From positions 62,001 through 126,000 of the forward strand of contig NZ_FPJO01000001.1 of the NCBI RefSeq assembly GCF_900119365.1: a stretch of DNA of 64,000 bases, read 5' to 3'. Below the pieces are notes generated by a model. The model saw only the letters and a program-made list of their open reading frames with translations. It searched no databases and was not told where the DNA came from. Below are positions 1 to 64,000 of the stretch, piece after piece (position 1 is the stretch's first letter; each line of letters starts with the position of its first letter). This DNA is from Streptomyces atratus. GTDB lineage: Bacteria; Actinomycetota; Actinomycetes; Streptomycetales; Streptomycetaceae. The translations under genes and the position numbers were made by a program.

Positions 1-1
1 C

Positions 2-1258
2 CTGATGGGGAAGCCGGTCGGCGAGATGAGCGCCCGCGGCTACCACGGCGGCCGGCAGCAGGCGCTGCTGTCCACGGTCGTGGACTGTCTGGAGCAGCTC
101 CGGAGCACGTACGACGCGGTGATCTGCGAGGGGGCGGGCAGCCCGGCCGAGATCAATCTGCGGCGCACGGACATCGTGAACATGGGCATCGCACGGGCGG
201 CGCGCTTCCCGGTGGTGGTCGTCGGCGACATCGACCGCGGTGGTGTCTTCGCCTCGTTCTTCGGTACGACGGCGCTGCTCGCCGCCGAGGACCAGTCGCT
301 GATCGCCGGCTATCTCGTCAACAAGTTCCGCGGCGACGTGTCGCTGCTGGAGCCGGGCCTGGAGATGCTGCGGGACATCACCGGACGGCCGACGTACGGG
401 GTGCTGCCCTTCGCCCACGGCCTCGGCATCGACGAGGAGGACGGTCTGAGGGTCTCGCTGCGCGGAGCCGTGCGCGAATCGGTCGTCGCGCCGCCGCACG
501 GCGAGGACGTGCTGCGCGTCGCGGTGTGCGCGGTGCCCCTGATGTCGAACTTCACCGATGTGGACGCGCTGGCCGCCGAGCCCGGCGTCGTCGTCAGGTT
601 CGTGGACCGCGCCGAGGAGCTGTCCGACGCGGACCTCGTCGTCGTGCCCGGCACCCGCGGCACCGTGAAGGCGCTGGCCTGGCTGCGCGAGCGCGGCCTC
701 GCCGACGCGCTGGCGCGGCGCGCGGCCGAGGGCCGGCCGGTCCTCGGCATCTGCGGCGGCTTCCAGGTCCTCGGCGAGCACATCGAGGACGAGGTCGAGT
801 CGCGGGCCGGGCGGGTCGAGGGCCTCGGCCTGCTCCCCGTACGCATCCGCTTCGACCGTGAGAAGACCCTGGCCCGGCCCGTCGGCGAGGCGCTCGGCGC
901 ACCGGTCGAGGGGTACGAGATCCACCACGGCGTGGCGGACGTGCACGGCGGAGAACCGTTCCTCGACGGTTGCCGGGTCGGCGTCGTGTGGGGCACCCAC
1001 TGGCACGGTTCGCTGGAGAGCGACGAATTCCGCCGCCGCTTCCTGACCGAGGTCGCACGGGCCGCCGGCCGGCGCTTCGTCCCCGCTCCCGACACCGCGT
1101 TCGCGGCGCTGCGCGAGGAACAGCTCGACCGCCTCGGCGATCTCGTAGAAGAGCACGCGGACACCGACGCGTTGCTGCGGCTCCTGGAGTCGGGCGCGCC
1201 GTCGGGGCTTCCCTTCATCGCTCCTGGAGCCCCCGCGGCCACGGGGAGCCGCCGATGA
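2..1258 (+). CDS. cobQ: Cobyric acid synthase CobQ, C-terminal part (5' truncated by window)
   Basis: Amidates cobyrinic acid a,c-diamide side chains in late cobalamin synthesis, using glutamine and ATP. The reading frame is open from the first bases, so the N-terminal P-loop part lies outside the window. Visible are the end of the synthetase domain (GDIDRGGVFAS, VNKFRGD, typical of CobQ/BioD-like enzymes) and the class I glutamine amidotransferase domain with its nucleophile in GICGGFQVLG (about residue 250 of the visible part) and the catalytic His in WGTHWHG. It is followed after 61 bases by the chelatase-like gene and then cobO and cobB, all on the same strand, which supports a cobalamin operon. 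The family assignment is firm. Confidence 0.95.
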   Translation: MMGKPVGEMSARGYHGGRQQALLSTVVDCLEQLRSTYDAVICEGAGSPAEINLRRTDIVNMGIARAARFPVVVVGDIDRGGVFASFFGTTALLAAEDQSLIAGYLVNKFRGDVSLLEPGLEMLRDITGRPTYGVLPFAHGLGIDEEDGLRVSLRGAVRESVVAPPHGEDVLRVAVCAVPLMSNFTDVDALAAEPGVVVRFVDRAEELSDADLVVVPGTRGTVKALAWLRERGLADALARRAAEGRPVLGICGGFQVLGEHIEDEVESRAGRVEGLGLLPVRIRFDREKTLARPVGEALGAPVEGYEIHHGVADVHGGEPFLDGCRVGVVWGTHWHGSLESDEFRRRFLTEVARAAGRRFVPAPDTAFAALREEQLDRLGDLVEEHADTDALLRLLESGAPSGLPFIAPGAPAATGSRR

Positions 1259-1319
1259 TCCCGGGCGCCGGCCCAGGCCGCCTTTTTCATACCCATTCAC
1301 CCGCAGGAAGGACCGCCTC

Positions 1320-3338
1320 GTGAGCACGCATTTCCCGTTCACCGCCGTCGTCGGGCAGCAGGACCTGCAACTCGCCCTGCTGCTCAACTCCGTCGCGCCG
1401 AACATCGGTGGCGTGCTCGTACGGGGCGAGAAGGGCACCGCGAAGAGCACTGCCGTGCGCGCACTCTCGGCGCTGCTGCCGGAGGTTGACGTCGTCTCCG
1501 GGTGCCGTTTCTCCTGCGACCCCGTATCGCCCGACCCGGCGTGTCCCGACGGTCCCCATGAGGCGGGGGCCGGTGTGTCGCGGGACGCCCGGATGGTCGA
1601 GCTGCCCGTCGGCGCGTCCGAGGACCGGCTCGTGGGGGCGCTCGACATCGAGCGGGCGCTCGCGGAGGGCGTGAAGGCCTTCGAGCCGGGCCTGCTGGCC
1701 GACGCGCATCGCGGGATCCTCTACGTCGACGAGGTCAACCTGCTCCACGACCACCTCGTGGACCTGTTGCTGGACGCGGCCGCCATGGGCGCCTCGTACG
1801 TCGAGCGCGAAGGCGTCTCCGTACGGCACGCGGCGCGTTTCCTGCTCGTCGGGACGATGAACCCCGAAGAGGGCGAACTGCGACCGCAGTTGCTCGACCG
1901 CTTCGGGCTGACCGTCGAGGTCGCCGCGTCCCGGGAGACCGATCAGCGGGTCGAGGTCGTGCGGCGGCGTCTCGCCTTCGACGACGACCCCGCGGCCTTC
2001 GCCGCCGGGTGGGCCGACGAGGAGGACGGGCTGCGGGCGAGGATCGCCGCCGCGCGTGCGCTGCTGCCCGAAGTGCGGCTCGGGGACGCGGCGTTGCGGC
2101 AGATCGCGGCCACCTGCGCGGCCTTCGAGGTCGACGGGATGCGCGCGGACATCGTGATGGCGCGGACGGCCACCGCGCTGGCCGCCTGGGCGGGGCGTAC
2201 GGATGTGCTCGCCGAGGACGTGCGGCAGGCCGCCCTGCTCGCGCTCCCCCACCGGCGCCGGCGCAATCCGTTCGACGCGCCGGGCCTCGACGAGGACAAG
2301 CTCGACGACACGCTGGAGCAGAACGGCGGCGAGGACGACGATCCGGACCCGGACGGCCCGGGTGGCGGCGGCCGGCCCCCGCGGGGCGACGGCCCCGACA
2401 CGCCGCCGCAGCCCGAGGACGAGGCCTGCGACACGCCCGCGCCGTCCGTACCCGGGCAGGGGCAGGAACAGGGGCAGGGGCAGTCCTCCGGGGGCGGTGA
2501 GCAGCAACCGGTACGCGCTGCCGAGCCGTTCCGCACGAAGATGCTGAGCGTTCCCGGCCTGGGCGAGGGCGCGGCGGGGCGGCGGTCCCGGGCGCGCACC
2601 GAGCACGGGCGTACGACCGGCGCGCGGCATCCGCAGGGCGCCCTGACCAAGCTGCATCTGGCGGCGACCGTACAGGCCGCCGCCCCGCACCAGCGGGCGC
2701 GGGGGCGGTCGGGGCGCGGGCTGGTGGTCCGGCGGGACGATCTGCGGCAGGCGGTCCGGGAGGGACGTGAGGGGAACCTCGTGCTCTTCGTGGTGGACGC
2801 CTCCGGGTCGATGGCCGCCCGGCAGCGGATGGCCGCCGTGAAGGGCGCGGTCCTCTCGCTGCTGCTGGACGCGTACCAGCGGCGCGACAAGGTCGGGCTG
2901 ATCACCTTCCGGGGCAAGGACGCCGAGGTCGCGCTTCCGCCGACGTCCTCGGTGGACGCCGCGGCGGCGCGGCTGGAGCTGCTGCCGACCGGTGGGCGCA
3001 CCCCCGTCGCGGCCGGGCTGCTGAAGGCCCATGAGGTGCTGCGGGTGGAGCGGCTGCGTGATCCGTCGCGGCGGCCGCTGCTCGTCGTGGTGACCGACGG
3101 GCGGGCGACCGGGGGGCCCGAGCCGGTGGCGCTGGCGACCCGGGCGGCGCGGCTGCACGAGGCGGAGGGCATCGCGTCCGTCGTCGTGGACTGCGAGTCG
3201 GGGCCGGTACGGCTCGGCCTCGCGGGGAGCCTGGCGCACGCTCTCGGGGGCAGTGCCGTCACGCTCGACGAGTTGCGGGCCGACTCGATCGCCGGGCTCG
3301 TCAAGGACGTTCAGGAAACCAACAGGAGGGCTGCGTAA
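1320..3338 (+). CDS. Magnesium/cobalt chelatase-like protein (fused I and D subunits)
   Basis: A 672-residue AAA+ ATPase fused to a von Willebrand A domain, the arrangement of ChlI-ChlD/BchI-BchD chelatase motor subunits joined in one chain. Walker A GEKGTAKST is at residues 36-44; the VDEVNLL Walker B region follows near 140. A Pro/Glu/Gln-rich low-complexity linker spans about 325-400, and the VWA MIDAS motif DASGSM is near 492. In this cobalamin setting it probably drives cobalt insertion with a CobN-type large subunit not present in the window (inference). The GTG start at 1320 has AGGAAGGA about 8 bases upstream. Its stop overlaps the cobO start by one base (TAATG), implying translational coupling. 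Confidence 0.9.
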   Translation: MSTHFPFTAVVGQQDLQLALLLNSVAPNIGGVLVRGEKGTAKSTAVRALSALLPEVDVVSGCRFSCDPVSPDPACPDGPHEAGAGVSRDARMVELPVGASEDRLVGALDIERALAEGVKAFEPGLLADAHRGILYVDEVNLLHDHLVDLLLDAAAMGASYVEREGVSVRHAARFLLVGTMNPEEGELRPQLLDRFGLTVEVAASRETDQRVEVVRRRLAFDDDPAAFAAGWADEEDGLRARIAAARALLPEVRLGDAALRQIAATCAAFEVDGMRADIVMARTATALAAWAGRTDVLAEDVRQAALLALPHRRRRNPFDAPGLDEDKLDDTLEQNGGEDDDPDPDGPGGGGRPPRGDGPDTPPQPEDEACDTPAPSVPGQGQEQGQGQSSGGGEQQPVRAAEPFRTKMLSVPGLGEGAAGRRSRARTEHGRTTGARHPQGALTKLHLAATVQAAAPHQRARGRSGRGLVVRRDDLRQAVREGREGNLVLFVVDASGSMAARQRMAAVKGAVLSLLLDAYQRRDKVGLITFRGKDAEVALPPTSSVDAAAARLELLPTGGRTPVAAGLLKAHEVLRVERLRDPSRRPLLVVVTDGRATGGPEPVALATRAARLHEAEGIASVVVDCESGPVRLGLAGSLAHALGGSAVTLDELRADSIAGLVKDVQETNRRAA

Positions 3339-3937
3339 TGCCGCAGGGACAGCCGACCACCGTGCCCGATGACGGGCTCACCACCCGTCAGCGCCGCAAT
3401 CGGCCGCTGCTGATGGTGCACACCGGCATCGGCAAGGGGAAGTCGACGGCGGCCTTCGGGCTCGCGCTGCGCGCCTGGAATCAGGGGTGGCCCATCGGCG
3501 TCTTCCAGTTCGTCAAGTCGGCGAAGTGGAAGGTCGGCGAGGAGAACGCGCTGAAAGTCCTCGGCGCGAGCGGCGAGGGCGGGTCCGTCGTCTGGAACAA
3601 GATGGGCGAGGGCTGGTCGTGGGTCCAGCGCGACGACCAGCTGAACAACGAGGAGGCGGCGCGCGAGGGCTGGGAGCAGGTCAAGCGCGACCTGGCCGCC
3701 GAGACGTACCGGCTGTACGTCCTCGACGAGTTCGCGTACCCGATGCACTGGGGATGGGTCGACACCGACGAGGTGGTCGACGTGCTGCGCAGCCGTCCCG
3801 GCACGCAGCACGTGGTCATCACCGGGCGCAACGCACCGCAGCAGCTGCTGGACGCCGCCGACCTGGTGACCGAGATGTCGAAGATCAAGCACCCGATGGA
3901 CGCCGGTCAGAAGGGTCAGCGGGGCATCGAATGGTGA
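3338..3937 (+). CDS. cobO: Cob(I)yrinic acid a,c-diamide adenosyltransferase CobO
   Basis: Transfers the adenosyl group of ATP to the reduced cobalt of corrinoids, forming the upper ligand of coenzyme B12. The 199-residue length and the P-loop GIGKGKST at residues 30-37 are typical of the CobO/CobA/BtuR family, as are VLDEFAYPMHWGWVD and the C-terminal ITGRNAPQQLLDAADLVTEM stretch. AGGAGG at 3324-3329 serves as ribosome binding site. The ATG shares a base with the stop of the chelatase-like gene and the next gene cobB begins 10 bases later, so the three genes are almost certainly co-transcribed. Confidence 0.96.
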   Translation: MPQGQPTTVPDDGLTTRQRRNRPLLMVHTGIGKGKSTAAFGLALRAWNQGWPIGVFQFVKSAKWKVGEENALKVLGASGEGGSVVWNKMGEGWSWVQRDDQLNNEEAAREGWEQVKRDLAAETYRLYVLDEFAYPMHWGWVDTDEVVDVLRSRPGTQHVVITGRNAPQQLLDAADLVTEMSKIKHPMDAGQKGQRGIEW

Positions 3938-3947
3938 AGGACCCGCG

Positions 3948-5327
3948 GTGAACGTTCCTCGTCTGGTGATCGCCGCGCCTTCGTCGGGCAGCGGCAAGAC
4001 CACCGTCGCCACGGGGCTGATGGCGGCCTTCGCGGGGCGCGGCCTCGCCGTGTCCCCGCACAAGGTCGGACCCGACTACATCGACCCCGGCTATCACACG
4101 CTGGCCACGGGCCGGCCGGGGCGCAACCTCGACGCGTACATGTGCGGCCCCGATCCGGTCGCCCCGCTGTTCGCGCACGGGGCGCGGGGGTGCGACCTGG
4201 CGGTGGTCGAGGGCGTGATGGGGCTGTACGACGGGGCGGCGGGCCAGGGCGAACTGGCCTCGACCGCCCAGGTCGCCAAGCTGCTGCGGGCGCCCGTGGT
4301 GCTGGTCGTCGACGCGTCGTCGCAGTCGCGTTCCGTGGCCGCGCTGGTGCACGGCTTCGCCTCATGGGATCCGCAGGTGCGGATCGGCGGGGTGATTCTG
4401 AACAAGGTGGCCTCGCAGCGGCACGAGGCGCTGCTGCGGGACGCGCTGGACGAGTCCGGTCTGCCGGTGCTGGGGGTGCTGCGGCGGGCCGAGCAGGTGG
4501 CGGTGCCATCGCGGCACCTGGGGCTGGTGCCGGTGGCCGAGCGGCGCGGCGACGCGGTGGGCGCGGTCGAGGCGATGCGGGAGCAGGTGGTGGCGGGGTG
4601 CGATCTGGACGCGCTGATGGCGTTGGCCCGGTCCGCGCCCGCTCTGCCGGGTGAGGCGTGGGACGCGACGGAGGCGATCGGGGCCTGCGGCGGGCCCGTG
4701 CCGCCGTCCTCCCCCGCCGGTGGCCGGGGCCCGGTCGTGGCCGTGGCCTCCGGCGCAGCGTTCACTTTCTCCTACGCCGAGCACACCGAGCTGCTCACCG
4801 CCGCCGGAGCCGAGGTCGTGCCGTTCGATCCGTTGCGGGACGAGGCGCTGCCCGAGGGCACGCGGGGGCTGGTCATCGGCGGGGGCTTCCCGGAGGTGTA
4901 CGCCTCCGAGCTGTCGGCCAACGCGGCGCTGCGCAGGGCCGTGGTCGAGCTGGCGGACTCGGGGGCCCCGGTCTCCGCCGAGTGTGCGGGGCTGCTGTAT
5001 CTGGCGCGTTCGCTCGACGGGCTGCCGATGTGCGGGGTCCTCGACGCCGAGGCCCGGATGTCGAAGCGGCTGACGCTCGGCTACCGGCAGGCGGTGGCGG
5101 TCTCCGACAGTGTGCTGGCGGCGCCCGGCACCCGGGTGCGCGGGCACGAGTTCCACCGCACGGTGCTGGAGCCGGGTGCCGGGGCCGCTCCGGCGTGGGG
5201 CATGCACCAGCCGGAGCGGCGGGTCGAGGGGTTCGTGCAGGGCGGCGTGCACGCCAGCTATCTGCACACGCACTGGGCTTCGGAGCCCGGCATGGCGCGC
5301 CGGTTCGTCGAGCGGTGCGGGAAATGA
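3948..5327 (+). CDS. cobB: Cobyrinic acid a,c-diamide synthase CobB
   Basis: ATP- and glutamine-dependent amidation of the a and c carboxylates of the corrin ring (hydrogenobyrinic or cobyrinic acid). The 459-residue protein begins with a P-loop APSSGSGKTTVATGL (residues 9-23), continues with HKVGPDYIDPGYH and NLDAYM, both hallmarks of CobB/CbiA, and ends in a glutamine amidotransferase domain whose nucleophile lies in SAECAGLLY (about residue 346). A GTG start at 3948 was chosen because it begins exactly at the conserved NVPRLVIAAPSSGSGKT segment. It is last in the cob operon and is followed by a strong hairpin. Confidence 0.95.
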   Translation: MNVPRLVIAAPSSGSGKTTVATGLMAAFAGRGLAVSPHKVGPDYIDPGYHTLATGRPGRNLDAYMCGPDPVAPLFAHGARGCDLAVVEGVMGLYDGAAGQGELASTAQVAKLLRAPVVLVVDASSQSRSVAALVHGFASWDPQVRIGGVILNKVASQRHEALLRDALDESGLPVLGVLRRAEQVAVPSRHLGLVPVAERRGDAVGAVEAMREQVVAGCDLDALMALARSAPALPGEAWDATEAIGACGGPVPPSSPAGGRGPVVAVASGAAFTFSYAEHTELLTAAGAEVVPFDPLRDEALPEGTRGLVIGGGFPEVYASELSANAALRRAVVELADSGAPVSAECAGLLYLARSLDGLPMCGVLDAEARMSKRLTLGYRQAVAVSDSVLAAPGTRVRGHEFHRTVLEPGAGAAPAWGMHQPERRVEGFVQGGVHASYLHTHWASEPGMARRFVERCGK

Positions 5328-5356
5328 GCCGCGTCCTCTGTACGGGCAGGCCGGTT

Positions 5357-5382
5357 GGTGCCGGGCCTGGTGGCCCGGCACC
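5357..5382. terminator. Hairpin between convergent cobB and ZIP genes
   Basis: A perfect 10-bp stem (5357-5366 with 5373-5382) closed by a 6-base loop lies between two convergent genes. No U tract is present on either strand, as is common for Streptomyces terminators. It probably ends transcription from both sides. Confidence 0.75.
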
Positions 5383-5392
5383 GGCGCGGTGC

Positions 5393-6115
5393 TCAGTCCG
5401 CGACGCCCACCACGAGCCAGATGAAGCCCACCCCGGCCACGGTGCACAGCAGTGTGGAGCGGGCCGGGTGTGCGTGGTGCGCCTCGGGGAGGATCTCGGC
5501 GGCGGCGAGGTAGAGCAGCGCGCCGCTGAAGAAGCCGAGATAGCAGCCGAGAAGTTCCTCCGGAAGGGTGAACAGAAGGGTCGTCGCGGCGCCCACGAGG
5601 GGTGCCAGGGCATCCGCGAACAGCATGAACAGGGCCTTGCGGCGGGCGTTCCCGTACAGGCTGGTGATCGTGTACGTGTTGAAGCCGTCGGCGAAGTCGT
5701 GCGTGATGACGGCGAGGGCGACGGCGGCTCCCATGCCGGCGCCCACCTGGAAGGCCGCACCGAGCGCGATGCCGTCCATCAGGCTGTGGCCGACCATCGC
5801 CGCCGCCGCCGTGAGCCCGACCTGCGGCACCCGCTCCTCGCCCGCGCCGTGGGCCGCCTGGCGTACCGCGAGCAGCCGCTCCACGAGGTGCGCGAGGAGG
5901 AAGCCGCCGACGAACAGCAGCAGGGCGGCCGGGACGCCGAAGACGGGTTCGCCCGCGGCGTCGATCGCCTCCGGCAGCAGGTCCAGGCCGACCACTCCGA
6001 GCATCAGCCCGCCGGCGAGGCCGAGGACCAGATGACGGCGGTCGGTGACGCGCTGGGCGACCCAGCCGCCCGCCAGGGTCATCAGGAACGCGCCGAGCGC
6101 GACGAACACCGCCAT
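5393..6115 (-). CDS. ZIP family metal transporter
   Basis: A 240-residue integral membrane protein predicted to import divalent metal (zinc, iron or other; specificity cannot be read here). The metal-site helices are clear: HSLMDGIALGAAF in TM4 and HDFADGFNTY in TM5, the paired His-x3-Asp-Gly type motifs of the ZIP family, and about seven to eight hydrophobic segments. It is convergent with the cob operon and divergent from the CobE-CobC fusion gene. Cobalt or zinc uptake for B12 synthesis would be attractive but is only a guess from location. Confidence 0.9.
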   Translation of the reverse strand: MAVFVALGAFLMTLAGGWVAQRVTDRRHLVLGLAGGLMLGVVGLDLLPEAIDAAGEPVFGVPAALLLFVGGFLLAHLVERLLAVRQAAHGAGEERVPQVGLTAAAAMVGHSLMDGIALGAAFQVGAGMGAAVALAVITHDFADGFNTYTITSLYGNARRKALFMLFADALAPLVGAATTLLFTLPEELLGCYLGFFSGALLYLAAAEILPEAHHAHPARSTLLCTVAGVGFIWLVVGVAD

Positions 6116-6208
6116 GCGCTCTTGCTAGCCGATTGACCCCGGTGCGCGCATCTCAGCGCGCCCCGCGCCGCGCCCTCCTGCTCGCACACTCCGAAAGGAC
6201 CCCGGCCC

Positions 6209-7894
6209 ATGTCCGAAGCAGTCGACGCAGCCGCCGTGTTGCGGCCCGCGTCGCTCGCCGTCGGGGTCGGCGCGTCCAGGGGCGCACCGGCCGACGAGGT
6301 CCTCGGGCTGGTCCGGGACACCCTGCGCGGGGCCGGACTCTCGCCGCTGGACGTCGCGGAGCTGGTGACCGTGGACGCCAAGGCGGACGAGCCGGGAATC
6401 GTCGCAGCCGCCGCGGCGCTCGGCGTACCGCTGCGTACGTACCCGGCCGTGGAGCTGGCCCGTGTCGAGGTGCCCGGTCCGTCCGGCGCACCGCTCGCCG
6501 CGGTCGGTACGCCGTCGGTCGCTGAGGCCGCCGCGCTCGTGGCGGGGGGTGAGCTCCTCGTACCGAAGCGGAAGTCGGCCCCTCGGGGGCGGGCGCCGAT
6601 GGTGACCTGTGCGGTGGCGCGCCGCGATCCGTGCGGGCGGGCGGACGCGGCGGATGTGCCGTCCGGTCCCGGCCGTTGCGTGGAGCCGGGTGCCGGGCGC
6701 ATAGTCGTTCTTCCGGACTCCGAGGACCGGGCGGCACCGCCGCGACAACCGGCCTCCCGCCCCGACGACGACGGCCCTCACCCCCACCCCACGGCGGCCA
6801 TGCACACTCCCACGGAAAGTCCCGACGCGACCGGCGCGGGCACGCACGATCTGCGGCACCACGGTGACGCGGAAGTACGGGGACAGGACCGGGATCTGAC
6901 CGATCTCGCCGTCAACGTACGGGCCGGGACTCCCCCGGCCTGGCTCAGGGACCGGATATCCGCGTCGCTCGGCTCGCTCGCCGCCTACCCGGACGGCCGT
7001 CCGGCGCGGGCGGCGGTCGCTGCCCGGCACGGGCTGCCGGTGGAGCGGGTGCTGCTGACGGCGGGTGCGGCGGAGGCGTTCGTGCTGATCGCCCGGGCGC
7101 TGCCGGTCCGCCGTCCGGTCGTGGTCCATCCGCAGTTCACCGAGCCGGAGGCGGCGCTGCGCGCGGCCGGGCACGAGGTGGGACGGGTGCTGTTGCGGGC
7201 CGAGGACGGATTCCGGCTGGATCCGTCGGCGGTGCCCGAGGACGCGGATCTGGTGGTGGTCGGCAATCCGACCAACCCCACGTCGGTGCTGCATCCGGCG
7301 GCGGTGCTGGAGCAACTGGCGCGTCCCGGCCGGACGCTGGTGGTCGACGAGGCGTTCATGGACGCGGTGCCGGACGAGCGCGAAACACTGTGCGGGCGTA
7401 CGGACGTCCCGGGGCTCGTCGTGCTGCGGAGCCTCACCAAGACCTGGGGGCTCGCGGGGCTGCGGATCGGTTACGTGCTGGCCGGCCCGGGGACCATCCG
7501 CGCGCTGGAGGAGACCCAGCCGCTGTGGCCGGTGTCGTCCCCGGCGCTGACGGCCGCCGAGGCGTGCATGGAGCCGGGTGCCCTGGCCGAGGCGGCCGCC
7601 GCCGCGGAGCGGATCGCGGTGGACCGGGCCCATCTGGTGGCGGGGCTCATGGAGTTCACCGAGGTCCGGGTGGCGGGGCCCGCCGAGGGTCCGTTCGTCC
7701 TGGTGCGGCTGGAGCGGGCCGCCGAGGTGCGGGAGCGGCTGCGGATGCTGGGGTTCGCGGCACGCCGGGGAGATACGTTCCCCGGTCTCGGCCCCGAGTG
7801 GCTGCGGCTGGCCGTGCGCGACCGTGTCACGACCAACCGCTTCCTCCAGGCTTTCGACCAGGCACTGCAGACGCTGGGCTCGGCGGTGCGCTGA
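6209..7894 (+). CDS. CobE/CbiG-like domain fused to CobC-like PLP aminotransferase
   Basis: A 561-residue two-domain protein. Residues about 1-115 (VGVGASRG, TVDAKADEPGI, VGTPSVAEAAAL) resemble the CobE/CbiG C-terminal domain implicated in the corrin-ring contraction stage. After a linker of roughly 100 poorly conserved residues, a fold-type I aminotransferase follows, related to histidinol-phosphate aminotransferase and CobC/CobD: substrate motif GNPTNPTSVLHP and the PLP lysine in LRSLTKTWGLAGLRIGY. It likely supplies or attaches the aminopropanol arm (threonine-phosphate decarboxylase type), by family analogy. The ATG at 6209 follows GAAAGGA. It is separated from the main cob operon by the ZIP gene. 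Confidence 0.82.
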   Translation: MSEAVDAAAVLRPASLAVGVGASRGAPADEVLGLVRDTLRGAGLSPLDVAELVTVDAKADEPGIVAAAAALGVPLRTYPAVELARVEVPGPSGAPLAAVGTPSVAEAAALVAGGELLVPKRKSAPRGRAPMVTCAVARRDPCGRADAADVPSGPGRCVEPGAGRIVVLPDSEDRAAPPRQPASRPDDDGPHPHPTAAMHTPTESPDATGAGTHDLRHHGDAEVRGQDRDLTDLAVNVRAGTPPAWLRDRISASLGSLAAYPDGRPARAAVAARHGLPVERVLLTAGAAEAFVLIARALPVRRPVVVHPQFTEPEAALRAAGHEVGRVLLRAEDGFRLDPSAVPEDADLVVVGNPTNPTSVLHPAAVLEQLARPGRTLVVDEAFMDAVPDERETLCGRTDVPGLVVLRSLTKTWGLAGLRIGYVLAGPGTIRALEETQPLWPVSSPALTAAEACMEPGALAEAAAAAERIAVDRAHLVAGLMEFTEVRVAGPAEGPFVLVRLERAAEVRERLRMLGFAARRGDTFPGLGPEWLRLAVRDRVTTNRFLQAFDQALQTLGSAVR

Positions 7895-7950
7895 CGGGGC
7901 AGCCGGTGCACAGCCGGCACCGGCTGCCCCGCTCGGGCTCCGGGAAGGGG

Positions 7951-9048
7951 TCAGCCCTGGGCGCGGCGCCTGGCCACGACCACCGCCCCGGCGCCCGCCG
8001 CCAGCAGTACGGCCGCGCCGCCCGCGATGTACGGCGTGGTGGAGCTGCTGCCCGTCTCCGCGAGGTTCGAGTCGACGGCCGGTTCCTGGCCGGTTCCGGT
8101 CTGCGGCTTCACCCCGCCGCCGTTGGTGGAACCGCCGTCGCCGCCGCCGGTGGAGCCGGTGGTGCTTCCGCCGTTGCCGGAGGTGCCTCCGTCGGTGGAA
8201 CCACCGCTGCTGGAACCGCCGTTGCCCGAACCGCCGCTGTTCGACCCCCCGTTGCTCGACCCGCCGTTGGTCGATCCCCCGCTGTTCGACCCGCCACTGT
8301 TCGACCCGCCGTTGTCCCCGTCGCCCGGTCCGGTCGGCTTCGGCGTCTCGCAGGTGGCCTCGACGAGGGTGACCTCGCCCTGCACATCGGCGACGTTCAG
8401 CTTGAGCGGGTTGACGGAGACCTTCAGCCGCAGCGCGGTCGCCGCGGCGGTGCGCGAGGTGGTGTGCGTCTTCGAGAGGTCGAGGGTCACCTCTCCGACG
8501 CCCGGAACGCTGACCTGCGTGGTCCCGCCCGCGGTGAGGTCGATCCGCTTGCCGAGGACCGACACATGCCCCAGTACGTTCGACTCGGCGACCGGCTTCC
8601 GGCCCACCTCGCAGACCGCCTTGGAGGTGACCTTCTCCACCTCGATCAGCGAGAGCAGCGGCAGTCCGGGGACGTGGACCCGGGCCTTGGCCACATTGCT
8701 GTAGCCCTCGGCCCGGTGCTTGTCGACGGTCGCGTTGGCGGTGGCCACGTCGGCGGCGAGCACGCTGACCGGCCGGCCGCCGTCCACGCCGTCGAGCCGC
8801 ACGCTGAGCGCGGTCTCCTTGGCGTCGGCGGGTGCCTTCACCTCATTGAGCGTGACCCTGAGCGGCACGTCGACCGTCTTGTTCAGGAGCGAGACGTCGA
8901 GTGCGGTACGGAGCACGACCGCGCTCGCCTTCCCGTCGCCGGTGGTCGTGGTGGTCGCGTCGGCGGCCTGCGCCGGGGCGGCGGCCAGCAGGGCGACGGG
9001 AGCGACGGCGACCGCCAGGGCGGCCAGGCGGAAGGTGTTGCTGTTCAA
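7951..9048 (-). CDS. LAETG-motif cell-wall-anchored surface protein (SCO1860-like)
   Basis: A secreted sortase substrate. An N-terminal signal peptide (hydrophobic AALAVAVAPVALLAAAPAQA) is followed by a roughly 200-residue exported domain with two cysteine-containing segments, a Gly/Ser/Asn/Thr-rich spacer (repeats of GGSNS and GGSTN type, about 70 residues) suited to crossing the wall, the sorting signal LAETG, a hydrophobic helix and a RRRAQG basic tail. The sorting signal is the class E sortase type common in Streptomyces. A TTG start at 9048 is preferred because codon-position GC drops upstream, although an in-frame ATG at 9105 has a GGAG six bases before it. Function of the exported domain is unknown. 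Confidence 0.85.
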   Translation of the reverse strand: MNSNTFRLAALAVAVAPVALLAAAPAQAADATTTTTGDGKASAVVLRTALDVSLLNKTVDVPLRVTLNEVKAPADAKETALSVRLDGVDGGRPVSVLAADVATANATVDKHRAEGYSNVAKARVHVPGLPLLSLIEVEKVTSKAVCEVGRKPVAESNVLGHVSVLGKRIDLTAGGTTQVSVPGVGEVTLDLSKTHTTSRTAAATALRLKVSVNPLKLNVADVQGEVTLVEATCETPKPTGPGDGDNGGSNSGGSNSGGSTNGGSSNGGSNSGGSGNGGSSSGGSTDGGTSGNGGSTTGSTGGGDGGSTNGGGVKPQTGTGQEPAVDSNLAETGSSSTTPYIAGGAAVLLAAGAGAVVVARRRAQG

Positions 9049-9149
9049 GGTGGTGGAACCCCCACAAGAGACATGGAGCCACCGGTGCCGTCCAATGGGG
9101 GACATCGAGAGCTCCGGTGGCCTCGACCCCGAAAGCTTTACGCACGGAG

Positions 9150-9182
9150 GGTGAACTTGCGGACACCTGACGTGAGTTCACC
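9150..9182. promoter_or_regulatory. Inverted repeat upstream of LAETG gene
   Basis: Perfect 8-bp arms (GGTGAACT at 9150-9157 and AGTTCACC at 9175-9182) separated by 17 bases lie upstream of the surface-protein gene. They could be a regulator site or a leader stem. The rest of the 9106-9374 gap holds no recognisable gene. Confidence 0.4.
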
Positions 9183-9374
9183 CCAAAGGGGGGTTTCCGC
9201 GTCTGTATTCGATTATCTCGGTACGTTCGTTCCTCCGGGTCACCCGATCCACTGAGCGCGTACGGTGCCGGAGCCGACCGCGCCGGGGTGCGCACGAAGG
9301 TGTTTCAACGACGGGGCAAGGAGTTCGGTAACTGCCCGTCAATACGGCACACCCCGGCCACGGGGCCGCCGGGC

Positions 9375-10475
9375 TCAGCCGATCACCCGCCCGTTCAGCA
9401 CCACCCGCCGCGGCGCCGCCAGCACCCGCACGTCCGCCCGCGGGTCCTCGTCGTACACCACCAGGTCCGCCGGGGCGCCCTCCTCCAGCACAGGGCGCCC
9501 CAGCCACTGCCGGGCGCCCCAGGTCGTCGCGGACAGCGCGTCCAGGGCCGGGATGCCCGCCTTCACCAGCTCGGCGACCTCGTCCGCCACCAGCCCGTGG
9601 GCGAGCACTCCGCCCGCGTCGGTGCCGACGAAGACCGGGATCCCGGCGTCGTACGCGGCGCGCACCGTGTCGTAGCGCCGCTCGTGCAACCGCCGCATAT
9701 GGGCCGACCAGCGGGGGAACTTGGCCTCGCCGCCCGCCGCGAGCGAGGGGAACGTGGCGATGTTGATCAGCGTGGGGACGATCGCCACACCGCGCTCGGC
9801 GAAGAGCGGAATGGTGTCCTCGGTGAGCCCGGTGGCATGCTCGACGCAGTCGATCCCGGCCTCGACGAGATCGCGCAGCGAGTCCTCGGCGAAGCAGTGC
9901 GCGGTGACCCGGGCGCCGAGCCGGTGCGCCTCGGCGATGGCCGCCGCGACCGCCTCGCGCGGCCAGAGGGCGGTCAGATCGCCCACCTCCCGGTCGATCC
10001 AGTCGCCGACCAGCTTCACCCAGCCGTCGCCGCGGCGCGCCTCCTGCGCGACGTAGGCGACCAGCTCGTCGGGCTCGATCTCATGGGCGTAGTTCCGGGT
10101 GTACCTGCGGGGCCTGGCGATATGCCGGCCGGCCCTGATGATCTTCGGCAGGTCCTCGCGGTCGTCGATCCACCGGGTGTCGGCCGGCGAACCCGCGTCC
10201 CGCAGCAGCAGCGCACCCGCCTCCCGGTCGGCGAGGGCCTGCTTCTCGCTGGTCGCCGCGTCGACGGCGCCGTGGTGGTCGAGCCCGACGTGGCAGTGCG
10301 CGTCCACCAGGCCCGGCAGCACCCAGCCGGTGACGGTCACCGCCCCGTCCGCACCGGCCGGTCTCCCGTACGAGATCCGCCCGTCGACCACCCAGAGCTC
10401 GTCCCGGACGTCCTCGGGACCGACGAGCACCCGCCCCTTCACGTGCAGCACCTGCGATGCCTTGTGATCACTCAT
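9375..10475 (-). CDS. Amidohydrolase family metal-dependent hydrolase
   Basis: A 366-residue protein of the amidohydrolase/imidazolonepropionase-like superfamily. The metal-binding HxH is seen in LPGLVDAHCHVGLD, later metal ligands in ARVTAHCFAED and CVEHATG, and the catalytic aspartate in VFVGTDAGG. The substrate is not identifiable. The ATG at 10475 is preferred over one 72 bases upstream because the MSDHKASQ segment begins the conserved part, and TACAGT lies seven bases before it, a spacing expected for a leaderless transcript. Divergent from the class V aminotransferase gene. Confidence 0.87.
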   Translation of the reverse strand: MSDHKASQVLHVKGRVLVGPEDVRDELWVVDGRISYGRPAGADGAVTVTGWVLPGLVDAHCHVGLDHHGAVDAATSEKQALADREAGALLLRDAGSPADTRWIDDREDLPKIIRAGRHIARPRRYTRNYAHEIEPDELVAYVAQEARRGDGWVKLVGDWIDREVGDLTALWPREAVAAAIAEAHRLGARVTAHCFAEDSLRDLVEAGIDCVEHATGLTEDTIPLFAERGVAIVPTLINIATFPSLAAGGEAKFPRWSAHMRRLHERRYDTVRAAYDAGIPVFVGTDAGGVLAHGLVADEVAELVKAGIPALDALSATTWGARQWLGRPVLEEGAPADLVVYDEDPRADVRVLAAPRRVVLNGRVIG

Positions 10476-10585
10476 GGACAGCACTGTACGAGGCGGCGCA
10501 CGGGGCCCTGGGTACGCTTCGACGGAAGCACTGTCCGTACGCGCCACAGCGCACCGACCCGACCCGACCCGAAGAGAGCACCACC

Positions 10586-11692
10586 GTGACGCACCCCTTC
10601 CTCGACCTCGCCCCGCTCACCGCCGCGCACTTCGCGGCCATCGAGAAGCGGGTGGCCGGCCTCCTCGCCACCGAGCAGGACGTCGTCATCATGCAGGGCG
10701 AGGCGCTGCTCCCCCTCGAAGGCTGCATCCGGGGCGGTGCCCGGCCCGGCTCGACCGCGCTGAACGTCGTCACCGGGCCGTACGGGCAGACCTTCGGGAA
10801 CTGGCTGCGGGACTGCGGTGCCAATGTGATCGATCTCGCGGTGCCCTTCCACACGGCGGTCACCGCCGACCAGGTCGCGCGGGCGCTGGCCGAGCACCCC
10901 GAGATCGACTTCGTCTCCCTGGTCCACGCGGAGGCGGCGACCGGCAACACCAATCCGGTCGCCGAGATCGGTGAGGCGGTCCGTTCGCACGGGGCGCTGT
11001 TCATGCTGGACGCCGTAGCCTCGGTGGGTGCCGAGCCGCTGCTGCCGGACGTGTGGGGCGTCGACCTCTGTGTGATCGGTGCGCAGAAGGCGATGGGCGG
11101 CCCGGCCGGGGTGTCGGCGGTGTCGGTGAGCGAGCGCGCCTGGGAGCGGATCGCCGCCAACCCCGAGGCCCCGCGCCGCTCGTACCTCTCGCTGCTGGAC
11201 TGGAAGGAGCGCTGGATCGACGGTGGCCGCAAGGCCCTGCTGCACGCCCCCGCCCAGCTGGAGATGCTGGCGCTGGAGGCCTGTGCGGAGCGGATCGAGG
11301 CCGAGGGGCTGGACGCGCTGATGGCCCGTCACGCCGCTGCCGCCGCGGCGACGCGCGCAGGTGCGGTGGCGCTCGGCGGCGGGCTCTCGCCGTATGTGCA
11401 CGCGGCCGCGGAGGCGGCGCCGGTCGCGACGACGCTGCGCGCCCCCGAGGGTGTCGACGCCGCCGGGCTGGTCGCGCGGGCGCTGGCGGCCGACCCGTCG
11501 CTGCCGCTGATCGCGGGCGGCGGCGCGCTGTCCAAGGAGATGATCCGGGTCAATCACTACGGCGTGGACGCGACACGGGGCGCGGTGCAGTCCTCGCTCG
11601 CGGCGCTGGGGGCGGCGCTGGCCGACGCGGGCCGGCAGGTCGATCTCGATGCCGCCCGCAAGGCCGTCTCGGAGGCCTGGCCGAGCGAGTAG
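10586..11692 (+). CDS. Class V PLP-dependent aminotransferase
   Basis: A 368-residue fold-type I enzyme of the alanine-glyoxylate/serine-pyruvate aminotransferase group. The PLP aspartate is in FMLDAVASVG and the Schiff-base lysine in VIGAQKAMGGPAG; the C-terminal HYGVDAT region also fits the family. The exact amino donor is unknown. A GTG start (10586) follows GAAGAGAG and begins THPFLDLAPLT. The gene is followed by a hairpin at 11698-11722. Confidence 0.88.
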   Translation: MTHPFLDLAPLTAAHFAAIEKRVAGLLATEQDVVIMQGEALLPLEGCIRGGARPGSTALNVVTGPYGQTFGNWLRDCGANVIDLAVPFHTAVTADQVARALAEHPEIDFVSLVHAEAATGNTNPVAEIGEAVRSHGALFMLDAVASVGAEPLLPDVWGVDLCVIGAQKAMGGPAGVSAVSVSERAWERIAANPEAPRRSYLSLLDWKERWIDGGRKALLHAPAQLEMLALEACAERIEAEGLDALMARHAAAAAATRAGAVALGGGLSPYVHAAAEAAPVATTLRAPEGVDAAGLVARALAADPSLPLIAGGGALSKEMIRVNHYGVDATRGAVQSSLAALGAALADAGRQVDLDAARKAVSEAWPSE

Positions 11693-11697
11693 GGCCC

Positions 11698-11722
11698 GCT
11701 CCTCCTCGGGTGTGCGAGGAGC
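11698..11722 (+). terminator. Hairpin after class V aminotransferase gene
   Basis: A 7-bp perfect stem (GCTCCTC with GAGGAGC) and 11-base loop starts six bases after the stop codon. Outer G/C bases may extend it. Confidence 0.5.
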
Positions 11723-11898
11723 CCGGTCCCGCGAAGTGCCAGCTCCCAAGGGTGCGTTGGTCTCTCGGCCCCTGGCGGGTGCCGAGAGCCGATGCGTACT
11801 ATGTGGGGCCTGATCACGGCCGTCGGTGATCTCGGGATCAGAGGTCGGGGAACAGGGATCAGGCAACAGCACACCAAGCATCAGCGGGAGACTCGCCC

Positions 11899-12774
11899 AT
11901 GCACCGTGGAGTAGAACTGACCGCCTATCTCGTCAACGAGTCGCGCGCCAGGATGCCCGAGCTCGCCGAGGACCCCCTGGCGGCCGCATGGATCCCGGAC
12001 GGCGACCGGCCCGCGGTGCGAGAGCTGTGGGACGAGTTCGCCGGCACCGTCTACCCCCACGACGATCTGGTCGTCTCGCTGCGCGGCAGGTACATCGCGG
12101 ACACCCTGGCCCGCTCGCTGCGCGAGGACCCGGACACGGTGCTCGTCGTGTGCGGGGCCGGCTTCTCCTCGTACCCGTGGCTCCTGCCGTTCCGGACGGC
12201 TCTCGAAGTGGATCTGCCGGACATGGCCGCGGCCAAGCGGGCCCGGACGGCGCAGCTGGTGGCGTCCGGGGTCCTGCCGGAGCGCGATGTCCACCATCAC
12301 GCGGCGGACCTCGGCAGCCCGGACGCGCGCAAGGAACTCGTCTCCCTGGTACGCGAATTGGCCGACGGGCGCCCGGTGGCGTACGTGGCCGAGGGTCTGG
12401 TCTTCTATCTGCCGTCGGAGGCGGCCCGCGCGGTCGTCGGCCTCGGGGCCGAGTTCGGTACCTGCGTGGTCACCGCCGTCAGCTACTGGCCCGCCGCGGC
12501 CGCGGGCAGCAAGGTCCTCGCCGACCAGCGGCAGTGGTTCCGCAGCCGCTCGGTCCCGGAGGAAGCCTCCTATCTGACCCATCACGGCCTGACCTCGCTG
12601 CTCGGCAAGGAGATCGAGGACTGCGGTCCGGAGGATCTGCAGCAGCGGTACCTCGACCGGGTGGACGTGCCCGAGTCCGACCTGATCCCCGAGTACGTGG
12701 CCGTTTCCTGGAACGCGCCCGCGCGGAACGTTCCCGGGCAGGGTCTTCTGGGGCAGACCGAGGTGACGCGTTGA
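11899..12774 (+). CDS. SAM-dependent methyltransferase, LCMT/PPM1-like
   Basis: A 291-residue class I methyltransferase. VLVVCGAGFSSYPW is motif I, EVDLPDMAAAKRAR matches the EVDxPxxxxxK acidic loop of the leucine carboxyl methyltransferase-like family, and YVAEGLVFYLP is its motif IV equivalent. Many such bacterial proteins methylate small molecules or protein carboxylates, but no substrate can be assigned. GGGAG lies about eight bases before the ATG. The stop overlaps the TTG start of the next gene (TTGA), so the two products are probably made together. Confidence 0.8.
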   Translation: MHRGVELTAYLVNESRARMPELAEDPLAAAWIPDGDRPAVRELWDEFAGTVYPHDDLVVSLRGRYIADTLARSLREDPDTVLVVCGAGFSSYPWLLPFRTALEVDLPDMAAAKRARTAQLVASGVLPERDVHHHAADLGSPDARKELVSLVRELADGRPVAYVAEGLVFYLPSEAARAVVGLGAEFGTCVVTAVSYWPAAAAGSKVLADQRQWFRSRSVPEEASYLTHHGLTSLLGKEIEDCGPEDLQQRYLDRVDVPESDLIPEYVAVSWNAPARNVPGQGLLGQTEVTR

Positions 12775-14042
12775 GCGAGGTGCTGCACCTGCAGAGCAGG
12801 GCGTACCCGGTGCACCACAATTCCCCGGCCCTGAGCCTGGAGTCCTTCCAGGTACCGGGACACGGCGAGTTACGCCCGACCGCCGGAGAGCTCGGGACGC
12901 TCGTGTACAACCCGGACCACACGATCGAGCTGGATCTGAAGGAGATCATCACCGGGATGATCACGCTTCCCGGTACGGAGATCGTCGGCTGCCACGCCCG
13001 CATCCTCAGCGCGGGCAGCATCCTGGTGACGTACGCGCTGAAGCACGAGGCGGACTTGCGCCTGCTTCCCCTCGCCGACCTCGACGCGCTGGACGCGCGG
13101 GTGAACAACGTGCTCCGCGAGGCGGACGCCCCCGTCCTCGCCGCGGTGCTGACAGCCGCGGCCGCCTGCGGTCTGGTGCAGGGGCTCGCACTGCGGCCGG
13201 ACCTCGCGAGCAATGGCGAGGCGGCGCCGGTGGACCGTCAGTCCGCCCGGTACAACTGCCACTTCGTCACCCGGGAACCGCCCTGGGCGACCGATCCGCG
13301 GCTGCCGCAGCTCACCCCGGGACCGCACTGCCGGATACTGCTGCCGTACACCTACGCCTGGGACCGGGACCCGGCGACCCCGCTGCACGAGCTGCGGACG
13401 ATGCTGGAGCCCACCGACATCGCGACGGCCCAGCAGTCCCTGCTCGTCGGCGCCCTGCTGGGTGGCCGCCGGATTCTGGTCGACCTCGCCAAGGCCGAGC
13501 ACCCCACGACCGACGTCCACGCGTTCCGGCGCTTCCTCGACGGGGTCTGGTCCGACTACCACCACCTCGACGGCTACCGCATAGAGTCGACCCAGGGCCC
13601 CAGGGCCACCTATCTGGCCGCCCGTGAGTCCATCGGCCTGGACAACACCCAGGAGCGGGCCGACAAACTCCTCGGCTACGTCGGCAACTCCCTGCTGGCC
13701 GCCGCTTCGCAGCGGACCGAGGCACTCGACACCCGGCTGAACCGCGTCGCCTCCTCGCTCGCCATGGTCGCGGCGGCGTCCTTCAGCCTCGACGTCGCGG
13801 TGTTCCTGCTGCCCGATGTCTCGCTGGCGCCACGGATCGGTGTGGTCAGCAGCCTGATCGCGCTGACCGCCGCCGGGATCCTCGCCGTGTTCCTCCCCAA
13901 CCGCCGGCTGCGGCGGGCCCGGCCGGGACGCGGCGGTGCCGGGCCGACGGGGCGGGTGCCACGCCAGCGCACGGCCGTCCCCGCTCCTGTCCCCGCACTC
14001 GATCCGGACGGCCTGCCCGCCGGCCCGGCCCCCCAGCCGTAA
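12771..14042 (+). CDS. Unknown protein with C-terminal transmembrane hairpin, coupled to methyltransferase
   Basis: I do not recognise this 423-residue protein. Residues 1-330 look soluble and globular (motifs such as YNPDHTIELDLKEIITGMI, LVTYALKHEADLRLLPL, HHLDGYRIEST). Near 345-405 come a short helical stretch LDTRLNRVASSLAMVAAASF and two hydrophobic helices, then a basic Pro-rich tail. A soluble domain followed by two terminal helices recalls the general layout of CorA-like or RMND1/YagE proteins, but no family motif such as GMN is present. The TTG start at 12771 overlaps the methyltransferase stop by four bases and the frame has Streptomyces codon bias throughout from there. It may anchor or be modified by its coupled partner (speculation). 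Confidence 0.75.
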   Translation: MSEVLHLQSRAYPVHHNSPALSLESFQVPGHGELRPTAGELGTLVYNPDHTIELDLKEIITGMITLPGTEIVGCHARILSAGSILVTYALKHEADLRLLPLADLDALDARVNNVLREADAPVLAAVLTAAAACGLVQGLALRPDLASNGEAAPVDRQSARYNCHFVTREPPWATDPRLPQLTPGPHCRILLPYTYAWDRDPATPLHELRTMLEPTDIATAQQSLLVGALLGGRRILVDLAKAEHPTTDVHAFRRFLDGVWSDYHHLDGYRIESTQGPRATYLAARESIGLDNTQERADKLLGYVGNSLLAAASQRTEALDTRLNRVASSLAMVAAASFSLDVAVFLLPDVSLAPRIGVVSSLIALTAAGILAVFLPNRRLRRARPGRGGAGPTGRVPRQRTAVPAPVPALDPDGLPAGPAPQP

Positions 14043-14084
14043 ACAGCTGTACCCCGGCGGGCACCGGCGGCCACAGTGGAGCCC

Positions 14085-15110
14085 ATGACCTCACTCGTAC
14101 GTCACCTCACGATCGACTGCGCCGACGCCTACAAGCTGGCCGGCTTCTGGGCCGGGGTGCTCGGCACGCAGCTCTCGGACGACGACGCCCCCGGTGATCC
14201 CGAGGCGCTCGTCGAGTCCCCCGGTGCCGCGCTGCTGTTCATCCAGGTGCCGGAGCCCAAGAGCACCAAGAACCGCGTCCACCTGGACATCCAGCCGCAG
14301 GACCGGACCAGGGACGAGGAGGTCGAGCGGCTGCTCGGCCTCGGCGCCGCCCTCGTCGCCGACCACCGGAGGCCCAATGGGCGGGGCTGGGCGACGCTCG
14401 CCGATCCCGAGGGCAACGAGTTCTGCGTCGAGTGCGGTGCGGCGGAACGGGCGGCCCTGACCGGGACCCGGCTGCCGGTCACGGCGGACGACGTGACGAC
14501 CGCGGTGCGCCTCGCGGTCGCCGCGCTCCAGGAGTCCCCGGTGACCGACTGGAACATTCCGGCGGGATCGCTGGAGTGGAGCTGCTGGGAGACCGCGGAG
14601 CATCTGAGCGACGACCTCTTCTCCTACGCGGCCCAACTGGGCCCGCAGCGGCCCGCGCTGGACGCGTACGTCCCGTACCGCTGGAGTCCCGAGCGCGAGG
14701 GCGGCCCGTGGAACGCGGTCTTCGCGGACCCGTCGGCCGGGCCCGCCGGACTGCTCCGGACGCTGGAGGCGAGCGGCGCGCTGCTCGCCTCGATGGTGCG
14801 GACGGCCTCGCCGGAGCTGCGCTCGTACCACTCCTACGGGGTGTCCGACCCGGAGGGCTTCGCGGCGATGGGGATCGTGGAGACCCTGGTGCACACGCAC
14901 GATCTCGCCGCGAGCCTGGGTGTCGACTGGGCGCCGCCCGCCGGGCTCTGCGACCGGGTGCTGGCCCGGCTGTTCCCTCACGCCCCCAAGGACGCCGACC
15001 GCTGGGCCGTGCTGTGCTGGGCCACCGGCCGCGCCGAGCTGCCCGGCCACCCGCGCGTCACCTCGTGGAAGTGGCACGGCGCTCCGCTGGACGGGGCCGG
15101 TCAGGAGTAG
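14085..15110 (+). CDS. VOC domain fused to DinB/maleylpyruvate-isomerase-like domain
   Basis: A 341-residue fusion. Residues 1-122 form a vicinal-oxygen-chelate (glyoxalase-like) domain (VRHLTIDCADAYKLAGFWAGVLG, LHIDxQP-like VHLDIQPQD, ATLADPEGNEFCV). Residues about 140-341 resemble the mycothiol-dependent maleylpyruvate isomerase/DinB four-helix fold, with possible metal histidines in ETAEHLSDDLFSYA and VETLVHTHDLA. Both parts usually handle small electrophiles or thiol conjugates. The ATG at 14085 has GTGGAG just upstream; a GTG at 14076 is possible. It stands alone, 43 bases after the preceding gene. Confidence 0.83.
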   Translation: MTSLVRHLTIDCADAYKLAGFWAGVLGTQLSDDDAPGDPEALVESPGAALLFIQVPEPKSTKNRVHLDIQPQDRTRDEEVERLLGLGAALVADHRRPNGRGWATLADPEGNEFCVECGAAERAALTGTRLPVTADDVTTAVRLAVAALQESPVTDWNIPAGSLEWSCWETAEHLSDDLFSYAAQLGPQRPALDAYVPYRWSPEREGGPWNAVFADPSAGPAGLLRTLEASGALLASMVRTASPELRSYHSYGVSDPEGFAAMGIVETLVHTHDLAASLGVDWAPPAGLCDRVLARLFPHAPKDADRWAVLCWATGRAELPGHPRVTSWKWHGAPLDGAGQE

Positions 15111-15191
15111 CGGGCGGCCGCCCGGACCGCTGTCCCGGGACGGTCGGGGAAGTGCTCCTCCCGGGGGACTGGGGGCTGTCGCGATCCGCGG

Positions 15192-17882
15192 TCAGAGTTC
15201 CGTGTCGAGGATGTCCGACCACGCTGTGCTTTCCGCGCTCCCGTCGGACGGGGGCAGCGACATCTCCGCCCAGATGACCTTTCCCTGGGAGGTGTAACGG
15301 GTGCCCCAGCGCTCGGCCAGCCGTGCGACGAGGAACAGACCGCGGCCTCCTTCGTCCATCGCGGCGGCATCACGCAGATGGGGCGAGGTGCTGCTGCTGT
15401 CGGCCACCTCGCAGGTCAGGGTGCGGTCGCGCAGCAGTCGTACGGTGACCGGCGCGGAGCCGTAGCGGATGGCATTGGTGATCAACTCGCTGAGCAGCAG
15501 TTCCGTGGTGAACGTAAGCTCGGACAGACCCCAGTCGTCGACTTTCTCCGCCACGGCAGCGCGCATTCCCGCCACAGCGGCAGGATCGAACGGCACGTCC
15601 CAGTCGGCGACATGGTCGGGCCTCATCGCCCGCGTCCGGGCGATGAGCAGCGCCACATCGTCCTTCGGCCGACCCGGCAGGAGCGCGTCGAGGACCGCCT
15701 GGCAGCTCTCCTCCGGCGACCGGTCGGGATGGCCCGCCAGGGCCTGACGCAGCAGTTCGATCCCCACGTCGATGTCCCGGGTGCGGTCCTCGATGAGCCC
15801 ATCGGTGTAGAGGACGAACTGCGTGCCCTCCGCCACCTCCAGTTCGGCCGTCTCGAACGGCATGCCGCCCAGGCCCAGGGGCGGGCCGGCCGGCAGGTCG
15901 GGGAACGACACACTGCCGTCGGGCCGGACCAGTGCGGGCGGGGGGTGCCCGGCCCGGGCCATGGCGCAGTGGCGGGAGACAGGATCGTAGATCGCGTACA
16001 GGCAGGTGGCTCCTGTGATCCCCGCATCGGCGGTGGTTTCCGCCTTCTCCTGGTCGATGCGTCCGACCAGGTCGTCGAGGTGGCGGAGGATCTCGTCGGG
16101 CGGAAAGTCGAGTGTGGAGAAGTTGTGCACGGCCGTACGCAGCCGTCCCATCGTCGCGGCCGCGTGCAGGCCGTGGCCGACGACATCCCCGACGACCAGC
16201 GCCACCCGGCTGCCCGAGAGCGGGATCACGTCGAACCAGTCGCCGCTCACCCCGGAGAGTGCGGGCAGGTAGCGATGGGCGACATCGAGCGCGCTCTGCT
16301 CGGGCAGGGCCCTCGGGAGCAGGCTGCGTTGCAGAGTCACGGCCATGACGTGCTCACGGGTGTAGCGGCGGGCGTTGTCAATGCTGACGGCCGCCCGTGC
16401 GACCAGTTCTTCGGCCAGGGACAGGTCGTCCTCCTCGAACGGCTGGGGCTTCTCGGAGCGCCAGAAGTTGGCCATGCCCAGGATGACGCCCCGTGCCTGG
16501 AGAGGCACCGTGATGAGCGAATGGATGCCGTACTCGACGATCGTCCGCGTCCGCTCAGGATCCTGGGCGAGCCAGCCGGGTGCGGCGGCCAGGTCGGGCA
16601 CCAGCTCCGGCCGACCGGTAGCGAAGGCCTGTGCCTGTGGCGTGGAAGGGAGAAAGTTGATCAGCTGGCCGAGTTCGTACAGGGGATGGTCGTCCCGGAT
16701 GCCGCGTACAGCGGTGCGGCGCATGTCCGTGTCCGCACTGGTCGGCTCGTCACCGTGGAGGACCAGTTCGGCCAGATCGACGGTTGCGAAGTCGGCGAGC
16801 CGGGGGACCGCGATCTCGGTCAGTTCGTCGGCCGTGCGCACCACATCGAGCGTGGTACCGATGCCGAGACCTGCGTCGTACAGCAGGCGCAGCCGCTCGC
16901 GGGCGTTCTCCGCCCTGCCGGACAGCGTCCGCAGTTCTGTGGAGTCACGCAAGGTCGCGACCGTCCCCTGGGGGCCACCGTGACGGTCCGTGGGCCGCTG
17001 GTTCACCGCGAGCAGTCGGCTCCCCGCAAGGTGCACTTCGTCCGTGGCCGCCCGCCCCGACGTCAGCAGCTCCAGCATGCCGGGATCAAGACCGGACAAG
17101 TCCGAGATGCGTCGCCCCTCGGCGTCGAGCGGCAGATCCAGCAGCCGTCTGGCCTCGTCGTTGGCCAGCAGCAGTCGACCGTCTTTGCTGACGATGAGCA
17201 CGCCTTCGCGCACGGCGTGCAGTACCGCGTCGTGATGCTCGTACATGCGATTCATCTCGGCAGGGCCCAGACGGTGGGTCTGCCGCCGCAGCCGCCTGGC
17301 CACCAGCGCCGTCCCGCTCGTGGCCAATCCGAGCGCGATCGCCCCCGCACCGAGGATGATCGGAATCTGCCGTGCCACCGCTCCGGTCACGTTCTCGACC
17401 TTCATGCCGGCAGCCACCAGGGCCACGACCTGCGCGTGATCGTGGACGGGGACGATCGCCTGCGCCTCGCGGCCGAGCGGGCCGTTGACCGTCTCGGTGT
17501 ACACGTGGCCGGCCAGCGCCGGCGCGATGGTGGCGACGGCCCTCTTCCCGATCAGCTCCGGCCGGGGATGCGTGTAGCGGATGCCTTTCGTGTCCATCAC
17601 CACGATGAAGTCGACGCCGGCCGCTTTCCGCCCCGCCTCGGTGAGCGGCTGGAGCACCGCGGAGGGATCAGGGGCTTTCAGCGCGGTCAGGAGGCCCGGT
17701 GAATGAGCGAATGTCTGGGCGACGGCGACGCAGCGGTCTCTCGCCTCCGCGCTGCTGTCGCGCCGGGACTCCACTACGAGCGCCAGCATCGCAGCGGTCA
17801 CGAGGAGCACGACGACAGCCACCTGCAGAGCGAAGACCTGGCCTGCGAGGCTCCGGGGATACCTGCCCGTGGGTGACCGCAT
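15192..17882 (-). CDS. Membrane SpoIIE-type phosphatase with sensor, PAS, GAF and HATPase domains
   Basis: An 896-residue signalling protein. An N-terminal helix, a roughly 130-residue extracytoplasmic domain of the CitA/DcuS PAS type (DFIVVMDTKGIRYTHPRPELIGK is a strong match) and a second helix precede a PAS domain (HHDAVLHAVREGVLIV), a GAF domain (LGIGTTLDVVRTADELTE), a SpoIIE/PP2C serine phosphatase (SGDWFDVIPLSGSRVALVVGDVVGHG, metal Asp in GDVVGHG) and a C-terminal RsbW-like HATPase (ELITNAIRYG). This links an external ligand to anti-sigma/anti-anti-sigma switching, by family knowledge. GGAG sits seven bases before the ATG. No partner STAS protein lies nearby. Confidence 0.9.
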   Translation of the reverse strand: MRSPTGRYPRSLAGQVFALQVAVVVLLVTAAMLALVVESRRDSSAEARDRCVAVAQTFAHSPGLLTALKAPDPSAVLQPLTEAGRKAAGVDFIVVMDTKGIRYTHPRPELIGKRAVATIAPALAGHVYTETVNGPLGREAQAIVPVHDHAQVVALVAAGMKVENVTGAVARQIPIILGAGAIALGLATSGTALVARRLRRQTHRLGPAEMNRMYEHHDAVLHAVREGVLIVSKDGRLLLANDEARRLLDLPLDAEGRRISDLSGLDPGMLELLTSGRAATDEVHLAGSRLLAVNQRPTDRHGGPQGTVATLRDSTELRTLSGRAENARERLRLLYDAGLGIGTTLDVVRTADELTEIAVPRLADFATVDLAELVLHGDEPTSADTDMRRTAVRGIRDDHPLYELGQLINFLPSTPQAQAFATGRPELVPDLAAAPGWLAQDPERTRTIVEYGIHSLITVPLQARGVILGMANFWRSEKPQPFEEDDLSLAEELVARAAVSIDNARRYTREHVMAVTLQRSLLPRALPEQSALDVAHRYLPALSGVSGDWFDVIPLSGSRVALVVGDVVGHGLHAAATMGRLRTAVHNFSTLDFPPDEILRHLDDLVGRIDQEKAETTADAGITGATCLYAIYDPVSRHCAMARAGHPPPALVRPDGSVSFPDLPAGPPLGLGGMPFETAELEVAEGTQFVLYTDGLIEDRTRDIDVGIELLRQALAGHPDRSPEESCQAVLDALLPGRPKDDVALLIARTRAMRPDHVADWDVPFDPAAVAGMRAAVAEKVDDWGLSELTFTTELLLSELITNAIRYGSAPVTVRLLRDRTLTCEVADSSSTSPHLRDAAAMDEGGRGLFLVARLAERWGTRYTSQGKVIWAEMSLPPSDGSAESTAWSDILDTEL

Positions 17883-18102
17883 CTGTGCGCTCCGGAATCG
17901 GCCGAAACGATTGATCCCCTTGCCCTTTGTAACACCGCGAGGTCGAAGGTGCGTGCGGTCGGGGCTCGCTCGGGGGCGGGACCGCGCGGCGGCCCGACGA
18001 CGATCCGGCAGCCGTGGGACCGGATCGGCGCCAGGGTCGAGGAGGACCTCTGCCGGGAGACCGGGGACTGCCCCGGGCTCCGCCGATCCCCGGCGTGCGG
18101 AG

Positions 18103-19164
18103 TCAGCCGGAGAGCACGTCCAGGACCCGGTCCACGTCGGCCTCCGTGTTGTACAGGTGGAAGGCGGCGCGCAGGCTCCCCGCCCGGTTCGAGACCACCA
18201 CCCCGGCCCGTGCGAGCTCCGGCTCCCGCACGCCAAGACCGGGCACGGCCACGATCGCCGACTCCCCCGGCACCGCCTCGTGCCCCAGCCCGGCCAGCCC
18301 CGCCCGCATGCGGGCCGCGAGCCCTGTGGCACGGGTGTGGATGGTCCCCACACCGACCTCGCTCAGCAGCGCGAGGGACCGCTCTGCGCCGTGGTACGAG
18401 AGGAAGGCGGGCGGCTCGTCGTAGCGGCGCGCGGTCGGGGAGAGCCGCTCGACCGGTCCGTACGTGCTGCTCCAGGGGTCGACGGCGGCGGACATGCCGA
18501 CGAAGACCGGCGGCAGGCTCTGCTGCGCCTCCTCGGTGACGGTGAGGAACGACGCGCCCCGCGGGCAGAGCAGGAACTTGAAACCGCCGGTGACGGTGTA
18601 GTCGTACTCCCCGGCGTCCAGCGGCAGCCAGCCGGCCGACTGGGTGGCGTCGAGCAGTGTCCGGGCGCCGTGCGCGGCGGCCGCCGCGCGCACCGCCTTC
18701 AGGTCGGCGATCCGGCCGTCGGCCGACTGCACGGAGGAGAAGGCGACGAGCGCGGTGCCCGGTCCCACCGCTTCGGCCAGCCGGTCCAGCGGGACGTAGC
18801 GCATCCTGAGGTCGCCGCGGGCCGCGAAGGGGCCGACGACGGAGCTGAACTCGCCCTCGGGCGCCACGATTTCGGCCCCCGGCGGCAGCGAGGCGGCGAT
18901 CAGCCCGACGTGTACGGAGACCGAGCTGCCGACGGCGACCCGGTCGGTGTCGACCCCGGCGAGGCGGGCGAAGCCGGTCCGGGCCGCTTCCACCACTTCG
19001 AAGTCGCCGGAGCCGTCCGTGACGCCCTCGGCGATCGCCTCGGCGAGCCTCCGCACGGCCGCCACGGTCCGCCGGGGCAGCAGCCCGCAGGTGGAGGTGT
19101 TGAGATAGGTCGTCCTCGGCGCGAACTCGGCGTCCACCGCACTGCTGAGCGAAGTAGTCTCCAT
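18103..19164 (-). CDS. Class V aminotransferase-fold protein
   Basis: A 353-residue PLP enzyme of the class V (cysteine desulfurase/kynureninase-like) fold. It starts METTSLSS, shows YLNTSTCGLLPRRTVAAV at the substrate side, LLDATQSAGWLPLDA for the PLP aspartate and YTVTGGFKFLLCPRG for the Schiff-base lysine. Reaction unknown. Upstream is a palindromic region at 19183-19215 that may be an operator; the ATG at 19164 was chosen because upstream codons lose the usual composition. Confidence 0.85.
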   Translation of the reverse strand: METTSLSSAVDAEFAPRTTYLNTSTCGLLPRRTVAAVRRLAEAIAEGVTDGSGDFEVVEAARTGFARLAGVDTDRVAVGSSVSVHVGLIAASLPPGAEIVAPEGEFSSVVGPFAARGDLRMRYVPLDRLAEAVGPGTALVAFSSVQSADGRIADLKAVRAAAAAHGARTLLDATQSAGWLPLDAGEYDYTVTGGFKFLLCPRGASFLTVTEEAQQSLPPVFVGMSAAVDPWSSTYGPVERLSPTARRYDEPPAFLSYHGAERSLALLSEVGVGTIHTRATGLAARMRAGLAGLGHEAVPGESAIVAVPGLGVREPELARAGVVVSNRAGSLRAAFHLYNTEADVDRVLDVLSG

Positions 19165-19182
19165 ACGCCCAGCCTGGGGCCC

Positions 19183-19215
19183 CCTCAACCTCTGGTCAAT
19201 TACGAAAAGTTGAGG
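19183..19215. promoter_or_regulatory. Nested inverted repeats upstream of class V enzyme gene
   Basis: CCTCAAC (19183-19189) pairs with GTTGAGG (19209-19215), and inside it an 18-base AT-rich pseudo-palindrome runs from TCAA to TTGA (19196-19213). The AT-rich core in GC-rich DNA just before the gene suggests an operator of MarR, GntR or Lrp type; the regulator is not known. Confidence 0.45.
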
Positions 19216-19271
19216 AGAACACCCAAGCACTGCTTGTCCGTGCCGCTGGAAACGGCCTCGGACGCCGCGCC

Positions 19272-19979
19272 TCAGGCCTGCGGAACCTCGCAGGCGCCGT
19301 CGGCGTCGCACGCCGCCGCGTCCCCGCCGATCGCGGTGAGCGGACGGTCCTTCCACGCCTGCTCCAGCGCCTGGGCGAAGACCTCGGCGGGCTGGCCGCC
19401 GGAGATGCCGTAGCGCCGGTCGAGCACGAAGAACGGCACCGCGTTGGCACCCAGCTCGGACGCCTCCCGCTCGTCGGCCCGCACCTCGGCCGCGTACGCC
19501 TCCGGGTCGGCGAGCACGGCGCGCGCCTCGTCGGCGTCGAGCCCGGCCTCGACCGCCAGCCCGACCAGCACGCCCGCGTCGTAGACGGACCGCTCCTCGG
19601 CGAAGTTCGCCCGGTAGGCGAGGTTCAGCAGCTCGCCCTGACGGCCGCGGGCCTTGGCCAGGTGGAGCAGCCGGTGGATGTCGAAGGTGTTGCCGTGGTC
19701 ACGGCCCTCGGTGAGGTAGCCGAGCCCTTCGGCCTGCGCGTTGGCCGCGACATTCGCCTCCATGGCCTGCGCCTCTTCACGGGTGCGCCCGTACTTCTGC
19801 GCCAGCATGTCGATGACCTGCGCGGTGTCGCCCTTGGCGCGCCCGGGGTCGAGCTCGAAGGACCGGTGCACGACCTCGACCTGGTCGCGGTGGGCGAACC
19901 CGGCCAGGCCCTTCTCGAAGCGGGCCTTCCCGATGTAGCACCAGGGGCAGGCTATGTCGCTCCAGATCTCGACGCGCAT
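19272..19979 (-). CDS. DsbA family oxidoreductase, FrnE-like
   Basis: A 235-residue thioredoxin-fold protein with the active site CPWC at residues 11-14 and no signal peptide, so probably cytoplasmic. GRTREEAQAMEANVAANAQAEGL and FDIHRLLHLAK are typical of the FrnE-like subfamily described in polyketide gene sets and oxidative stress. The cis-proline is in GANAVPFFVLDRRYGISGGQP, and a short C-terminal tail contains two extra cysteines. It is monocistronic here. Confidence 0.92.
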   Translation of the reverse strand: MRVEIWSDIACPWCYIGKARFEKGLAGFAHRDQVEVVHRSFELDPGRAKGDTAQVIDMLAQKYGRTREEAQAMEANVAANAQAEGLGYLTEGRDHGNTFDIHRLLHLAKARGRQGELLNLAYRANFAEERSVYDAGVLVGLAVEAGLDADEARAVLADPEAYAAEVRADEREASELGANAVPFFVLDRRYGISGGQPAEVFAQALEQAWKDRPLTAIGGDAAACDADGACEVPQA

Positions 19980-20051
19980 GTCTCTTCTTCTCTCCGTGTC
20001 CTCGTACGTACGGCTCGGACGGCGTACGGCTCAGATGGTGCGGAGCCACCC

Positions 20052-20080
20052 TCCGCCCCCGTGCACAACACGGGGGCGGA
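20052..20080 (-). terminator. Hairpin terminator after the 20099-22742 minus-strand operon
   Basis: A perfect 12-bp G/C-rich stem with a 5-base loop, placed about 20 bases beyond the last stop codon of the operon. Confidence 0.75.
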
Positions 20081-20098
20081 CTCCCTCATTCCCCGTTG

Positions 20099-20614
20099 TC
20101 ATTCCGCGTCGTCGAGCTCGACGATCGGCCGGTCGGCGACCACGGCCACCAGGATCATCGGCGCGTCGCCGTCGCACTGGTTCAGGGATACGGCGACCCA
20201 CCGGCCGTCCACCGGCCCCCACACCGCCAGGTCCCCGAGACAGTCCTTGTCGCACAGCGCCCGGTACAGCGGCGGCAGGGGCTCACCCGCGAGGTCACGG
20301 AAGATCGGCACCCGCATGCCCGCGGCCCGGTGGGCTCCCCACCGGCGGTCCAACTCGCCCACGAGATCGGCGAGATGGCCCGAGGCGGCCTCCTCGGCCT
20401 CCTCCCACTCGCGCTCGTACACACCTATGAGATCACCGCTCTCCCAGAGCGGCACGATCCGGAACCCCTCGCCGGCGGTCGCGCTCCACTCCCCGGTGTC
20501 CGGCTCCCCCTCGTCGACCGTCGGGCCCGTGGCGGGTACGGGCCCGGCGAGCAGCGCCTCGGTATCGAGGACCGCGCGGCCGGTCCCGAACGCCTCCCCG
20601 CTCCGGGCGGTCAT
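20099..20614 (-). CDS. Conserved hypothetical protein
   Basis: A 171-residue acidic cytoplasmic protein without recognised domain. It is rich in Trp and acidic residues (GVYEREWEEAEEAASGHLADLVGELDRRWG) and ends in a predicted beta-rich stretch LAVWGPVDGRWVAVSLNQCDGDAPMILVAVVADRPIVEL. Its ATG overlaps the stop of the DUF1349 gene (TGATG), so it is the third gene of the operon that begins with the semialdehyde dehydrogenase. Nothing in the sequence indicates its role. Confidence 0.75.
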   Translation of the reverse strand: MTARSGEAFGTGRAVLDTEALLAGPVPATGPTVDEGEPDTGEWSATAGEGFRIVPLWESGDLIGVYEREWEEAEEAASGHLADLVGELDRRWGAHRAAGMRVPIFRDLAGEPLPPLYRALCDKDCLGDLAVWGPVDGRWVAVSLNQCDGDAPMILVAVVADRPIVELDDAE

Positions 20615-21225
20615 CAGCTCCCGTCCCGCAGGTCGTCCGGACCCGTCGTGCGGAACGCGATCCGGTCGAAGGACGCCTCGCAGCCCTCGCCCGTCGGCGA
20701 CTGGACCAGGAAGCCGACCGAGGCGTCATCCGCGCGCTCCGGCTCACCGAGGGCGAAGACGCGGACGAACGTCCACTTCTCGCCGTCGGTGGAAGCGTGG
20801 AAGGCGAACGCGTTGCCCGTGCGGCTGAGGCGCAGCCAGCAGCTGTCGCCGTCCACAGTGAAGGAGTTGACGTCGTCGGAATGGCCGCGGGTGACGACCG
20901 TGCAGACGGTGGGGCGGTCCGGGGAGAGTTCCAGGCAGATCTTGGCCCACTCCCGTTCCCCGACGTGGAGGTAGAGCACCCCGGCGTCGAAGGCCGCCGC
21001 GAAGCCGGCCTTCACCCGGGCGAGCAGCTGGAAGTCGCCCCTGGGTGCGGGGCCGAGGAGGCGGGGGGCGTCGCTGATGGAGTCGAGGGATTCGCCGCCC
21101 GGTGGTACGAAGCGGTCCTGGCGGGCGCCGGCGCGGCCGGTCAGGGTGCCGTTCTCGTACGTCCAGTCACCGCTGGGGCCGAACTCGGTTAGTTCGAAGG
21201 GGAGTTCAGGGAGTCGTGGGGTCAT
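20614..21225 (-). CDS. DUF1349 domain protein (concanavalin-like fold)
   Basis: A 203-residue protein matching the DUF1349/regulation-of-enolase-1 group: a beta-sandwich with DFQLLARVKAGFAAAFDAGVLYLHVGEREWAKICLELSP and DGEKWTFVRVF. Relatives are thought to bind carbohydrate or act as sugar-related accessory proteins, fitting its coupling to a sugar-acid dehydrogenase. The ATG overlaps the upstream stop by four bases (ATGA) and the next gene by one, so the three genes form one unit. Confidence 0.82.
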   Translation of the reverse strand: MTPRLPELPFELTEFGPSGDWTYENGTLTGRAGARQDRFVPPGGESLDSISDAPRLLGPAPRGDFQLLARVKAGFAAAFDAGVLYLHVGEREWAKICLELSPDRPTVCTVVTRGHSDDVNSFTVDGDSCWLRLSRTGNAFAFHASTDGEKWTFVRVFALGEPERADDASVGFLVQSPTGEGCEASFDRIAFRTTGPDDLRDGS

Positions 21226-22742
21226 GCCCGGCGTCCGTCCACTCGGCGGGGGAGGTCCAGGGGGTTGTCCTCGCGGAGCTCCGGCGGGAGCAGGGCCTCG
21301 GGGGTCGTCTGGTAGGTGACCGGGCGCAGCCAGCGTTCGATCGCGGTGGCGCCGACCGAGGTGGAGGTGGAGGTGGTGGCCGGGTAGGGGCCGCCGTGGT
21401 GCTGGGCGGGGGCGACGGCGACGCCGGTCGGCCAGCCGTTGACGAGGACCCGGCCGGCCAGCGGGGTGAGGGCCGCGAGGAGTGCGGGGGCGTCGGCGTC
21501 GGCGCCGTCCGTGGCGGTCTGGAGGGTGGCGGTGAGGTTGCCGGGGAGCCGGGAGAGCACGGCGGTGACCTCCGCGTCGGAGGTGTAGCGGGCGACGACG
21601 GTGACGGGGCCGAAGCACTCCTCCAGGAGTTCGTCGTGCGGGCCCTCGGCGGCGAGGAGGTGCGCCGGCACCGTGAGGAAGCCGGCCGAGACGGTGTGGT
21701 CGCCGCCCGCGCCGGGGGTGACCGGCGCCTCCACGTCCGGGAGTCCGGCCCGGGTCCGTACGCCCTCGACGAAGGCCGCGCGCATCCGGTGGTCGAGCAG
21801 GACCGCGGCCTCGGTGTCGCTGACCGCGTCGGTGAGGGACTTCAGCAGCCGGTCGCCCCTCTCGCCCGCCGGGGCCAGGACGAAGCCGGGCTTGGTGCAG
21901 AACTGGCCGGCCCCCATGGTCATCGAGCCCGCGAGCCCTGCGCCGATCTCCTCGGCGCGCTCGTCGGCGGCCGCCTCGGTGACGACGACGGGGTTCAGGG
22001 AGCCGAGTTCGCCGTGGAAGGGGATGGGCCGGGGGCGGGCCGCCGCGGCGTCGAACAGGGCGCGTCCGCCGCGGACCGAGCCGGTGAACCCGGCGGCGGT
22101 GACGAGCGGGTGCCCGATCAGCTCGATGCCCGCGTCGAAGCCGTGCACCAGGATCAGCACGTCCTCGGGCAGGCCGACCTGGGCCGCCGCCCTGCGCAGC
22201 ACGGAGGCGCACAGCTCGGAGGTGGCGGGGTGGTCGGGGTGCGCCTTGACGACGACGGGGCAGCCGGCCGCCAGCGCGCTCGCCGTGTCGCCGCCGGGGA
22301 CGGAGAAGGCGAGCGGGAAGTTGCTGGCCGCGTAGACGGCGACGACGCCGAGCGGGATCTTGTAGCGGCGCAGGTCGGGCCAGGGCGGGGTCCGGGTGGC
22401 GTCCGCGTGGTCGATGTGGATGTCGAGGAAGGCGCCCTCGTCGACGACCTCTGCGAAGGCCCTCAACTGGGCGGCGGTGCGTGCGAGTTCACCGGTCAGC
22501 CGGGCCGGTCCGAGCGCGGTCTCGGCGTCGGCGGCCTCGATGACGTGCTCCCCGGCCTCGGCGAGCAGATCGGCCGCGGTGCGCAGGAAGGCTGCGCGCA
22601 CGGTGCGGTCGGCGAGCGATTCGCGTACCGCGTGGGCGGCCCGGACCGCACGGTCGACCTCCTCCGCTGTAGCCTCCACCGCAACCTGCTCGCGCGGGTT
22701 CCCGGTGCGGGGGTCGACGCTCCAGACTGGTGCTGCTGCCAC
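21222..22742 (-). CDS. Aldehyde dehydrogenase, alpha-ketoglutaric semialdehyde dehydrogenase type
   Basis: A 506-residue ALDH. It has AVYAASNFPLAFSVPGGDTASALAAGCPVVVKAHP around the cofactor site, the general base in HGELGSLNP, and the catalytic cysteine in GAGQFCTKPG. These variants, with ASNFPLAFS and PGFV, mark the NADP-using KGSADH subfamily that makes 2-oxoglutarate at the end of the oxidative sugar-acid pathways. KdgD and uronate dehydrogenase genes about 9 kb away supply the upstream steps. A GTG start at 22742 is preferred over ATG 22772 because GGAAGGA lies six bases before it. Divergent from an IclR gene. Confidence 0.88.
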   Translation of the reverse strand: MAAAPVWSVDPRTGNPREQVAVEATAEEVDRAVRAAHAVRESLADRTVRAAFLRTAADLLAEAGEHVIEAADAETALGPARLTGELARTAAQLRAFAEVVDEGAFLDIHIDHADATRTPPWPDLRRYKIPLGVVAVYAASNFPLAFSVPGGDTASALAAGCPVVVKAHPDHPATSELCASVLRRAAAQVGLPEDVLILVHGFDAGIELIGHPLVTAAGFTGSVRGGRALFDAAAARPRPIPFHGELGSLNPVVVTEAAADERAEEIGAGLAGSMTMGAGQFCTKPGFVLAPAGERGDRLLKSLTDAVSDTEAAVLLDHRMRAAFVEGVRTRAGLPDVEAPVTPGAGGDHTVSAGFLTVPAHLLAAEGPHDELLEECFGPVTVVARYTSDAEVTAVLSRLPGNLTATLQTATDGADADAPALLAALTPLAGRVLVNGWPTGVAVAPAQHHGGPYPATTSTSTSVGATAIERWLRPVTYQTTPEALLPPELREDNPLDLPRRVDGRRA

Positions 22743-22781
22743 CGTGATTCCTTCCGCTCCACTGCCGCACATGTCAGAAGT

Positions 22782-22799
22782 TGTTCGGTATTCTGAACA
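22782..22799. promoter_or_regulatory. IclR-type operator candidate between KGSADH and iclR genes
   Basis: An 18-bp pseudo-palindrome with perfect TGTTC/GAACA arms and an 8-base AT-rich centre lies in the divergent promoter region, 40 bases before the KGSADH start. IclR-family operators commonly have TTC/GAA-type arms. On the minus strand a TTGAAC element lies further upstream, so the site would sit downstream of that promoter, a position suited to repression. Confidence 0.55.
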
Positions 22800-22866
22800 G
22801 AGTTCCTGATCGTGAATATGCAGCGACTCTATTTCCGGGCGTTCAATGTTGGCAAGGAGCCACCGG

Positions 22867-22934
22867 GTTCCGGAAGTCGTCCGGTTCAAGCAGTCGTCGG
22901 GTGCAAGAAGTCTCAGGGTTTCGCAAGTGGTCTG
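22867..22934. repeat. Four imperfect 17-nt tandem repeats in iclR leader
   Basis: Units at 22867-22883, 22884-22900, 22901-22917 and 22918-22934 follow the pattern GGTT-C-rrG-AGTC-tC with substitutions. They end 16 bases before the IclR start codon. The period is not a multiple of three, so this is not a coding repeat; it could be a binding array or a leader RNA feature. Confidence 0.7.
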
Positions 22935-22950
22935 GAAGGGGCGTAGGGCG

Positions 22951-23721
22951 ATGTCGGTTGCCGAATCCGGTGGGGCACAGGTCAAGTCCGCCGTACGGAC
23001 GGTGGAGCTGCTCGAATACTTCGCGGGGCGGCCCGGCATGCATTCGCTCGCCGCGGTGCAGGAGGCCGTCGGCTATCCCAAGTCCAGCCTGTACATGCTG
23101 CTGCGCACGCTGGTGGAGCTGGGCTGGGTGGAGACCGACGCGACGGGCACGCGGTACGGGATCGGCGTACGGGCCCTCCTGGTGGGCACCTCGTACATCG
23201 ACGGCGACGAGGTCGTCGCGGCCGCCCGGCCCACCCTGGACCGGCTCTCCGACGACACGACGGAGACCATCCACCTGGCCCGTCTCGACGGAACGAACGT
23301 GGTGTACCTCGCCACCCGGCAGTCCCAGCACTATCTGCGCCCCTTCACCCGCGTCGGCCGCCGGCTGCCCGCCCACTCCACCTCGCTCGGCAAGGCGCTG
23401 CTGGCCACCCACAGCGACGAGCAGGTCCGCAAGCTGCTCCCCGAGACGCTGCCCGCGCTGACCGAGCACACCATCACCGACCGCGAGAAACTCATCGAGG
23501 AGCTGCACCTCATCCGCGAACAGGGGTACGCGGTGGACCGCGAGGAGAACACCCTCGGACTGCGCTGCTTCGGCGTCGCCGTCCCGTACCGCACCCCCGC
23601 CCGCGACGCCATCAGCTGCTCGGTGCCGGTCGCCCGGCTCACGCCCGCGCACGAACAGATGGTGAAGGACGCGCTGTTCGACGCCCGGGACCGGCTGACG
23701 CTCGCCACCCGGAGGCTCTGA
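22951..23721 (+). CDS. IclR family transcriptional regulator
   Basis: A 256-residue regulator with an N-terminal winged helix (VKSAVRTVELLEYFAGRPGMHSLAAVQEAVGYPKSSLYMLLRTLVELGWVE) and a C-terminal IclR effector-binding domain (PLPAHSTSLGKALLA-like RRLPAHSTSLGKALLA, GYAVDREENTLGLRCFGVAVP). It is divergent from the KGSADH operon, so it probably senses a sugar-acid intermediate and controls the uronate/aldarate genes, possibly including the distant kdgD-udh region (inference). The ATG at 22951 follows an AGGG-rich leader. The GNAT gene starts three bases after the stop. Confidence 0.92.
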   Translation: MSVAESGGAQVKSAVRTVELLEYFAGRPGMHSLAAVQEAVGYPKSSLYMLLRTLVELGWVETDATGTRYGIGVRALLVGTSYIDGDEVVAAARPTLDRLSDDTTETIHLARLDGTNVVYLATRQSQHYLRPFTRVGRRLPAHSTSLGKALLATHSDEQVRKLLPETLPALTEHTITDREKLIEELHLIREQGYAVDREENTLGLRCFGVAVPYRTPARDAISCSVPVARLTPAHEQMVKDALFDARDRLTLATRRL

Positions 23722-23724
23722 CCC

Positions 23725-24198
23725 GTGAGGATTTCCCTGCGCGAGGTCCAGGCCGGTGACCTGCCGTTGTTCTTCGCGTTCATGTCCGACCCGGAGTCGG
23801 TCAGGACGGCCGCCTTCACCAGCGAGGACCCCACCGACCGGCACGCCTTCGACGCCCACTGGCAGCGCATCCTGGCCGACGGCTCCGTCGTGATGCGCAC
23901 GGTGCTCGCGGACGGGGCGGTGGTCGGCAACGCCGGGGTGTACGGGCCCTTGGGCGATCGCCAGGTCACCTACTGGATCGACCGGGCGCAGTGGGGCCGG
24001 GGGCTCGCGACGGCCGCGCTGTCGGCGCTGCTCGACGCCGTACCCGAACGCCCGCTGCACGCACGGGCCGCGGCCGACAACACCGGCTCGCGCCGGGTCC
24101 TGGAGAAGTGCGGATTCACCGTCACCGGCGAGGACCACGGGTACGCCCACGCCCGCGGCGAGGAGACCGACGAGCTGCTGTTCACCCTGCCGGGATGA
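23725..24198 (+). CDS. GNAT family N-acetyltransferase
   Basis: A 157-residue RimJ/RimL-like acetyltransferase. The beta-4/P-loop region reads QVTYWIDRAQWGRGLATAALSALL, with the Q/R-x-x-G-x-A acetyl-CoA loop in RGLATA, and DNTGSRRVLEKCGFTVTGED is the usual C-terminal motif. Substrate unknown. GGAGG inside the end of the iclR gene and a GTG three bases after its stop suggest co-translation with the regulator. Confidence 0.9.
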   Translation: MRISLREVQAGDLPLFFAFMSDPESVRTAAFTSEDPTDRHAFDAHWQRILADGSVVMRTVLADGAVVGNAGVYGPLGDRQVTYWIDRAQWGRGLATAALSALLDAVPERPLHARAAADNTGSRRVLEKCGFTVTGEDHGYAHARGEETDELLFTLPG

Positions 24199-24209
24199 CC
24201 CGGCGGCGG

Positions 24210-24237
24210 TCCGTCTCCGCCGCGCGGCGGAGGCGGA
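24210..24237 (+). terminator. Hairpin after GNAT gene
   Basis: A 12-bp stem with one G-U pair and a 4-base loop, 12 bases after the stop codon. Confidence 0.65.
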
Positions 24238-24288
24238 TCGTCGCGGGGCACGACGTGCCGGAGCGGCCCGCGCGGAAGCGTGGGTGTC

Positions 24289-25329
24289 ATGACACGGACA
24301 CCACTCGCCACGTCCGCCGCCGCACGGCGGCCGGGCACCCGCATCGCACTGCGCACCCTCACGATCGTCTCCACCCTGCCGTACATCGCGCTCAAGACCG
24401 CCTGGGTCTCGGGCAGTCGCATCGGCATCCCGGACGACAGCCCGCTGCTCGACCACCGCACCACGATGATCGTCACCAACGCCGTCACGATCCTGCTGGA
24501 CAGCGCCGTCGTGCTCCTCGCCTTGCTGCTCACCCAGGCATGGGGACGGCGGGTGCCCGCCCGGCTGCTCGCCCTGCCCATGTGGGTGGCGTCCGGGCTG
24601 CTGCTGCCGATCATGACCGGGTACCCCCTGCAACTGGTGGTCGGCCTGGCCGGCGGAGCGGACACCGGCGCCGGGAACAACGAGCCCTCCTTCCTGGACG
24701 GCTGGGTCTTCGGCGTCGTCTACGGCGGCTTCATCCTCCAGGGCCTCGCCCTCGGCGCCCTCTTCGCGCTGTATGCCCAGGACCGCTGGGGCCGGCTGTG
24801 GAAGGGCACACTGAGGGACCTCCGGCCGGGCCCGACCGGGCCCGCCCTGCGGACCACCGCGGTCCTCGCCTCACTGCTCGCGATCGCACCGGCCGTCACG
24901 CATCTGGTGTGGGCCACCGGTTCGGCCGCGGGGCTCAACGAGAGCAGGGCCGCGGACCGGAACAACGTCTTCTACGTCATGGAGTCGCTCAACACCCTCT
25001 TCGCCGTCGCCGCGGCCGCCGGCGTGCTGCTGCTCGCCTTCCGCCGCCGCTCCGCGCTCCCCCTGGCCGTACCGCTCGCCCTGGCCTGGGGCGGCTCCGG
25101 AGCCTCGGCCTGCTGGGGCGGCTGGCTGAGCCTCGCCGCACTGACCGGGACCGGGAGCATTGCCGAACAGCCCACCCCGGCCATGATGTTGATCTACGGT
25201 GTCCAGATGCTGCTCGGAGCGCTGGTGGTCACTCTCGGCGGGTACTTCTTCGCGGAACGCGCGGCCGTCCGGCTGCCCGGCTCCACCGGAACGGCACCGG
25301 ACGCACGGCCCGCCGGCGCCCGCGCGTGA
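24289..25329 (+). CDS. Polytopic membrane protein of unknown function, linked to sensor kinase
   Basis: A 346-residue integral membrane protein with about eight hydrophobic helices and short loops; an extracytoplasmic loop includes GGADTGAGNNEPSFLDG. No transporter motif was recognised. Its stop overlaps the GTG of the histidine kinase gene (GTGA), and kinase and response regulator also overlap, so it is very likely an accessory or sensory partner of this two-component system. The ATG at 24289 is used; a GTG at 24280 is possible. Confidence 0.8.
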   Translation: MTRTPLATSAAARRPGTRIALRTLTIVSTLPYIALKTAWVSGSRIGIPDDSPLLDHRTTMIVTNAVTILLDSAVVLLALLLTQAWGRRVPARLLALPMWVASGLLLPIMTGYPLQLVVGLAGGADTGAGNNEPSFLDGWVFGVVYGGFILQGLALGALFALYAQDRWGRLWKGTLRDLRPGPTGPALRTTAVLASLLAIAPAVTHLVWATGSAAGLNESRAADRNNVFYVMESLNTLFAVAAAAGVLLLAFRRRSALPLAVPLALAWGGSGASACWGGWLSLAALTGTGSIAEQPTPAMMLIYGVQMLLGALVVTLGGYFFAERAAVRLPGSTGTAPDARPAGARA

Positions 25330-26579
25330 GGCCGCTGTTCGGGCGGCGGGCCCGGCGGCGCTGGCTGCACCTGATCATCGGTGGCGCGCTGCTGATGCCG
25401 TACTTCCTGGCGGCGCTGGTGGTCGTCGGCCGGCTCCGCCCGGACCCCGCCCCCTTCTCGTCCGTCTCCCACCAGCTCACCGCGTTCGCCTGCGCCCTGC
25501 CCATGGCCGCGGTCACCGCGCTCCTCGCACCGGCCCGGCCGCTCTCGGTGGCCGCGGCCCGTGCGCTGTGCGGCGTCCCCGGCGACCGGCCGCTCGCCGA
25601 CGGGCCCGCCGGAACCCGGCAGGCGCGGGTGCGCACGGCCGGCTGGTACACCCTGCATCTCGGGCTCGGCGGCGTCGTCAGCGCTCTGACGCTGACCATG
25701 CCCCCGCTCGCCGGGACGATCATGGCGCTGCCGTTCTCCCGGTCGCTGCGCGAATCCCGGACTCTCGGTCTGCCCGAGGTGATGGACCGGCCGTGGATTC
25801 TCGCCCTGCTCCCCTTCGCCGGACTGGCGATCCTGGTGGCCGTGGCCTGCTGCGCCGCGTGGGCCGGGGCGCTGCTGGCGGGCCGGGCGCCGGTGCTGCT
25901 GGGCCCGACGCCCCAGGACCGGCTGGCCGCGGCCGAACGCCGGGCGGCCGATCTGGCGGTGCGCAACCGGCTCGCCCGGGAGCTGCACGACTCGGTCGGC
26001 CACGCGCTGAGCGCCGTCACCCTCCAGGCGGGCGCGGCCCGCAGGGTCCTGGACAGCGACCCGGAGTTCGTCCGCGAGGCGCTGGCCGCGATCGAGGAGA
26101 CCACCCGGCGCACGGTCGGTGAACTCGACTCCGTGCTCGGCCTGTTGCGCAGCGGCGAGGAGCCCGGGGCGTCCGAGATGACCGGCCCGGCGCTCGACGC
26201 GCTGGACGGGCTGCTGAAGCACTGCGGGGTCCCCGTCTCCTGTGCCGTGCGTGGCGACACCGGCACGGTCCCGGCCGCAGTTTCGAGGGAGGCGTACCGG
26301 ATCGTGCAGGAGGGGCTGAGCAACGCGCTGCGGCACGGCGGGGGCGGGGTGCCGGTGGAGCTGCGGATCACGGTGCGGGCGGCGGAGCTGGCGGTCACGC
26401 TGGACAGTCCGCTGCCGGAGCGGGCCGCGGCGGTGCGGCCCGGGGGCGGGAGGGGGCTGCGCGGCATCGCCGAGCGGGCCGTGCTGCTGGGCGGCCGCGC
26501 GGAGGCCGGGCCGCACGACGGCGGGTGGCGGCTGGCCGCCCGCCTCCCCCTGCGTACGGACGGACAGGAGAGCCGATGA
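25326..26579 (+). CDS. Sensor histidine kinase, NarL-associated (HPK7) family
   Basis: A 417-residue membrane kinase with four to five N-terminal helices (residues 15-200), a HisKA_3 dimerisation segment with the phosphorylated histidine in RNRLARELHDSVGHALSAVTLQAG (about residue 222) and a short HATPase_c domain (YRIVQEGLSNALRHG as N box, PGGGRGLRGIAERA as G box). The large membrane part with no external domain suggests sensing within or at the membrane. Start GTG overlaps the previous stop by four bases; its own stop overlaps the regulator gene by four. Confidence 0.92.
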   Translation: MRPLFGRRARRRWLHLIIGGALLMPYFLAALVVVGRLRPDPAPFSSVSHQLTAFACALPMAAVTALLAPARPLSVAAARALCGVPGDRPLADGPAGTRQARVRTAGWYTLHLGLGGVVSALTLTMPPLAGTIMALPFSRSLRESRTLGLPEVMDRPWILALLPFAGLAILVAVACCAAWAGALLAGRAPVLLGPTPQDRLAAAERRAADLAVRNRLARELHDSVGHALSAVTLQAGAARRVLDSDPEFVREALAAIEETTRRTVGELDSVLGLLRSGEEPGASEMTGPALDALDGLLKHCGVPVSCAVRGDTGTVPAAVSREAYRIVQEGLSNALRHGGGGVPVELRITVRAAELAVTLDSPLPERAAAVRPGGGRGLRGIAERAVLLGGRAEAGPHDGGWRLAARLPLRTDGQESR

Positions 26580-27247
26580 GCACGACGGTGCGGGTGGTCC
26601 TCGCCGACGACGAGCGCATGGTACGCACCGCGCTGCGCGTCATCCTGGACGCGGAACCCGGTCTGGAGGTCGTCGGCGAGGCGGCGACCGGCGCGGAGGC
26701 GGTGTCCGTGGTGCGGGAACTGCGCCCCGATGTGGTGCTGATGGACGTGCGGATGCCGGAGATCGACGGCATCCGGGCCACCGAGCAGATCCTCGGCACG
26801 CTCGACCGTCCCCCGAGGATCGTCGTCGTCACCACCTTCGAGAACGATTCCTACGTGTACGACGCGCTGGTCGCCGGGGCCGCCGGTTTCCTGCTGAAGC
26901 GGGTGGCGGCCGAGGACCTCGTGCGGGCGGTGCGGCTGGTCGCCCGCAGCGACACACTGCTGTTCCCGTCGGCGGTACGGGCGCTCGCGGCCGAGTACCG
27001 CAAGCGTGCGGCCGAGCCCCCGCGCTGGGCGTCCCGGCTCACCGACCGGGAGGCGGAGGCGCTGCGGCTGATGGCGGCGGGGCTGACCAACGCGGAGATC
27101 GCCGGGCGGCTGGGAGTGGGGCCCGCGACCGCGAAGACGCATGTGGCGGCGGTGCTCGCGAAGACCGGGGCGCAGAACCGCACCCAGGCCGTGATCGCGG
27201 CGTACGAGTCGGGATTCATCGCCCCGGGCCACGCCGGTCCGGCATGA
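26576..27247 (+). CDS. NarL/FixJ family response regulator
   Basis: A 223-residue regulator: receiver domain with phospho-acceptor Asp57 (VVLMDVRMPE), acidic pocket DDE at 11-13 and the conserved Lys in FLLKRVAAEDL, followed by a LuxR-type helix-turn-helix (LTDREAEALRLMAAGLTNAEIAGRLGVGPATAKTHVAAVLAKTG). It is coupled by an ATGA overlap to the kinase gene. Likely targets include the neighbouring membrane-protein gene or the downstream PBP gene; the sequence does not show this directly. Confidence 0.93.
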   Translation: MSTTVRVVLADDERMVRTALRVILDAEPGLEVVGEAATGAEAVSVVRELRPDVVLMDVRMPEIDGIRATEQILGTLDRPPRIVVVTTFENDSYVYDALVAGAAGFLLKRVAAEDLVRAVRLVARSDTLLFPSAVRALAAEYRKRAAEPPRWASRLTDREAEALRLMAAGLTNAEIAGRLGVGPATAKTHVAAVLAKTGAQNRTQAVIAAYESGFIAPGHAGPA

Positions 27248-27311
27248 GAAACCGGTGAGAATCGGCGCATTCGGGAACGGTGCGCGGAGCCCCGCTCGTC
27301 CCTCGGGCGGG

Positions 27312-28763
27312 ATGAACAGAACGATCAGGCACGCTTCGGTCTTCTGCCTGCTGCTGGTTCTCGCGCTGCTGCTGCGGGCGACCTGGGTGCAGGCGTATCA
27401 GGCGAAGGCGCTCGCAGACAACGAACACAACCGGCGGAAGACCATCGCGCAGTACGCGCAGCCGCTCGGCGACATCATCGTGGCCGGGAACCCGGTCACC
27501 GGATCGAAGAGGACGGTGGGCAGCGACCTCGCGTACAAACGCACCTACACACAGGGCGAGCTCTACGCGGCCGTCACCGGTTACAGCTCGCAGGCGTACG
27601 GCTCCACGCAGCTCGAAGGGATCTACAGCCATGTGCTGGACGGCACCGACGACCGGCTGAAGAATCCGTTGGACGCGTTGACGCGCAAGCAGGCGGCCCC
27701 GGGCAACGTCCTGACGACGATCGACCCGGACGTGCAGAAGGCCGGGTACGAGGCGCTCGGCGACGACAAGGGGGCGGCGGTCGCGATCGACCCGAAGACC
27801 GGCCGGATCCTCGGCATGGTCTCCACCCCTTCGTACGACCCTTCGACGATCAGCGGGACGGCGGACGGCGAAGCCTGGCAGAAGCTGCTCGACGACGAGG
27901 ACAAGCCGATGGTCAACCGCGCGCTGCGGCAGCCGCTGGCACCCGGCTCCACGTTCAAGCTGGTGGTGGCGGCAGCCGCGCTGGAGGACGGGCTGTACGG
28001 CTCGGTCGACGAGCGCACCGACAGCCCCAATCCGTACACGCTGCCCGACACCAGCACCGTCCTGAGCAACGAGAACCCCTCGGCGCCCTGCGAGAACGCC
28101 ACGCTGCGCACCGCGCTCCAGTACTCCTGCAACAACGTCTTCGCGAAGGCCGCCGTCGACCTCGGCCAGGACAAGGTCAGGTCGATGGCGGAGAAGTTCG
28201 GCTTCAACACCGACAAGCTCGATGTGCCGGTACGGGCGTCCAAGAGCGTCTACCCCTCCGGCATGGACCGCCCGCAGACGGCGCTCACCGGCATCGGCCA
28301 GTTCGAGGTCACCGCGACGCCGTTGCAGATGGCCATGGTCTCGGCCGCCCTCGCCAACGGCGGCGAACTCGCCGCACCGCACATGGTGTCCGCCGTGACC
28401 GACTCCAAGGGCAGCGCGCTCCAGGAGTTCGCGGACGGGGACACCGAGCGGGTCGTCTCCGAATCCACCGCCGAGCAGCTGCGCAGCGCCATGGTGACCG
28501 TCGTCGAAGAGGGCACCGGCACCAACGCCCGGATCCCCGGGGCCGAGGTGGGCGGAAAGACGGGTACCGCGCAGAACGGCGTGGGCAACAGCAAGACCCC
28601 GTACGCCTGGTTCACCTCGTACGCGAAGGACGCGTCCAGCGGCAAGGAGGTTGCGGTCGCCGTGGTCGTCGAGGACTCGGGCGCGGCGCGCTCGGAGGTC
28701 AGCGGCAACGGTCTGGCGGCGCCGATCGCCCAGAAGATGATGAAGGCGGCCCTGGCGGACTGA
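27312..28763 (+). CDS. Penicillin-binding protein, class B transpeptidase (PbpA-like)
   Basis: A 483-residue single-pass membrane protein that would cross-link peptidoglycan outside the membrane. A short cytoplasmic start and a helix (HASVFCLLLVLALLLRATWVQ) lead to the transpeptidase domain with SxxK in APGSTFKL (about residue 214), SxN-type motif in YSCNNVF (about 272) and KTG in GGKTGTAQ (about 416). The short PBP dimer domain resembles actinobacterial PbpA rather than FtsI. The ATG at 27312 is chosen because it begins directly before the basic N-terminus of the helix. It starts 64 bases after the response-regulator gene and ends in a strong hairpin. Confidence 0.93.
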   Translation: MNRTIRHASVFCLLLVLALLLRATWVQAYQAKALADNEHNRRKTIAQYAQPLGDIIVAGNPVTGSKRTVGSDLAYKRTYTQGELYAAVTGYSSQAYGSTQLEGIYSHVLDGTDDRLKNPLDALTRKQAAPGNVLTTIDPDVQKAGYEALGDDKGAAVAIDPKTGRILGMVSTPSYDPSTISGTADGEAWQKLLDDEDKPMVNRALRQPLAPGSTFKLVVAAAALEDGLYGSVDERTDSPNPYTLPDTSTVLSNENPSAPCENATLRTALQYSCNNVFAKAAVDLGQDKVRSMAEKFGFNTDKLDVPVRASKSVYPSGMDRPQTALTGIGQFEVTATPLQMAMVSAALANGGELAAPHMVSAVTDSKGSALQEFADGDTERVVSESTAEQLRSAMVTVVEEGTGTNARIPGAEVGGKTGTAQNGVGNSKTPYAWFTSYAKDASSGKEVAVAVVVEDSGAARSEVSGNGLAAPIAQKMMKAALAD

Positions 28764-28790
28764 CAAGGACGGCGGGAGCCGTACGCCGGA

Positions 28791-28832
28791 TCCGGCGCGG
28801 GTGCGCGGCCTCGGGCGCGCACCCGCGCCGGA
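28791..28832 (+). terminator. Strong hairpin terminator after PBP gene
   Basis: A perfect 17-bp G/C-rich stem (28791-28807 with 28816-28832) and 8-base loop begins 27 bases after the stop codon. The remaining 28833-28981 shows no gene. Confidence 0.85.
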
Positions 28833-28981
28833 GGTGTTCGGGGACGTCCGGCATGTGCCCTACCCCCGGGCGGGGCCGGCTCCTCGCGCCGGGTGCGGAG
28901 CAGGGCATCCTCCCGATGCCTCCGGGGCACCTCGGTCGGCAGCCTGGTCCCCATGACGAAGGCGCTGGCAGGGAGGGTGCG

Positions 28982-30223
28982 GTGGGTTCGGTGACGGGGT
29001 CGGGGACGGTGCGGGTGCTGCGGGACCGTACGGCCGGACTGTTTCTGACGGCGGTGGTCGTCTCGGGTTTCGGGACCTCCGCGATGTGGCTCGCGGCGGG
29101 GGTCTGGGTCAAGTCCCTCACCGGGTCGGACAGTCTGGCGGCGCTCGCCGTGTTCGCCATGTGGCTGCCGGTGCTGGTCGGGCCGGCGCTCGGGACGATC
29201 GCCGACCGGATCCCGGGGAAGCAGCTTCTGGTCGGGTCGAACCTCGTCATGGCGGGGCTGCTCACCTCGCTGACCCTGGTCGGTTCGGCGGGCCGGATCT
29301 GGATCCTCTTCGTCGTGCTCGTCCTGTACGGCGCGAGTTCCGTGCTGATGGACGCGGCCGAGTCGGCGCTGGTCGCCGGCGCCGTCGACGCCCGGCTGCT
29401 GGGCGACTTCAACGGGCTGCGGATGGTGGCGGGCGAGGGCATGAAGCTGCTGGCGCCGCTGGCCGGTGCCGGACTGTACACGCGGTTCGGGGGCGGGGCC
29501 GTGGCGCTGCTGGACGCGGCGTCGTTCGCGCTGGCGGCCGGGGTCTGCGCGCTGCTGCCGGCCGGGGAGCCGGACCGGGCCGCCCGTACCGGCCGGCGGG
29601 GCGAACTCACGGCGGGCATACGGCAGGTGTGGGGGTCCGCGGTGCTGCGGCCGCTCGTGCTGGCGGGCTCGGTGACGATGCTGTGCGCGGGACTCAACGG
29701 GGCCGCGGTCTACGCGGTCGTCGACGACGGTCTGGGGCACTCCCCCACGTACGCGGGCGTGCTGTACGCGGTGCAGGGCGCCGGGTCCGTCGTGGTCGGG
29801 CTGCTGGCCGGTCCGCTGCTCCGGCGGCTTGGGGAGCAGGTGTTCACGGCGGCCGGGATCGCGCTGTTCGCGGTGGCGGTGGGGGCGCGGGCGCTGCCGT
29901 ACGACGAGGTGGCGCTGGCGGCGAGCGCGGCCGTCGGGATCGGGCTGCCGTGTGTGCTGATCGCCGCGATGACGGCGGTGCAGCGGGAGACCCCGGAGGC
30001 CGTGCTGGGTCGCACCGCCGCGACCGCCAACACGCTGATGATGGTCCCGAACGCGGTGGCGCTGGCACTCGGCGCCGGTCTGATCGCGCTGGTGGACATC
30101 CGGGTGCTGCTGCCGCTGGTCGGCGCGGCGGGGCTGTTGACCGCGGCCCTGTTGGTGACGGGCCGGCGGGGGAGGCTGACGGACGCCCCCGCCGGCCCGG
30201 CTCCCTCATCGGCGAAGGCGTGA
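28982..30223 (+). CDS. MFS transporter
   Basis: A 413-residue major facilitator with about twelve hydrophobic segments and the loop 2-3 motif GTIADRIPGKQLLVGSN (variant of motif A). The general type (VLRDRTAGLFLTAVVVSGFGTSAMWLAAGVWVKSLTG) resembles the enterobactin/macrolide-type exporters of group DHA3. Substrate unknown. GGGAGG is five bases before the GTG at 28982. Its 3' end overlaps the convergent gene at 30206 by 18 bases. Confidence 0.88.
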   Translation: MGSVTGSGTVRVLRDRTAGLFLTAVVVSGFGTSAMWLAAGVWVKSLTGSDSLAALAVFAMWLPVLVGPALGTIADRIPGKQLLVGSNLVMAGLLTSLTLVGSAGRIWILFVVLVLYGASSVLMDAAESALVAGAVDARLLGDFNGLRMVAGEGMKLLAPLAGAGLYTRFGGGAVALLDAASFALAAGVCALLPAGEPDRAARTGRRGELTAGIRQVWGSAVLRPLVLAGSVTMLCAGLNGAAVYAVVDDGLGHSPTYAGVLYAVQGAGSVVVGLLAGPLLRRLGEQVFTAAGIALFAVAVGARALPYDEVALAASAAVGIGLPCVLIAAMTAVQRETPEAVLGRTAATANTLMMVPNAVALALGAGLIALVDIRVLLPLVGAAGLLTAALLVTGRRGRLTDAPAGPAPSSAKA

Positions 30224-31384
30224 GAGCGCTCCGGCGACGGCCTGGAGGTCCGGGTCGGAGGCCAGCCCGGCGTGGTACAGCCGCAGTTGGTCCGCGCCGA
30301 GGGACGCGGCGTGCGCGGCGTCCCGCTCCAGCGTGGCGGGGCTGCCGCCCATCCCGGTGACCACGGAGAAGTTGGCCGCGAGCACCCCGTCGCGCCCGGC
30401 GAACGGGCCGAGTACGGCCTCGCGCACCGCGTCGTCGCCGGTGCAGGGCAGCACCACACCGTCCGCCACGGACAGGATGTGCTCCGGGTCGACACCGACG
30501 TTCGCACCGGTGCGATGGGTCGCGGGGTCGGCGTGCAGCAGCACCTGGAACCCCGGCTCCGCCGCCGCCCGCACAGCTGCGACCGCCGACTCCTGGAGCG
30601 TACGGGCGACCCTGCCGCGCCACTGGAGAGTCGCGGCCGCGAGGTCGGCGCCGAGGAACTTCTCGATGCCCGCCCGGCCGGCCTCCGGAGAGCCGGAACC
30701 GGCCCAGACCGGCTCCAGCGCAGTGCGTACGGCCGCCGCCAGCCCGTCGGCGTCCAGGCCGTGTCCGGCGTAGCCGGTCCGGCAGTCGGAGCAGAAGCAG
30801 AGCGACATCAGATACTGCGCCGCGTCCCCGAGACCGACGCCCGCGACCTTGTCGTGGGCGTGCAGATGCGCGAAGCCGTACCAGCCGCAGGACTCCAGCT
30901 CGGTGCCGCGCGCGCCGCCGCGCACCGCCGCCTCCGCCGCCAGTGCGACCAGGTACGCGCGGACCGCGGGCCGGGCGATGCACGGTGCCCAGGGGTAGCG
31001 GTCGCCGTACGCGTTGACCACGGAGGTGTCCGGATGTTCGGCGCCCAGCCGGGAGTTGTGGGCCAGGACCACCCAGGTGTGCACCTCCAGGCCGGCTGCG
31101 GCGAGGGCCTCGGCGGCCTCGGCGAACGGATCGTCCGAGGCCACCCAGGACTGCTCGTAGGGGCGAAGTGTGCGCCCTGCCCACCGGGCGGCGTCCGGCG
31201 GGTAGAGCACCGCGGCGTGCTCGGCGGTGACGACGCGGCGACCGGGGTGACGCGGGGTCAGTGCCCGGGTGGAGTGGTAGGCGGCGGCCAGCGTCACCTG
31301 CTGGACACCCAGGTCCACGACGCGCGCGGCCGCGTCCGGGTCGCCGACGACGTCCCAGGGGTAGAGGAAGGCCGAGGTCTTCAC
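30206..31384 (-). CDS. Uncharacterised alanine-rich protein in the kdgD operon, possible TIM-barrel enzyme
   Basis: I do not recognise this 392-residue soluble protein. Its pattern of strands (TSAFLYPWDVVGDP, LEVHTWVVLAHNSRLG, FQVLLHADPATH, DGVVLPCTGDDAV, GVLAANFSVVTGMGG, ADQLRLYHAGLA) reads like a TIM-barrel hydrolase of the glycosidase kind, and it holds a CFCSDC cysteine cluster near residue 200 that could bind metal. It overlaps the stop of kdgD by four bases and is translated after it, so a role in sugar-acid use is likely, for instance processing of an oligouronide or lactone (inference). Alternative: a structural or regulatory barrel. Confidence 0.8.
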   Translation of the reverse strand: MKTSAFLYPWDVVGDPDAAARVVDLGVQQVTLAAAYHSTRALTPRHPGRRVVTAEHAAVLYPPDAARWAGRTLRPYEQSWVASDDPFAEAAEALAAAGLEVHTWVVLAHNSRLGAEHPDTSVVNAYGDRYPWAPCIARPAVRAYLVALAAEAAVRGGARGTELESCGWYGFAHLHAHDKVAGVGLGDAAQYLMSLCFCSDCRTGYAGHGLDADGLAAAVRTALEPVWAGSGSPEAGRAGIEKFLGADLAAATLQWRGRVARTLQESAVAAVRAAAEPGFQVLLHADPATHRTGANVGVDPEHILSVADGVVLPCTGDDAVREAVLGPFAGRDGVLAANFSVVTGMGGSPATLERDAAHAASLGADQLRLYHAGLASDPDLQAVAGALSRLRR

Positions 31385-32340
31385 CCGCGCCGCTCCTGCC
31401 GGTACTTCTCCAGCAGGGCCCGGCCGCGCGCGATGATCGCGGTGAGCTCCTCGATATGGGCGGCGGGCGGCTCGGTGAGCGGGGTGCGGACCTCGCCCAC
31501 GTCCAGGCCGCCCAGCCGGACTCCGGCCTTGACGAGCGAGACGGCGTAGCCGCGGCCCTTGGCGCGCAGCTCCACGAGCGGCCGGTAGAAGTGGTCGAGC
31601 AGGGCCCCGGTCAGTTCGTCGTCGCCGGAGTCCATCGCCCGGTAGAAGGCGAGCGCGATGTCGGGCGCGAAGGCGAAGACGGCGGAGGAGTAGAGCGTGA
31701 CACCGATGCCCCGGTAGGCCGGGCCGGTGAGTTCGGCGGTGGGCAGTCCGTTGAAGTACAGGAAGTCCCGGCCCGGCAGTCCGGTGCGGACGGCGCTGAC
31801 GATGCGCTGCATCAGGTCGAGGTCGCCGTAGCCGTCCTTGAGGCCGATGACGCCGGGCGTCCCGGCCAGCGCGACGACGGTCGCGGGGGTGAAGACGGCG
31901 TTGTCGCGCTGGTAGACGATCGTCTCCAGGGAGGTGGCCGCGGCGAGCGCGGCGTAGTGGCTCAGCAGCCCCTCCTGGTCGGCGACGACGAGATATGGCG
32001 GCATGGCGAGGAGCCCGTCCGCGCCCGCTTCCTCGGCGAGCTTCGCGTACTGGATCGCGAGCGCCGTGCCGTATCCGGCCCCCGCGACGACGGGCACCTC
32101 GCCGGCGGTCTCCTCGACGGCCGCGGCGACGACACGGCGGAACTCCTGAGGCGTGAGCGCGTGGAACTCACCGGTGCCGCAGCAGGCGAAGACCGCCGCC
32201 GCACCGGCATCGACACCGGCTCGCACATGTGCGCGGAAGGCATCGAGGTCGACGTCGCCGTCCGGTCCGTACGCGGTGACGGGGAAGAAGAGCGGCCCGG
32301 CGACACGGCCGAGTCGGGCGGCAAGAGGGGCTGAGGTCAC
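31381..32340 (-). CDS. kdgD: 5-dehydro-4-deoxyglucarate dehydratase (KDG dehydratase)
   Basis: Dehydrates and decarboxylates 5-keto-4-deoxyglucarate to 2,5-dioxopentanoate (alpha-ketoglutarate semialdehyde). The 319-residue protein is a DHDPS/NAL-family barrel with AVFACCGTGEFHALTPQEF, the signature loop of this subgroup, the tyrosine in ETIVYQRDN and the Schiff-base lysine in GVIGLKDGYGD. The GTG at 32340 follows GGGAG by five bases. A sigma70-like promoter and a palindromic operator lie upstream. It is divergent from uronate dehydrogenase, and the next step is catalysed by the KGSADH at 21222-22742. Confidence 0.92.
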   Translation of the reverse strand: MTSAPLAARLGRVAGPLFFPVTAYGPDGDVDLDAFRAHVRAGVDAGAAAVFACCGTGEFHALTPQEFRRVVAAAVEETAGEVPVVAGAGYGTALAIQYAKLAEEAGADGLLAMPPYLVVADQEGLLSHYAALAAATSLETIVYQRDNAVFTPATVVALAGTPGVIGLKDGYGDLDLMQRIVSAVRTGLPGRDFLYFNGLPTAELTGPAYRGIGVTLYSSAVFAFAPDIALAFYRAMDSGDDELTGALLDHFYRPLVELRAKGRGYAVSLVKAGVRLGGLDVGEVRTPLTEPPAAHIEELTAIIARGRALLEKYRQERRG

Positions 32341-32383
32341 TGGCGCTCCCTGAGCGGGTTCAGGCGTACACAATTCTGATCGG

Positions 32384-32401
32384 TGTCCATATTCATGAAC
32401 G
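32384..32401 (-). promoter_or_regulatory. kdgD operator candidate
   Basis: An 18-bp element with TGTCCAT, four variable bases, then ATGAACG, i.e. inverted CAT/ATG-containing half sites. It matches the udh element at 13 of 18 positions and covers the expected transcription start of kdgD. Confidence 0.6.
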
Positions 32402-32406
32402 GCTTC

Positions 32407-32436
32407 ACGCTAAGGCAGCCGCCAGGCGCAGGTCAA
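32407..32436 (-). promoter_or_regulatory. kdgD promoter
   Basis: On the minus strand TTGACC (32436-32431) and TAGCGT (32412-32407) are separated by 18 bases, an arrangement close to the Streptomyces housekeeping consensus. Transcription should start near 32400, inside the operator. Confidence 0.6.
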
Positions 32437-32528
32437 GAAGGGGAGGGGAAGGGAACGGGCAAGGCAGTCGGCCCCGAAGACGGAGCAACCGGCTCCGGGC
32501 AAGCGGGGGCCACCCCCCGCCGCCACAC

Positions 32529-32558
32529 TTGACTCCGAAAGCCAGGACTTCTTAGCCT
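32529..32558 (+). promoter_or_regulatory. udh promoter
   Basis: TTGACT (32529-32534) and TAGCCT (32553-32558) with an 18-base spacer, the same layout as the kdgD promoter on the other strand. Confidence 0.6.
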
Positions 32559-32594
32559 GTCCATGCATATGAATGTCGTCCATGGATTTGATGT
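32558..32594 (+). promoter_or_regulatory. udh operator candidate with adjacent degenerate copy
   Basis: The first element (32558-32575) reads TGTCCAT-N4-ATGAATG. It is followed at once by a similar GTCCATGGAT...GATGTC copy (about 32578-32594), giving two direct copies downstream of the -10 hexamer. Repression by blocking the start region is the simplest reading. Confidence 0.55.
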
Positions 32595-32611
32595 CCCAAG
32601 GAGATTCGCGT

Positions 32612-33421
32612 ATGCCCGCTCCCCGCACCGTCCTGCTCACCGGCGCCGCCGGCGGCCTCGGCACCCTGATGCGCGGCCTGCTGCCCGCGTACGGCCACGA
32701 GCTCCGCCTCTTCGACGCCGTCCCCGTCGAGGGCGAGCCGGACGCGATCACCGCCGACCTCGGCGACCGGGAGGCGCTGCGTGAGGCCGTGCGGGGTGTC
32801 GACGCGATCATCCACCTCGCGGGCATCTCCCTGGAATCCACTTTCGACAAGATCCTCAAGGCGAACATCGAGGGCACGTACAACCTCTACGAGGCCGCGC
32901 GCGAGGAGGGCGTGCTGCGCATCGTGTTCGCCTCCTCCAACCATGTCGTCGGCTACACCCCCCGCCCACTGCCCGGCGACCCGCTGATCCCCGTCGACGC
33001 CCCGCGCCGCCCCGACACCTTCTACGGCCTGTCCAAGTCCTTCGGCGAGGACCTCGCCCAGCTGTACTGGGACCGGCACGGCATGGAGACCGTCTCGGTG
33101 CGCATCGGCTCCTGTTTCCCCGAGCCGACATCGGTACGGATGCTCTCGGTCTGGATGAGCCCCGAGGACGGCGCCCGGCTCTTCCACGCCGCGCTCACCG
33201 CCGAGGACGTGCGGCACACCGTCGTCCACGGCTCGTCCGACAACACCCGGCTGTGGTGGGACCTGACGACGGCCCGCGCACTGGGGTACGAGCCGAGGGA
33301 CGACTCGGAGCCGTACGCGGCCCGGCTCATCGCCGAGCAGGGCGAACTGGACCCGGACAACCCCGACCACGCCCACCTCGGCGGTCACTTCTGCACCAAT
33401 CCGCCGATCTGGCCACGCTGA
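32612..33421 (+). CDS. udh: Uronate dehydrogenase (NAD-dependent epimerase/dehydratase family)
   Basis: Oxidises D-galacturonate/D-glucuronate to the aldarolactone. The 269-residue SDR protein has the NAD motif GAAGGLGTLM at the N-terminus, a VFASSNHVVGYTPRPL segment, the catalytic YxxxK in FYGLSKSFGEDLA, and VRIGSCFPEPTSVRMLSVW, which closely follows the Agrobacterium Udh pattern RIGSCTPEPxxxRMLSTW as I remember it. AAGGAG is eight bases before the ATG. Divergent partner of kdgD, and together with KGSADH it forms most of the oxidative uronate route; an aldarate dehydratase was not found in the window. Confidence 0.88.
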   Translation: MPAPRTVLLTGAAGGLGTLMRGLLPAYGHELRLFDAVPVEGEPDAITADLGDREALREAVRGVDAIIHLAGISLESTFDKILKANIEGTYNLYEAAREEGVLRIVFASSNHVVGYTPRPLPGDPLIPVDAPRRPDTFYGLSKSFGEDLAQLYWDRHGMETVSVRIGSCFPEPTSVRMLSVWMSPEDGARLFHAALTAEDVRHTVVHGSSDNTRLWWDLTTARALGYEPRDDSEPYAARLIAEQGELDPDNPDHAHLGGHFCTNPPIWPR

Positions 33422-33488
33422 CGACGACCCGGGGCGGCCCTGTAATCCGCGCGACAGGGCACCCGTGCGCCGGGCAGGATACGGGGCC

Positions 33489-33707
33489 ATGCCGAGACCT
33501 TCCGGATTCCTGTACGAGCAGCACGGCGACGCGAGCATCACCATCACCCACCACGGCCGCCCCGCGGGCACACTGCGCGGCGGCCGGGCGGAGAAGTTCC
33601 TGGCAGAGGTGGAGTCGGGGGACGCGCAGCTGGTGATGGCCCGCTGGACGGGGGCGTACAAGCACGGCAACGAGCGCACCGCCCGCAACCACCCGCGCAA
33701 CCGCTGA
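33489..33707 (+). CDS. Small conserved hypothetical protein
   Basis: A 72-residue basic cytoplasmic protein (MPRPSGFLYEQHGDASITITHH start; C-terminus rich in Arg, Asn and His). Codon composition is typical of Streptomyces, and the beta-strand-like ASITITHHGRPAGTLRG segment suggests a small beta fold. No family recognised. It stands between udh and the terD-like gene and is followed by a hairpin. Confidence 0.65.
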   Translation: MPRPSGFLYEQHGDASITITHHGRPAGTLRGGRAEKFLAEVESGDAQLVMARWTGAYKHGNERTARNHPRNR

Positions 33708-33712
33708 CGGGG

Positions 33713-33740
33713 CGTGCGGGGCGGGCGCCTGCCCCGCACG
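33713..33740 (+). terminator. Hairpin after small hypothetical gene
   Basis: A perfect 10-bp G/C stem (33713-33722 with 33731-33740), 8-base loop, directly after the stop codon. Confidence 0.65.
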
Positions 33741-33751
33741 GCCGTATGTCC

Positions 33752-33810
33752 GCGAAGGCCGTGAAGGTCCGCGAAGGTCCGCGAAGGTCCGCGAAGGTCC
33801 GCGAAGGTAA
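33752..33810. repeat. Decamer tandem repeat upstream of TerD gene
   Basis: Units of GCGAAGGTCC: a degenerate one at 33752-33760, a variant beginning GTGAAG at 33761-33770, three exact copies at 33771-33800 and a last variant ending TAA at 33801-33810. The period equals about one helical turn. It lies 37-95 bases before the TerD start codon. Confidence 0.8.
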
Positions 33811-33846
33811 GGGAACGGCAAAGCGAGGTCGTTCGTTACCCCGAGC

Positions 33847-35058
33847 ATGACCGCTATGACCCCCGGCTCGAACATCCCTCTCTCCGCGGCCCGCGTGGCC
33901 GTGGACGTCTCCGCACCGGTGCGGCTCGACGTTTCGGGCCTGCTGCTCACCGCCGACGGCAAGGTGCGCTCCGACGACGACTTCATCTTCTACAACCAGC
34001 CCAACGGGCCCGGCGTGACCTACCGCTCCGGCGGCGGCACCGCGCCGGACGCGATCCTGGTGGACACCACCGCGGTCCCGCCCGGCATCGAGAAGATCGT
34101 CGTCACGGCGAGCCCGGATGCGGCGGGCCAGACCTTCCAGGGCATCGAGCCCACCGCGACGGTGCGCAACGCCGACGACGGCAGCGTGCTCGCCACGTTC
34201 ACCCCACCCCGGCTGGGTGCCGAGACGGCGCTCGTGGTCATCGAGGTCTATCTCCGCAACGGCGCCTGGAAGGCCCGCGCGGTCGGCCAGGGCTATGCGA
34301 ACGGGCTGGCCGGCATCGCCACGGACTTCGGCGTCTCGGTCGAGGAGGAGCCCGCCGCCGCACCGGCCCCCGCGCCCGTCGCGCCCCCGATGCCCGCCGC
34401 GGCCCCGGTGGACCCCCGGATCGCCGCGCCCCCGGCCCCCGCCGCCCCGCCGGCTCCGCCCGCCGCCCCGCCCGCCGGCGGCAAGATCAACCTCGACAAG
34501 GGCCGGGTCAGCCTCCAGAAGAACCAGACGGTCTCCCTGGTCAAGGGCGGCCGGCCGCTGCTCTCCCAGGTCAAGATGGGCCTCGGCTGGGAGCCCGCGT
34601 TCCGGGGCAAGGACATCGACCTCGACGCCTCCGTGATCGCCTACGGCCCCAACCGGAACCACCTGGACAGCTGCTACTTCGGCAGGCTCTCCATCCTGAA
34701 CGGCGCGATCAAGCACTCCGGCGACAACCTCACGGGCGAGGGCGCGGGTGACGACGAGGTGATCGTCGTGGACCTGGGCCGGATCCCGGCGGAGGCGACC
34801 GGGCTGGTCTTCACGGTCAACTCGTTCACCGGCCAGAAGTTCACCGAGGTCGCCAAGGCCTACTGCCGGCTGGTCGACGCGGCCACCGGCGAGGAGTTGG
34901 TCCGCTTCGACCTGACCGGCGCCGAGCCGCAGACCGGCGTGATGATGGCCAAGCTGATCAAGCAGTTCTCCGGCGAGTGGGAGATGACGGCCATGGGCGA
35001 CTTCGTGAAGTCGCGCACCGTCCGCGGCATGGTGAAGCCCGCCGCCCAGGCGCTGTAA
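33847..35058 (+). CDS. TerD-family protein with two TerD domains
   Basis: A 403-residue cytoplasmic protein of the tellurium-resistance/stress family. Two TerD-like beta-sandwich domains are present: residues about 1-160 (VRLDVSGLLLTADGKVRSDDDFIFYNQP) and about 215-403 (GWEPAFRGKDIDLDASVIAYG, GEGAGDDEVIVVDLGRIP, FTVNSFTGQKFTEVAKAYCRLVD). The DSD/DDD-type acidic loops bind calcium in characterised members. Between them lies a 55-residue Pro/Ala linker. In actinobacteria these proteins belong to a membrane-associated stress and chemical defence complex; no other ter gene is in the window. Confidence 0.93.
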   Translation: MTAMTPGSNIPLSAARVAVDVSAPVRLDVSGLLLTADGKVRSDDDFIFYNQPNGPGVTYRSGGGTAPDAILVDTTAVPPGIEKIVVTASPDAAGQTFQGIEPTATVRNADDGSVLATFTPPRLGAETALVVIEVYLRNGAWKARAVGQGYANGLAGIATDFGVSVEEEPAAAPAPAPVAPPMPAAAPVDPRIAAPPAPAAPPAPPAAPPAGGKINLDKGRVSLQKNQTVSLVKGGRPLLSQVKMGLGWEPAFRGKDIDLDASVIAYGPNRNHLDSCYFGRLSILNGAIKHSGDNLTGEGAGDDEVIVVDLGRIPAEATGLVFTVNSFTGQKFTEVAKAYCRLVDAATGEELVRFDLTGAEPQTGVMMAKLIKQFSGEWEMTAMGDFVKSRTVRGMVKPAAQAL

Positions 35059-35076
35059 CAGGGAAGGCCCCCGATA

Positions 35077-35120
35077 CGGCTTCAGGGGCTGCCTGCGGGT
35101 GCAGGCAGCCCCTGAAGCCG
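35077..35120 (+). terminator. Strong hairpin terminator after TerD gene
   Basis: A perfect 20-bp stem (35077-35096 with 35101-35120) and a 4-base loop, 18 bases after the stop codon. It may also serve the convergent gene at 35173. Confidence 0.9.
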
Positions 35121-35172
35121 GAGAGCGTGACGGATACGGGGACGCGGACGCCGCGCGTGCTCGCCGCCTCCC

Positions 35173-35403
35173 TCAGAGCTTGGTCAGCTTGGAGTACGGG
35201 CTCAGGATCCTCCCCTGCCGCCCCGAGAAGTCGATGAGCACCGCGTCGTTGTCGCCCTCGACGGCGAGGACGCGGCCGAGTCCGAACTGATCGTGCGACA
35301 CCCGGTCGCCCACATCGAACAATTCGACCGGTGGGTCCGCCTGGGCCGGGCGGTTGAAGGGACTGGAGGGCAGATGGCGCCGGGAACCGGCTGACTGTTT
35401 CAT
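35173..35403 (-). CDS. Small protein with PcrA/UvrD C-terminal Tudor-like domain
   Basis: A 76-residue protein. The C-terminal half, FDVGDRVSHDQFGLGRVLAVEGDNDAVLIDFSGRQGRILSPYSKLTKL, closely follows the small SH3/Tudor-like module at the end of UvrD/PcrA helicases, which contacts RNA polymerase in known cases. Here it stands alone after a 30-residue basic, Ser/Pro-rich N-terminus. It may bind RNA polymerase or nucleic acid by itself (inference). Confidence 0.75.
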   Translation of the reverse strand: MKQSAGSRRHLPSSPFNRPAQADPPVELFDVGDRVSHDQFGLGRVLAVEGDNDAVLIDFSGRQGRILSPYSKLTKL

Positions 35404-35481
35404 TACCTTGAGTATGCGCCCTGGGAACGCCCGACGCCATGCCCGTTCACCGCAGGGGTCCCACTGATACCGGATTCGTGA

Positions 35482-37062
35482 TCAGCGGATCCAGGGCCAG
35501 TCCGCGTCCCGGCCCGCTTCCAGCAGCGGCACCATGCGGAACGCGGCGTCCGAAAGACCCCCGAAGGTGTGGCGCATCCCGTCGCCCGAAGGGGCGTGTC
35601 CGACCCGGTACCCGGCCAGGTTCCAGGTGTAGACGGGCACAGTGGCGGGCACCGCCGCGGTGGCGTCCGCGGCGTACGAGAACGACGCCTGCTCGTCGGT
35701 GACGATCAGCACCCGGTCATGGCCCCGGTAGTGCCGGCGCACCGCCTCCGCGGTGTTGGTGCCGCCGAGGTTGCCGAAGCGCTCCAGAACCTTCAGCACG
35801 GACTCACTCCGGCGATATGCGACCGGCGCACTGTTCGTACCGAACTGCACCAGATCGGCATCGGCCGCCCGCAGTGCCAGCGCCGTGCCGAAGATCGCGG
35901 CCGCGTCGGCCCGGTTGAGCTGCGAGCGGTCCGAGAGCGGCGACCACATCGAGCCCGAGCGGTCGACCAGGACCAGCGTCCGCCCCGGCAGGGCAGGCAC
36001 GTTGTCCAGCGCGTGGCCGAGCGCCTGCTCCAGCGGGTGGGCCCAGCGCAGCGAGGGCGCGTGCTGGTAGGCAGCGAGGTAGCGGAACGGGAACTGCTGG
36101 GACGCGGCGACCGCGGCCGGGTCGCAGATCCGCTCCGCCACCCGCGCGGCGACCTCGTCCGAGACGCCCGCCTCGTCGAAGTTGCGCAGATTGCGGATGA
36201 GCGCCATCGCGCCCATCGACGGGATCACCGCTTCCCAGGCCGTGGCGTCCATCGGCCCTTGCAGCCAGCCCGCCAGGGCCTCCCAGGTCATGCCCGCGGC
36301 GGCCAGCCGGTCCGCCCCGTCGGCGCTCTCGACCACGGCCCGCCGTTCCCCGGTGGGCAGTTCCATCAGCGCGCGGTGGGCGTTCAGGACCCGGTCCGAG
36401 ACCGGCACCACGGCCGTCTCGGGGTGGTGGCGGCGGTCGAGGGCGTACCGGAACAGCTCGCCCTGCCACGGCTTCTGTGGGTCGGGCGAGGCGTGCACCA
36501 GGTTCAGGATGTCGCCGAAGCGGTAGCCCTTGGACGCGGTGTCGTACTTCAGCAGCGACCTGCCGTTGTAGAGCCGGCGCACGGCATCGGCGATGCCACG
36601 CTTGACCGGCTTGGGCACGGCCCGGCCGTAGCGGGAGGTCCAGTACCCGAGGAGCTCCCCGGGCTCGTCGGCGCGCAGCAGGACGGAGTCGACGACCTGG
36701 CGGTTGGACGGTCCGTCCTCGGCGCCCGCGTCCAGCCGCGCCTTCACGTACTCGGCGGCGCCGACGATCGAGGCGGTACGCATCCGGCCGTCGCGGCGCA
36801 GCCAGTGCAGCAGGCCGGCGGTCCACTCGGGGTCACCGACGGCGAGCACCCGCACCAGTTCGGCGAAGCGCTCGTCGCGCTGCTCGCCGTCCTCGTAAAA
36901 GGTCTGCTGCGAAACGAAATTGGCGACCGCGAGCAGAAAAAGCTCGGAGCGGTTGTCACGCAGATGTCCCCGGCCGCCCTGATGGGTCGGCGCGGTGCGC
37001 CCGGTCGTCTTCACGGGCGAGGCGACACGGGGCCTGGTGGTGCGGGTGTTGAAGCGTGCCAT
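35482..37062 (-). CDS. rsr: TROVE-domain protein, bacterial Ro60 (Rsr)
   Basis: A 526-residue Ro60 homologue. The TROVE HEAT-repeat ring occupies about residues 25-355 (VANFVSQQTFYEDGEQRDERFAELV, GLLHWLRRDGRMRTASIVGA, SRYGRAVPKPVKRGIADAVRRLY, KYDTASKGYRFGDILNLVH), followed by a VWA-like domain with MIDAS DRSGSMWS and a complementary GGTNT loop. Ro binds Y RNAs on its outer surface and misfolded or single-stranded RNA ends in its central hole, and in Deinococcus works with PNPase. The ATG at 37062 has GGGGGA six bases upstream. Three Y-RNA-like genes lie just 5' on the same strand. Confidence 0.95.
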   Translation of the reverse strand: MARFNTRTTRPRVASPVKTTGRTAPTHQGGRGHLRDNRSELFLLAVANFVSQQTFYEDGEQRDERFAELVRVLAVGDPEWTAGLLHWLRRDGRMRTASIVGAAEYVKARLDAGAEDGPSNRQVVDSVLLRADEPGELLGYWTSRYGRAVPKPVKRGIADAVRRLYNGRSLLKYDTASKGYRFGDILNLVHASPDPQKPWQGELFRYALDRRHHPETAVVPVSDRVLNAHRALMELPTGERRAVVESADGADRLAAAGMTWEALAGWLQGPMDATAWEAVIPSMGAMALIRNLRNFDEAGVSDEVAARVAERICDPAAVAASQQFPFRYLAAYQHAPSLRWAHPLEQALGHALDNVPALPGRTLVLVDRSGSMWSPLSDRSQLNRADAAAIFGTALALRAADADLVQFGTNSAPVAYRRSESVLKVLERFGNLGGTNTAEAVRRHYRGHDRVLIVTDEQASFSYAADATAAVPATVPVYTWNLAGYRVGHAPSGDGMRHTFGGLSDAAFRMVPLLEAGRDADWPWIR

Positions 37063-37100
37063 GTGAATTCCCCCGAATTCATTGGGAGAAGGCACAGCGG

Positions 37101-37240
37101 AAAAGGGTGCCCGAGATCAGGAGTCGGCGACGGGCTCACTGATGCTCTACCCGATTGAGCTACCGGCCGTGGCCGGGCGGGACTCGAACCCGCAACCGTC
37201 AGTCCAATGGAAGTATCCGTCGCCTGCGCACCGGGCACCC
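37101..37240 (-). ncRNA. YrlA-type Y RNA 3, with permuted tRNA mimic
   Basis: About 136 nt closed by a 9-bp stem (GGGTGCCCG at 37240-37232 with CGGGCACCC at 37113-37105) and followed by TTTT. Next to the stem are the blocks shared with the two sister RNAs: 5' GGTGCGCAGGC and 3' CCGACTCCTGATCT, the likely Ro-binding region. The distal part holds a T arm (37193-37177, 5-bp stem, loop TTCGAGT), a short closed acceptor-like stem (37176-37163) and a D arm (37162-37143, GCTC/GAGC stem, G-rich loop), in that circularly permuted order. Ends are approximate. The rsr start codon is about 40 nt downstream. Confidence 0.85.
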
Positions 37241-37253
37241 CCCGGCGTCTGTG

Positions 37254-37322
37254 CCTCCCGAGATCAGAGTCGGCGGCGGCGGTTTCTTGGGAGGAAGTAG
37301 CCGCAGCCTGCGCACCGGGAGG
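37254..37322 (-). ncRNA. Compact Y RNA 2 lacking the tRNA-like module
   Basis: About 69 nt closed by a 7-bp stem (CCTCCCG at 37322-37316 with CGGGAGG at 37260-37254). It carries the same blocks as its neighbours, GGTGCGCAGGC on the 5' side, TACTTCC further in, and CCGACTCTGATCT on the 3' side, but the interior is only a short G/C stem and loop. No T or D arm is present. It would be a minimal Ro-binding RNA. Confidence 0.78.
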
Positions 37323-37352
37323 TGCCATGCAGTCATGCTGATGAAGTTGTGG

Positions 37353-37492
37353 GTGCCCAGAGATCAGGGTCGGCGGAACCGACGAAGGTGCTCTACCGAC
37401 TGAGCTACACCGGAACGGATCCGGTGGCGGGACTCGAACCCGCGACATCCCCATTATCAGTGGAAGTAGGTCCTGCCTGCGCACCTGGGCAC
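37353..37492 (-). ncRNA. YrlA-type Y RNA 1, with permuted tRNA mimic
   Basis: About 140 nt closed by an 8-bp stem (GTGCCCAG at 37492-37485 with CTGGGCAC at 37360-37353). Shared blocks GGTGCGCAGGC, TACTTCC and CCGACCCTGATCT are present. The mimic is nearly ideal: T arm 37443-37427 (17 bases identical to RNA 3), a 7-bp acceptor stem closed by a 5-base loop (37426-37408), then TA, and D arm 37407-37389 with GCTC/GAGC stem and AGTCGGTA loop containing the GG pair. These keep the nucleotides needed for the D-loop/T-loop elbow. TAGAGT at 37507-37502 could be its -10 element. Confidence 0.87.
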
Positions 37493-37515
37493 GGACAGGA
37501 CTCTAGAGGGATGCC

Positions 37516-37550
37516 CGGCCGGCGCGCGAGGGAATTACGCGCGCCGGTCG
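37516..37550 (-). terminator. Hairpin after phoX-like gene, before the Y RNA cluster
   Basis: A 13-bp stem with one G-U pair (37516-37528 with 37538-37550) and 9-base AT-rich loop. It should end the 37603-39078 transcript and so insulate the Y RNA genes. Confidence 0.7.
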
Positions 37551-37600
37551 AAAGAACACCGGCCGAAAGGACGCCCGTGACAGGACGCCGGTCGACAGGC
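37545..37600. repeat. Imperfect 15-nt tandem repeats after phoX-like gene
   Basis: Units at 37545-37559, 37560-37574, 37575-37588 (14 nt) and 37589-37600 (partial) follow the pattern CGG-CGA-AGGACGC. They fill the space between the stop codon and the terminator hairpin. Confidence 0.6.
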
Positions 37601-37602
37601 CG

Positions 37603-39078
37603 TCAGTGGCGGTTCGGCTGGCGCTTCCACGGGCCGGTGATGGCGAGCATGATGCCCGGCGTCTGGATGTTGGCGTACAGCGTCCGGCCGTCGGGCGAGA
37701 ACGTGACTCCGGTGAACTCGCTGTACTCCGGCTCCTCCTCGCTGCCGATGTTCAGCTCGTTGCGCGCGATGGGATAGGTGCGGCCGCTCCCGGTCGCCCC
37801 GAAGAGGTGCTGGATGCCGTCGCCGTCCTCGGCGATGACCAGTCCGCCGTACGGCGAGACGGTGATGTTGTCCGGGCCGTCGAAGGCGCCGTCCTTCGAC
37901 GGGTCGGCGTTCACCCCGAGGAGCACCTTCAGCGTCAGCGTGCGGCGCTTGGGGTCGTAGAACCAGACCTGGCCGTCGTGCTGGGCGGGGCTCTCGGAGC
38001 GGGCGAACGAGGAGACGATGTAGGCGCCGCCGTCGCCCCACCACATGCCTTCGAGCTTGCGGGCGCGGGTGACCTCGCCGTCGGCGAACTGCTTGCGCAC
38101 CGAGACCGCCTTGGCGTCACGGTCGGGTACGTCGACCCAGTCCACGCCGTACACCGTGCCGATCTTCGTGGCGCGGGACAGGTCGTCGACGAACTTGCCG
38201 TTGCTGTCGAAGCACTTGGTGGCCTGGAGGACACCGGCGTCGTCGGCGAGCGTGCGCAGCTTGCCGCGGCCGTGCCGGAAGCCGTGCGGCGGGACCCAGC
38301 GGTAGAGCAGCCCGTTGGGGCCGGAGGCGTCCTCGGTCAGGTAGGCGTGGCCGAGCTTGGGGTCGATGACGACGGCCTCGTGGGCGTACCGGCCGAACGC
38401 CTTGATCGGGCGCGGGTCGCGGTTGGCGCGCTTGTCGTACGGGTCGACCTCGAAGACGTAGCCGTGGTCCTTGAGCAGGCCGTTCTTGCCGGCCCTGTCC
38501 TCGGTCTCCTCGCAGGTGAGCCAGGTGCCCCACGGGGTGGCGCCGCCGGCGCAGTTGGTGGACGTACCGGCGATGCCGACCCACTCGGCGGTACGGCCGT
38601 CGCGGCGGGTCTCCACGACGGTGCAGCCGCCGGCCGCGACCGGGTCGTAGACGAGGCCCTCGGCGAGCGGCACCGGGTGCTCCCAGCCGGCGCGGACGCC
38701 GCTGAGCTCGTGGTTGTTGACGAGCAGGGTGACGCCGCGCGGGCCCTCGAACGTGGCCGTGCCGTCGTGGTTGGAGGGGGTGAACTCACCGGACTCCAGC
38801 TTGGTGACACCGCTGTGGGTGATGACCTGGTACGAAAAGCCGGCGGGGAGCGCGAGTATGCCCTCGGGGTCGGCGATCAGCGGCCCGTAGCCGGGCTCGC
38901 GGCCGTGCCCATGACCGTGGTCGTGGCCGTGACCGTCGTGGCCGTCGTGGCCGTGCTTCGGGTCCCCGGCGGCCAGGGCGCCCGGTGCGGTGGCCAGTGC
39001 CGCGACGGTACCGGTCAATGCGATGCCGGCACCCGTGAGGGCGGACTGCTTGGTGAATTCCCTGCGTGTGAAGGGCAT
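37603..39078 (-). CDS. PhoX-type (DUF839) phosphatase, Tat-exported
   Basis: A 491-residue secreted protein. The twin-arginine signal is TRREFTKQSALTGAG, cleaved after a hydrophobic stretch near GALA. A striking His/Gly/Asp-rich segment of about 20 residues (repeats of GHDGHDGHG type) follows, possibly for metal capture. The body matches PhoX/DUF839 beta-propeller phosphatases (LLVNNHELSG, GTSTNCAGGATPWGTWLTCEE, YGRYAHEAVVID-like FGRYAHEAVVID, TEDASGPNGLLYRW), which use Fe and Ca. CCAGGAG is seven bases before the ATG. A possible PHO box is at 39131-39152, so phosphate control is plausible. Confidence 0.9.
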   Translation of the reverse strand: MPFTRREFTKQSALTGAGIALTGTVAALATAPGALAAGDPKHGHDGHDGHGHDHGHGHGREPGYGPLIADPEGILALPAGFSYQVITHSGVTKLESGEFTPSNHDGTATFEGPRGVTLLVNNHELSGVRAGWEHPVPLAEGLVYDPVAAGGCTVVETRRDGRTAEWVGIAGTSTNCAGGATPWGTWLTCEETEDRAGKNGLLKDHGYVFEVDPYDKRANRDPRPIKAFGRYAHEAVVIDPKLGHAYLTEDASGPNGLLYRWVPPHGFRHGRGKLRTLADDAGVLQATKCFDSNGKFVDDLSRATKIGTVYGVDWVDVPDRDAKAVSVRKQFADGEVTRARKLEGMWWGDGGAYIVSSFARSESPAQHDGQVWFYDPKRRTLTLKVLLGVNADPSKDGAFDGPDNITVSPYGGLVIAEDGDGIQHLFGATGSGRTYPIARNELNIGSEEEPEYSEFTGVTFSPDGRTLYANIQTPGIMLAITGPWKRQPNRH

Positions 39079-39130
39079 CACGTACTCCTGGGGCAACTGG
39101 GTGGGTTGTTGGCGCGCCCACAGTCGCGCC

Positions 39131-39152
39131 CTTGTGCCAACACCAGTTGAAC
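39131..39152 (-). promoter_or_regulatory. Possible PHO box upstream of phoX-like gene
   Basis: On the minus strand two 11-nt direct repeats, GTTCAACTGGT and GTTGGCACAAG, match the PhoP unit GTTCACC plus four bases at 6/7 and 4/7 positions. They lie about 55-75 bases before the start codon. Moderate support only. Confidence 0.35.
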
Positions 39153-39268
39153 TGCGGGCGACGCCAGGGGGCATCCTTCCTGTGCACTTGGCCGGAACGC
39201 ATGCCCTGAACTCGCCGTTCGCCGTGGGCCACCCCGCTCGCACCGCCCGCTTCACCCCTGACGAGGAG

Positions 39269-40732
39269 TCAGGTCCTCTTGCGCGACCGGGCCTTGAAGG
39301 CCGCCTTGCGGGCCTCCTTGGCCTTCTTCTTGTCGCTGTGCAGCCGCCCCATCGCTTCGAGCACGTCCGCGGTCGCCGGGTGCTCCACCCGCCAGACCTC
39401 GTCGAAGAAGCCGCTGTGCTGGCCCGCCAGCCCCTCGACCAGGCCCTGGAGTTCGTCCAGATCGCCGTCGGCCTCCAGCTGGGCCGCGATCGTGTCGACG
39501 GCGAGCCAGAAGATCATCGACTCCGGCGGCGCGGGCACACCGGCCGCGCCCAGCTCCGCGAGCCAGACCCGGGCCAGGCCGCCCAGCTCGGGGTCGTCCA
39601 GCACCCCGCGCACCGCGGGCTCCGCCTCCGCGCCGACCAGGGCGAGGGCCTGCTGGCAGTGGAGCCTGCGCAGCGGGGCCTGCCGGTCCGTTCCGCGTGC
39701 CGCGGCCAGGAGTTCGGCCGCCGCACCGTCCGCGCCGCCGCGCCGGGCCAGCCACAGCTCGACCTCGCTGCGGGCCGCCGCCTCGGGGTAGTACGCGACG
39801 CCGCCGAGCAGTGCGTCGGCGCCCTTGTCCGCGAGGTCGCCGATGGCCGGGGCGTCCACCCCGGCCTCCAGCATCCGGGTCCGCAGCCCGTACAGGCCGA
39901 GCGGGGTGAGCTTCACCATTCCGTACCGGGTGATGTCCTCGTCGTCGGCCGGCGGGGCGGCGTCCTCGCCCTCCTCGACCAGCAACGCCTCGTCCACCGG
40001 GCGGTATTCGACGATCCCGATGGGTTCGAGGACCCGGAACTGGTCGTCGAGGCGCATCATCGCCTCGGACACCTGCTCAAGGATGTCGTCGGTGGGCTCG
40101 CCCATGTCGTCGGGGACGATCACCGACGCGGCGAGGGCGGGCAGCGGCACGGGGGCGGGGTCCGTGCCGCCGTGGCCGTCGCCGACGGTGAGCAGGTACA
40201 GATTGCCGAGGACCCCGTCGAGGAATTCCGCCTCGGCCTCCGGGTCCCAGTCCAGGGACTCGAAGTCGATCGAGCCGTCCTCACCGACGAGATCGGCGAG
40301 GTCGTCGAAGACCGGCGCGGTGGCGTCTGCGTGGACGGCCTCCAGGCCGTCGAGCCAGATCGACAGGACGTCCTTCGGTGACCCGCCGGTGACCAGCGCC
40401 AGGTTCTCACCGGCGGTAGCGGTCCCCTCCGCGTCCGGCCCGGCGGCCTCGTCGGGGTCCTCGACGTCGACGAGCCCCGCGTCGACCGCGAGCCGCCACG
40501 CCTCGCTCGCCTCCGCCGCGCCGTCCTCGTCGGCCGCCAGGCCCAGGTGCTCGGCCGCCGCGGGCAGTTGCGCGTCGACGAGCTCGCCGCCGGCACCGAC
40601 CCGGGTCCCGGGGCCCGCCCAGCGGGCGAGCCGGACGGCGCGGGCGAGCAGCGGCGCGGCGAGCGCGTCCCGTGCCAGCTCGGCCTCGGTGCGCAGCCGT
40701 GCGGGCGGCAGGGTGGGGGGCTCTGCGGACAT
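39269..40732 (-). CDS. Conserved hypothetical protein, acidic, alpha-helical
   Basis: A 487-residue cytoplasmic protein, strongly acidic in the middle (DEAGPDAEG, DDEDITRYG) and ending in a very basic lysine/arginine tail (DKKKAKEARKAAFKARSRKRT). The centre (KLTPLGLYGLRTRMLEAG) resembles a winged-helix segment, and the C-terminal half looks like HEAT-type helical repeats (LRRLHCQQALALVGAEAEPAVRGVLDDPELGGLARVWLAELG). No enzyme motif. GAGGAG lies nine bases before the ATG at 40732. The upstream region has 22-nt repeats. Confidence 0.78.
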   Translation of the reverse strand: MSAEPPTLPPARLRTEAELARDALAAPLLARAVRLARWAGPGTRVGAGGELVDAQLPAAAEHLGLAADEDGAAEASEAWRLAVDAGLVDVEDPDEAAGPDAEGTATAGENLALVTGGSPKDVLSIWLDGLEAVHADATAPVFDDLADLVGEDGSIDFESLDWDPEAEAEFLDGVLGNLYLLTVGDGHGGTDPAPVPLPALAASVIVPDDMGEPTDDILEQVSEAMMRLDDQFRVLEPIGIVEYRPVDEALLVEEGEDAAPPADDEDITRYGMVKLTPLGLYGLRTRMLEAGVDAPAIGDLADKGADALLGGVAYYPEAAARSEVELWLARRGGADGAAAELLAAARGTDRQAPLRRLHCQQALALVGAEAEPAVRGVLDDPELGGLARVWLAELGAAGVPAPPESMIFWLAVDTIAAQLEADGDLDELQGLVEGLAGQHSGFFDEVWRVEHPATADVLEAMGRLHSDKKKAKEARKAAFKARSRKRT

Positions 40733-40755
40733 CAGGTGGTTCTCCTCGGGGCGTA

Positions 40756-40821
40756 CCGGACGTACGGATCGGGCGCGCCGGACGTACGGACCAGGCGCAC
40801 CGGGCGTGCGGATCGGGCGTG
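40756..40821. repeat. Three 22-nt tandem repeats upstream of 40732 gene
   Basis: Units at 40756-40777, 40778-40799 and 40800-40821 follow CCGG-CGT-CGGA-C-GGCG with 3-5 differences between copies. Each begins around a CGTACG-type palindrome. A period of two helical turns places equivalent bases on one face of the DNA. Confidence 0.75.
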
Positions 40822-40855
40822 CCAAGCGTAGACGCATTTCGCCCCATGCCGCCCG

Positions 40856-40899
40856 GTTCATGCGACGGACAGCAGCAGTCCACCCGGAAGACCTTGACA
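40856..40899 (+). promoter_or_regulatory. Possible PHO box and promoter of extracellular nuclease gene
   Basis: Three 11-nt units (40856-40866 GTTCATG, 40867-40877 GGACAGC, 40878-40888 GTCCACC plus four bases each) match the PhoP repeat GTTCACC at 5/7, 4/7 and 6/7. They are followed by TTGACA at 40893-40898. Nuclease synthesis under phosphate control would be logical. Confidence 0.35.
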
Positions 40900-40971
40900 A
40901 CGGCCTTGCGCACACAAGAGATTGACGCGCGTAGACCTCCACTCTGACCCCCGATACCCCCGGAGCCCGTG

Positions 40972-42828
40972 ATGCCTGCCGCATCGTCCAGAACGACCGC
41001 CGTCTCCGCCGTAGTCACCGCCGCGCTCGCCGCCGGCCTGCTCACCGGCGCCACCACCTCCGCGTCCGCCTCCACCGCCCCCGGCCAGGCCGTGGACGGC
41101 CAGGTCCGGATCCACGACATCCAGGGCTCCACCCGGATATCCCCGCTCGTCGGCCGACAGGTCGCGGAGGTGGCGGGCATCGTCACCGGAGTACGGACGT
41201 ACGGCTCGAAGGGCTTCTGGTTCCAGGACCCGAACCCGGATGCCGACCCCGCCACCAGCGAGGGCATCTTCGTCTACACCGGCTCCGTGCCCACCGTCGC
41301 GGTCGGTGACGCGGTCACCGTCTCCGGCACGGTCACCGAGTACGTCCCGGGCGGCCTCGGCTCCGGCAACCAGTCGCTCACCCAGATCAGCAAGCCCACC
41401 GTCGCCGTGGTGTCCTCCGGCAACGCCCTGCCCGAGCCGGTGCGGGTCACGGAGCGCTCCGTCCCGTCCCGGTACACCCCGCAGGGCGACCGCGCGGCGG
41501 GCGGCTCCATCAACGCGCTGCCGCTGCGACCGTCCCGCTACGCCCTCGACTACTACGAGTCGGTCGAAGGGATGAACATCGGCGTCGGCACCTCGCGGGT
41601 GGTCGGCGCCACCGACGCGCACGCCGAGCTGTGGGTGACGGTGAAGCCGCGCGAGAACGACGCCCGCCGCGGCGGCACCGTCTACGGCTCGTACGACGCG
41701 CAGAACACCGGACGGCTGCAGATCCAGTCGCTGGTGCCGCTGGCCCAGCAGCCCTTCCCCAAGGCCGACGTGGGCGATGTGCTGACCGGTACGACCGAGG
41801 GCCCGCTCGACTTCAACCAGTACGGCGGCTACACGCTGACCGCCCGCACCATGGGCACGGTCGCCGCGAAGGGCCTGCGGCGGGAGACCACCCGCAAGCA
41901 GCGCGGCGGGGAGCTGGCCGTGGCGACGTACAACGTCGAGAACCTCGACCCGGCCGACCCGCAGGAGAAGTTCGACGCGCTCGCCGCCGCGATCGTCGAC
42001 AACCTCGCCTCGCCCGACATCGTGGCGCTGGAGGAGATCCAGGACAACAACGGCGCGAAGAGCGACGGCACGGTCGCCGCCGATCTGACGGTGAAGAAGT
42101 TCACCGACGCGATCCTGGCGGCGGGCGGCCCGGCGTACGAGTGGCGCTCCATCGACCCGCAGGACAAGAAGGACGGCGGCGAGCCCGGCGGCAACATCCG
42201 CCAGGTGTTCCTCTTCAACCCGGAGCGGGTCTCGTTCACCGACCGGGCCGGCGGCGACGCGACGACGGCGACGGATGTCGTACGGGAGCGGGGCCGCGCC
42301 GCCCTGACCCTCTCCCCCGGCCGGATCGACCCGGCGAACGCGGCGTGGGAGAACAGCCGCAAGCCGCTCGTCGGGGAGTTCGGCTTCCGCGGCCGTACGG
42401 TCTTCGTCGTCGCCAACCACTTCGCGTCCAAGGGCGGTGACGAGTCCATCTTCTCGGAGCACCAGCCGCCGACCCGTTCCTCCGAGGTCCAGCGGCACGC
42501 GCAGGCCGAGGCGGTCAACACCTTCGTCAAGAAGCTGCTGGGCGTCCAGAAGAACGCGGACGTGCTGGTCGTCGGCGACATCAACGACTTCGAGTTCTCC
42601 GGCACGGCCAGGGCCCTGACGGCCGGGGGCGTGCTCTACCCGGCGATCAAGTCCCTGCCGCGCTCGGAGCGTTACAGCTACGTCTACCAGGGCAACAGCC
42701 AGGTCCTCGACCAGATCCTGACCAGCCCGTCGATCGACGACTACCACTACGACAGCGTGCACATCAACGCCGAGTTCGCCGACCAGAACAGCGACCACGA
42801 CCCGCAGGTGCTCCGCTTCCGCCCGTAA
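40972..42828 (+). CDS. Secreted endonuclease/exonuclease/phosphatase-family nuclease
   Basis: A 618-residue exported protein: signal peptide (SAVVTAALAAGLLTGATTSASAS), an OB-like/YhcR-type domain (IHDIQGSTRISPLVGRQVAEVAGIVTGVRTYGSKGFWFQDPNPD) and an EEP catalytic domain (VATYNVENLDPADPQEKFDALA, IVALEEIQDNNG, VVANHFASKGGDE, VLVVGDINDFEFSG, and SDHDPQVLRF with the catalytic His). This is the ExeM/extracellular DNase type; it probably degrades extracellular DNA for phosphate or nutrients. ATG 40972 has GGAG six bases upstream; GTG 40969 is an alternative. It ends eight bases from the convergent next gene. Confidence 0.9.
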   Translation: MPAASSRTTAVSAVVTAALAAGLLTGATTSASASTAPGQAVDGQVRIHDIQGSTRISPLVGRQVAEVAGIVTGVRTYGSKGFWFQDPNPDADPATSEGIFVYTGSVPTVAVGDAVTVSGTVTEYVPGGLGSGNQSLTQISKPTVAVVSSGNALPEPVRVTERSVPSRYTPQGDRAAGGSINALPLRPSRYALDYYESVEGMNIGVGTSRVVGATDAHAELWVTVKPRENDARRGGTVYGSYDAQNTGRLQIQSLVPLAQQPFPKADVGDVLTGTTEGPLDFNQYGGYTLTARTMGTVAAKGLRRETTRKQRGGELAVATYNVENLDPADPQEKFDALAAAIVDNLASPDIVALEEIQDNNGAKSDGTVAADLTVKKFTDAILAAGGPAYEWRSIDPQDKKDGGEPGGNIRQVFLFNPERVSFTDRAGGDATTATDVVRERGRAALTLSPGRIDPANAAWENSRKPLVGEFGFRGRTVFVVANHFASKGGDESIFSEHQPPTRSSEVQRHAQAEAVNTFVKKLLGVQKNADVLVVGDINDFEFSGTARALTAGGVLYPAIKSLPRSERYSYVYQGNSQVLDQILTSPSIDDYHYDSVHINAEFADQNSDHDPQVLRFRP

Positions 42829-42836
42829 CGGCGGCC

Positions 42837-43550
42837 CTACGCGCCCGCCCCCGGCCGGATGCCGAGAGCGGGCGCGTACCGGTGCACCCCGCCGCCGGTC
42901 ACCCCCGGATACGACCGCACCCGCTCCCACTGCGGCGTACTCGACCCGATCCCGGCACCGGGCGCGGCCAGTGCGTCGATGTGGGCCCCGGCGCTCTCCC
43001 ATTCGGCGTAGTTGAGCACCCGGGTCCCGTCGGTGCTCACGTGGAAGTGGCCGGAGATGCCGCCCGGGGCGGGCGCCGGATCGGTCCCCAGTGCCTCGAA
43101 CACGGTGTCCACCCAGTCCCGTTGCCGCGCCTTGTCCGGGCCCTCGAACTCGACATCGACGATCACGACACAGCCCGGCTCCCGTCCGTCGCCCTCCCGG
43201 GGCGGCGTGGAACGGTAGAGCTCAAGGGTGTGCAGTCCGAGCCGCCGGATGCCGGGCACGGCCGCGTCGATGTCCGTGTTGCGCTCGTCCCTGCCGTGCC
43301 GGAAGAAGTCCTGGTACGCCTGCTCACCACTCCACTGGCTGTAGTGAAACAGGGTCTTCCCGTCCTCACCGGCATGGACGGTGTACGAAAGGAGTCCCGG
43401 ATGCGGCCAGTCCCGGCTGTCCCACGCCTCACGAATGGCCTCGACCGTCCGCCGTTGGCGCTCCGGGGTACCGACATCCCAGGTGCTCGCCTTGACGAGT
43501 CCGGCGTCGTTACGGGCAAGATCGGGACGGGAATCGAATCGCACGCTCAT
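42837..43550 (-). CDS. Antibiotic biosynthesis monooxygenase (ABM)-domain protein
   Basis: A 237-residue protein made of two tandem dimeric alpha/beta-barrel (ABM-like) domains: residues about 15-110 (GLVKASTWDVGTPERQRRTVEAIREAW, LLSYTVHAGEDGKTLFHYSQWSGEQAYQDFFR) and about 120-215 (CVVIVDVEFEGPDKARQRDWVDTVFEAL, GHFHVSTDGTRVLNYAEWESAGAHIDAL). Such folds occur in quinol monooxygenases and heme-degrading enzymes, but many are of unknown activity. AGGAGG is seven bases before the ATG. Confidence 0.87.
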   Translation of the reverse strand: MSVRFDSRPDLARNDAGLVKASTWDVGTPERQRRTVEAIREAWDSRDWPHPGLLSYTVHAGEDGKTLFHYSQWSGEQAYQDFFRHGRDERNTDIDAAVPGIRRLGLHTLELYRSTPPREGDGREPGCVVIVDVEFEGPDKARQRDWVDTVFEALGTDPAPAPGGISGHFHVSTDGTRVLNYAEWESAGAHIDALAAPGAGIGSSTPQWERVRSYPGVTGGGVHRYAPALGIRPGAGA

Positions 43551-43686
43551 GACGGGTCCTCCTGACCGGGGCACCGGGGCGGTGTGCCGTTGCCGACCAC
43601 CCTGATACGTCAAGTGCGCTTGAGGTCAACAGCACACCCTTTCGGCACCGTCGGGCGCCGCGAGAGCACAACGAACGGAGTAGCGC

Positions 43687-44820
43687 ATGGCACCGCATCT
43701 CAGGACGATCAGCCGCGAGGAGCATCTGGCGTTCGTCGCGAGCCGTCCCGCCATGAGCCATATGCAGGTTCCGTCGTGGGGCGATGTGAAGCCCGACTGG
43801 CGTGCGGAGAGCATCGGCTGGTTCGACCGGGACGGCGCGGGACGGGAACGGATCGTCGGAGCCGGGCTCGTCCTGTACCGGCCGATCCCCCGGGTGAAGC
43901 GCTATCTGGCCTATCTGCCGGAGGGCCCGGTCGTCGACTGGCACGGCACGGGGCTGAGGCAGTGGCTGGATCCGATGCTGGCGCATCTGAAGGCACAGGG
44001 CGCTTTCTCGGTGCGGATGGGCCCGCCGGTGGTCGCCCGGCGCTGGGACGCCCGGACCGTCAAGGACGCCATCGCCGACCCGGCCGCCGGGCGGCTGCGC
44101 GACGTGCCGCCGGATTCGCAGGAGCCGCGGGCCGCCGAGGTCGTGGCGCAGCTGCGCGCTCTGGGCTGGCGGCGGGGCGAGGAGGAGAGCGAGGACGGTT
44201 TCAGCGCGGGGCAGCCCCGGTACGTCTTCCAGGTGCCGTTCGCCGGGCTGTCGCTGGAGGAGATCCGGGGCGGCCTGAACCAGCAGTGGCGGCGCAACAT
44301 CAAGAAGGCCGAGAAGGCGGGCGTCAAGGTCGTCGAGGGCGACTACGAGGACCTCCCGGCCTTCTACGACCTGTACCGCGAGACGGCCGCGCGCGACCGC
44401 TTCATCCCCCGTCCGCTCGGCTACTTCCAGCGCATGTGGACCGTGCTGCGGGCCGAGGACCCCGACCGGATGCGGCTCTATCTCGCCCAGCACGACGGGG
44501 AGACCCTCTCCGCGGCGACGATGCTGACGGTGGGGAACCACGTCTGGTACTCCTACGGCGCCTCGACCGGCCGCAAGCGCGAGGTGCAGCCCAGCAACGC
44601 GATCCAGTGGCGCATGATGAGCGACGCGCACGAACTGGGCGCGGCCGTCTACGACCTGCGCGGCATCACCGACACCCTCGACGAGAGCAACCATCTGGTG
44701 GGCCTGCTGCGCTTCAAGGTCGGCACGGGCGGCCGGGCCGCGGAGTACATCGGCGAGTGGGACTACCCGATCAACAAGGTGCTCCACAAGGCCTTCACCC
44801 TCTACATGGCCCGTCGCTGA
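43687..44820 (+). CDS. FemAB/FemX-like peptidoglycan bridge aminoacyltransferase
   Basis: A 377-residue protein of the Fem family, which adds amino acids from aminoacyl-tRNA to the lipid II stem peptide. Two GNAT-like halves are visible: MSHMQVPSWGDVKPDWRAESIGW, the lipid-side RPIPRVKRYLAYLPEGP motif, and FAGLSLEEIRGGLNQQWRRNIKKAEKAGVKV with the conserved basic helix; YDLRGITDTLDESNHLVGLLRFKVGTGG near the end is a hallmark. In Streptomyces a glycine would be added to the LL-diaminopimelate residue. ACGGAG is six bases before the ATG. dapD, which makes the LL-DAP precursor, is 1.3 kb downstream. Confidence 0.92.
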   Translation: MAPHLRTISREEHLAFVASRPAMSHMQVPSWGDVKPDWRAESIGWFDRDGAGRERIVGAGLVLYRPIPRVKRYLAYLPEGPVVDWHGTGLRQWLDPMLAHLKAQGAFSVRMGPPVVARRWDARTVKDAIADPAAGRLRDVPPDSQEPRAAEVVAQLRALGWRRGEEESEDGFSAGQPRYVFQVPFAGLSLEEIRGGLNQQWRRNIKKAEKAGVKVVEGDYEDLPAFYDLYRETAARDRFIPRPLGYFQRMWTVLRAEDPDRMRLYLAQHDGETLSAATMLTVGNHVWYSYGASTGRKREVQPSNAIQWRMMSDAHELGAAVYDLRGITDTLDESNHLVGLLRFKVGTGGRAAEYIGEWDYPINKVLHKAFTLYMARR

Positions 44821-44851
44821 GCGGCGCGGCGCCCGTGGCAGACTCCGGAGC

Positions 44852-45295
44852 ATGATCCTTCGCACCGCCACCCGGGCCGACCTGCCGGCCGTCCTCGCCC
44901 TGCTCGCCGACGAGAAGCGGGTCGCCGATCCGGCCTCGGTCGTGGTCGACGACGCGTACGAGAGGGCCTTCGCCGCCATCGAGAGCGACCCGCGCAACGA
45001 GATGCTGGTGCTGGTGGACGGCGACACGGTGCTGGGCTGCGCGCAGGCGACGTACATACCGGGGCTCGGCAGGCACGGCGAGGAGCGGGCGCTGATCGAG
45101 GCGGTGCGGGTCAGGGCCGACCGGCGGGGCGGCGGGCTGGGGCGGGAGCTGATGAAGCAGGCCGGGGACCGGGCCCGGCTGCGGGGGTGCGGGCTGATGC
45201 AGCTGACCAGCGGCAAGCGGCGTGCGGACGCCCACCGGTTCTACGAGTCGCTGGGCTTCGCCCGCAGCCACGAAGGCTTCAAGCTCGCCCTCTGA
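44852..45295 (+). CDS. GNAT family N-acetyltransferase
   Basis: A 147-residue acetyltransferase: ILRTATRADLPAVLALLADE start, ALIEAVRVRADRRGGGLGRELMKQA with the acetyl-CoA loop RRGGGLG, and ADAHRFYESLGFARSHEGFKL at the end. This arrangement resembles RimI/PhnO-like single-domain enzymes. Substrate unknown. It lies 31 bases after the femX-like gene and may share its transcript; its stop is inside a hairpin. Confidence 0.9.
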   Translation: MILRTATRADLPAVLALLADEKRVADPASVVVDDAYERAFAAIESDPRNEMLVLVDGDTVLGCAQATYIPGLGRHGEERALIEAVRVRADRRGGGLGRELMKQAGDRARLRGCGLMQLTSGKRRADAHRFYESLGFARSHEGFKLAL

Positions 45296-45328
45296 CCCCG
45301 CGCGGCCGTGGTGCCGCTACGCGGGGTC
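45294..45328. terminator. Bidirectional hairpin between convergent GNAT and lipoprotein genes
   Basis: A perfect 9-bp stem (GACCCCGCG with CGCGGGGTC) and 17-base loop that includes the ends of both genes. Confidence 0.55.
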
Positions 45329-46009
45329 GGTCCGCCACGCGGTCATGTCGAGCTCGTCGAGCAGCCGTACGTCGCTGCCCTTGAGCGGGAAGGTGCGCGC
45401 CTCCAGGCCGGGCGCCGGTGCGATCTCCAGGGCGTCGCCCTCGATGAGGTCGCCGCCGGTGGGGGTGGAGACCCAGGCCAGGAGCGATCGCATCGTCTTG
45501 CCCGGCTCCAACATGACCTCCTGCGGCCCGCGGTCGGTGCCCATGTAGGAGGAGCCCGGGTTCACCGGGACGGGCAGCCGGTCGCCGGCCTCGTCCAGGG
45601 CGCGGACGGACGGGTAGCCGTGGACCCGGTACGGCTTGCTGCCGCAGTTGGTGAGGGTGAGCCCGACGGCCCGGTGGCCGAGCGCCGCCTCCACCTCGCC
45701 CATGTCGACGACGACGCCGGAGGACGGGCAGCCGGCGCGGACGGTGGGCGTGGGGCCCGGCCCCCGCGTGCCCGGCGGCCGGCCGGAAAGCCCGGCGGAG
45801 ACACTGGGGAACGGGGTCGGCAGCTTGTCGGCGTGCACCCCGCCGGGCAGCCGTGACACGCTCGGCGTCGGCTCCGGCTCGCCCTCGCCCGCCGGTACGA
45901 GGAACCCGGCGCATCCGGTGAGCGAGAGCCCCAGCCCCCCGGCCAGCAGCACGGCCGCCACCGGCCTTCGTCTCCCGGTCCCCGCCCATGCCGGTCCTCG
46001 CACGCTCAC
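45317..46009 (-). CDS. Lipoprotein with DUF4232-like domain
   Basis: A 230-residue secreted lipoprotein. The signal (RRRPVAAVLLAGGLGLSLTGCAG) ends in the lipobox LTGC, so Cys at about residue 33 would be lipidated. After a Pro/Ser/Gly-rich spacer, the domain AGCPSSGVVVDMGEVEAALGHRAVGLTLTNCGSKPYRVHGYPSVRALD has the two cysteines and beta-sandwich pattern of DUF4232, a fold common in Streptomyces envelope lipoproteins of unknown role. GTG start. Downstream of dapD on the same strand but separated by a hairpin. Confidence 0.88.
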   Translation of the reverse strand: MSVRGPAWAGTGRRRPVAAVLLAGGLGLSLTGCAGFLVPAGEGEPEPTPSVSRLPGGVHADKLPTPFPSVSAGLSGRPPGTRGPGPTPTVRAGCPSSGVVVDMGEVEAALGHRAVGLTLTNCGSKPYRVHGYPSVRALDEAGDRLPVPVNPGSSYMGTDRGPQEVMLEPGKTMRSLLAWVSTPTGGDLIEGDALEIAPAPGLEARTFPLKGSDVRLLDELDMTAWRTDPA

Positions 46010-46084
46010 GCACCCACCCCGGTCTCAGCCTGCCGCATAGGCGTTCGATCATGCCAGAGTGCGGGGACCCGGCCCCGGTCAAGA

Positions 46085-46121
46085 CGCAGCCCGCCGGGCG
46101 CGGGGCGGCCGACGGGCTGCG
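46085..46121 (-). terminator. Hairpin after dapD
   Basis: A perfect 9-bp stem (CGCAGCCCG with CGGGCTGCG) around a G/C-rich 19-base loop, located 34 bases after the dapD stop. Confidence 0.6.
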
Positions 46122-46154
46122 GAGGGCTTACGAGGAACTGCTCGCCGCCACAGG

Positions 46155-47144
46155 TCAGTTGTGGCTGTGCAGGACGTCGTTGAGGCCGTCCCAGACCGCG
46201 TTGTTCGGGCGGGCCTCGACGGCGCCGGAGACCGAGTTGCGACGGAAGAGGATGTTCGAGGCGCCGGAGAGCTCACGGGCCTTGACGATCTGGCCGTCCG
46301 GGAGCGTGATGCGGGTACCGGCCGTGACGTAGAGGCCGGCCTCGACGACGCACTCGTCGCCGAGCGCGATCCCGACACCGGCCTCGGCGCCGATCAGGCA
46401 GCGCTCGCCGATGACGATGCGCTCCTTGCCACCGCCCGAAAGGGTGCCCATGGTGGAGGCGCCGCCGCCGATGTCGGAGCCGTTGCCGACGACGACGCCC
46501 GCGGAGATGCGGCCCTCGACCATCGACGTGCCGAGGGTGCCCGCGTTGAAGTTGACGAAGCCCTCGTGCATGACGGTCGTGCCGGCGGCGAGGTGCGCGC
46601 CGAGCCTGACCCGGTCGGCGTCGGCGATCCGGACGCCCTTCGGCGCGACGTAGTCCGTCATCCGGGGGAACTTGTCGACCGAGGTGACCTGGAGGTGCAG
46701 GCCCTCGGCGCGGGCGTTCAGCCGCACCTTCTCCACGTCGTCGACGGCGACCGGGCCGAGCGAGGTCCAGGCGACGTTGGCGAGGAGGCCGAAGAGTCCG
46801 TCCAGGTTCTGGCCGTGCGGCTGGACGAGGCGGTGCGAGAGGAGGTGAAGGCGCAGGTACGCGTCGTGGGCGTCGAGCGGCTTCTCGTCGAGCGAGGCGA
46901 TGACCGTACGTACGGCGACGACCTCGACACCGCGGCGGGCGTCAACGCCGACGGCCTTGGCGGCGCCCTCACCGAGGAGGCTGACGGCCTGGTCGGGGGC
47001 GAGCCGTTCGGTTCCGGCCGGGCCGGGCTCGGCGGTGAGCTCGGGGGCGGGGAACCAGGTGTCGAGAACGGAACCGTCGCCGGCGATGGTGGCGAGGCCG
47101 GCGGCGACGGCGCCGGTGGTGCGAGCAGGAGTCGTGTCGGTCAT
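46155..47144 (-). CDS. dapD: Tetrahydrodipicolinate N-succinyltransferase DapD
   Basis: Transfers succinate from succinyl-CoA to 2,3,4,5-tetrahydropyridine-2,6-dicarboxylate in the lysine/LL-diaminopimelate pathway. The 329-residue protein is the actinobacterial DapD type: an N-terminal domain, then a left-handed beta-helix of hexapeptide repeats ([63 protein letters not shown] region) and a C-terminal segment [23 protein letters not shown]. The ATG at 47144 starts [11 protein letters not shown]. It is followed downstream by the lipoprotein gene. Confidence 0.96.
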
Positions 47145-47233
47145 GACACGAAACCTAACCGGCGAGGCACCACCGGGGCCAACCGGTCTCGCCGGATGGT
47201 CGCGGTCCGGCCCGGGAGCCCGGACCTGCCAGG

Positions 47234-47459
47234 TCAGCCGGGCTGCGCCTGTCGTTCGGACACCGCTACGGCACCCTCCTCGCGCGTCGGCACCGCCGAT
47301 GCCCGCGACGACCCCGGCCTGCGGGACGCTCAGCCCGCGCGGGCCGGTCAGATGGACGAAGGTGAAGCTGACGACTCCGTTGAGAAAGGAGCCGAAGGCC
47401 GGCAGCCGCACCGCGCGCGGTACGTCCCGCACGGCCCCGAAGAAGCTCGTCCCCAGCAC
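47234..47459 (-). pseudogene. Remnant of an MFS transporter gene (internal deletion)
   Basis: On the minus strand, [56 protein letters not shown] is readable, closely resembling the first two helices and loop of an MFS exporter. It stops abruptly; in another frame a plausible C-terminal tail [15 protein letters not shown] and TGA follow at once. The simplest reading is a deletion that removed about 90 percent of the gene and shifted frame. The 47145-47233 stretch holds nothing recognisable. Its promoter region is shared with the HxlR gene. Confidence 0.65.
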
Positions 47460-47464
47460 CTCCC

Positions 47465-47491
47465 TAGTGAGTTTCCTTTGGGAACGGACTA
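47465..47491. promoter_or_regulatory. HxlR-type operator candidate
   Basis: A 27-bp palindrome: outer arms TAGT and ACTA, inner arms GTTTCC and GGGAAC (one mismatch) around a TTT centre. It lies between the HxlR-peroxiredoxin gene and the decayed MFS gene, the position expected for an autoregulatory HxlR site. Confidence 0.6.
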
Positions 47492-47557
47492 TGACATCAT
47501 GCTTTCCTGCTGGTCGATCCGGTAAGAGGCGGATGCGGGAGACCGACGGAGGAGCCC

Positions 47558-48445
47558 ATGCCCCAGCGCACCAGCCTGGCCGACGCCGACTGCGCGATCG
47601 CCCAGGCACTCGATGTCGTGGGCGACTGGTGGACCCTGCTGATCGTGCGGGACACGGCGCGCGGGGTGCACCGCTTCGACGCGCTCCAGGAGGAGCTGGG
47701 CGTGTCCCGCAAGGTGCTGACCGAGCGGCTGCGGCTGCTGGTCGACGCGGGGGTGCTCTCCCGGGAGCCGTACCAGGACCGGCCGCCCCGGTACGAGTAC
47801 CGGCTCACCCGGCGCGGCCGCGCACTGCTGCCTGTACTGATCGCGCTCCAGGACTGGGGCGACACCTGGGTGCTGGGGGAAGGGGAAATGATGGCGACGG
47901 CCGCGGAGGCCTCGAAGGAGGCGGCCCGGGTGCACGCTCTGGTGGGCACGCGCCTGCCCGCGCTGCGACTGCTGGACCACGACGGCGGGTCGCGCGACCC
48001 GGTCGCCGACACCCCGTACACCGTCCTGTACTTCTTCCCCGGCGCCTACGCCCGCCGGGACGCCTATCCGCCCGGCTGGGCCGAGATCCCCGGCGCGAGC
48101 GGCTGCACGCTCGAATCCTGCACGTACCGCGACCAGTTGGCCGAGTTCACGACGGCCGGCGCGACCGTGCACGGAGTCTCCACCCAGCGCCCGGACGAGC
48201 AACGGGCCTTCGCGGACGCGGAGCGGCTGCGGTTCCCGCTGCTGTCCGACGCCGAGCTGGAACTGACGGCGGCGCTGCGCCTGCCGACCTTCCGCGCGGG
48301 GGGCACCAGCCGGATGAAGCGGCTGACGCTGGTGGTGGACCGCGACCGGACGGTCCGCGAGGCGCTGTATCCGATCACGGACATCGAGGAGAGCGTCCGA
48401 GCGGCGCTGGCGGCGGTACGGAGCGGGGGCCCGTCCGGGGAATGA
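47558..48445 (+). CDS. HxlR transcriptional regulator fused to peroxiredoxin-like domain
   Basis: A 295-residue fusion. Residues 1-115 are an HxlR winged helix ([57 protein letters not shown]), with the family's N-terminal cysteine at residue 12. Residues about 125-290 are a thioredoxin-fold redoxin/AhpC-like domain, [38 protein letters not shown], with CTxxxC as in BCP-type peroxiredoxins, and [28 protein letters not shown]. It may sense or remove peroxide while controlling a divergent exporter that has since decayed. GGAGGAG lies ahead of the ATG. Confidence 0.9.
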
Positions 48446-48487
48446 GGGACGCCCGGGGAAGGGTCGGTCACCCCGGGGACGCGGCCG

Positions 48488-49024
48488 TCACCGGGCGATC
48501 CGCCCCAGCATCTCGCGCGCGTACGCCTCGTCGTACTCGCCGCCGGTGAGCAGCACCTGCAGACAGATCCCGTCCATGAGCGCGATCAGCGCCCGCGCCG
48601 TGGCCGGATCGGTCCGCCGGGACAGCAGTTCGGCGGTGCCGTCGGTCCACTCGGCGGCGACGGGGCGCAGCGCGGGCCTGCGCAGCGCGGCGAGATACAG
48701 CTCGTACTCCAGCTCGGCCCGTCCGCGCCCGCCGGAGAAGTACGCCCCCAGCAGCCCGGCCAGTTCCTCGGCGAGGCCGGCATCCGGGTCGGCCAGCGCC
48801 TCGCTCTCCCGCATGACCACGGCGAAGTTCTCGTTCGACCGGCGCAGCGCGGCGATCAACAGCTCGTCCAGCGAGGCGAAGTGATACGTCGTCGAGCCGA
48901 GCGGCACATCGGCCTCGGCCGCGACGGAGCGGTGGCTCAGCCCCGCGATGCCCTTGGCACCGACCACCCTGATCGCGGCGTCGATGATGCGGTCGCGCCG
49001 CTCGGGGTCGTAGCGGCGCACCAT
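48488..49024 (-). CDS. TetR family transcriptional regulator
   Basis: A 178-residue repressor: helix-turn-helix DRIIDAAIRVVGAKGIAGLSHRSVAAEADVPLGSTTYHFASLDELLIAAL, then an alpha-helical ligand domain. It is co-transcribed with and directly downstream of the SMR efflux gene (one-base overlap TGATG), so it most likely represses this pair from the GTAC-repeat sites at 49347-49382. Ligand unknown, probably a cationic drug or amine. Confidence 0.92.
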   Translation of the reverse strand: MVRRYDPERRDRIIDAAIRVVGAKGIAGLSHRSVAAEADVPLGSTTYHFASLDELLIAALRRSNENFAVVMRESEALADPDAGLAEELAGLLGAYFSGGRGRAELEYELYLAALRRPALRPVAAEWTDGTAELLSRRTDPATARALIALMDGICLQVLLTGGEYDEAYAREMLGRIAR

Positions 49025-49344
49025 CAGTGGGCCCCGCCCAGATTCAGCACCACCACTCCGGCGATGACCAGCGCTATGCCCGCCAGCTTGACCGGGCTGC
49101 CGGACTCGCCCATGAAGAGGATGCCGATGGCGGCGACCGCCGCGGTGCCGATCCCGGCCCAGATGGCATAGGCGGTGCCCACCGACAGCGTCTTCAGCGT
49201 CTGGGCGAGCAGCCCGAAGGCCACGAGGTACCCCGCGACGGTGATCAGCGAGGGCCAGAGCCGGGTGAAGCCCTCGCTGTACTTCATGGCCGTCGTGCCG
49301 GCCACCTCCGCCGCGATCGCCGCGGCCAGCATTCCGTATCCCAT
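49024..49344 (-). CDS. SMR family multidrug efflux protein
   Basis: A 106-residue small multidrug resistance protein with four helices. The essential membrane glutamate is in AAAIAAEVAGTTAMKYSEGFTRLWPS (Glu at about residue 13), and AYAIWAGIGTAAVAAIGILFMGES is the conserved third-helix region of EmrE/QacE proteins. It acts as a proton-coupled antiporter dimer for cationic compounds. The ATG at 49344 gives the standard family length. Confidence 0.94.
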   Translation of the reverse strand: MGYGMLAAAIAAEVAGTTAMKYSEGFTRLWPSLITVAGYLVAFGLLAQTLKTLSVGTAYAIWAGIGTAAVAAIGILFMGESGSPVKLAGIALVIAGVVVLNLGGAH

Positions 49345-49346
49345 GT

Positions 49347-49382
49347 GTACGAGTGTACGCATCGCCGTCCGTACGACAGTAC
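49347..49382. promoter_or_regulatory. Paired GTAC-N4-GTAC operator candidate for SMR/TetR genes
   Basis: Two copies of GTAC-N4-GTAC (49347-49358 and 49371-49382) with centres 24 bp apart lie just upstream of the SMR start. TetR dimers often bind such short symmetric sites in pairs. Confidence 0.5.
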
Positions 49383-49456
49383 GAGCACTTTGGGCCAACC
49401 GGGACGCTACGGTGTCCCGACCAGCACACCGGACAACGACACATGACGGAGCAGCA

Positions 49457-50566
49457 GTGGCGCAGGACGCAGGGTGGGGCGGCGGGGCACCGTACGGAGG
49501 GCCCCCGGGACCGCCGGGATGGGGCGGCTGGACGCCACCGCCGAAGCCGGGAGTGATACCGCTGGTGCCCCTGAGGCTCGGGGACATATTCAGCGGCGCC
49601 TTCAGCACGATGGGACGCTATTGGAAGCAGTTGTTCGGCATCGGCGCGGCCGTGTACGGCGGGGCGCTGGCGATCATGGGCGCCGCGGTCCTGATCGGGT
49701 ACTCCGCGGTCAGCGATCCTCTGCACCGGCTCATCGCGCTCAGCGCCGACGAGGACCCTCCGTCCTCCGACGTGGTGCCGATCGTGGTCGCCCTCGGTGT
49801 CGTCTGGCTGCTCGGCCTGATCGTCTTCTCGGTCTCCACGGCCATGATGTACGCGACCGTCCCCACGATCCTGCAGGAGGCGGTGCTGGGCAGGCCGGCC
49901 ACCTTCTCCTTCGTCTGGCGCCGGGCCTGGGCCCGCGTACCGGCGGTGGTCGGGACGGTGGTGCTGACCTCCCTGATCGCGGTGATCCCGATGGCGCTGA
50001 TGGTGGTCGGCTTCTTCGCGTTCGTGATCGGCGCCATCACCATGGCGCACGGGGGCGATATCGCGCTGTGGACCGCGCTCGGCTTCCTGGGCGCGCTGGC
50101 CACCGCCCCGCTGGCGGTCTGGCTCTGGGTGAAGTTCTGTCTGGCGCCCTCGGCCGCGGTGTTCGAGGGACAGTCCCCGGTGGCCGCCCTGCGCCGCTCC
50201 TCGCAGCTGGTGCGCGGCGACTGGTGGCGGGTCCTCGGCATCACCCTGCTGGCCTTCGCGCTCGCCGCCGCGGCGAACTACGTCATCCAGATCCCGTTCT
50301 CGTTCCTCGGCATGTTCTCCGGGGTCATCGGCGGATCGACCCTGGACGAGGACCCGAATCCCGCCTCGATCGCCTTCGCCATGAGCGGCTATCTGGTGAT
50401 CCTGGCGCTGGGTCAGCTGATCGGCCAGTTCATCTCGGCGACATTCCCGCAGCTGGTGACCGGACTGCTCTACGTCGACCGGCGCATGCGCACGGAGAAC
50501 CTGGGACCGGCCCTCGCCGAGGCGGCGGCCGTACCCCCGCAGTACGGCCCGCGGTACGGCCCCTGA
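49457..50566 (+). CDS. Membrane protein with glycerophosphodiester-phosphodiesterase-type membrane domain
   Basis: A 369-residue protein. A Gly/Pro/Trp-rich cytoplasmic N-terminus (about 40 residues) precedes the segment PLRLGDIFSGAFSTMGRYWKQLFG, typical of the actinobacterial membrane family often labelled as GDPD membrane domain or YciC-like, and six or more hydrophobic helices. The catalytic GDPD domain is absent, so it is not itself a phosphodiesterase. GTG at 49457 follows CGGAG. The role is unknown; a strong hairpin follows. Confidence 0.8.
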   Translation: MAQDAGWGGGAPYGGPPGPPGWGGWTPPPKPGVIPLVPLRLGDIFSGAFSTMGRYWKQLFGIGAAVYGGALAIMGAAVLIGYSAVSDPLHRLIALSADEDPPSSDVVPIVVALGVVWLLGLIVFSVSTAMMYATVPTILQEAVLGRPATFSFVWRRAWARVPAVVGTVVLTSLIAVIPMALMVVGFFAFVIGAITMAHGGDIALWTALGFLGALATAPLAVWLWVKFCLAPSAAVFEGQSPVAALRRSSQLVRGDWWRVLGITLLAFALAAAANYVIQIPFSFLGMFSGVIGGSTLDEDPNPASIAFAMSGYLVILALGQLIGQFISATFPQLVTGLLYVDRRMRTENLGPALAEAAAVPPQYGPRYGP

Positions 50567-50598
50567 GCGCGTCCGCGAAGGCCCGGTCCGCTCAGGGA

Positions 50599-50639
50599 AA
50601 CGGCCATGCCCGCCGGTCTGCCCGGCGGACATGGCCGTT
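50599..50639 (+). terminator. Strong hairpin terminator after membrane protein gene
   Basis: An 18-position stem (50599-50616 with 50622-50639) with a single mismatch and 5-base loop. It lies between convergent genes and may act on both. Confidence 0.8.
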
Positions 50640-50686
50640 CGCGTCCTCGATTCGCGAGGCGGTACCTCGCGAGGCCGTCCGTTCCG

Positions 50687-52081
50687 TCAGCCGCCGACGG
50701 TGAACCAGGTGGCCCGGGACTTCTTCCATTCGGCGTGGTCGAGGTCCTTCGCCTCGGTGCCGTCCCCGTACAGATCGGCCGATCCGGCATCCGTGATCAG
50801 CTGCGCCCGGGCGCCCGGAACCGTCAGATCCGGAACGTCCACGACGGCCTCCCAGCCGCCCGGGTCCGCCGTCGGCAGATCGGCCCGCTTGACCGGTGCG
50901 TGCGAGGCGACGCCGTCCCAGGTGTAGAGGGCGTACGGGTCGGAGTTGTCGTCGGCCGCCCAGGAACCGGCCACGATCAGATACTGGTCGGCGGCGTTCT
51001 TCCGGAGGTCCCGGATGCTGAGGCCGCCGAGGTCCAGCTCGATCGGCGCGCCCATGACCGCCTTCGCCCCGCTGCCGGCCACCTTGTCGAAGTTGGTGAC
51101 GGGCACGATCAGGGCCTTGCCCCCCGACTTCGGCGGCACCAGAGGTGCCCGGAAACCGAGGTACGCGGTGGTCTTCGAGCCGGGCGCGAACTCCAGGCCC
51201 TCGATGTTGAACCCGTCGATCTGCTTGGGCGCTTCACCGTCCGCCGTCCCCGCGGCGAAGCCGAGCCGGTTGCCGTTCGCCTTGTCCCAGGCGACGAGGT
51301 CGTCCCGGAGCTTCTTGTACGAGCCGCCCACCGTCAGCTGCGTGGCGGCGCCCGACCCGGTCACCGTCGTGGTGAAGACGGTATTGCGGGGGGACTTGTA
51401 CTCGCCGTCCTTGTTGTTGCCGAGCGAACCGGTCCAGTAGATGGTGTCGCCGGCCCGGGCCGCGCCCTCGATGTCGACCTCCTTCGACACCCCGAGCTCC
51501 GAGCCGACGTCCCAGCTCCTCACCGGCCCACCGGACGTGGAACGGTCGTACAGGCGCAGCGTGTTGGACTCGTCGTCGGCCACGACCACGTACCCGCCAC
51601 CGACGTCGACGGCGGCCGAGGCATCCGAGGAACCGGTGAGATAACGGGTGTCTGCGGCGTTCTGAACGGCGGCGGAGGCGGCGTAGTGCAGCGTCTTGGT
51701 TGCGGTCTTGCCGCCGAGTCCGGTGACCTTGACCGTGAGGTCGGTGTAACCGCGCCCGTGCGCGGCGACCGTGAGCTTCCGGGTGCCGCCGGTCCCCGTC
51801 ACGGTCACATCGCCGGCCTTGGCGACGGACGGCTTGGAGCTGGCGGACGCCGCCACGCCGAGCTCGGCCGCATCGGCCCCGCTCTGCGCGACGGTGACGG
51901 TCACCACGGGGTCACCGCTCGCGCCGACGGCGCCGGAGAGGTAGGAGACCGAGAGCCCGATCGTCGGCGTTCCGTAACTCGCGGCGTGCGCGGGGGCGTT
52001 GATTCCCAGGGCGGCCAGCAGGAGAACACCGCCCGCGGCGGCGGCCGTCCTTCGGTCGGGGAGCGAAGACTGATGCAGCAC
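50687..52081 (-). CDS. Secreted DUF3616-like beta-propeller protein
   Basis: A 464-residue exported protein: signal peptide RRTAAAAGGVLLLAALGINAPAHA, an Ig-like domain (VVTVTVAQSGADAAELGVAAS, TVAAHGRGYTDLTVKVTGLGG) at about 35-130, and a propeller-like domain with VDIEGAARAGDTIYWTGSLGNNKDGEYKSPRNTVF and FNIEGLEFAPGSKTTAYLGFRAPL, which recalls DUF3616. Streptomyces relatives are extracellular with unknown substrate. A GTG start at 52081 with GAGAGG upstream is used. Confidence 0.75.
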   Translation of the reverse strand: MLHQSSLPDRRTAAAAGGVLLLAALGINAPAHAASYGTPTIGLSVSYLSGAVGASGDPVVTVTVAQSGADAAELGVAASASSKPSVAKAGDVTVTGTGGTRKLTVAAHGRGYTDLTVKVTGLGGKTATKTLHYAASAAVQNAADTRYLTGSSDASAAVDVGGGYVVVADDESNTLRLYDRSTSGGPVRSWDVGSELGVSKEVDIEGAARAGDTIYWTGSLGNNKDGEYKSPRNTVFTTTVTGSGAATQLTVGGSYKKLRDDLVAWDKANGNRLGFAAGTADGEAPKQIDGFNIEGLEFAPGSKTTAYLGFRAPLVPPKSGGKALIVPVTNFDKVAGSGAKAVMGAPIELDLGGLSIRDLRKNAADQYLIVAGSWAADDNSDPYALYTWDGVASHAPVKRADLPTADPGGWEAVVDVPDLTVPGARAQLITDAGSADLYGDGTEAKDLDHAEWKKSRATWFTVGG

Positions 52082-52171
52082 GGCATGCCTCTCGTCGACG
52101 TGGGTGTCGCGGGTAGGTTCCGCTACCCGTGCCAACGAGGGACACACATCATGAGTACGGCGGGCGAAACA

Positions 52172-52219
52172 ACGACGAAAAACGGCCCCCGGCGCGGAGC
52201 CGGGAGCCGTTCGTCGTCA
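52172..52219 (-). terminator. Hairpin terminator of the suf operon
   Basis: A 13-bp stem with one mismatch (52181-52193 with 52199-52211) and possible outer pairing of ACGAC/GTCGT lies just after the sufT stop codon on the minus strand. Confidence 0.7.
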
Positions 52220-52228
52220 GTGGCGGGC

Positions 52229-52567
52229 TCAGACGTTGAAGCCCAGGGCGCGCAGCTGCTCGCGCCCGTCGTCCGTGATCTTGTCCGGGCCCCACGGCGG
52301 CATCCAGACCCAGTTGATCCGCAGCTCGCTGACGATGCCGTCGGTCGCCGACTTCGCCTGGTCCTCGATGACATCGGTCAGCGGGCAGGCCGCGGACGTC
52401 AGCGTCATGTCGAGGGTGGCGATATTGGCGTCGTCGATGTGGATGCCGTAGATCAGGCCCAGGTTGACGACGTCGATGCCCAGCTCGGGGTCGACCACGT
52501 CGTACAGCGCCTCGCGGACCTCCTCCTCGGAGGCCGGCTTGGTGGTCAGGGTCTCGTTGTCGCTCAT
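52229..52567 (-). CDS. sufT: Metal-sulfur cluster assembly factor SufT (MIP18/DUF59)
   Basis: A 112-residue DUF59/MIP18-family protein that assists maturation of Fe-S proteins. EEVREALYDVVDPELGIDVVNLGLIYGI and MTLTSAACPLTDVIEDQA with the conserved reactive cysteine are diagnostic, and the end VWMPPWGPDKITDDGREQLRALGF matches actinobacterial SufT. The ATG overlaps the sufU stop by four bases. Last gene of the suf operon, followed by a hairpin. Confidence 0.94.
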   Translation of the reverse strand: MSDNETLTTKPASEEEVREALYDVVDPELGIDVVNLGLIYGIHIDDANIATLDMTLTSAACPLTDVIEDQAKSATDGIVSELRINWVWMPPWGPDKITDDGREQLRALGFNV

Positions 52568-53019
52568 GCCGTCTTCCCTTCGGACAGCGCTTTCGCCGTC
52601 GCGTCCTTCCACGCCATCCAGCTCAGCAGCGCGCACTTCACCCGGGCCGGGTACTTCGAGACGCCGGCGAACGCGACCGCGTCCTCCAGCACCTCCTCCA
52701 TCGCGTCGTCGGGCTCCAGCTGGCCCTTCGACTGCATCAGCTCCAGGAAGGTCTCCTGGATCTTCTGCGCCTGGCCCAGCTCCTTGCCGACCAGGAGGTC
52801 GTTCAGCACGGAGGCGCTGGCCTGGCTGATGGAGCAGCCCTGACCCTCGTACGACACGTCGGCGATGGTCTCGCCGTCGTACTTCACCCGGAGAGTGATC
52901 TCGTCGCCGCACGTCGGGTTGACGTGGTGCACCTCGGCGTCGCCGTCCCGCAGGCCGCGCCCGTGGGGGTGCTTGTAGTGGTCCAGGATCACTTCCTGGT
53001 ACATGGAATCAAGCTTCAC
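52564..53019 (-). CDS. sufU: SUF system scaffold/sulfur-transfer protein SufU
   Basis: A 151-residue NifU-like protein that accepts sulfur from SufS (zinc-dependent sulfurtransferase in Gram-positives). The three cysteine sites are in NPTCGDEI, GQGCSISQAS and RVKCALLSW, with the aspartate after the first Cys that stabilises zinc binding. GTG start at 53019 with GAGGG seven bases upstream; an internal ATG at MYQEV is possible. It lies 26 bases after sufS. Confidence 0.95.
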   Translation of the reverse strand: MKLDSMYQEVILDHYKHPHGRGLRDGDAEVHHVNPTCGDEITLRVKYDGETIADVSYEGQGCSISQASASVLNDLLVGKELGQAQKIQETFLELMQSKGQLEPDDAMEEVLEDAVAFAGVSKYPARVKCALLSWMAWKDATAKALSEGKTA

Positions 53020-53045
53020 CAGTCAACCCTCAGCCGCTCTGCCAA

Positions 53046-54302
53046 TTAACCGAAAAAGTTCCGTACGTGTTCCAGTCCGTCCACCAGGGCGTCGACCTCG
53101 GCGGGCGTGGAGTACAGATAGAACGACGCTCGCGTCGTCGCAGGAATTCCGTACCGCAGGCAGACCGGCCGTGCGCAGTGGTGTCCGACCCGGACCGCGA
53201 TGCCCTGCTCGTCGAGCACCTGGCCCACGTCGTGCGGGTGGATGTCGCCGAGCGTGAAGGAGATCGTGGCGCCGCGGTCCTCGGCCGTCGCCGGACCGAT
53301 GATCCTGAGGTCCGGGACCTCCAGGAGCCGCTTCACCGCGTACTCGGTGATCGCGTGCTCGTGCCGGTAGATCTTCTCCATACCGATCGCCGAGAGGTAG
53401 TCCACGGCCGCACCGAGGCCGACGGCCTGGGCGATCGGGGGCGTACCGGCCTCGAACTTGTGCGGCGCGGGGGCGTACGTCGACGAGTGCATCGACACGG
53501 TCTCGATCATCTCGCCGCCACCGAGGAACGGCGGAAGGTCCTCCAGGAGCTCCTGCCGTCCCCAGAGCACGCCGATGCCGGTCGGGCCGACCATCTTGTG
53601 ACCGGTGAAGGCCACGAAGTCGGCCTGCAGCGCCTGCACGTCGAGCACCATGTGCGGGGCGGCCTGCGAGGCGTCGATGCAGACCAGCGCGCCGACCTGC
53701 TGGGCCCGGCGGATGATCTTCTCGACCGGGTTGATCGTGCCCATGATGTTGGAGACCAGGGTGAAGGAGACGATCTTCGTCTTCTCCGTGATGATCTCCT
53801 CGATGTTGGACAGGTCGAGGCGGCCGTCGTCGGTGATGCCGAACCACTTCAGCTTCGCGCCCGTGCGCTGCGAGAGCAGCTGCCACGGCACGATGTTGGA
53901 GTGGTGCTCCATCTCCGTGGTGACGATCTCGGTTTCGTGGTCCACCCGGTAGGGCTCGTCGGCCCAGCCGAGCATGTTGGCCACGAGGTTGAGCGACTCG
54001 GAGGCGTTCTTGGTGAAGATCACCTCGTCGCGGCTGGGTGCGTTGATGAACGCGGCGACCTTGTCACGGGCGCCTTCGTACAGCGCCGTGGCCTCCTCCG
54101 CGATCGTGTACACACCACGGTGCACATTGGCGTTGTGCCGCTCGTAGTACTCGTTGAGGGCGTCGAGCACCTGGCGCGGCTTCTGCGAGGTCGCAGCGCT
54201 GTCCAGGTAAACGATCTTCTTCCCGTCGTGGACCGTCCGATCCAGCAGGGGGAAGTCCTTGCGGATCGCCTCGGTGTCGAGGAGGCCCGGCAGCTGTGTC
54301 AC
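53046..54302 (-). CDS. sufS: Cysteine desulfurase SufS
   Basis: PLP enzyme of 418 residues that releases sulfur from cysteine as a persulfide for Fe-S assembly. YLDSAATSQKPRQVLDAL at the start, PLP lysine in FVAFTGHKMVGPTGIGVLWG, and the persulfide cysteine in RVGHHCARPVCLRYG identify the group II (SufS) enzyme. The GTG start overlaps the sufC stop by four bases, so translation is coupled. Works with SufU encoded next. Confidence 0.97.
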   Translation of the reverse strand: MTQLPGLLDTEAIRKDFPLLDRTVHDGKKIVYLDSAATSQKPRQVLDALNEYYERHNANVHRGVYTIAEEATALYEGARDKVAAFINAPSRDEVIFTKNASESLNLVANMLGWADEPYRVDHETEIVTTEMEHHSNIVPWQLLSQRTGAKLKWFGITDDGRLDLSNIEEIITEKTKIVSFTLVSNIMGTINPVEKIIRRAQQVGALVCIDASQAAPHMVLDVQALQADFVAFTGHKMVGPTGIGVLWGRQELLEDLPPFLGGGEMIETVSMHSSTYAPAPHKFEAGTPPIAQAVGLGAAVDYLSAIGMEKIYRHEHAITEYAVKRLLEVPDLRIIGPATAEDRGATISFTLGDIHPHDVGQVLDEQGIAVRVGHHCARPVCLRYGIPATTRASFYLYSTPAEVDALVDGLEHVRNFFG

Positions 54303-55063
54303 GCGGAAGCGCCACCCTTCACATATGCCTCGTAGCCCTCGTTCTCCAGCTTGTCGGCGAGCTCGGCGCCGCCGGACTCGGCAATGCGGCCGTTGGCGAA
54401 GACGTGCACGAAGTCGGGCTTGATGTAGCGGAGGATCCGCGTGTAGTGCGTGATCAGCAGGGTGCCGACCTCGCCGGTCTCGCGGACCCGGTTGACGCCC
54501 TCGGAGACGATGCGCAGGGCGTCGACGTCCAGACCGGAGTCGGTCTCGTCGAGGATCGCGACCTTCGGCCTGAGGAGCTCCAGCTGAAGGATCTCGTGGC
54601 GCTTCTTCTCACCGCCGGAGAAGCCCTCGTTGACGTTGCGCTCGGCGAACGCCGGGTCCATCTGGAGCCGGCCCATCGTCTCCTTGACCTCCTTCACCCA
54701 GGTGCGCAGCTTGGGCGCCTCGCCGCGGACGGCGGTGGCGGAGGTGCGGAGGAAGTTGGAGACCGAGACACCGGGGATCTCGACCGGGTACTGCATCGCG
54801 AGGAACAGGCCGGCGCGGGCCCGCTCGTCGACGGTCATCTCCAGGACGTCCTCGCCGTCCAGGGTCACCGAACCGCTGGTGATCGTGTACTTGGGGTGAC
54901 CCGCGAGGGAGTACGCGAGGGTGGACTTGCCGGACCCGTTGGGGCCCATGATGGCGTGGGTCTCGCCCTGCTTCACGGTCAGGTCGACGCCCTTGAGGAT
55001 CTCCTTCGTGGCGTTGTCGGCCTCGACGGAGACGTGCAGGTCGCGGATTTCAAGCGTTGCCAT
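54299..55063 (-). CDS. sufC: Fe-S assembly ATPase SufC
   Basis: A 254-residue ABC-type soluble ATPase that forms the SufBC2D scaffold complex. Walker A is in MGPNGSGKSTLA, the signature is FSGGEKKRHEILQ, Walker B with the D-loop is AILDETDSGLDVDALR, and the H motif ITHYTRIL. The ATG at 55063 begins MATLEIRDLHV. It starts 7 bases after the Rieske gene and overlaps sufS by four. Confidence 0.97.
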   Translation of the reverse strand: MATLEIRDLHVSVEADNATKEILKGVDLTVKQGETHAIMGPNGSGKSTLAYSLAGHPKYTITSGSVTLDGEDVLEMTVDERARAGLFLAMQYPVEIPGVSVSNFLRTSATAVRGEAPKLRTWVKEVKETMGRLQMDPAFAERNVNEGFSGGEKKRHEILQLELLRPKVAILDETDSGLDVDALRIVSEGVNRVRETGEVGTLLITHYTRILRYIKPDFVHVFANGRIAESGGAELADKLENEGYEAYVKGGASA

Positions 55064-55070
55064 GGGTGAC

Positions 55071-55388
55071 TCAGGACTCCTGGGTGACGGAGACGAGCAC
55101 ATCGTCCCCTTCGATCTTGACGGGGTATACGGGGACGGGGCGCGTCGCGGGAAGGCCGGACGGCTTGCCGGTGCGCAGGTCGAAGCTGGAGCCGTGCAGC
55201 CAGCACTCGATCATGCAGTCCTCGACCTCTCCCTCGGACAGTGAGACGTTCGCGTGCGAGCAGATGTCGTTGATCGCGTACACCTCGCCCTCGGTACGGA
55301 CGACGGACACCGGGACGCCGTCGAGCTCCACCCGCTTCGGAGTGTCGTCCTCCAGCTCACTCAGCGCGCAGGCTTTGACGAAGGCCAT
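55071..55388 (-). CDS. Rieske-type ferredoxin (non-heme oxygenase ferredoxin-like) in suf operon
   Basis: A 105-residue small Rieske [2Fe-2S] protein. Ligand pairs CSH (ICSHANVSL) and CWLH (CWLHGSSF) are complete. It resembles ferredoxin components of aromatic oxygenases and NirD, but its place between sufD and sufC, conserved in actinobacteria, suggests an electron donor in Fe-S assembly. Start shares its first base with the sufD stop region, so it is probably translated with sufD. Confidence 0.93.
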   Translation of the reverse strand: MAFVKACALSELEDDTPKRVELDGVPVSVVRTEGEVYAINDICSHANVSLSEGEVEDCMIECWLHGSSFDLRTGKPSGLPATRPVPVYPVKIEGDDVLVSVTQES

Positions 55389-56623
55389 CAGACGGATGCC
55401 TTCAGCTCGGCCTCGATCTTCTCCAGCAGCCGCGCCTCGACGTCCGGCAGACCGATCTGCTGGACGAGCTCGGCGAAGAAGCCGCGCACGACGAGCCTGC
55501 GGGCCTCCTCGGCGTCGATGCCACGGGACATCAGGTAGAAGAGCTGCTCGTCGTCGAACCGGCCGGTCGCGGAGGCGTGGCCGGCGCCGACGATCTCGCC
55601 GGTCTCGATCTCCAGGTTCGGCACGGAGTCGACCCGCGCGCCGTCCGTGAGGACGAGGTTGCGGTTCATCTCGTAGGTGTCGGTGCCCTCGGCCCTGGCC
55701 CGGATGAGGACGTCACCGATCCACACGGCGTGTGCGCCGTCGCCCTGGAGCGCGCCCTTGTAGGCGGCGTTGGACTTGCAGTGCGGGGTGTTGTGGTCGA
55801 CCAGGAGGCGGTGCTCCTGGTGCTGGCCCTTGTCGGTGAAGTACAGACCGAAGAGCTCGGCCTCGCCGCCGGTGCCCGCGTAGGCGACGCGCGGGTGGAG
55901 TCGGACGAGGTCGCCGCCGAAGGTGACGACGATCGACTTGAACGAGGCGTCCCGGCCGACCAGCGCGTTGTGCTGGCCGACGTGGACCGCGTTCTCGTCC
56001 CAGTCCTGCACGGAGACGACGGTGAGCTTCGCGCCGTCACCGAGGACGTATTCGACGTTGGCGGCGAGCACCGCGTCACCGGTGTGGTCGATGACGACGA
56101 CGGCCTCGGCGAAGGCACCCAGCTCGACGACCTGGTGGCCGTAGGCCACGCCGCCCTCGCCGTGCACCGCGATGCGGATCGGCTCGGTGAGCACGGCCTC
56201 CTTGGCGACCGTGACGACGGACGCCTGCTCGAAGGACGTGTACGCCTGGGCGGCGACGCGGTCCACCGGGGTGCCGGCCCTGCCCAGCCGGGAGTCGTCG
56301 CGGCCGACGGTCTCGACCGTGACGCCCTCGGGGGCCTCGATCGCGACCTTCACGGCCCCGCCGGTGGCGACGGCCGTGCCGTCATGCAGCCCGCGCAGCC
56401 GCTCCAGCGGGGTGAACCGCCACTCCTCCTCGCGGCCGTGCGGGACCGGGAAGTCCGCGACGTCGAACGACGGGGGCGCGCTCATGCGCGTGGCGACGGT
56501 CGACTCGGCGGCCACCGCGATGGACCCGGTGGTGGTGGAACCCGCCGGAAGGGGTCCCCCCGCTCGAGCGGAGCCGAGAGTGGGGGAGTTCTGAGCCTCA
56601 GCCATGGCTGTCGTAGTGCTCAC
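55388..56623 (-). CDS. sufD: Fe-S scaffold protein SufD
   Basis: A 411-residue component of the SufBC2D complex. The beta-helix core (VVIDHTGDAVLAANVEYVLGDGAKLTVVSVQDWDENAVHVG), HNTPHCKSNAAYKGALQGDGAHAVWIGDVLI and the C-terminal [23 protein letters not shown] are typical. The N-terminal 50 residues are low in complexity and include NSPTLGSARAGGPLPAG, which is encoded by a 40-nt repeat common in Streptomyces genomes (56551-56590). GTG 56623 is used; ATG 56605 is a weaker alternative. The gap to sufB is 42 bases. Confidence 0.95.
   Translation of the reverse strand: MSTTTAMAEAQNSPTLGSARAGGPLPAGSTTTGSIAVAAESTVATRMSAPPSFDVADFPVPHGREEEWRFTPLERLRGLHDGTAVATGGAVKVAIEAPEGVTVETVGRDDSRLGRAGTPVDRVAAQAYTSFEQASVVTVAKEAVLTEPIRIAVHGEGGVAYGHQVVELGAFAEAVVVIDHTGDAVLAANVEYVLGDGAKLTVVSVQDWDENAVHVGQHNALVGRDASFKSIVVTFGGDLVRLHPRVAYAGTGGEAELFGLYFTDKGQHQEHRLLVDHNTPHCKSNAAYKGALQGDGAHAVWIGDVLIRARAEGTDTYEMNRNLVLTDGARVDSVPNLEIETGEIVGAGHASATGRFDDEQLFYLMSRGIDAEEARRLVVRGFFAELVQQIGLPDVEARLLEKIEAELKASV
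56551..56590. repeat. Streptomyces-type palindromic repeat inserted in sufD
   Basis: A stretch with GGGGTCCCCCC, the palindrome GCTCGAGC, then GAGCCGAGAGTGGGGGAG. I recall nearly the same sequence recurring at many places in Streptomyces genomes. It lies in frame at the sufD N-terminus and encodes NSPTLGSARAGG. Confidence 0.6.
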
Positions 56624-56665
56624 TTTCTCTGTCAGTGGTCGGGGAATCCGGTCGGTCAGGCTGCG

Positions 56666-58087
56666 CTAGCCGACCGAACCCTCCATCTGCAGCTCGATCA
56701 GCCGGTTGAGCTCGAGGGCGTACTCCATCGGCAGCTCCTTCGCGATCGGCTCGACGAAGCCGCGCACGATCATCGCCATCGCCTCGAACTCCGTCAGACC
56801 ACGGCTCATCAGGTAGAAGAGCTGGTCCTCGGAGACCTTGGAGACGGTCGCCTCGTGACCCATCGACACGTCGTCCTCGCGGACGTCGACGTAGGGGTAG
56901 GTGTCGGAGCGCGAGATCGTGTCGACCAGCAGCGCGTCACAGAGCACGTTGGACTTCGCGCCCGGCGCGCCCTCGCCGATCTCGATCAGACCGCGGTAGG
57001 AGGTACGGCCGCCGCCCCGCGCCACCGACTTGGAGACGATGTTGGAGGAGGTGTTCGGCGCCATGTGGACCATCTTGGCGCCGGCGTCCTGGTGCTGGCC
57101 CTCGCCCGCGAAGGCGATGGACAGGGTCTCGCCCTTGGCGTGCTCGCCCATCAGGTAGACGGCGGGGTACTTCATGGTGACCTTGGAGCCGATGTTGCCG
57201 TCGACCCACTCCATGGTCGCGCCCTCGTAGGCCACGGCGCGCTTGGTGACCAGGTTGTAGACGTTGTTCGACCAGTTCTGGATCGTCGTGTAGCGGCAGC
57301 GGCCGCCCTTCTTCACGATGATCTCGACGACCGCGGAGTGCAGCGAGTCGGAGGAGTAGATCGGGGCGGTGCAGCCCTCGACGTAGTGGACGTAGGCGTC
57401 CTCGTCGACGATGATCAGCGTCCGCTCGAACTGGCCCATGTTCTCCGTGTTGATACGGAAGTAGGCCTGCAGCGGGATGTCGACGTGGACACCCTTGGGC
57501 ACGTAGATGAACGAGCCGCCGGACCACACGGCCGAGTTCAGCGAGGCGAACTTGTTGTCACCGACCGGGATGACAGTGCCGAAGTACTCCTTGAAGAGCT
57601 CCGGGTGCTCCTTCAGCGCGGTGTCGGTGTCGAGGAAGATGACGCCCTGCTCCTCCAGGTCCTCACGGATCTGGTGGTAGACGACCTCGGACTCGTACTG
57701 CGCGGCGACACCGGCGACCAGGCGCTGCTTCTCCGCCTCCGGGATGCCGAGCTTGTCGTAGGTGTTCTTGATGTCCTCGGGCAGGTCCTCCCAGGACTCC
57801 GCCTGCTTCTCCGTGGACCGCACGAAGTACTTGATGTTGTCGAAGTCGATGCCCGACAGGTCGGAGCCCCAGTTCGGCATGGGCTTCTTGTCGAACAGCT
57901 TCAGGCCCTTGAGGCGCAGCTTCAGCATCCACTCGGGCTCGTTCTTCTTCGCCGAGATGTCGCGGACGACCGCCTCGGAGAGCCCGCGCTTGGCTGCGGC
58001 GCCTGCCGCGTCGGAGTCGGCCCAGCCGAATTCGTACGTGCCCAGACCCTCGAGCTCAGGGTGGACAGTCTCCGTGGGGAGCGTCAT
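56666..58087 (-). CDS. sufB: Fe-S scaffold protein SufB
   Basis: A 473-residue core scaffold on which Fe-S clusters form. Present are [70 protein letters not shown], the [20 protein letters not shown] cysteine site and the [25 protein letters not shown] end. No intein is seen, unlike the mycobacterial homologue. The ATG overlaps the sufR stop (ATGA). Confidence 0.97.
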
Positions 58088-58824
58088 GCGGGGTTCCTCC
58101 CGGCCGTGCTTGCAGATGCTGAATGGGTGGTCTGTGGTGCTGAGTGGCCGCTGCGCGGAATGTACGTCGTGCACACGCCGTCGCCGTGGGCGATGGTGGC
58201 CAGACGCTGCACATGCGTCCCGAGGAGGCTGGAGAAGAACTCCGTCTCCGCCTCGCACAGCTGCGGATACTGCTCGGCGACATGGGCGACCGGGCAGTGG
58301 TGCTGGCACAGCTGCTCGCCCTGCTGCGGACCGGGCGCGCTACGCGCCGTAGCAGCGTACCCGTCGGCGGACAAGGCCTTGGCCAGCGCTTCGGTACGGG
58401 CCTCGGGGTCCGCGGCCTCGACCGCCGTGCGGTACGCCTCGGACTGGGCCACGATCCTGGCGCGGGCGAAAGCGGTGACCGCCTCCTCGCCCGCGGTCTC
58501 GGAGATCCAGCGCAGGGCGTCCGCCGCGAGTTTGTCGTAGGACTGGTCGAAGGCGTCCCGGCCGCAGTCGGTGAGGGCGAACACCTTGGCCGGGCGGCCG
58601 CGGGTCCGCGCCCCGTAGACCCGCTGCTCACGGGCCTCGACGACGCTGTCCGAGACGAGGGCGTCGAGATGGCGGCGGACCGCGGCCTGGGTGAGACCGA
58701 GGCGCTTCGCCAGCTCGGCGACGGTGGACGGGCCGTGGTCCAGGATGGAGCGCGCGACCCGGTTGCGCGTCGAACGCTCACCGGTCGCGAGTTCCTCCTG
58801 CGGAGCCTCGCCAACGTATTTCAC
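58084..58824 (-). CDS. sufR: Fe-S-sensing repressor SufR
   Basis: A 246-residue ArsR-like winged-helix repressor of the suf operon: [76 protein letters not shown], and a C-terminal cluster region [22 protein letters not shown] with three cysteines for a [4Fe-4S] or [2Fe-2S] cluster. GTG 58824 is preferred; TTGTCA and AACAAT hexamers are placed so that the transcript could begin at this codon without a leader. A CAAC-N6-GTTG site overlaps the start. First gene of the suf operon. Confidence 0.92.
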
Positions 58825-58837
58825 AACGCCATTGTTG
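58824..58837. promoter_or_regulatory. SufR operator candidate (CAAC-N6-GTTG)
   Basis: A perfect CAAC-N6-GTTG palindrome, the form published for cyanobacterial SufR, coincides with the sufR start codon and its putative -10 region on the minus strand. This fits negative autoregulation. Confidence 0.65.
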
Positions 58838-58896
58838 CGTAATTCATCCGGCCCTGACAACCACGGTCCGAAACGATCTACGGTGCCATCCATCAC

Positions 58897-58910
58897 TTAG
58901 GGTTACCTAA
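58897..58910. promoter_or_regulatory. Iron-box-like palindrome between sufR and ABC transporter genes
   Basis: TTAGG-GTTA-CCTAA is a perfect palindrome whose arms equal the ends of the DtxR/IdeR/DmdR iron box (TTAGGTTAG/CTAACCTAA), but the centre is shorter than the normal 19-bp box. It lies 52 bases before the ABC ATPase start and about 70 upstream of sufR. Confidence 0.4.
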
Positions 58911-58961
58911 TCCGGCCCCGGGAGGCGGGGGCCGTTCCACGCCTGCCTAGACTTACCGGCC

Positions 58962-59884
<923 letters not shown>

Positions 59885-59888
<4 letters not shown>

Positions 59889-60652
59889 GCGCCGGTACGT
59901 ACACCCCGCGCCCGGGCGCCGCCCCGCTGGGCCGCATGATCACCGCACAGACCGCCCTGGAGACGCGGATGCTGCTGCGCAACGGCGAGCAGCTGCTGCT
60001 GACCGTGATCATCCCGACGCTGCTGCTGGTGCTGTTCAGCGCGGTCGACATCGTGGACACCGGCGCGGGCGAGTCCGTCGACTTCCTGGCGCCCGGCATC
60101 CTCGCGCTGGCCGTGATGTCCACGGCCTTCACGGGCCAGGCCATCGCCACCGGTTTCGAGCGGCGCTACGGGGTGCTCAAGCGGCTCGCTGCCTCGCCGC
60201 TGCCGCGCTGGGCGCTGATGACCGCGAAGACCCTCGCGGTGCTGGTCACCGAGGGGCTGCAGGTGGTGCTGCTCACGGTGATCGCCTTCGCGCTGGGCTG
60301 GTCGCCGCACGGCAACCCCTTCGCCGTCCTGCTGCTGCTCGTGCTCGGCACGGCGGCCTTCTCCGGGCTCGGGCTGCTGATGGCCGGGACGCTCAAGGCG
60401 GAGGCGACGCTCGCCGCGGCCAACCTGGTCTTCCTGCTGCTCCTGGTCGGCGGCGGGGTGATCGTGCCGCTGGACAAGTTCCCGGACGCGGTGCAGTCGG
60501 TGCTCGGGCTGCTGCCGATCGCGGCCCTGTCCGACGGTCTGCGCGAGGTGCTCCAGCACGGTGCGTCGATGCCGTGGGGCGATCTCGGCATCCTGGCGGT
60601 GTGGGCGGTACTGGGGCTGGGCGCGGCGGCGCGGTTCTTCCGCTGGGAGTGA
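59885..60652 (+). CDS. ABC-2 type transporter permease
   Basis: A 255-residue membrane protein with six hydrophobic helices and the ABC-2 pattern: RNGEQLLLTVIIPTLLLVLFSAVD, ILALAVMSTAFTGQAIATGFERRYGVLKRLAASPLPRWALMTAKTLAVL, and VPLDKFPDAVQSVLGLLPIAALSDGLREVL. It is the membrane partner of the preceding ATPase, whose stop overlaps its ATG by four bases. ctaA begins 85 bases later. Confidence 0.93.
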
Positions 60653-60737
60653 GGCGGCGAACGCGCTCCGTCGACGGTTCGGGGTAACTCGTCCCCCTCG
60701 TGAAAGCTTGCACAAGCCGCCGCCTACGATGGTGCGC

Positions 60738-61742
60738 GTGCCCAAGCTGACCCGAGCCGATGTCGCTCAAGCCGCGCGGAACCCGCTCCTGTACATCGCC
60801 GAGCGATGGACCCCCTCCCCCCGTACGGTCCGCCGTGCGGCCATGTCGGCCGTCGTCATGGCCGTGGTGATCGTCGTGACCGGTGGTGCGGTGCGGCTGA
60901 CCGGCTCCGGCCTCGGCTGCCCGACCTGGCCCAAGTGCACCGACGAGAGCCTCACGGCGACGAGCGAGATGGGCTTCCACGGCGCCATCGAGTTCGGCAA
61001 CCGGATGCTGACGTACGTCCTGTGTGCGGCCGTCGGCTGGGCGATCATCGCCGCGCGGTCCGCCAAGCCCTGGCGGCGCAGCCTGACGAAGCTCGGCTGG
61101 GTGCAGTTCTGGGTGGTCATGGGCAACGCCGTGCTCGGCGGCATCGTGGTGCTGGTCGGCCTCAACCCGTACACCGTCGCGGCGCACTTCCTGCTCTCCA
61201 CGGCGCTGCTCACCGTAGCGATGGTGACCTGGCACCGGGTCAGCGAGGGCGACGAGGCGCCCCGTCCTCTGGTCGGCAAGGCGGTCTCCCAGCTGACCTG
61301 GCTGCTCGCGGTCGCCGCGGGGCTGCTGATCGCGGTCGGCACGGTGGTCACGGGCGCCGGACGGCACGCGGGCGACTCCAGCGATGTACACCGCATTCCG
61401 ATCGACTGGAAGATGATCTCGCAGCTGCACGCCGATCTGGCCTGGGTCGTGGTCGCGCTGACCGTCGCGCTCTGGTTCGTGCTGAAGGCCGTCGACGCGC
61501 CGATCGGCCCGCTGCACCGCGCCCGCGACCTCTTCCTGGTGCTGATGGGGCAGGGCGTGATCGGGTACGTGCAGTACTTCACCGACACGCCGGAGATCCT
61601 GGTCGGCCTGCACATGCTGGGCTCGTGCCTGGTGTGGATCGCGGTCGTGCGGGTGCTCCTGTCGCTGCGTGAGCGCCCCGTGGCCGTGGCCGCGGCGCCC
61701 GGCCCCGTGGCCGAGCAGCCGGAGCCCGTGACGGCGGGCTGA
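60738..61742 (+). CDS. ctaA: Heme A synthase CtaA (COX15-like)
   Basis: Oxidises the C8 methyl of heme O to heme A for aa3-type cytochrome c oxidase. The 334-residue membrane protein has eight helices and conserved histidines in FHGAIEFGNRMLTYVL, VAAHFLLSTALLTVAMVTWH, QLHADLAWVV and GLHMLGSCLVW, with the two-cysteine loop GLGCPTWPKCTDES typical of the B. subtilis type. GTG at 60738 is chosen because TACGAT (60725-60730) sits seven bases upstream, fitting a leaderless transcript; ATG 60729 is the alternative. Confidence 0.93.
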   Translation: MPKLTRADVAQAARNPLLYIAERWTPSPRTVRRAAMSAVVMAVVIVVTGGAVRLTGSGLGCPTWPKCTDESLTATSEMGFHGAIEFGNRMLTYVLCAAVGWAIIAARSAKPWRRSLTKLGWVQFWVVMGNAVLGGIVVLVGLNPYTVAAHFLLSTALLTVAMVTWHRVSEGDEAPRPLVGKAVSQLTWLLAVAAGLLIAVGTVVTGAGRHAGDSSDVHRIPIDWKMISQLHADLAWVVVALTVALWFVLKAVDAPIGPLHRARDLFLVLMGQGVIGYVQYFTDTPEILVGLHMLGSCLVWIAVVRVLLSLRERPVAVAAAPGPVAEQPEPVTAG

Positions 61743-61769
61743 CCACCGGCCGCCTCCCCCACACACACG

Positions 61770-61822
61770 TACGCCGATCGCCGGACGGGTTTCCTCCTCG
61801 GAACCGTCCGGCGATCGGCGTA
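61770..61822. terminator. Strong hairpin after ctaA
   Basis: A perfect 19-bp stem (61770-61788 with 61804-61822) and 15-base loop with internal pairing. It lies between convergent genes. Confidence 0.85.
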
Positions 61823-61841
61823 TGCGGGGGGAACCGCGCGG

Positions 61842-62198
61842 TCAGGCCCGGTCGGAGGGGCCGCCGATCTGGATGCCCGCCATCCGCGTCCACTCGTACG
61901 GGCCGGTGCGGACCTTCGCGGCGAACTCCCCGTCGAAGGACTCGTGCATCGTGATCCCGGCCTTCCGGGTGGCGCTCTCGGCGACCTCGTACGAGGGGGC
62001 GACCAGATCGCCCCAGCCGCCGTCCTCGCCCACGAGCACGATCCTGGCGCCCCGCTGCCCGATGTAGGCGAGCTGTCCCTCCGCGCCGCCGTGCGCCTTG
62101 GAGAAGGCGCCGATCTCCTTGGCGAGCTTCGCCGCCCTGCGCTCCGCGCGGGCCGCCCGCTTGCCGCTCTCCACCTGGGTCTCTGCCGTCTCAGCCAT
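61842..62198 (-). CDS. Conserved hypothetical protein
   Basis: A 118-residue cytoplasmic protein: basic helical start (ESGKRAARAERRAAKLAKEIGAFSKAHGG), then a beta-rich part QLAYIGQRGARIVLVGEDGGWGDLVAPSYEVAESATRKAGITMHESFDGEFAAKVRTGPYEWTRMAG. Conserved in Streptomyces next to ctaA/ctaB as far as I recall; no function known. The ATG at 62198 starts MAETAETQ. Confidence 0.78.
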   Translation of the reverse strand: MAETAETQVESGKRAARAERRAAKLAKEIGAFSKAHGGAEGQLAYIGQRGARIVLVGEDGGWGDLVAPSYEVAESATRKAGITMHESFDGEFAAKVRTGPYEWTRMAGIQIGGPSDRA

Positions 62199-62231
62199 GC
62201 TCAGGATGCTACCGACGGGTAGCTCGACGCG

Positions 62232-62275
62232 CGACGGGCGGGGTACGTGGCCTGGGCCACGTACCCCGCCCGTCG
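62232..62275 (-). terminator. Strong hairpin after ctaB
   Basis: A perfect 20-bp stem (62232-62251 with 62256-62275) and 4-base loop, 21 bases after the ctaB stop on the minus strand. Confidence 0.88.
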
Positions 62276-62295
62276 GCAGGGATCGAGGAGCGGGA

Positions 62296-63243
62296 CTACC
62301 TCAGGAAGGGGTCGACCGCCACGGCGACGAAGAGCAGCGAGACATAGGTGATGGACCAGTGGAACAGCCGCATCTCCTTGAGCTTCGCGCCGGTCACGCC
62401 GGCCTTGGCCCGGTTCTGCAGGCCGTGCGCCTCCCAGAGCCAGAACCCGCCGGTCGCCAGCGCCACCGCCGTGTAGAACCAGCCGGTGTAACCCAGCGGG
62501 GTCAGCAGCAGCGACACGGCCACCATCACCCAGCTGTAGATGACGATCTGGCGGGCCACCACCTGGTTGGACGCGATGACCGGAAGCATCGGGACGCCGA
62601 CCCGGGCGTAGTCCTCCTTCACCTTCATGGAGAGCGGCCAGTAGTGCGGCGGCGTCCAGAAGAAGATGACGGCGAAGAGGATCACCGCGGCCCAGGACAT
62701 CGAGTTCGTCACGGCCGACCAGCCGATGAGGACCGGCATGCAGCCCGCGATGCCGCCCCAGACGATGTTCTGCGAGGTGCGGCGCTTGAGCAGCATCGTG
62801 TACACGACGACGTAGAACAGCAGCGCGCCGAGCGACAGCGCCGCCGAGAGCCAGTTCACCAGCAGGCCGAACCAGACCGTCGAGATCACCGCGAGGGCGA
62901 AGCCGAAGGCCAGGCACTCACGCGGGCTCACCATGCCGGTGACCAGCGGGCGCTGCGACGTACGGTCCATCAGGGCGTCGATGTCGCGGTCGATGTACAT
63001 GTTCAGCGCGTTGGCACCGCCGGCGGAGAGATATCCGCCGATGGTGGTGGTGACCACGAGCCACAGGTCGGGTACACCCTGCGCGGCGAGGAACATCACC
63101 GGAACAGTGGTGATCAGCAACAGCTCGATGATCCGCGGCTTGGTCAGCGCCACGAAAGCCTTGACACGGGCCCCGAACGGGCGATGGCCCCCTGGGCTGG
63201 GAGTCAAGGCGACCCCTGCGGGTCGGGACTCGACGGCCGTCAC
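62296..63243 (-). CDS. ctaB: Protoheme IX farnesyltransferase CtaB
   Basis: Adds a farnesyl group to protoheme to give heme O. The 315-residue UbiA-family prenyltransferase has nine helices, the metal-diphosphate motif [21 protein letters not shown] and the second aspartate-containing motif [25 protein letters not shown] at 63243 has GGGG five bases upstream; the in-frame extension before it lacks conservation. Works before CtaA and is divergent from transketolase. Confidence 0.95.
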
Positions 63244-63437
63244 GCACACCCCTGACAGAGAAATCCCAGCAAGCTCCGGGCGTGAAGGCCCGGTAAAGAC
63301 TTGCGCGAACCAGACCACTGTAGACGTTGGGGACAGGCCGACCTTCGCGGGGGTGGGTCGTGTTGGAGCGGCGCGGAAGCGGGGCCCATGAGCAGGGGGG
63401 GTCCCGCCCGGCGGAGCGGAACAGAAGGAGCGGGGCA

Positions 63438-63517
63438 CGCTCACCGGAGGGCCCATAAGTAAGGAGAAGCGCTCATCGGAGTGGCGCAGAAGTGAGCCGT
63501 CGCGCTCATACGGGAGG
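63438..63517. repeat. Three spaced CGCTCA repeats between ctaB and tkt
   Basis: CGCTCACCGGAGG (63438), CGCTCATCGGAGTGGC (63470) and CGCTCATACGGGAGG (63503) are degenerate copies at 32-33 bp spacing, about three helical turns. The rest of the 63244-63646 gap has no gene; it holds the start regions of both divergent genes. Confidence 0.5.
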
Positions 63518-63646
63518 CGAACTCCGCAGGCCGCCTGCACCCTGGAAAGCAGCGGAAAATGCTTGTTCCGACGGGGGTAGGCTCGACAACGCCCGGTGCG
63601 GTCACAGTCACCGGTTTACAACAGTGGAGAGGAGCCCTGACTCAGG

Positions 63647-64000
63647 GTGAGCACCAAGCCGACCACCACAGATCTCCAGTGGACCGAATTGGACCAGCGG
63701 GCCGTGGACACTGTCCGTGTCCTTGCAGCGGACGCCGTACAGAAGGTCGGAAACGGCCACCCTGGTACGGCCATGAGCCTCGCTCCCGCCGCGTACACCC
63801 TCTTCCAGAAGGTGATGCGCCACGACCCCGCCGACGCGGACTGGGCCGGGCGCGACCGGTTCGTGCTGTCGGCCGGTCACACCAGCCTGACCCTCTACAT
63901 CCAGCTCTACCTGGCCGGGTACGGCCTGGAGCTCGATGACCTCAAGGCGTTCCGCACCTGGGGCTCGAAGACCCCCGGCCACCCGGAGTACGGCCACACC
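63647..64000 (+). CDS. tkt: Transketolase, N-terminal part (3' truncated by window)
   Basis: Thiamine-diphosphate enzyme of the pentose phosphate pathway. The first 118 residues are visible: TKPTTTDLQWTELDQRAVDTVRVLAADAVQKV, the substrate-phosphate/ThDP loop GNGHPGTAMSLAPAAYTLF, and FVLSAGHTSLTLYIQLYLAGYG with the catalytic His-Thr/Ser pair. GTG start at 63647 with an AGAGGAG element further upstream. The reading frame is open to the end of the window. In Streptomyces tal and zwf normally follow. Confidence 0.95.
   Translation, partial: MSTKPTTTDLQWTELDQRAVDTVRVLAADAVQKVGNGHPGTAMSLAPAAYTLFQKVMRHDPADADWAGRDRFVLSAGHTSLTLYIQLYLAGYGLELDDLKAFRTWGSKTPGHPEYGHT

What the first reader, a model, noticed from the sequence alone, without database searches (positions are those of the whole stretch)
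37101..37492. Tandem cluster of three Y-RNA-like genes next to a bacterial Ro60 gene
On the minus strand three RNA units share GGTGCGCAGGC on the 5' side, TACTTCC inside and CCGAC-CTGATCT on the 3' side, each closed by a different but perfectly complementary stem (8, 7 and 9 bp). Compensatory differences in the closing stems with fixed sequence blocks inside indicate selection on RNA structure and a common protein ligand. The adjacent gene encodes TROVE/Ro60, the known Y RNA partner. Three in tandem, of two size classes, is an unusual arrangement.
Basis: partly seen in the sequence, partly recalled or inferred. Interest (0 to 1): 0.93.

Follow-up and report, generated by a model that had tools for sequence, protein, structure and literature searches.

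The report
Y RNAs carrying scrambled tRNA copies
Next to a bacterial Ro60-type gene, in what is very likely a Streptomyces genome, lie three conserved stretches that are likely RNA genes whose products would bind that protein; two of them carry a tRNA-like part with its pieces in rotated order, and one even keeps an anticodon-like loop whose decoding letters keep changing between species while its other letters hardly change, which suggests, but does not prove, that it would act as a stand-in for real tRNA.

Summary
Three minus-strand units (A 37353-37492, B 37253-37323, C 37105-37240) lie upstream of a TROVE/Ro60 gene. All 44 TROVE loci first examined have at least one such unit upstream, against 6 finder hits in 317 kb elsewhere. 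Stems in all three covary. The Y RNA reading is well supported by comparison; expression and Rsr binding are untested. C is cut in the anticodon stem like YrlA. A keeps a 5-bp, 7-nt anticodon-like hairpin at exact tRNA spacing (89 of 97 A modules). In its loop, positions 34-35 change most of the positions counted (20 and 15 changes on a TROVE tree), while 32, 33, 36 and 38 did not change (nearly so in a second, overlapping set). The tRNA tertiary pair 15-48 fits in 183 of 183 modules. Other loci carry Glu-like or Leu-like modules. One promoter-like box precedes only the first unit. Three in tandem is common. Verdict: new variant of bacterial Y RNA.

The parts
37353..37492 (-). Unit A: predicted Y RNA with a four-arm permuted tRNA-like module
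   Evidence: Rfam YrlA 41.5 bits over 37387-37450 (cut-off 69)
37449..37465 (-). Unit A anticodon-like arm TTCCA-CTGATAA-TGGGG (tRNA positions 27-43)
37427..37443 (-). Unit A T-arm GCGGG-TTCGAGT-CCCGC
37408..37426 (-). Unit A acceptor stem, 7 bp, closed by a 5-nt loop
37390..37405 (-). Unit A D-arm GCTC-AGTCGGTA-GAGC
37253..37323 (-). Unit B: short predicted Y RNA without tRNA-like module
37105..37240 (-). Unit C: predicted Y RNA with YrlA-like permuted module, cut in the anticodon stem
   Evidence: Rfam YrlA 57.9 bits over 37124-37223 (cut-off 69)
37177..37193 (-). Unit C T-arm
37144..37160 (-). Unit C D-arm
37500..37505 (-). Promoter -10-like box TAGAGT before the first unit
   Evidence: sequence; a TAnnnT box before the first unit in 70 of 80 loci, before later units in 1 of 116; the consensus scan found no full promoter here
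35482..37062 (-). TROVE/Ro60-type (Rsr-like) protein gene, 526 aa, ATG at 37060-37062
   Evidence: the query used in most calls, 35485-37059, starts at residue 2

Best explanation
The three units are conserved, covarying structures upstream of a TROVE (Ro60-type) gene and likely make three Y RNAs that would be bound by that protein, two of them with a tRNA-like module in circularly permuted order that is predicted to fold like tRNA. Predicted mechanism: one promoter before the first unit would make a common transcript that is then cut into A, B and C (inferred). The Rsr ring would hold the shared stem and boxes. The permuted modules of A and C would present a tRNA-shaped surface to PNPase or to enzymes that handle tRNA, while the bare B would occupy or gate Rsr without such a surface. 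In A the module also shows an anticodon-like loop with C32, U33, U36, A37 and A38 nearly fixed and 34-35 free; it would therefore be read by something that senses the anticodon loop but not the codon identity, such as a modifying enzyme (t6A37 needs U36-A37, recalled) or an anticodon nuclease for which it would be bait.
For: TROVE gene next door. Upstream units at 44 of 44 TROVE loci chosen by protein alone and at 80 of 80 named loci; 6 hits in 317 kb of control sequence. Strong model-A matches (E < 1e-15) in 31 of 39 genomes with a long TROVE match and 0 of 22 without. Covariation: A 15/37, B 6/18, C 16/35 pairs with double changes, each reached by 0/500 shuffles; the C anticodon stem has double changes in 5 of 5 pairs. 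A arm: 89 of 97 modules have 5/5 pairs at loop 7 and variable 5, the next-best length combination 19; pair 30-40 switched between C-G and G-C at least 3 times. Loop: 34 and 35 changed at least 20 and 15 times, 32, 33, 36, 38 none, 37 three (60 arms). Tertiary pair 15-48 fits in 97/97 A, 37/37 class I C, 23/23 Glu-like and 26/26 Leu-like; it varies usefully only in C (23 A-U, 14 G-C, 6 joint switches). Single promoter-like box: 70 of 80 first units, 1 of 116 later units, 12 of 1600 random windows. PNPase, RtcB and TsaD genes are in the same genome.
Against: No transcript or protein-binding data. Both modules score below the Rfam YrlA cut-off, and 0 of 148 genomes of the class reach it. ARAGORN on de-permuted modules (26/26) does not prove the anticodon arm: with shuffled arms it still calls 1087 of 1170. 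The base of the A hairpin is two U-G pairs made by the UUC of a box that all three units share; the conserved CC after the D-arm could pair with G42-G43 instead, and one sequence (L049) would fit that (by eye). The sign test for the 15-48 switches reaches only p 0.0625 on 5 supported pairs. In the second set 36 changed 3 times and 37 six times. Folding energy of C is no better than shuffles. The mechanism steps (tethering, bait, t6A) are inferred.
Confidence: 0.8

Rival explanations
1. Ordinary YrlA-type Y RNAs; the hairpin in A is only a spacer stem that happens to have tRNA-like lengths and is not read as an anticodon arm.
For: UACUUC is shared by all three units, so part of the stem is fixed for another reason; B may also have a weak UUC..GAA hairpin there (73% of cells paired, no double change); ARAGORN does not discriminate.
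Against: Exact tRNA spacing in 89 of 97 A (variable 5) and 19 of 23 Glu-like modules (variable 4, as in the host tRNA-Glu); the loops match host tRNA loops (CTCATAA Met, CTGATAA Ile, CTCTTAA Lys, CTGTTAA Asn) with 32, 33, 36, 38 unchanged and the 34-35 pair of letters changing at least 30 times.
Confidence: 0.25
2. A structured 5' leader of the TROVE mRNA that autoregulates the gene (Rsr binding its own leader), rather than free RNAs.
For: Same strand, 42 bases from unit C to the start codon, no terminator found between, one promoter-like box for all.
Against: Three Glu-like units of the same build lie in stretches of 6.2 kb without a TROVE match (best E 0.49), each followed by a terminator-like hairpin (by eye); units are lost singly, which a leader switch would not easily allow.
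Confidence: 0.12
3. Decayed or tandem tRNA genes, not Y RNAs.
For: Weak YrlA matches away from TROVE mostly lie across two neighbouring tRNA genes, such as two tRNA-Asn in this genome; a permuted module has the layout of a junction of two tRNA genes.
Against: No tRNA gene found in the window; closing stem and inner helix covary; the place beside TROVE is kept.
Confidence: 0.02

Closest known systems
YrlA (Rfam RF02553), bacterial Y RNA of Salmonella and relatives
   Same: Next to Rsr/Ro60; long closing stem; permuted T-arm, acceptor, D-arm module; C matches over the whole model. YrlA is described with D, T and acceptor arms and as a DusA and TruB substrate (PMC8394870, passages).
   Different: Both matches are below Rfam's cut-off. 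The Rfam consensus shown has no hairpin 5' of the T-arm; A has one with tRNA spacing, so its tRNA is cut between D-arm and anticodon arm, not in the anticodon stem. B has no module.
Deinococcus radiodurans Y RNA in RYPER (Rsr-Y RNA-PNPase)
   Same: Y RNA held by Rsr; tethering of PNPase is its described role (PMC4726728 and PMC8394870, passages).
   Different: Tethering is untested here; B lacks the module that would tether.
Salmonella rsr-yrlBA-rtcBA RNA repair operon
   Same: Y RNAs with Rsr. The authors suggest that the YrlA tRNA-like domain may be a competitive inhibitor of an anticodon nuclease (PMC7790460, passages).
   Different: Fragments of YrlA were not detected there, so it was taken not to be a substrate. 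RtcB here is on another contig. A shows an intact anticodon-like loop; C does not.
Ro-like genes of Streptomyces, Gordonia and Arthrobacter phages
   Same: Unit boxes upstream of the Ro-like gene in 7 of 9 records looked at, five of them in L275, L277 and L278, four in L276 and L282.
   Different: Boxes diverged (GATGCG); often inside tRNA arrays; none found by this pattern in L279 and L283, though L283 shows TACTTC units by eye.
Permuted tRNA genes of algae and archaea (recalled)
   Same: tRNA halves in reversed order.
   Different: Here the module sits inside a Y RNA stem and its acceptor ends are joined by a loop, with no free CCA end to charge.

Membership tests
Bacterial Y RNA (YrlA-type) | Encoded beside a Ro60/Rsr (TROVE) gene | tested here: met
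   upstream at 44 of 44 and 80 of 80 TROVE loci
Bacterial Y RNA (YrlA-type) | Long stem pairing the 5' and 3' ends, conserved as structure | tested here: met
Bacterial Y RNA (YrlA-type) | tRNA-like module with D, T and acceptor arms | tested here: met
   met for A and C; not met for unit B
Bacterial Y RNA (YrlA-type) | Reaches the Rfam RF02553 gathering score (69 bits) | tested here: not met
   57.9 and 41.5 bits; 0 of 148 genomes of the class reach it. So not filed as RF02553, but as a variant of the wider kind
Bacterial Y RNA (YrlA-type) | Bound by Rsr in cells | not testable with these tools
   needs pulldown or CLIP
Bacterial Y RNA (YrlA-type) | Tethers PNPase (RYPER) | not testable with these tools
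   PNPase gene is present; tethering untested
Bacterial Y RNA (YrlA-type) | Carries tRNA modifications | not testable with these tools
   needs RNA mass spectrometry or sequencing
tRNA gene | Detected as a tRNA gene in native order | tested here: not met
   0 tRNA genes in the window

The most novel reading that the evidence does not exclude
Actinobacterial Ro60 particles use a swappable set of whole-tRNA copies, permuted and displayed on a Y RNA scaffold: Met/Ile/Lys-like with an anticodon loop (A), Glu-like with its own loop and 4-nt variable region, Leu-like with mostly a long variable arm, or none (B). The loop of A keeps the features a nuclease or modifier would read but changes its two codon-specific bases most of all positions counted, as expected of bait that follows changing anticodon nucleases.
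Probability: 0.3. Interest if true: 0.85.

Novelty: new variant of a known kind. Interest (0 to 1): 0.62.

Why it matters
Bacterial Y RNAs are known tRNA mimics, but in the passages I could read the mimicry is described for the D, T and acceptor arms. An intact anticodon-like loop with fixed context and free decoding bases, replaced in other loci by Glu-like or Leu-like modules, would make the open question of what the tRNA-like domain is for directly testable: whether it docks PNPase, binds modifying enzymes, or baits anticodon nucleases as suggested in PMC7790460. It also shows why Rfam's cut-off misses these genes and why some phage copies are labelled as tRNA.

Tried and rejected
ARAGORN on de-permuted modules looked decisive (26/26 against 0 of 520 whole shuffles; 99/99 and 18/18) but the sharper control failed: with only the arm shuffled 1087 of 1170 are still called, with genomic 17-mers 952 of 1170, and 24 of 28 class I C modules cut the same way. 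I dropped it as proof of the anticodon arm. In native order 5 of 52 modules are also called.

Folding energies were not informative. Rfam YrlA hits across the class were rejected as a survey: none reaches the cut-off, and of the 30 loci returned 17 have no TROVE match in the stretch held (1.5 kb each side); 14 of these 17 lie across two neighbouring tRNA genes. Model A also gives a near-universal hit near E 1e-10; I take it for the same tandem tRNA genes, but the places of those weak hits were not listed, so this is inferred, and I counted only E < 1e-15. A 7-nt hairpin in B is not supported by covariation (helix 3). The nearest host tRNA for A is mixed (Met 44, Thr 35 of 97), for Glu-like modules clear (Glu 18 of 20); the comparison used 52 tRNA sequences from 51 of the stretches fetched, not surely all of the 67 matches.

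Rows dropped: three A ends found wrongly were reset; alignment A3 took 30 of 33 C units, A4 20 of 33 (class I D-arm). Modules with fewer than 6 of 7 acceptor pairs were not parsed, which leaves out the window's own C (its 15-48 pair, A-U, read by eye). Of 101 A-like modules, four with a Glu-like D-arm were moved out, leaving 97; 66 had a usable TROVE stretch for the tree, 60 of them an exact arm. D-arm and acceptor-loop positions were not counted for rate. The second set overlaps the first in species, so it is a check, not an independent sample; the unit-type labels printed there can call an A unit Glu and were not used.

Literature: the key paper (Chen 2014, RNA 20:1715), Wang 2018 and Sim and Wolin 2018 were not held; what they say beyond citations is recalled. 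Searches for Streptomyces with Y RNA, Ro60 or TROVE found no paper or listed none on Streptomyces Y RNAs among the titles shown (20 of 36; 1 of 1; 15 of 41) in this partial library; Chen 2014 may list Streptomyces among its species.

Full report
What is there. On the minus strand between 37105 and 37492 lie three units, A, B and C, in that order of transcription, ending 42 bases before the start codon of a 526-residue TROVE protein. Two solved TROVE-domain proteins are relatives by sequence. The best named matches are Streptomyces, 97% identical in S. gelaticus.

A and C contain tRNA sequence in permuted order: T-arm, acceptor stem closed by a short loop, then D-arm. Rfam's YrlA model matches C over its full length (57.9 bits) and A in the module (41.5 bits), both under the cut-off of 69; at the cut-off nothing is found in the window. 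B has no module.

Conservation. A protein search drew 61 genomes of the genus; 44 have some TROVE match, 39 a long one. I read upstream of 44 TROVE loci (30, 14). All 44 have one to three units, 103 in all: 26 A, 42 B, 33 C, 2 others. The same finder gives 6 hits in 317 kb elsewhere in these loci. Units are lost in different combinations: A in L010, B in L020, C in L018 and L038, B and C in L034. With a covariance model of A, matches under 1e-15 occur in 31 of the 39 genomes and in 0 of the 22 others (threshold set after seeing a background near 1e-10). The eight genomes with a long TROVE match but no such hit still have B, C or other units upstream. In 80 named loci, the best 80 of 522, all have at least one unit box: 40 three, 36 two, 4 one.

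Structure. On 26 A units 15 of 37 pairs have changes on both sides, on 42 B units 6 of 18, on 20 class I C units 16 of 35; no shuffle of 500 reaches these counts and slid controls reach at most 6, 3 and 4. The outer two pairs of A's closing stem are not conserved. The anticodon stem of C, whose strands flank the whole module, has double changes in all 5 pairs. The tRNA tertiary pair between positions 15 and 48 is G-C or A-U in 97 of 97 A, 37 of 37 class I C, 23 of 23 Glu-like and 26 of 26 Leu-like modules. It is nearly constant in A, Glu-like and Leu-like modules and so tells little there; in C both kinds occur (23 and 14; shuffles reach at most 29 of 37) and both bases switch together 6 times on the TROVE tree, though the sign test on 5 supported pairs only reaches p 0.0625. 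This points to a tRNA-like fold.

The anticodon-like arm of A. Directly before the 5-nt variable region stands a hairpin UUCCA-CUGAUAA-UGGGG. Over 97 A modules 89 have all five pairs at loop 7 and variable 5; other length combinations reach at most 19. The stem changes in step: UUCCA/UGGGG, UUCGA/UCGGG, UUCCG/CGGGG, UUCGU/ACGGG. On a tree of the neighbouring TROVE proteins (60 exact arms) positions 34 and 35 changed at least 20 and 15 times, the most of the positions counted, while 32, 33, 36 and 38 did not change and 37 changed three times. The common loops equal those of host tRNAs for Met, Ile, Lys, Asn and Arg, which read codons that begin with A. In the second, overlapping set of 54 arms the counts are 16 and 18 for 34 and 35, 0 for 32, 33 and 38, 3 for 36 and 6 for 37, with pairs 30-40 and 31-39 showing 5 and 4 changes on both sides. 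ARAGORN calls all de-permuted modules tRNA but also most with shuffled arms, so it is no evidence for the arm. The hairpin's two basal U-G pairs are the weak point; a competing pairing of the CC after the D-arm with G42-G43 is not excluded.

Other modules in the same scaffold. Leu-like modules have the D-arm start TGGCGGAA (26 units); 22 have a long variable region and four (L031, L096, L108, L136) a short one, by eye. Glu-like modules have the tRNA-Glu D-arm, and in 19 of 23 a 5-bp, 7-nt arm with a 4-nt variable region as in host tRNA-Glu; the commonest loops are CTCTCAA and CTGTCAA; the nearest host tRNA is Glu in 18 of 20. Three Glu-like units read in context lie in 6.2-kb stretches without a TROVE match, each followed by a GC-rich hairpin. 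In another family of the order 9 of 13 TROVE loci read show only a short unit (L202-L214). Of nine phage records with Ro-like genes, seven show one to five boxes upstream.

Expression. A TAnnnT box ends 5 to 16 bases before the closing stem of the first unit in 70 of 80 loci, before later units in 1 of 116, and in 12 of 1600 random windows. As the first unit is not always A, one promoter for the array, then processing, is the simplest reading (inferred). A consensus scan of the window found no full promoter or terminator.

How it likely works. Inferred: Rsr holds the common stem and boxes; the module offers a tRNA surface. Known roles for comparison are tethering of PNPase and modification by DusA and TruB (PMC8394870 and PMC4726728, passages), and a suggestion that YrlA could inhibit an anticodon nuclease (PMC7790460, passages). 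PNPase, RtcB and TsaD genes are in this genome. The pattern in A, fixed context and free decoding bases, favours a reader of the loop that ignores the codon, or bait whose codon bases are under change; which of these is untested.

Novelty. Bacterial Y RNAs, their tRNA mimicry and their place beside Rsr are known. The four-arm permutation with an evolving anticodon-like loop and the exchange of whole tRNA types appear new in what I could read, but the main 2014 survey was not readable here, and searches cover only an open-licence library of which I saw listings and some passages.

Noticed in passing
L275 1271-1344, L278 1266-1340, L280 1198-1269, L283 1242-1332 (phage records OR725492, PP725410, NC_073474, OQ921725): tRNA genes annotated just upstream of Ro-like genes (Ser gct, Arg cct, Arg tct, Pro tgg) lie on the 5' part of Y RNA-like units, so they look mislabelled; 4 of 5 such annotations checked.
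   Followed up: partly
G000:C59:723875-724026 (L224): Two tandem tRNA-Asn genes match the YrlA model weakly because a junction of two tRNA genes has the permuted layout; a possible origin of the modules.
   Followed up: partly
L221, L222, L223: Glu-like Y RNA units in 6.2-kb stretches without a TROVE match, each followed by a terminator-like hairpin.
   Followed up: partly
window 37065-37080 and other loci: Inverted repeat GAATTC-n-GAATTC at the ribosome-binding site of the TROVE gene, in 63 of 80 loci; it could control translation.
   Followed up: no
L039, L041-L044, L046, L219; L202, L203, L205-L207, L209, L210, L212, L213: Some TROVE genes show only a short, module-less unit upstream.
   Followed up: partly
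L065: A Y RNA-like unit with a four-arm module near a cluster of tRNA genes, no TROVE match in the 3.1 kb held.
   Followed up: no
L279 (phage Kela): Ro-like gene directly after an RNA ligase gene, with no unit box found upstream by pattern; recalls the RNA repair link.
   Followed up: no
window 33847-35058 and 37606-39078: Neighbours of the TROVE gene encode a TerD-domain protein and a PhoX-type phosphatase.
   Followed up: no
L012, L048: TROVE matches with an in-frame stop (one TGA each) in two genomes.
   Followed up: no
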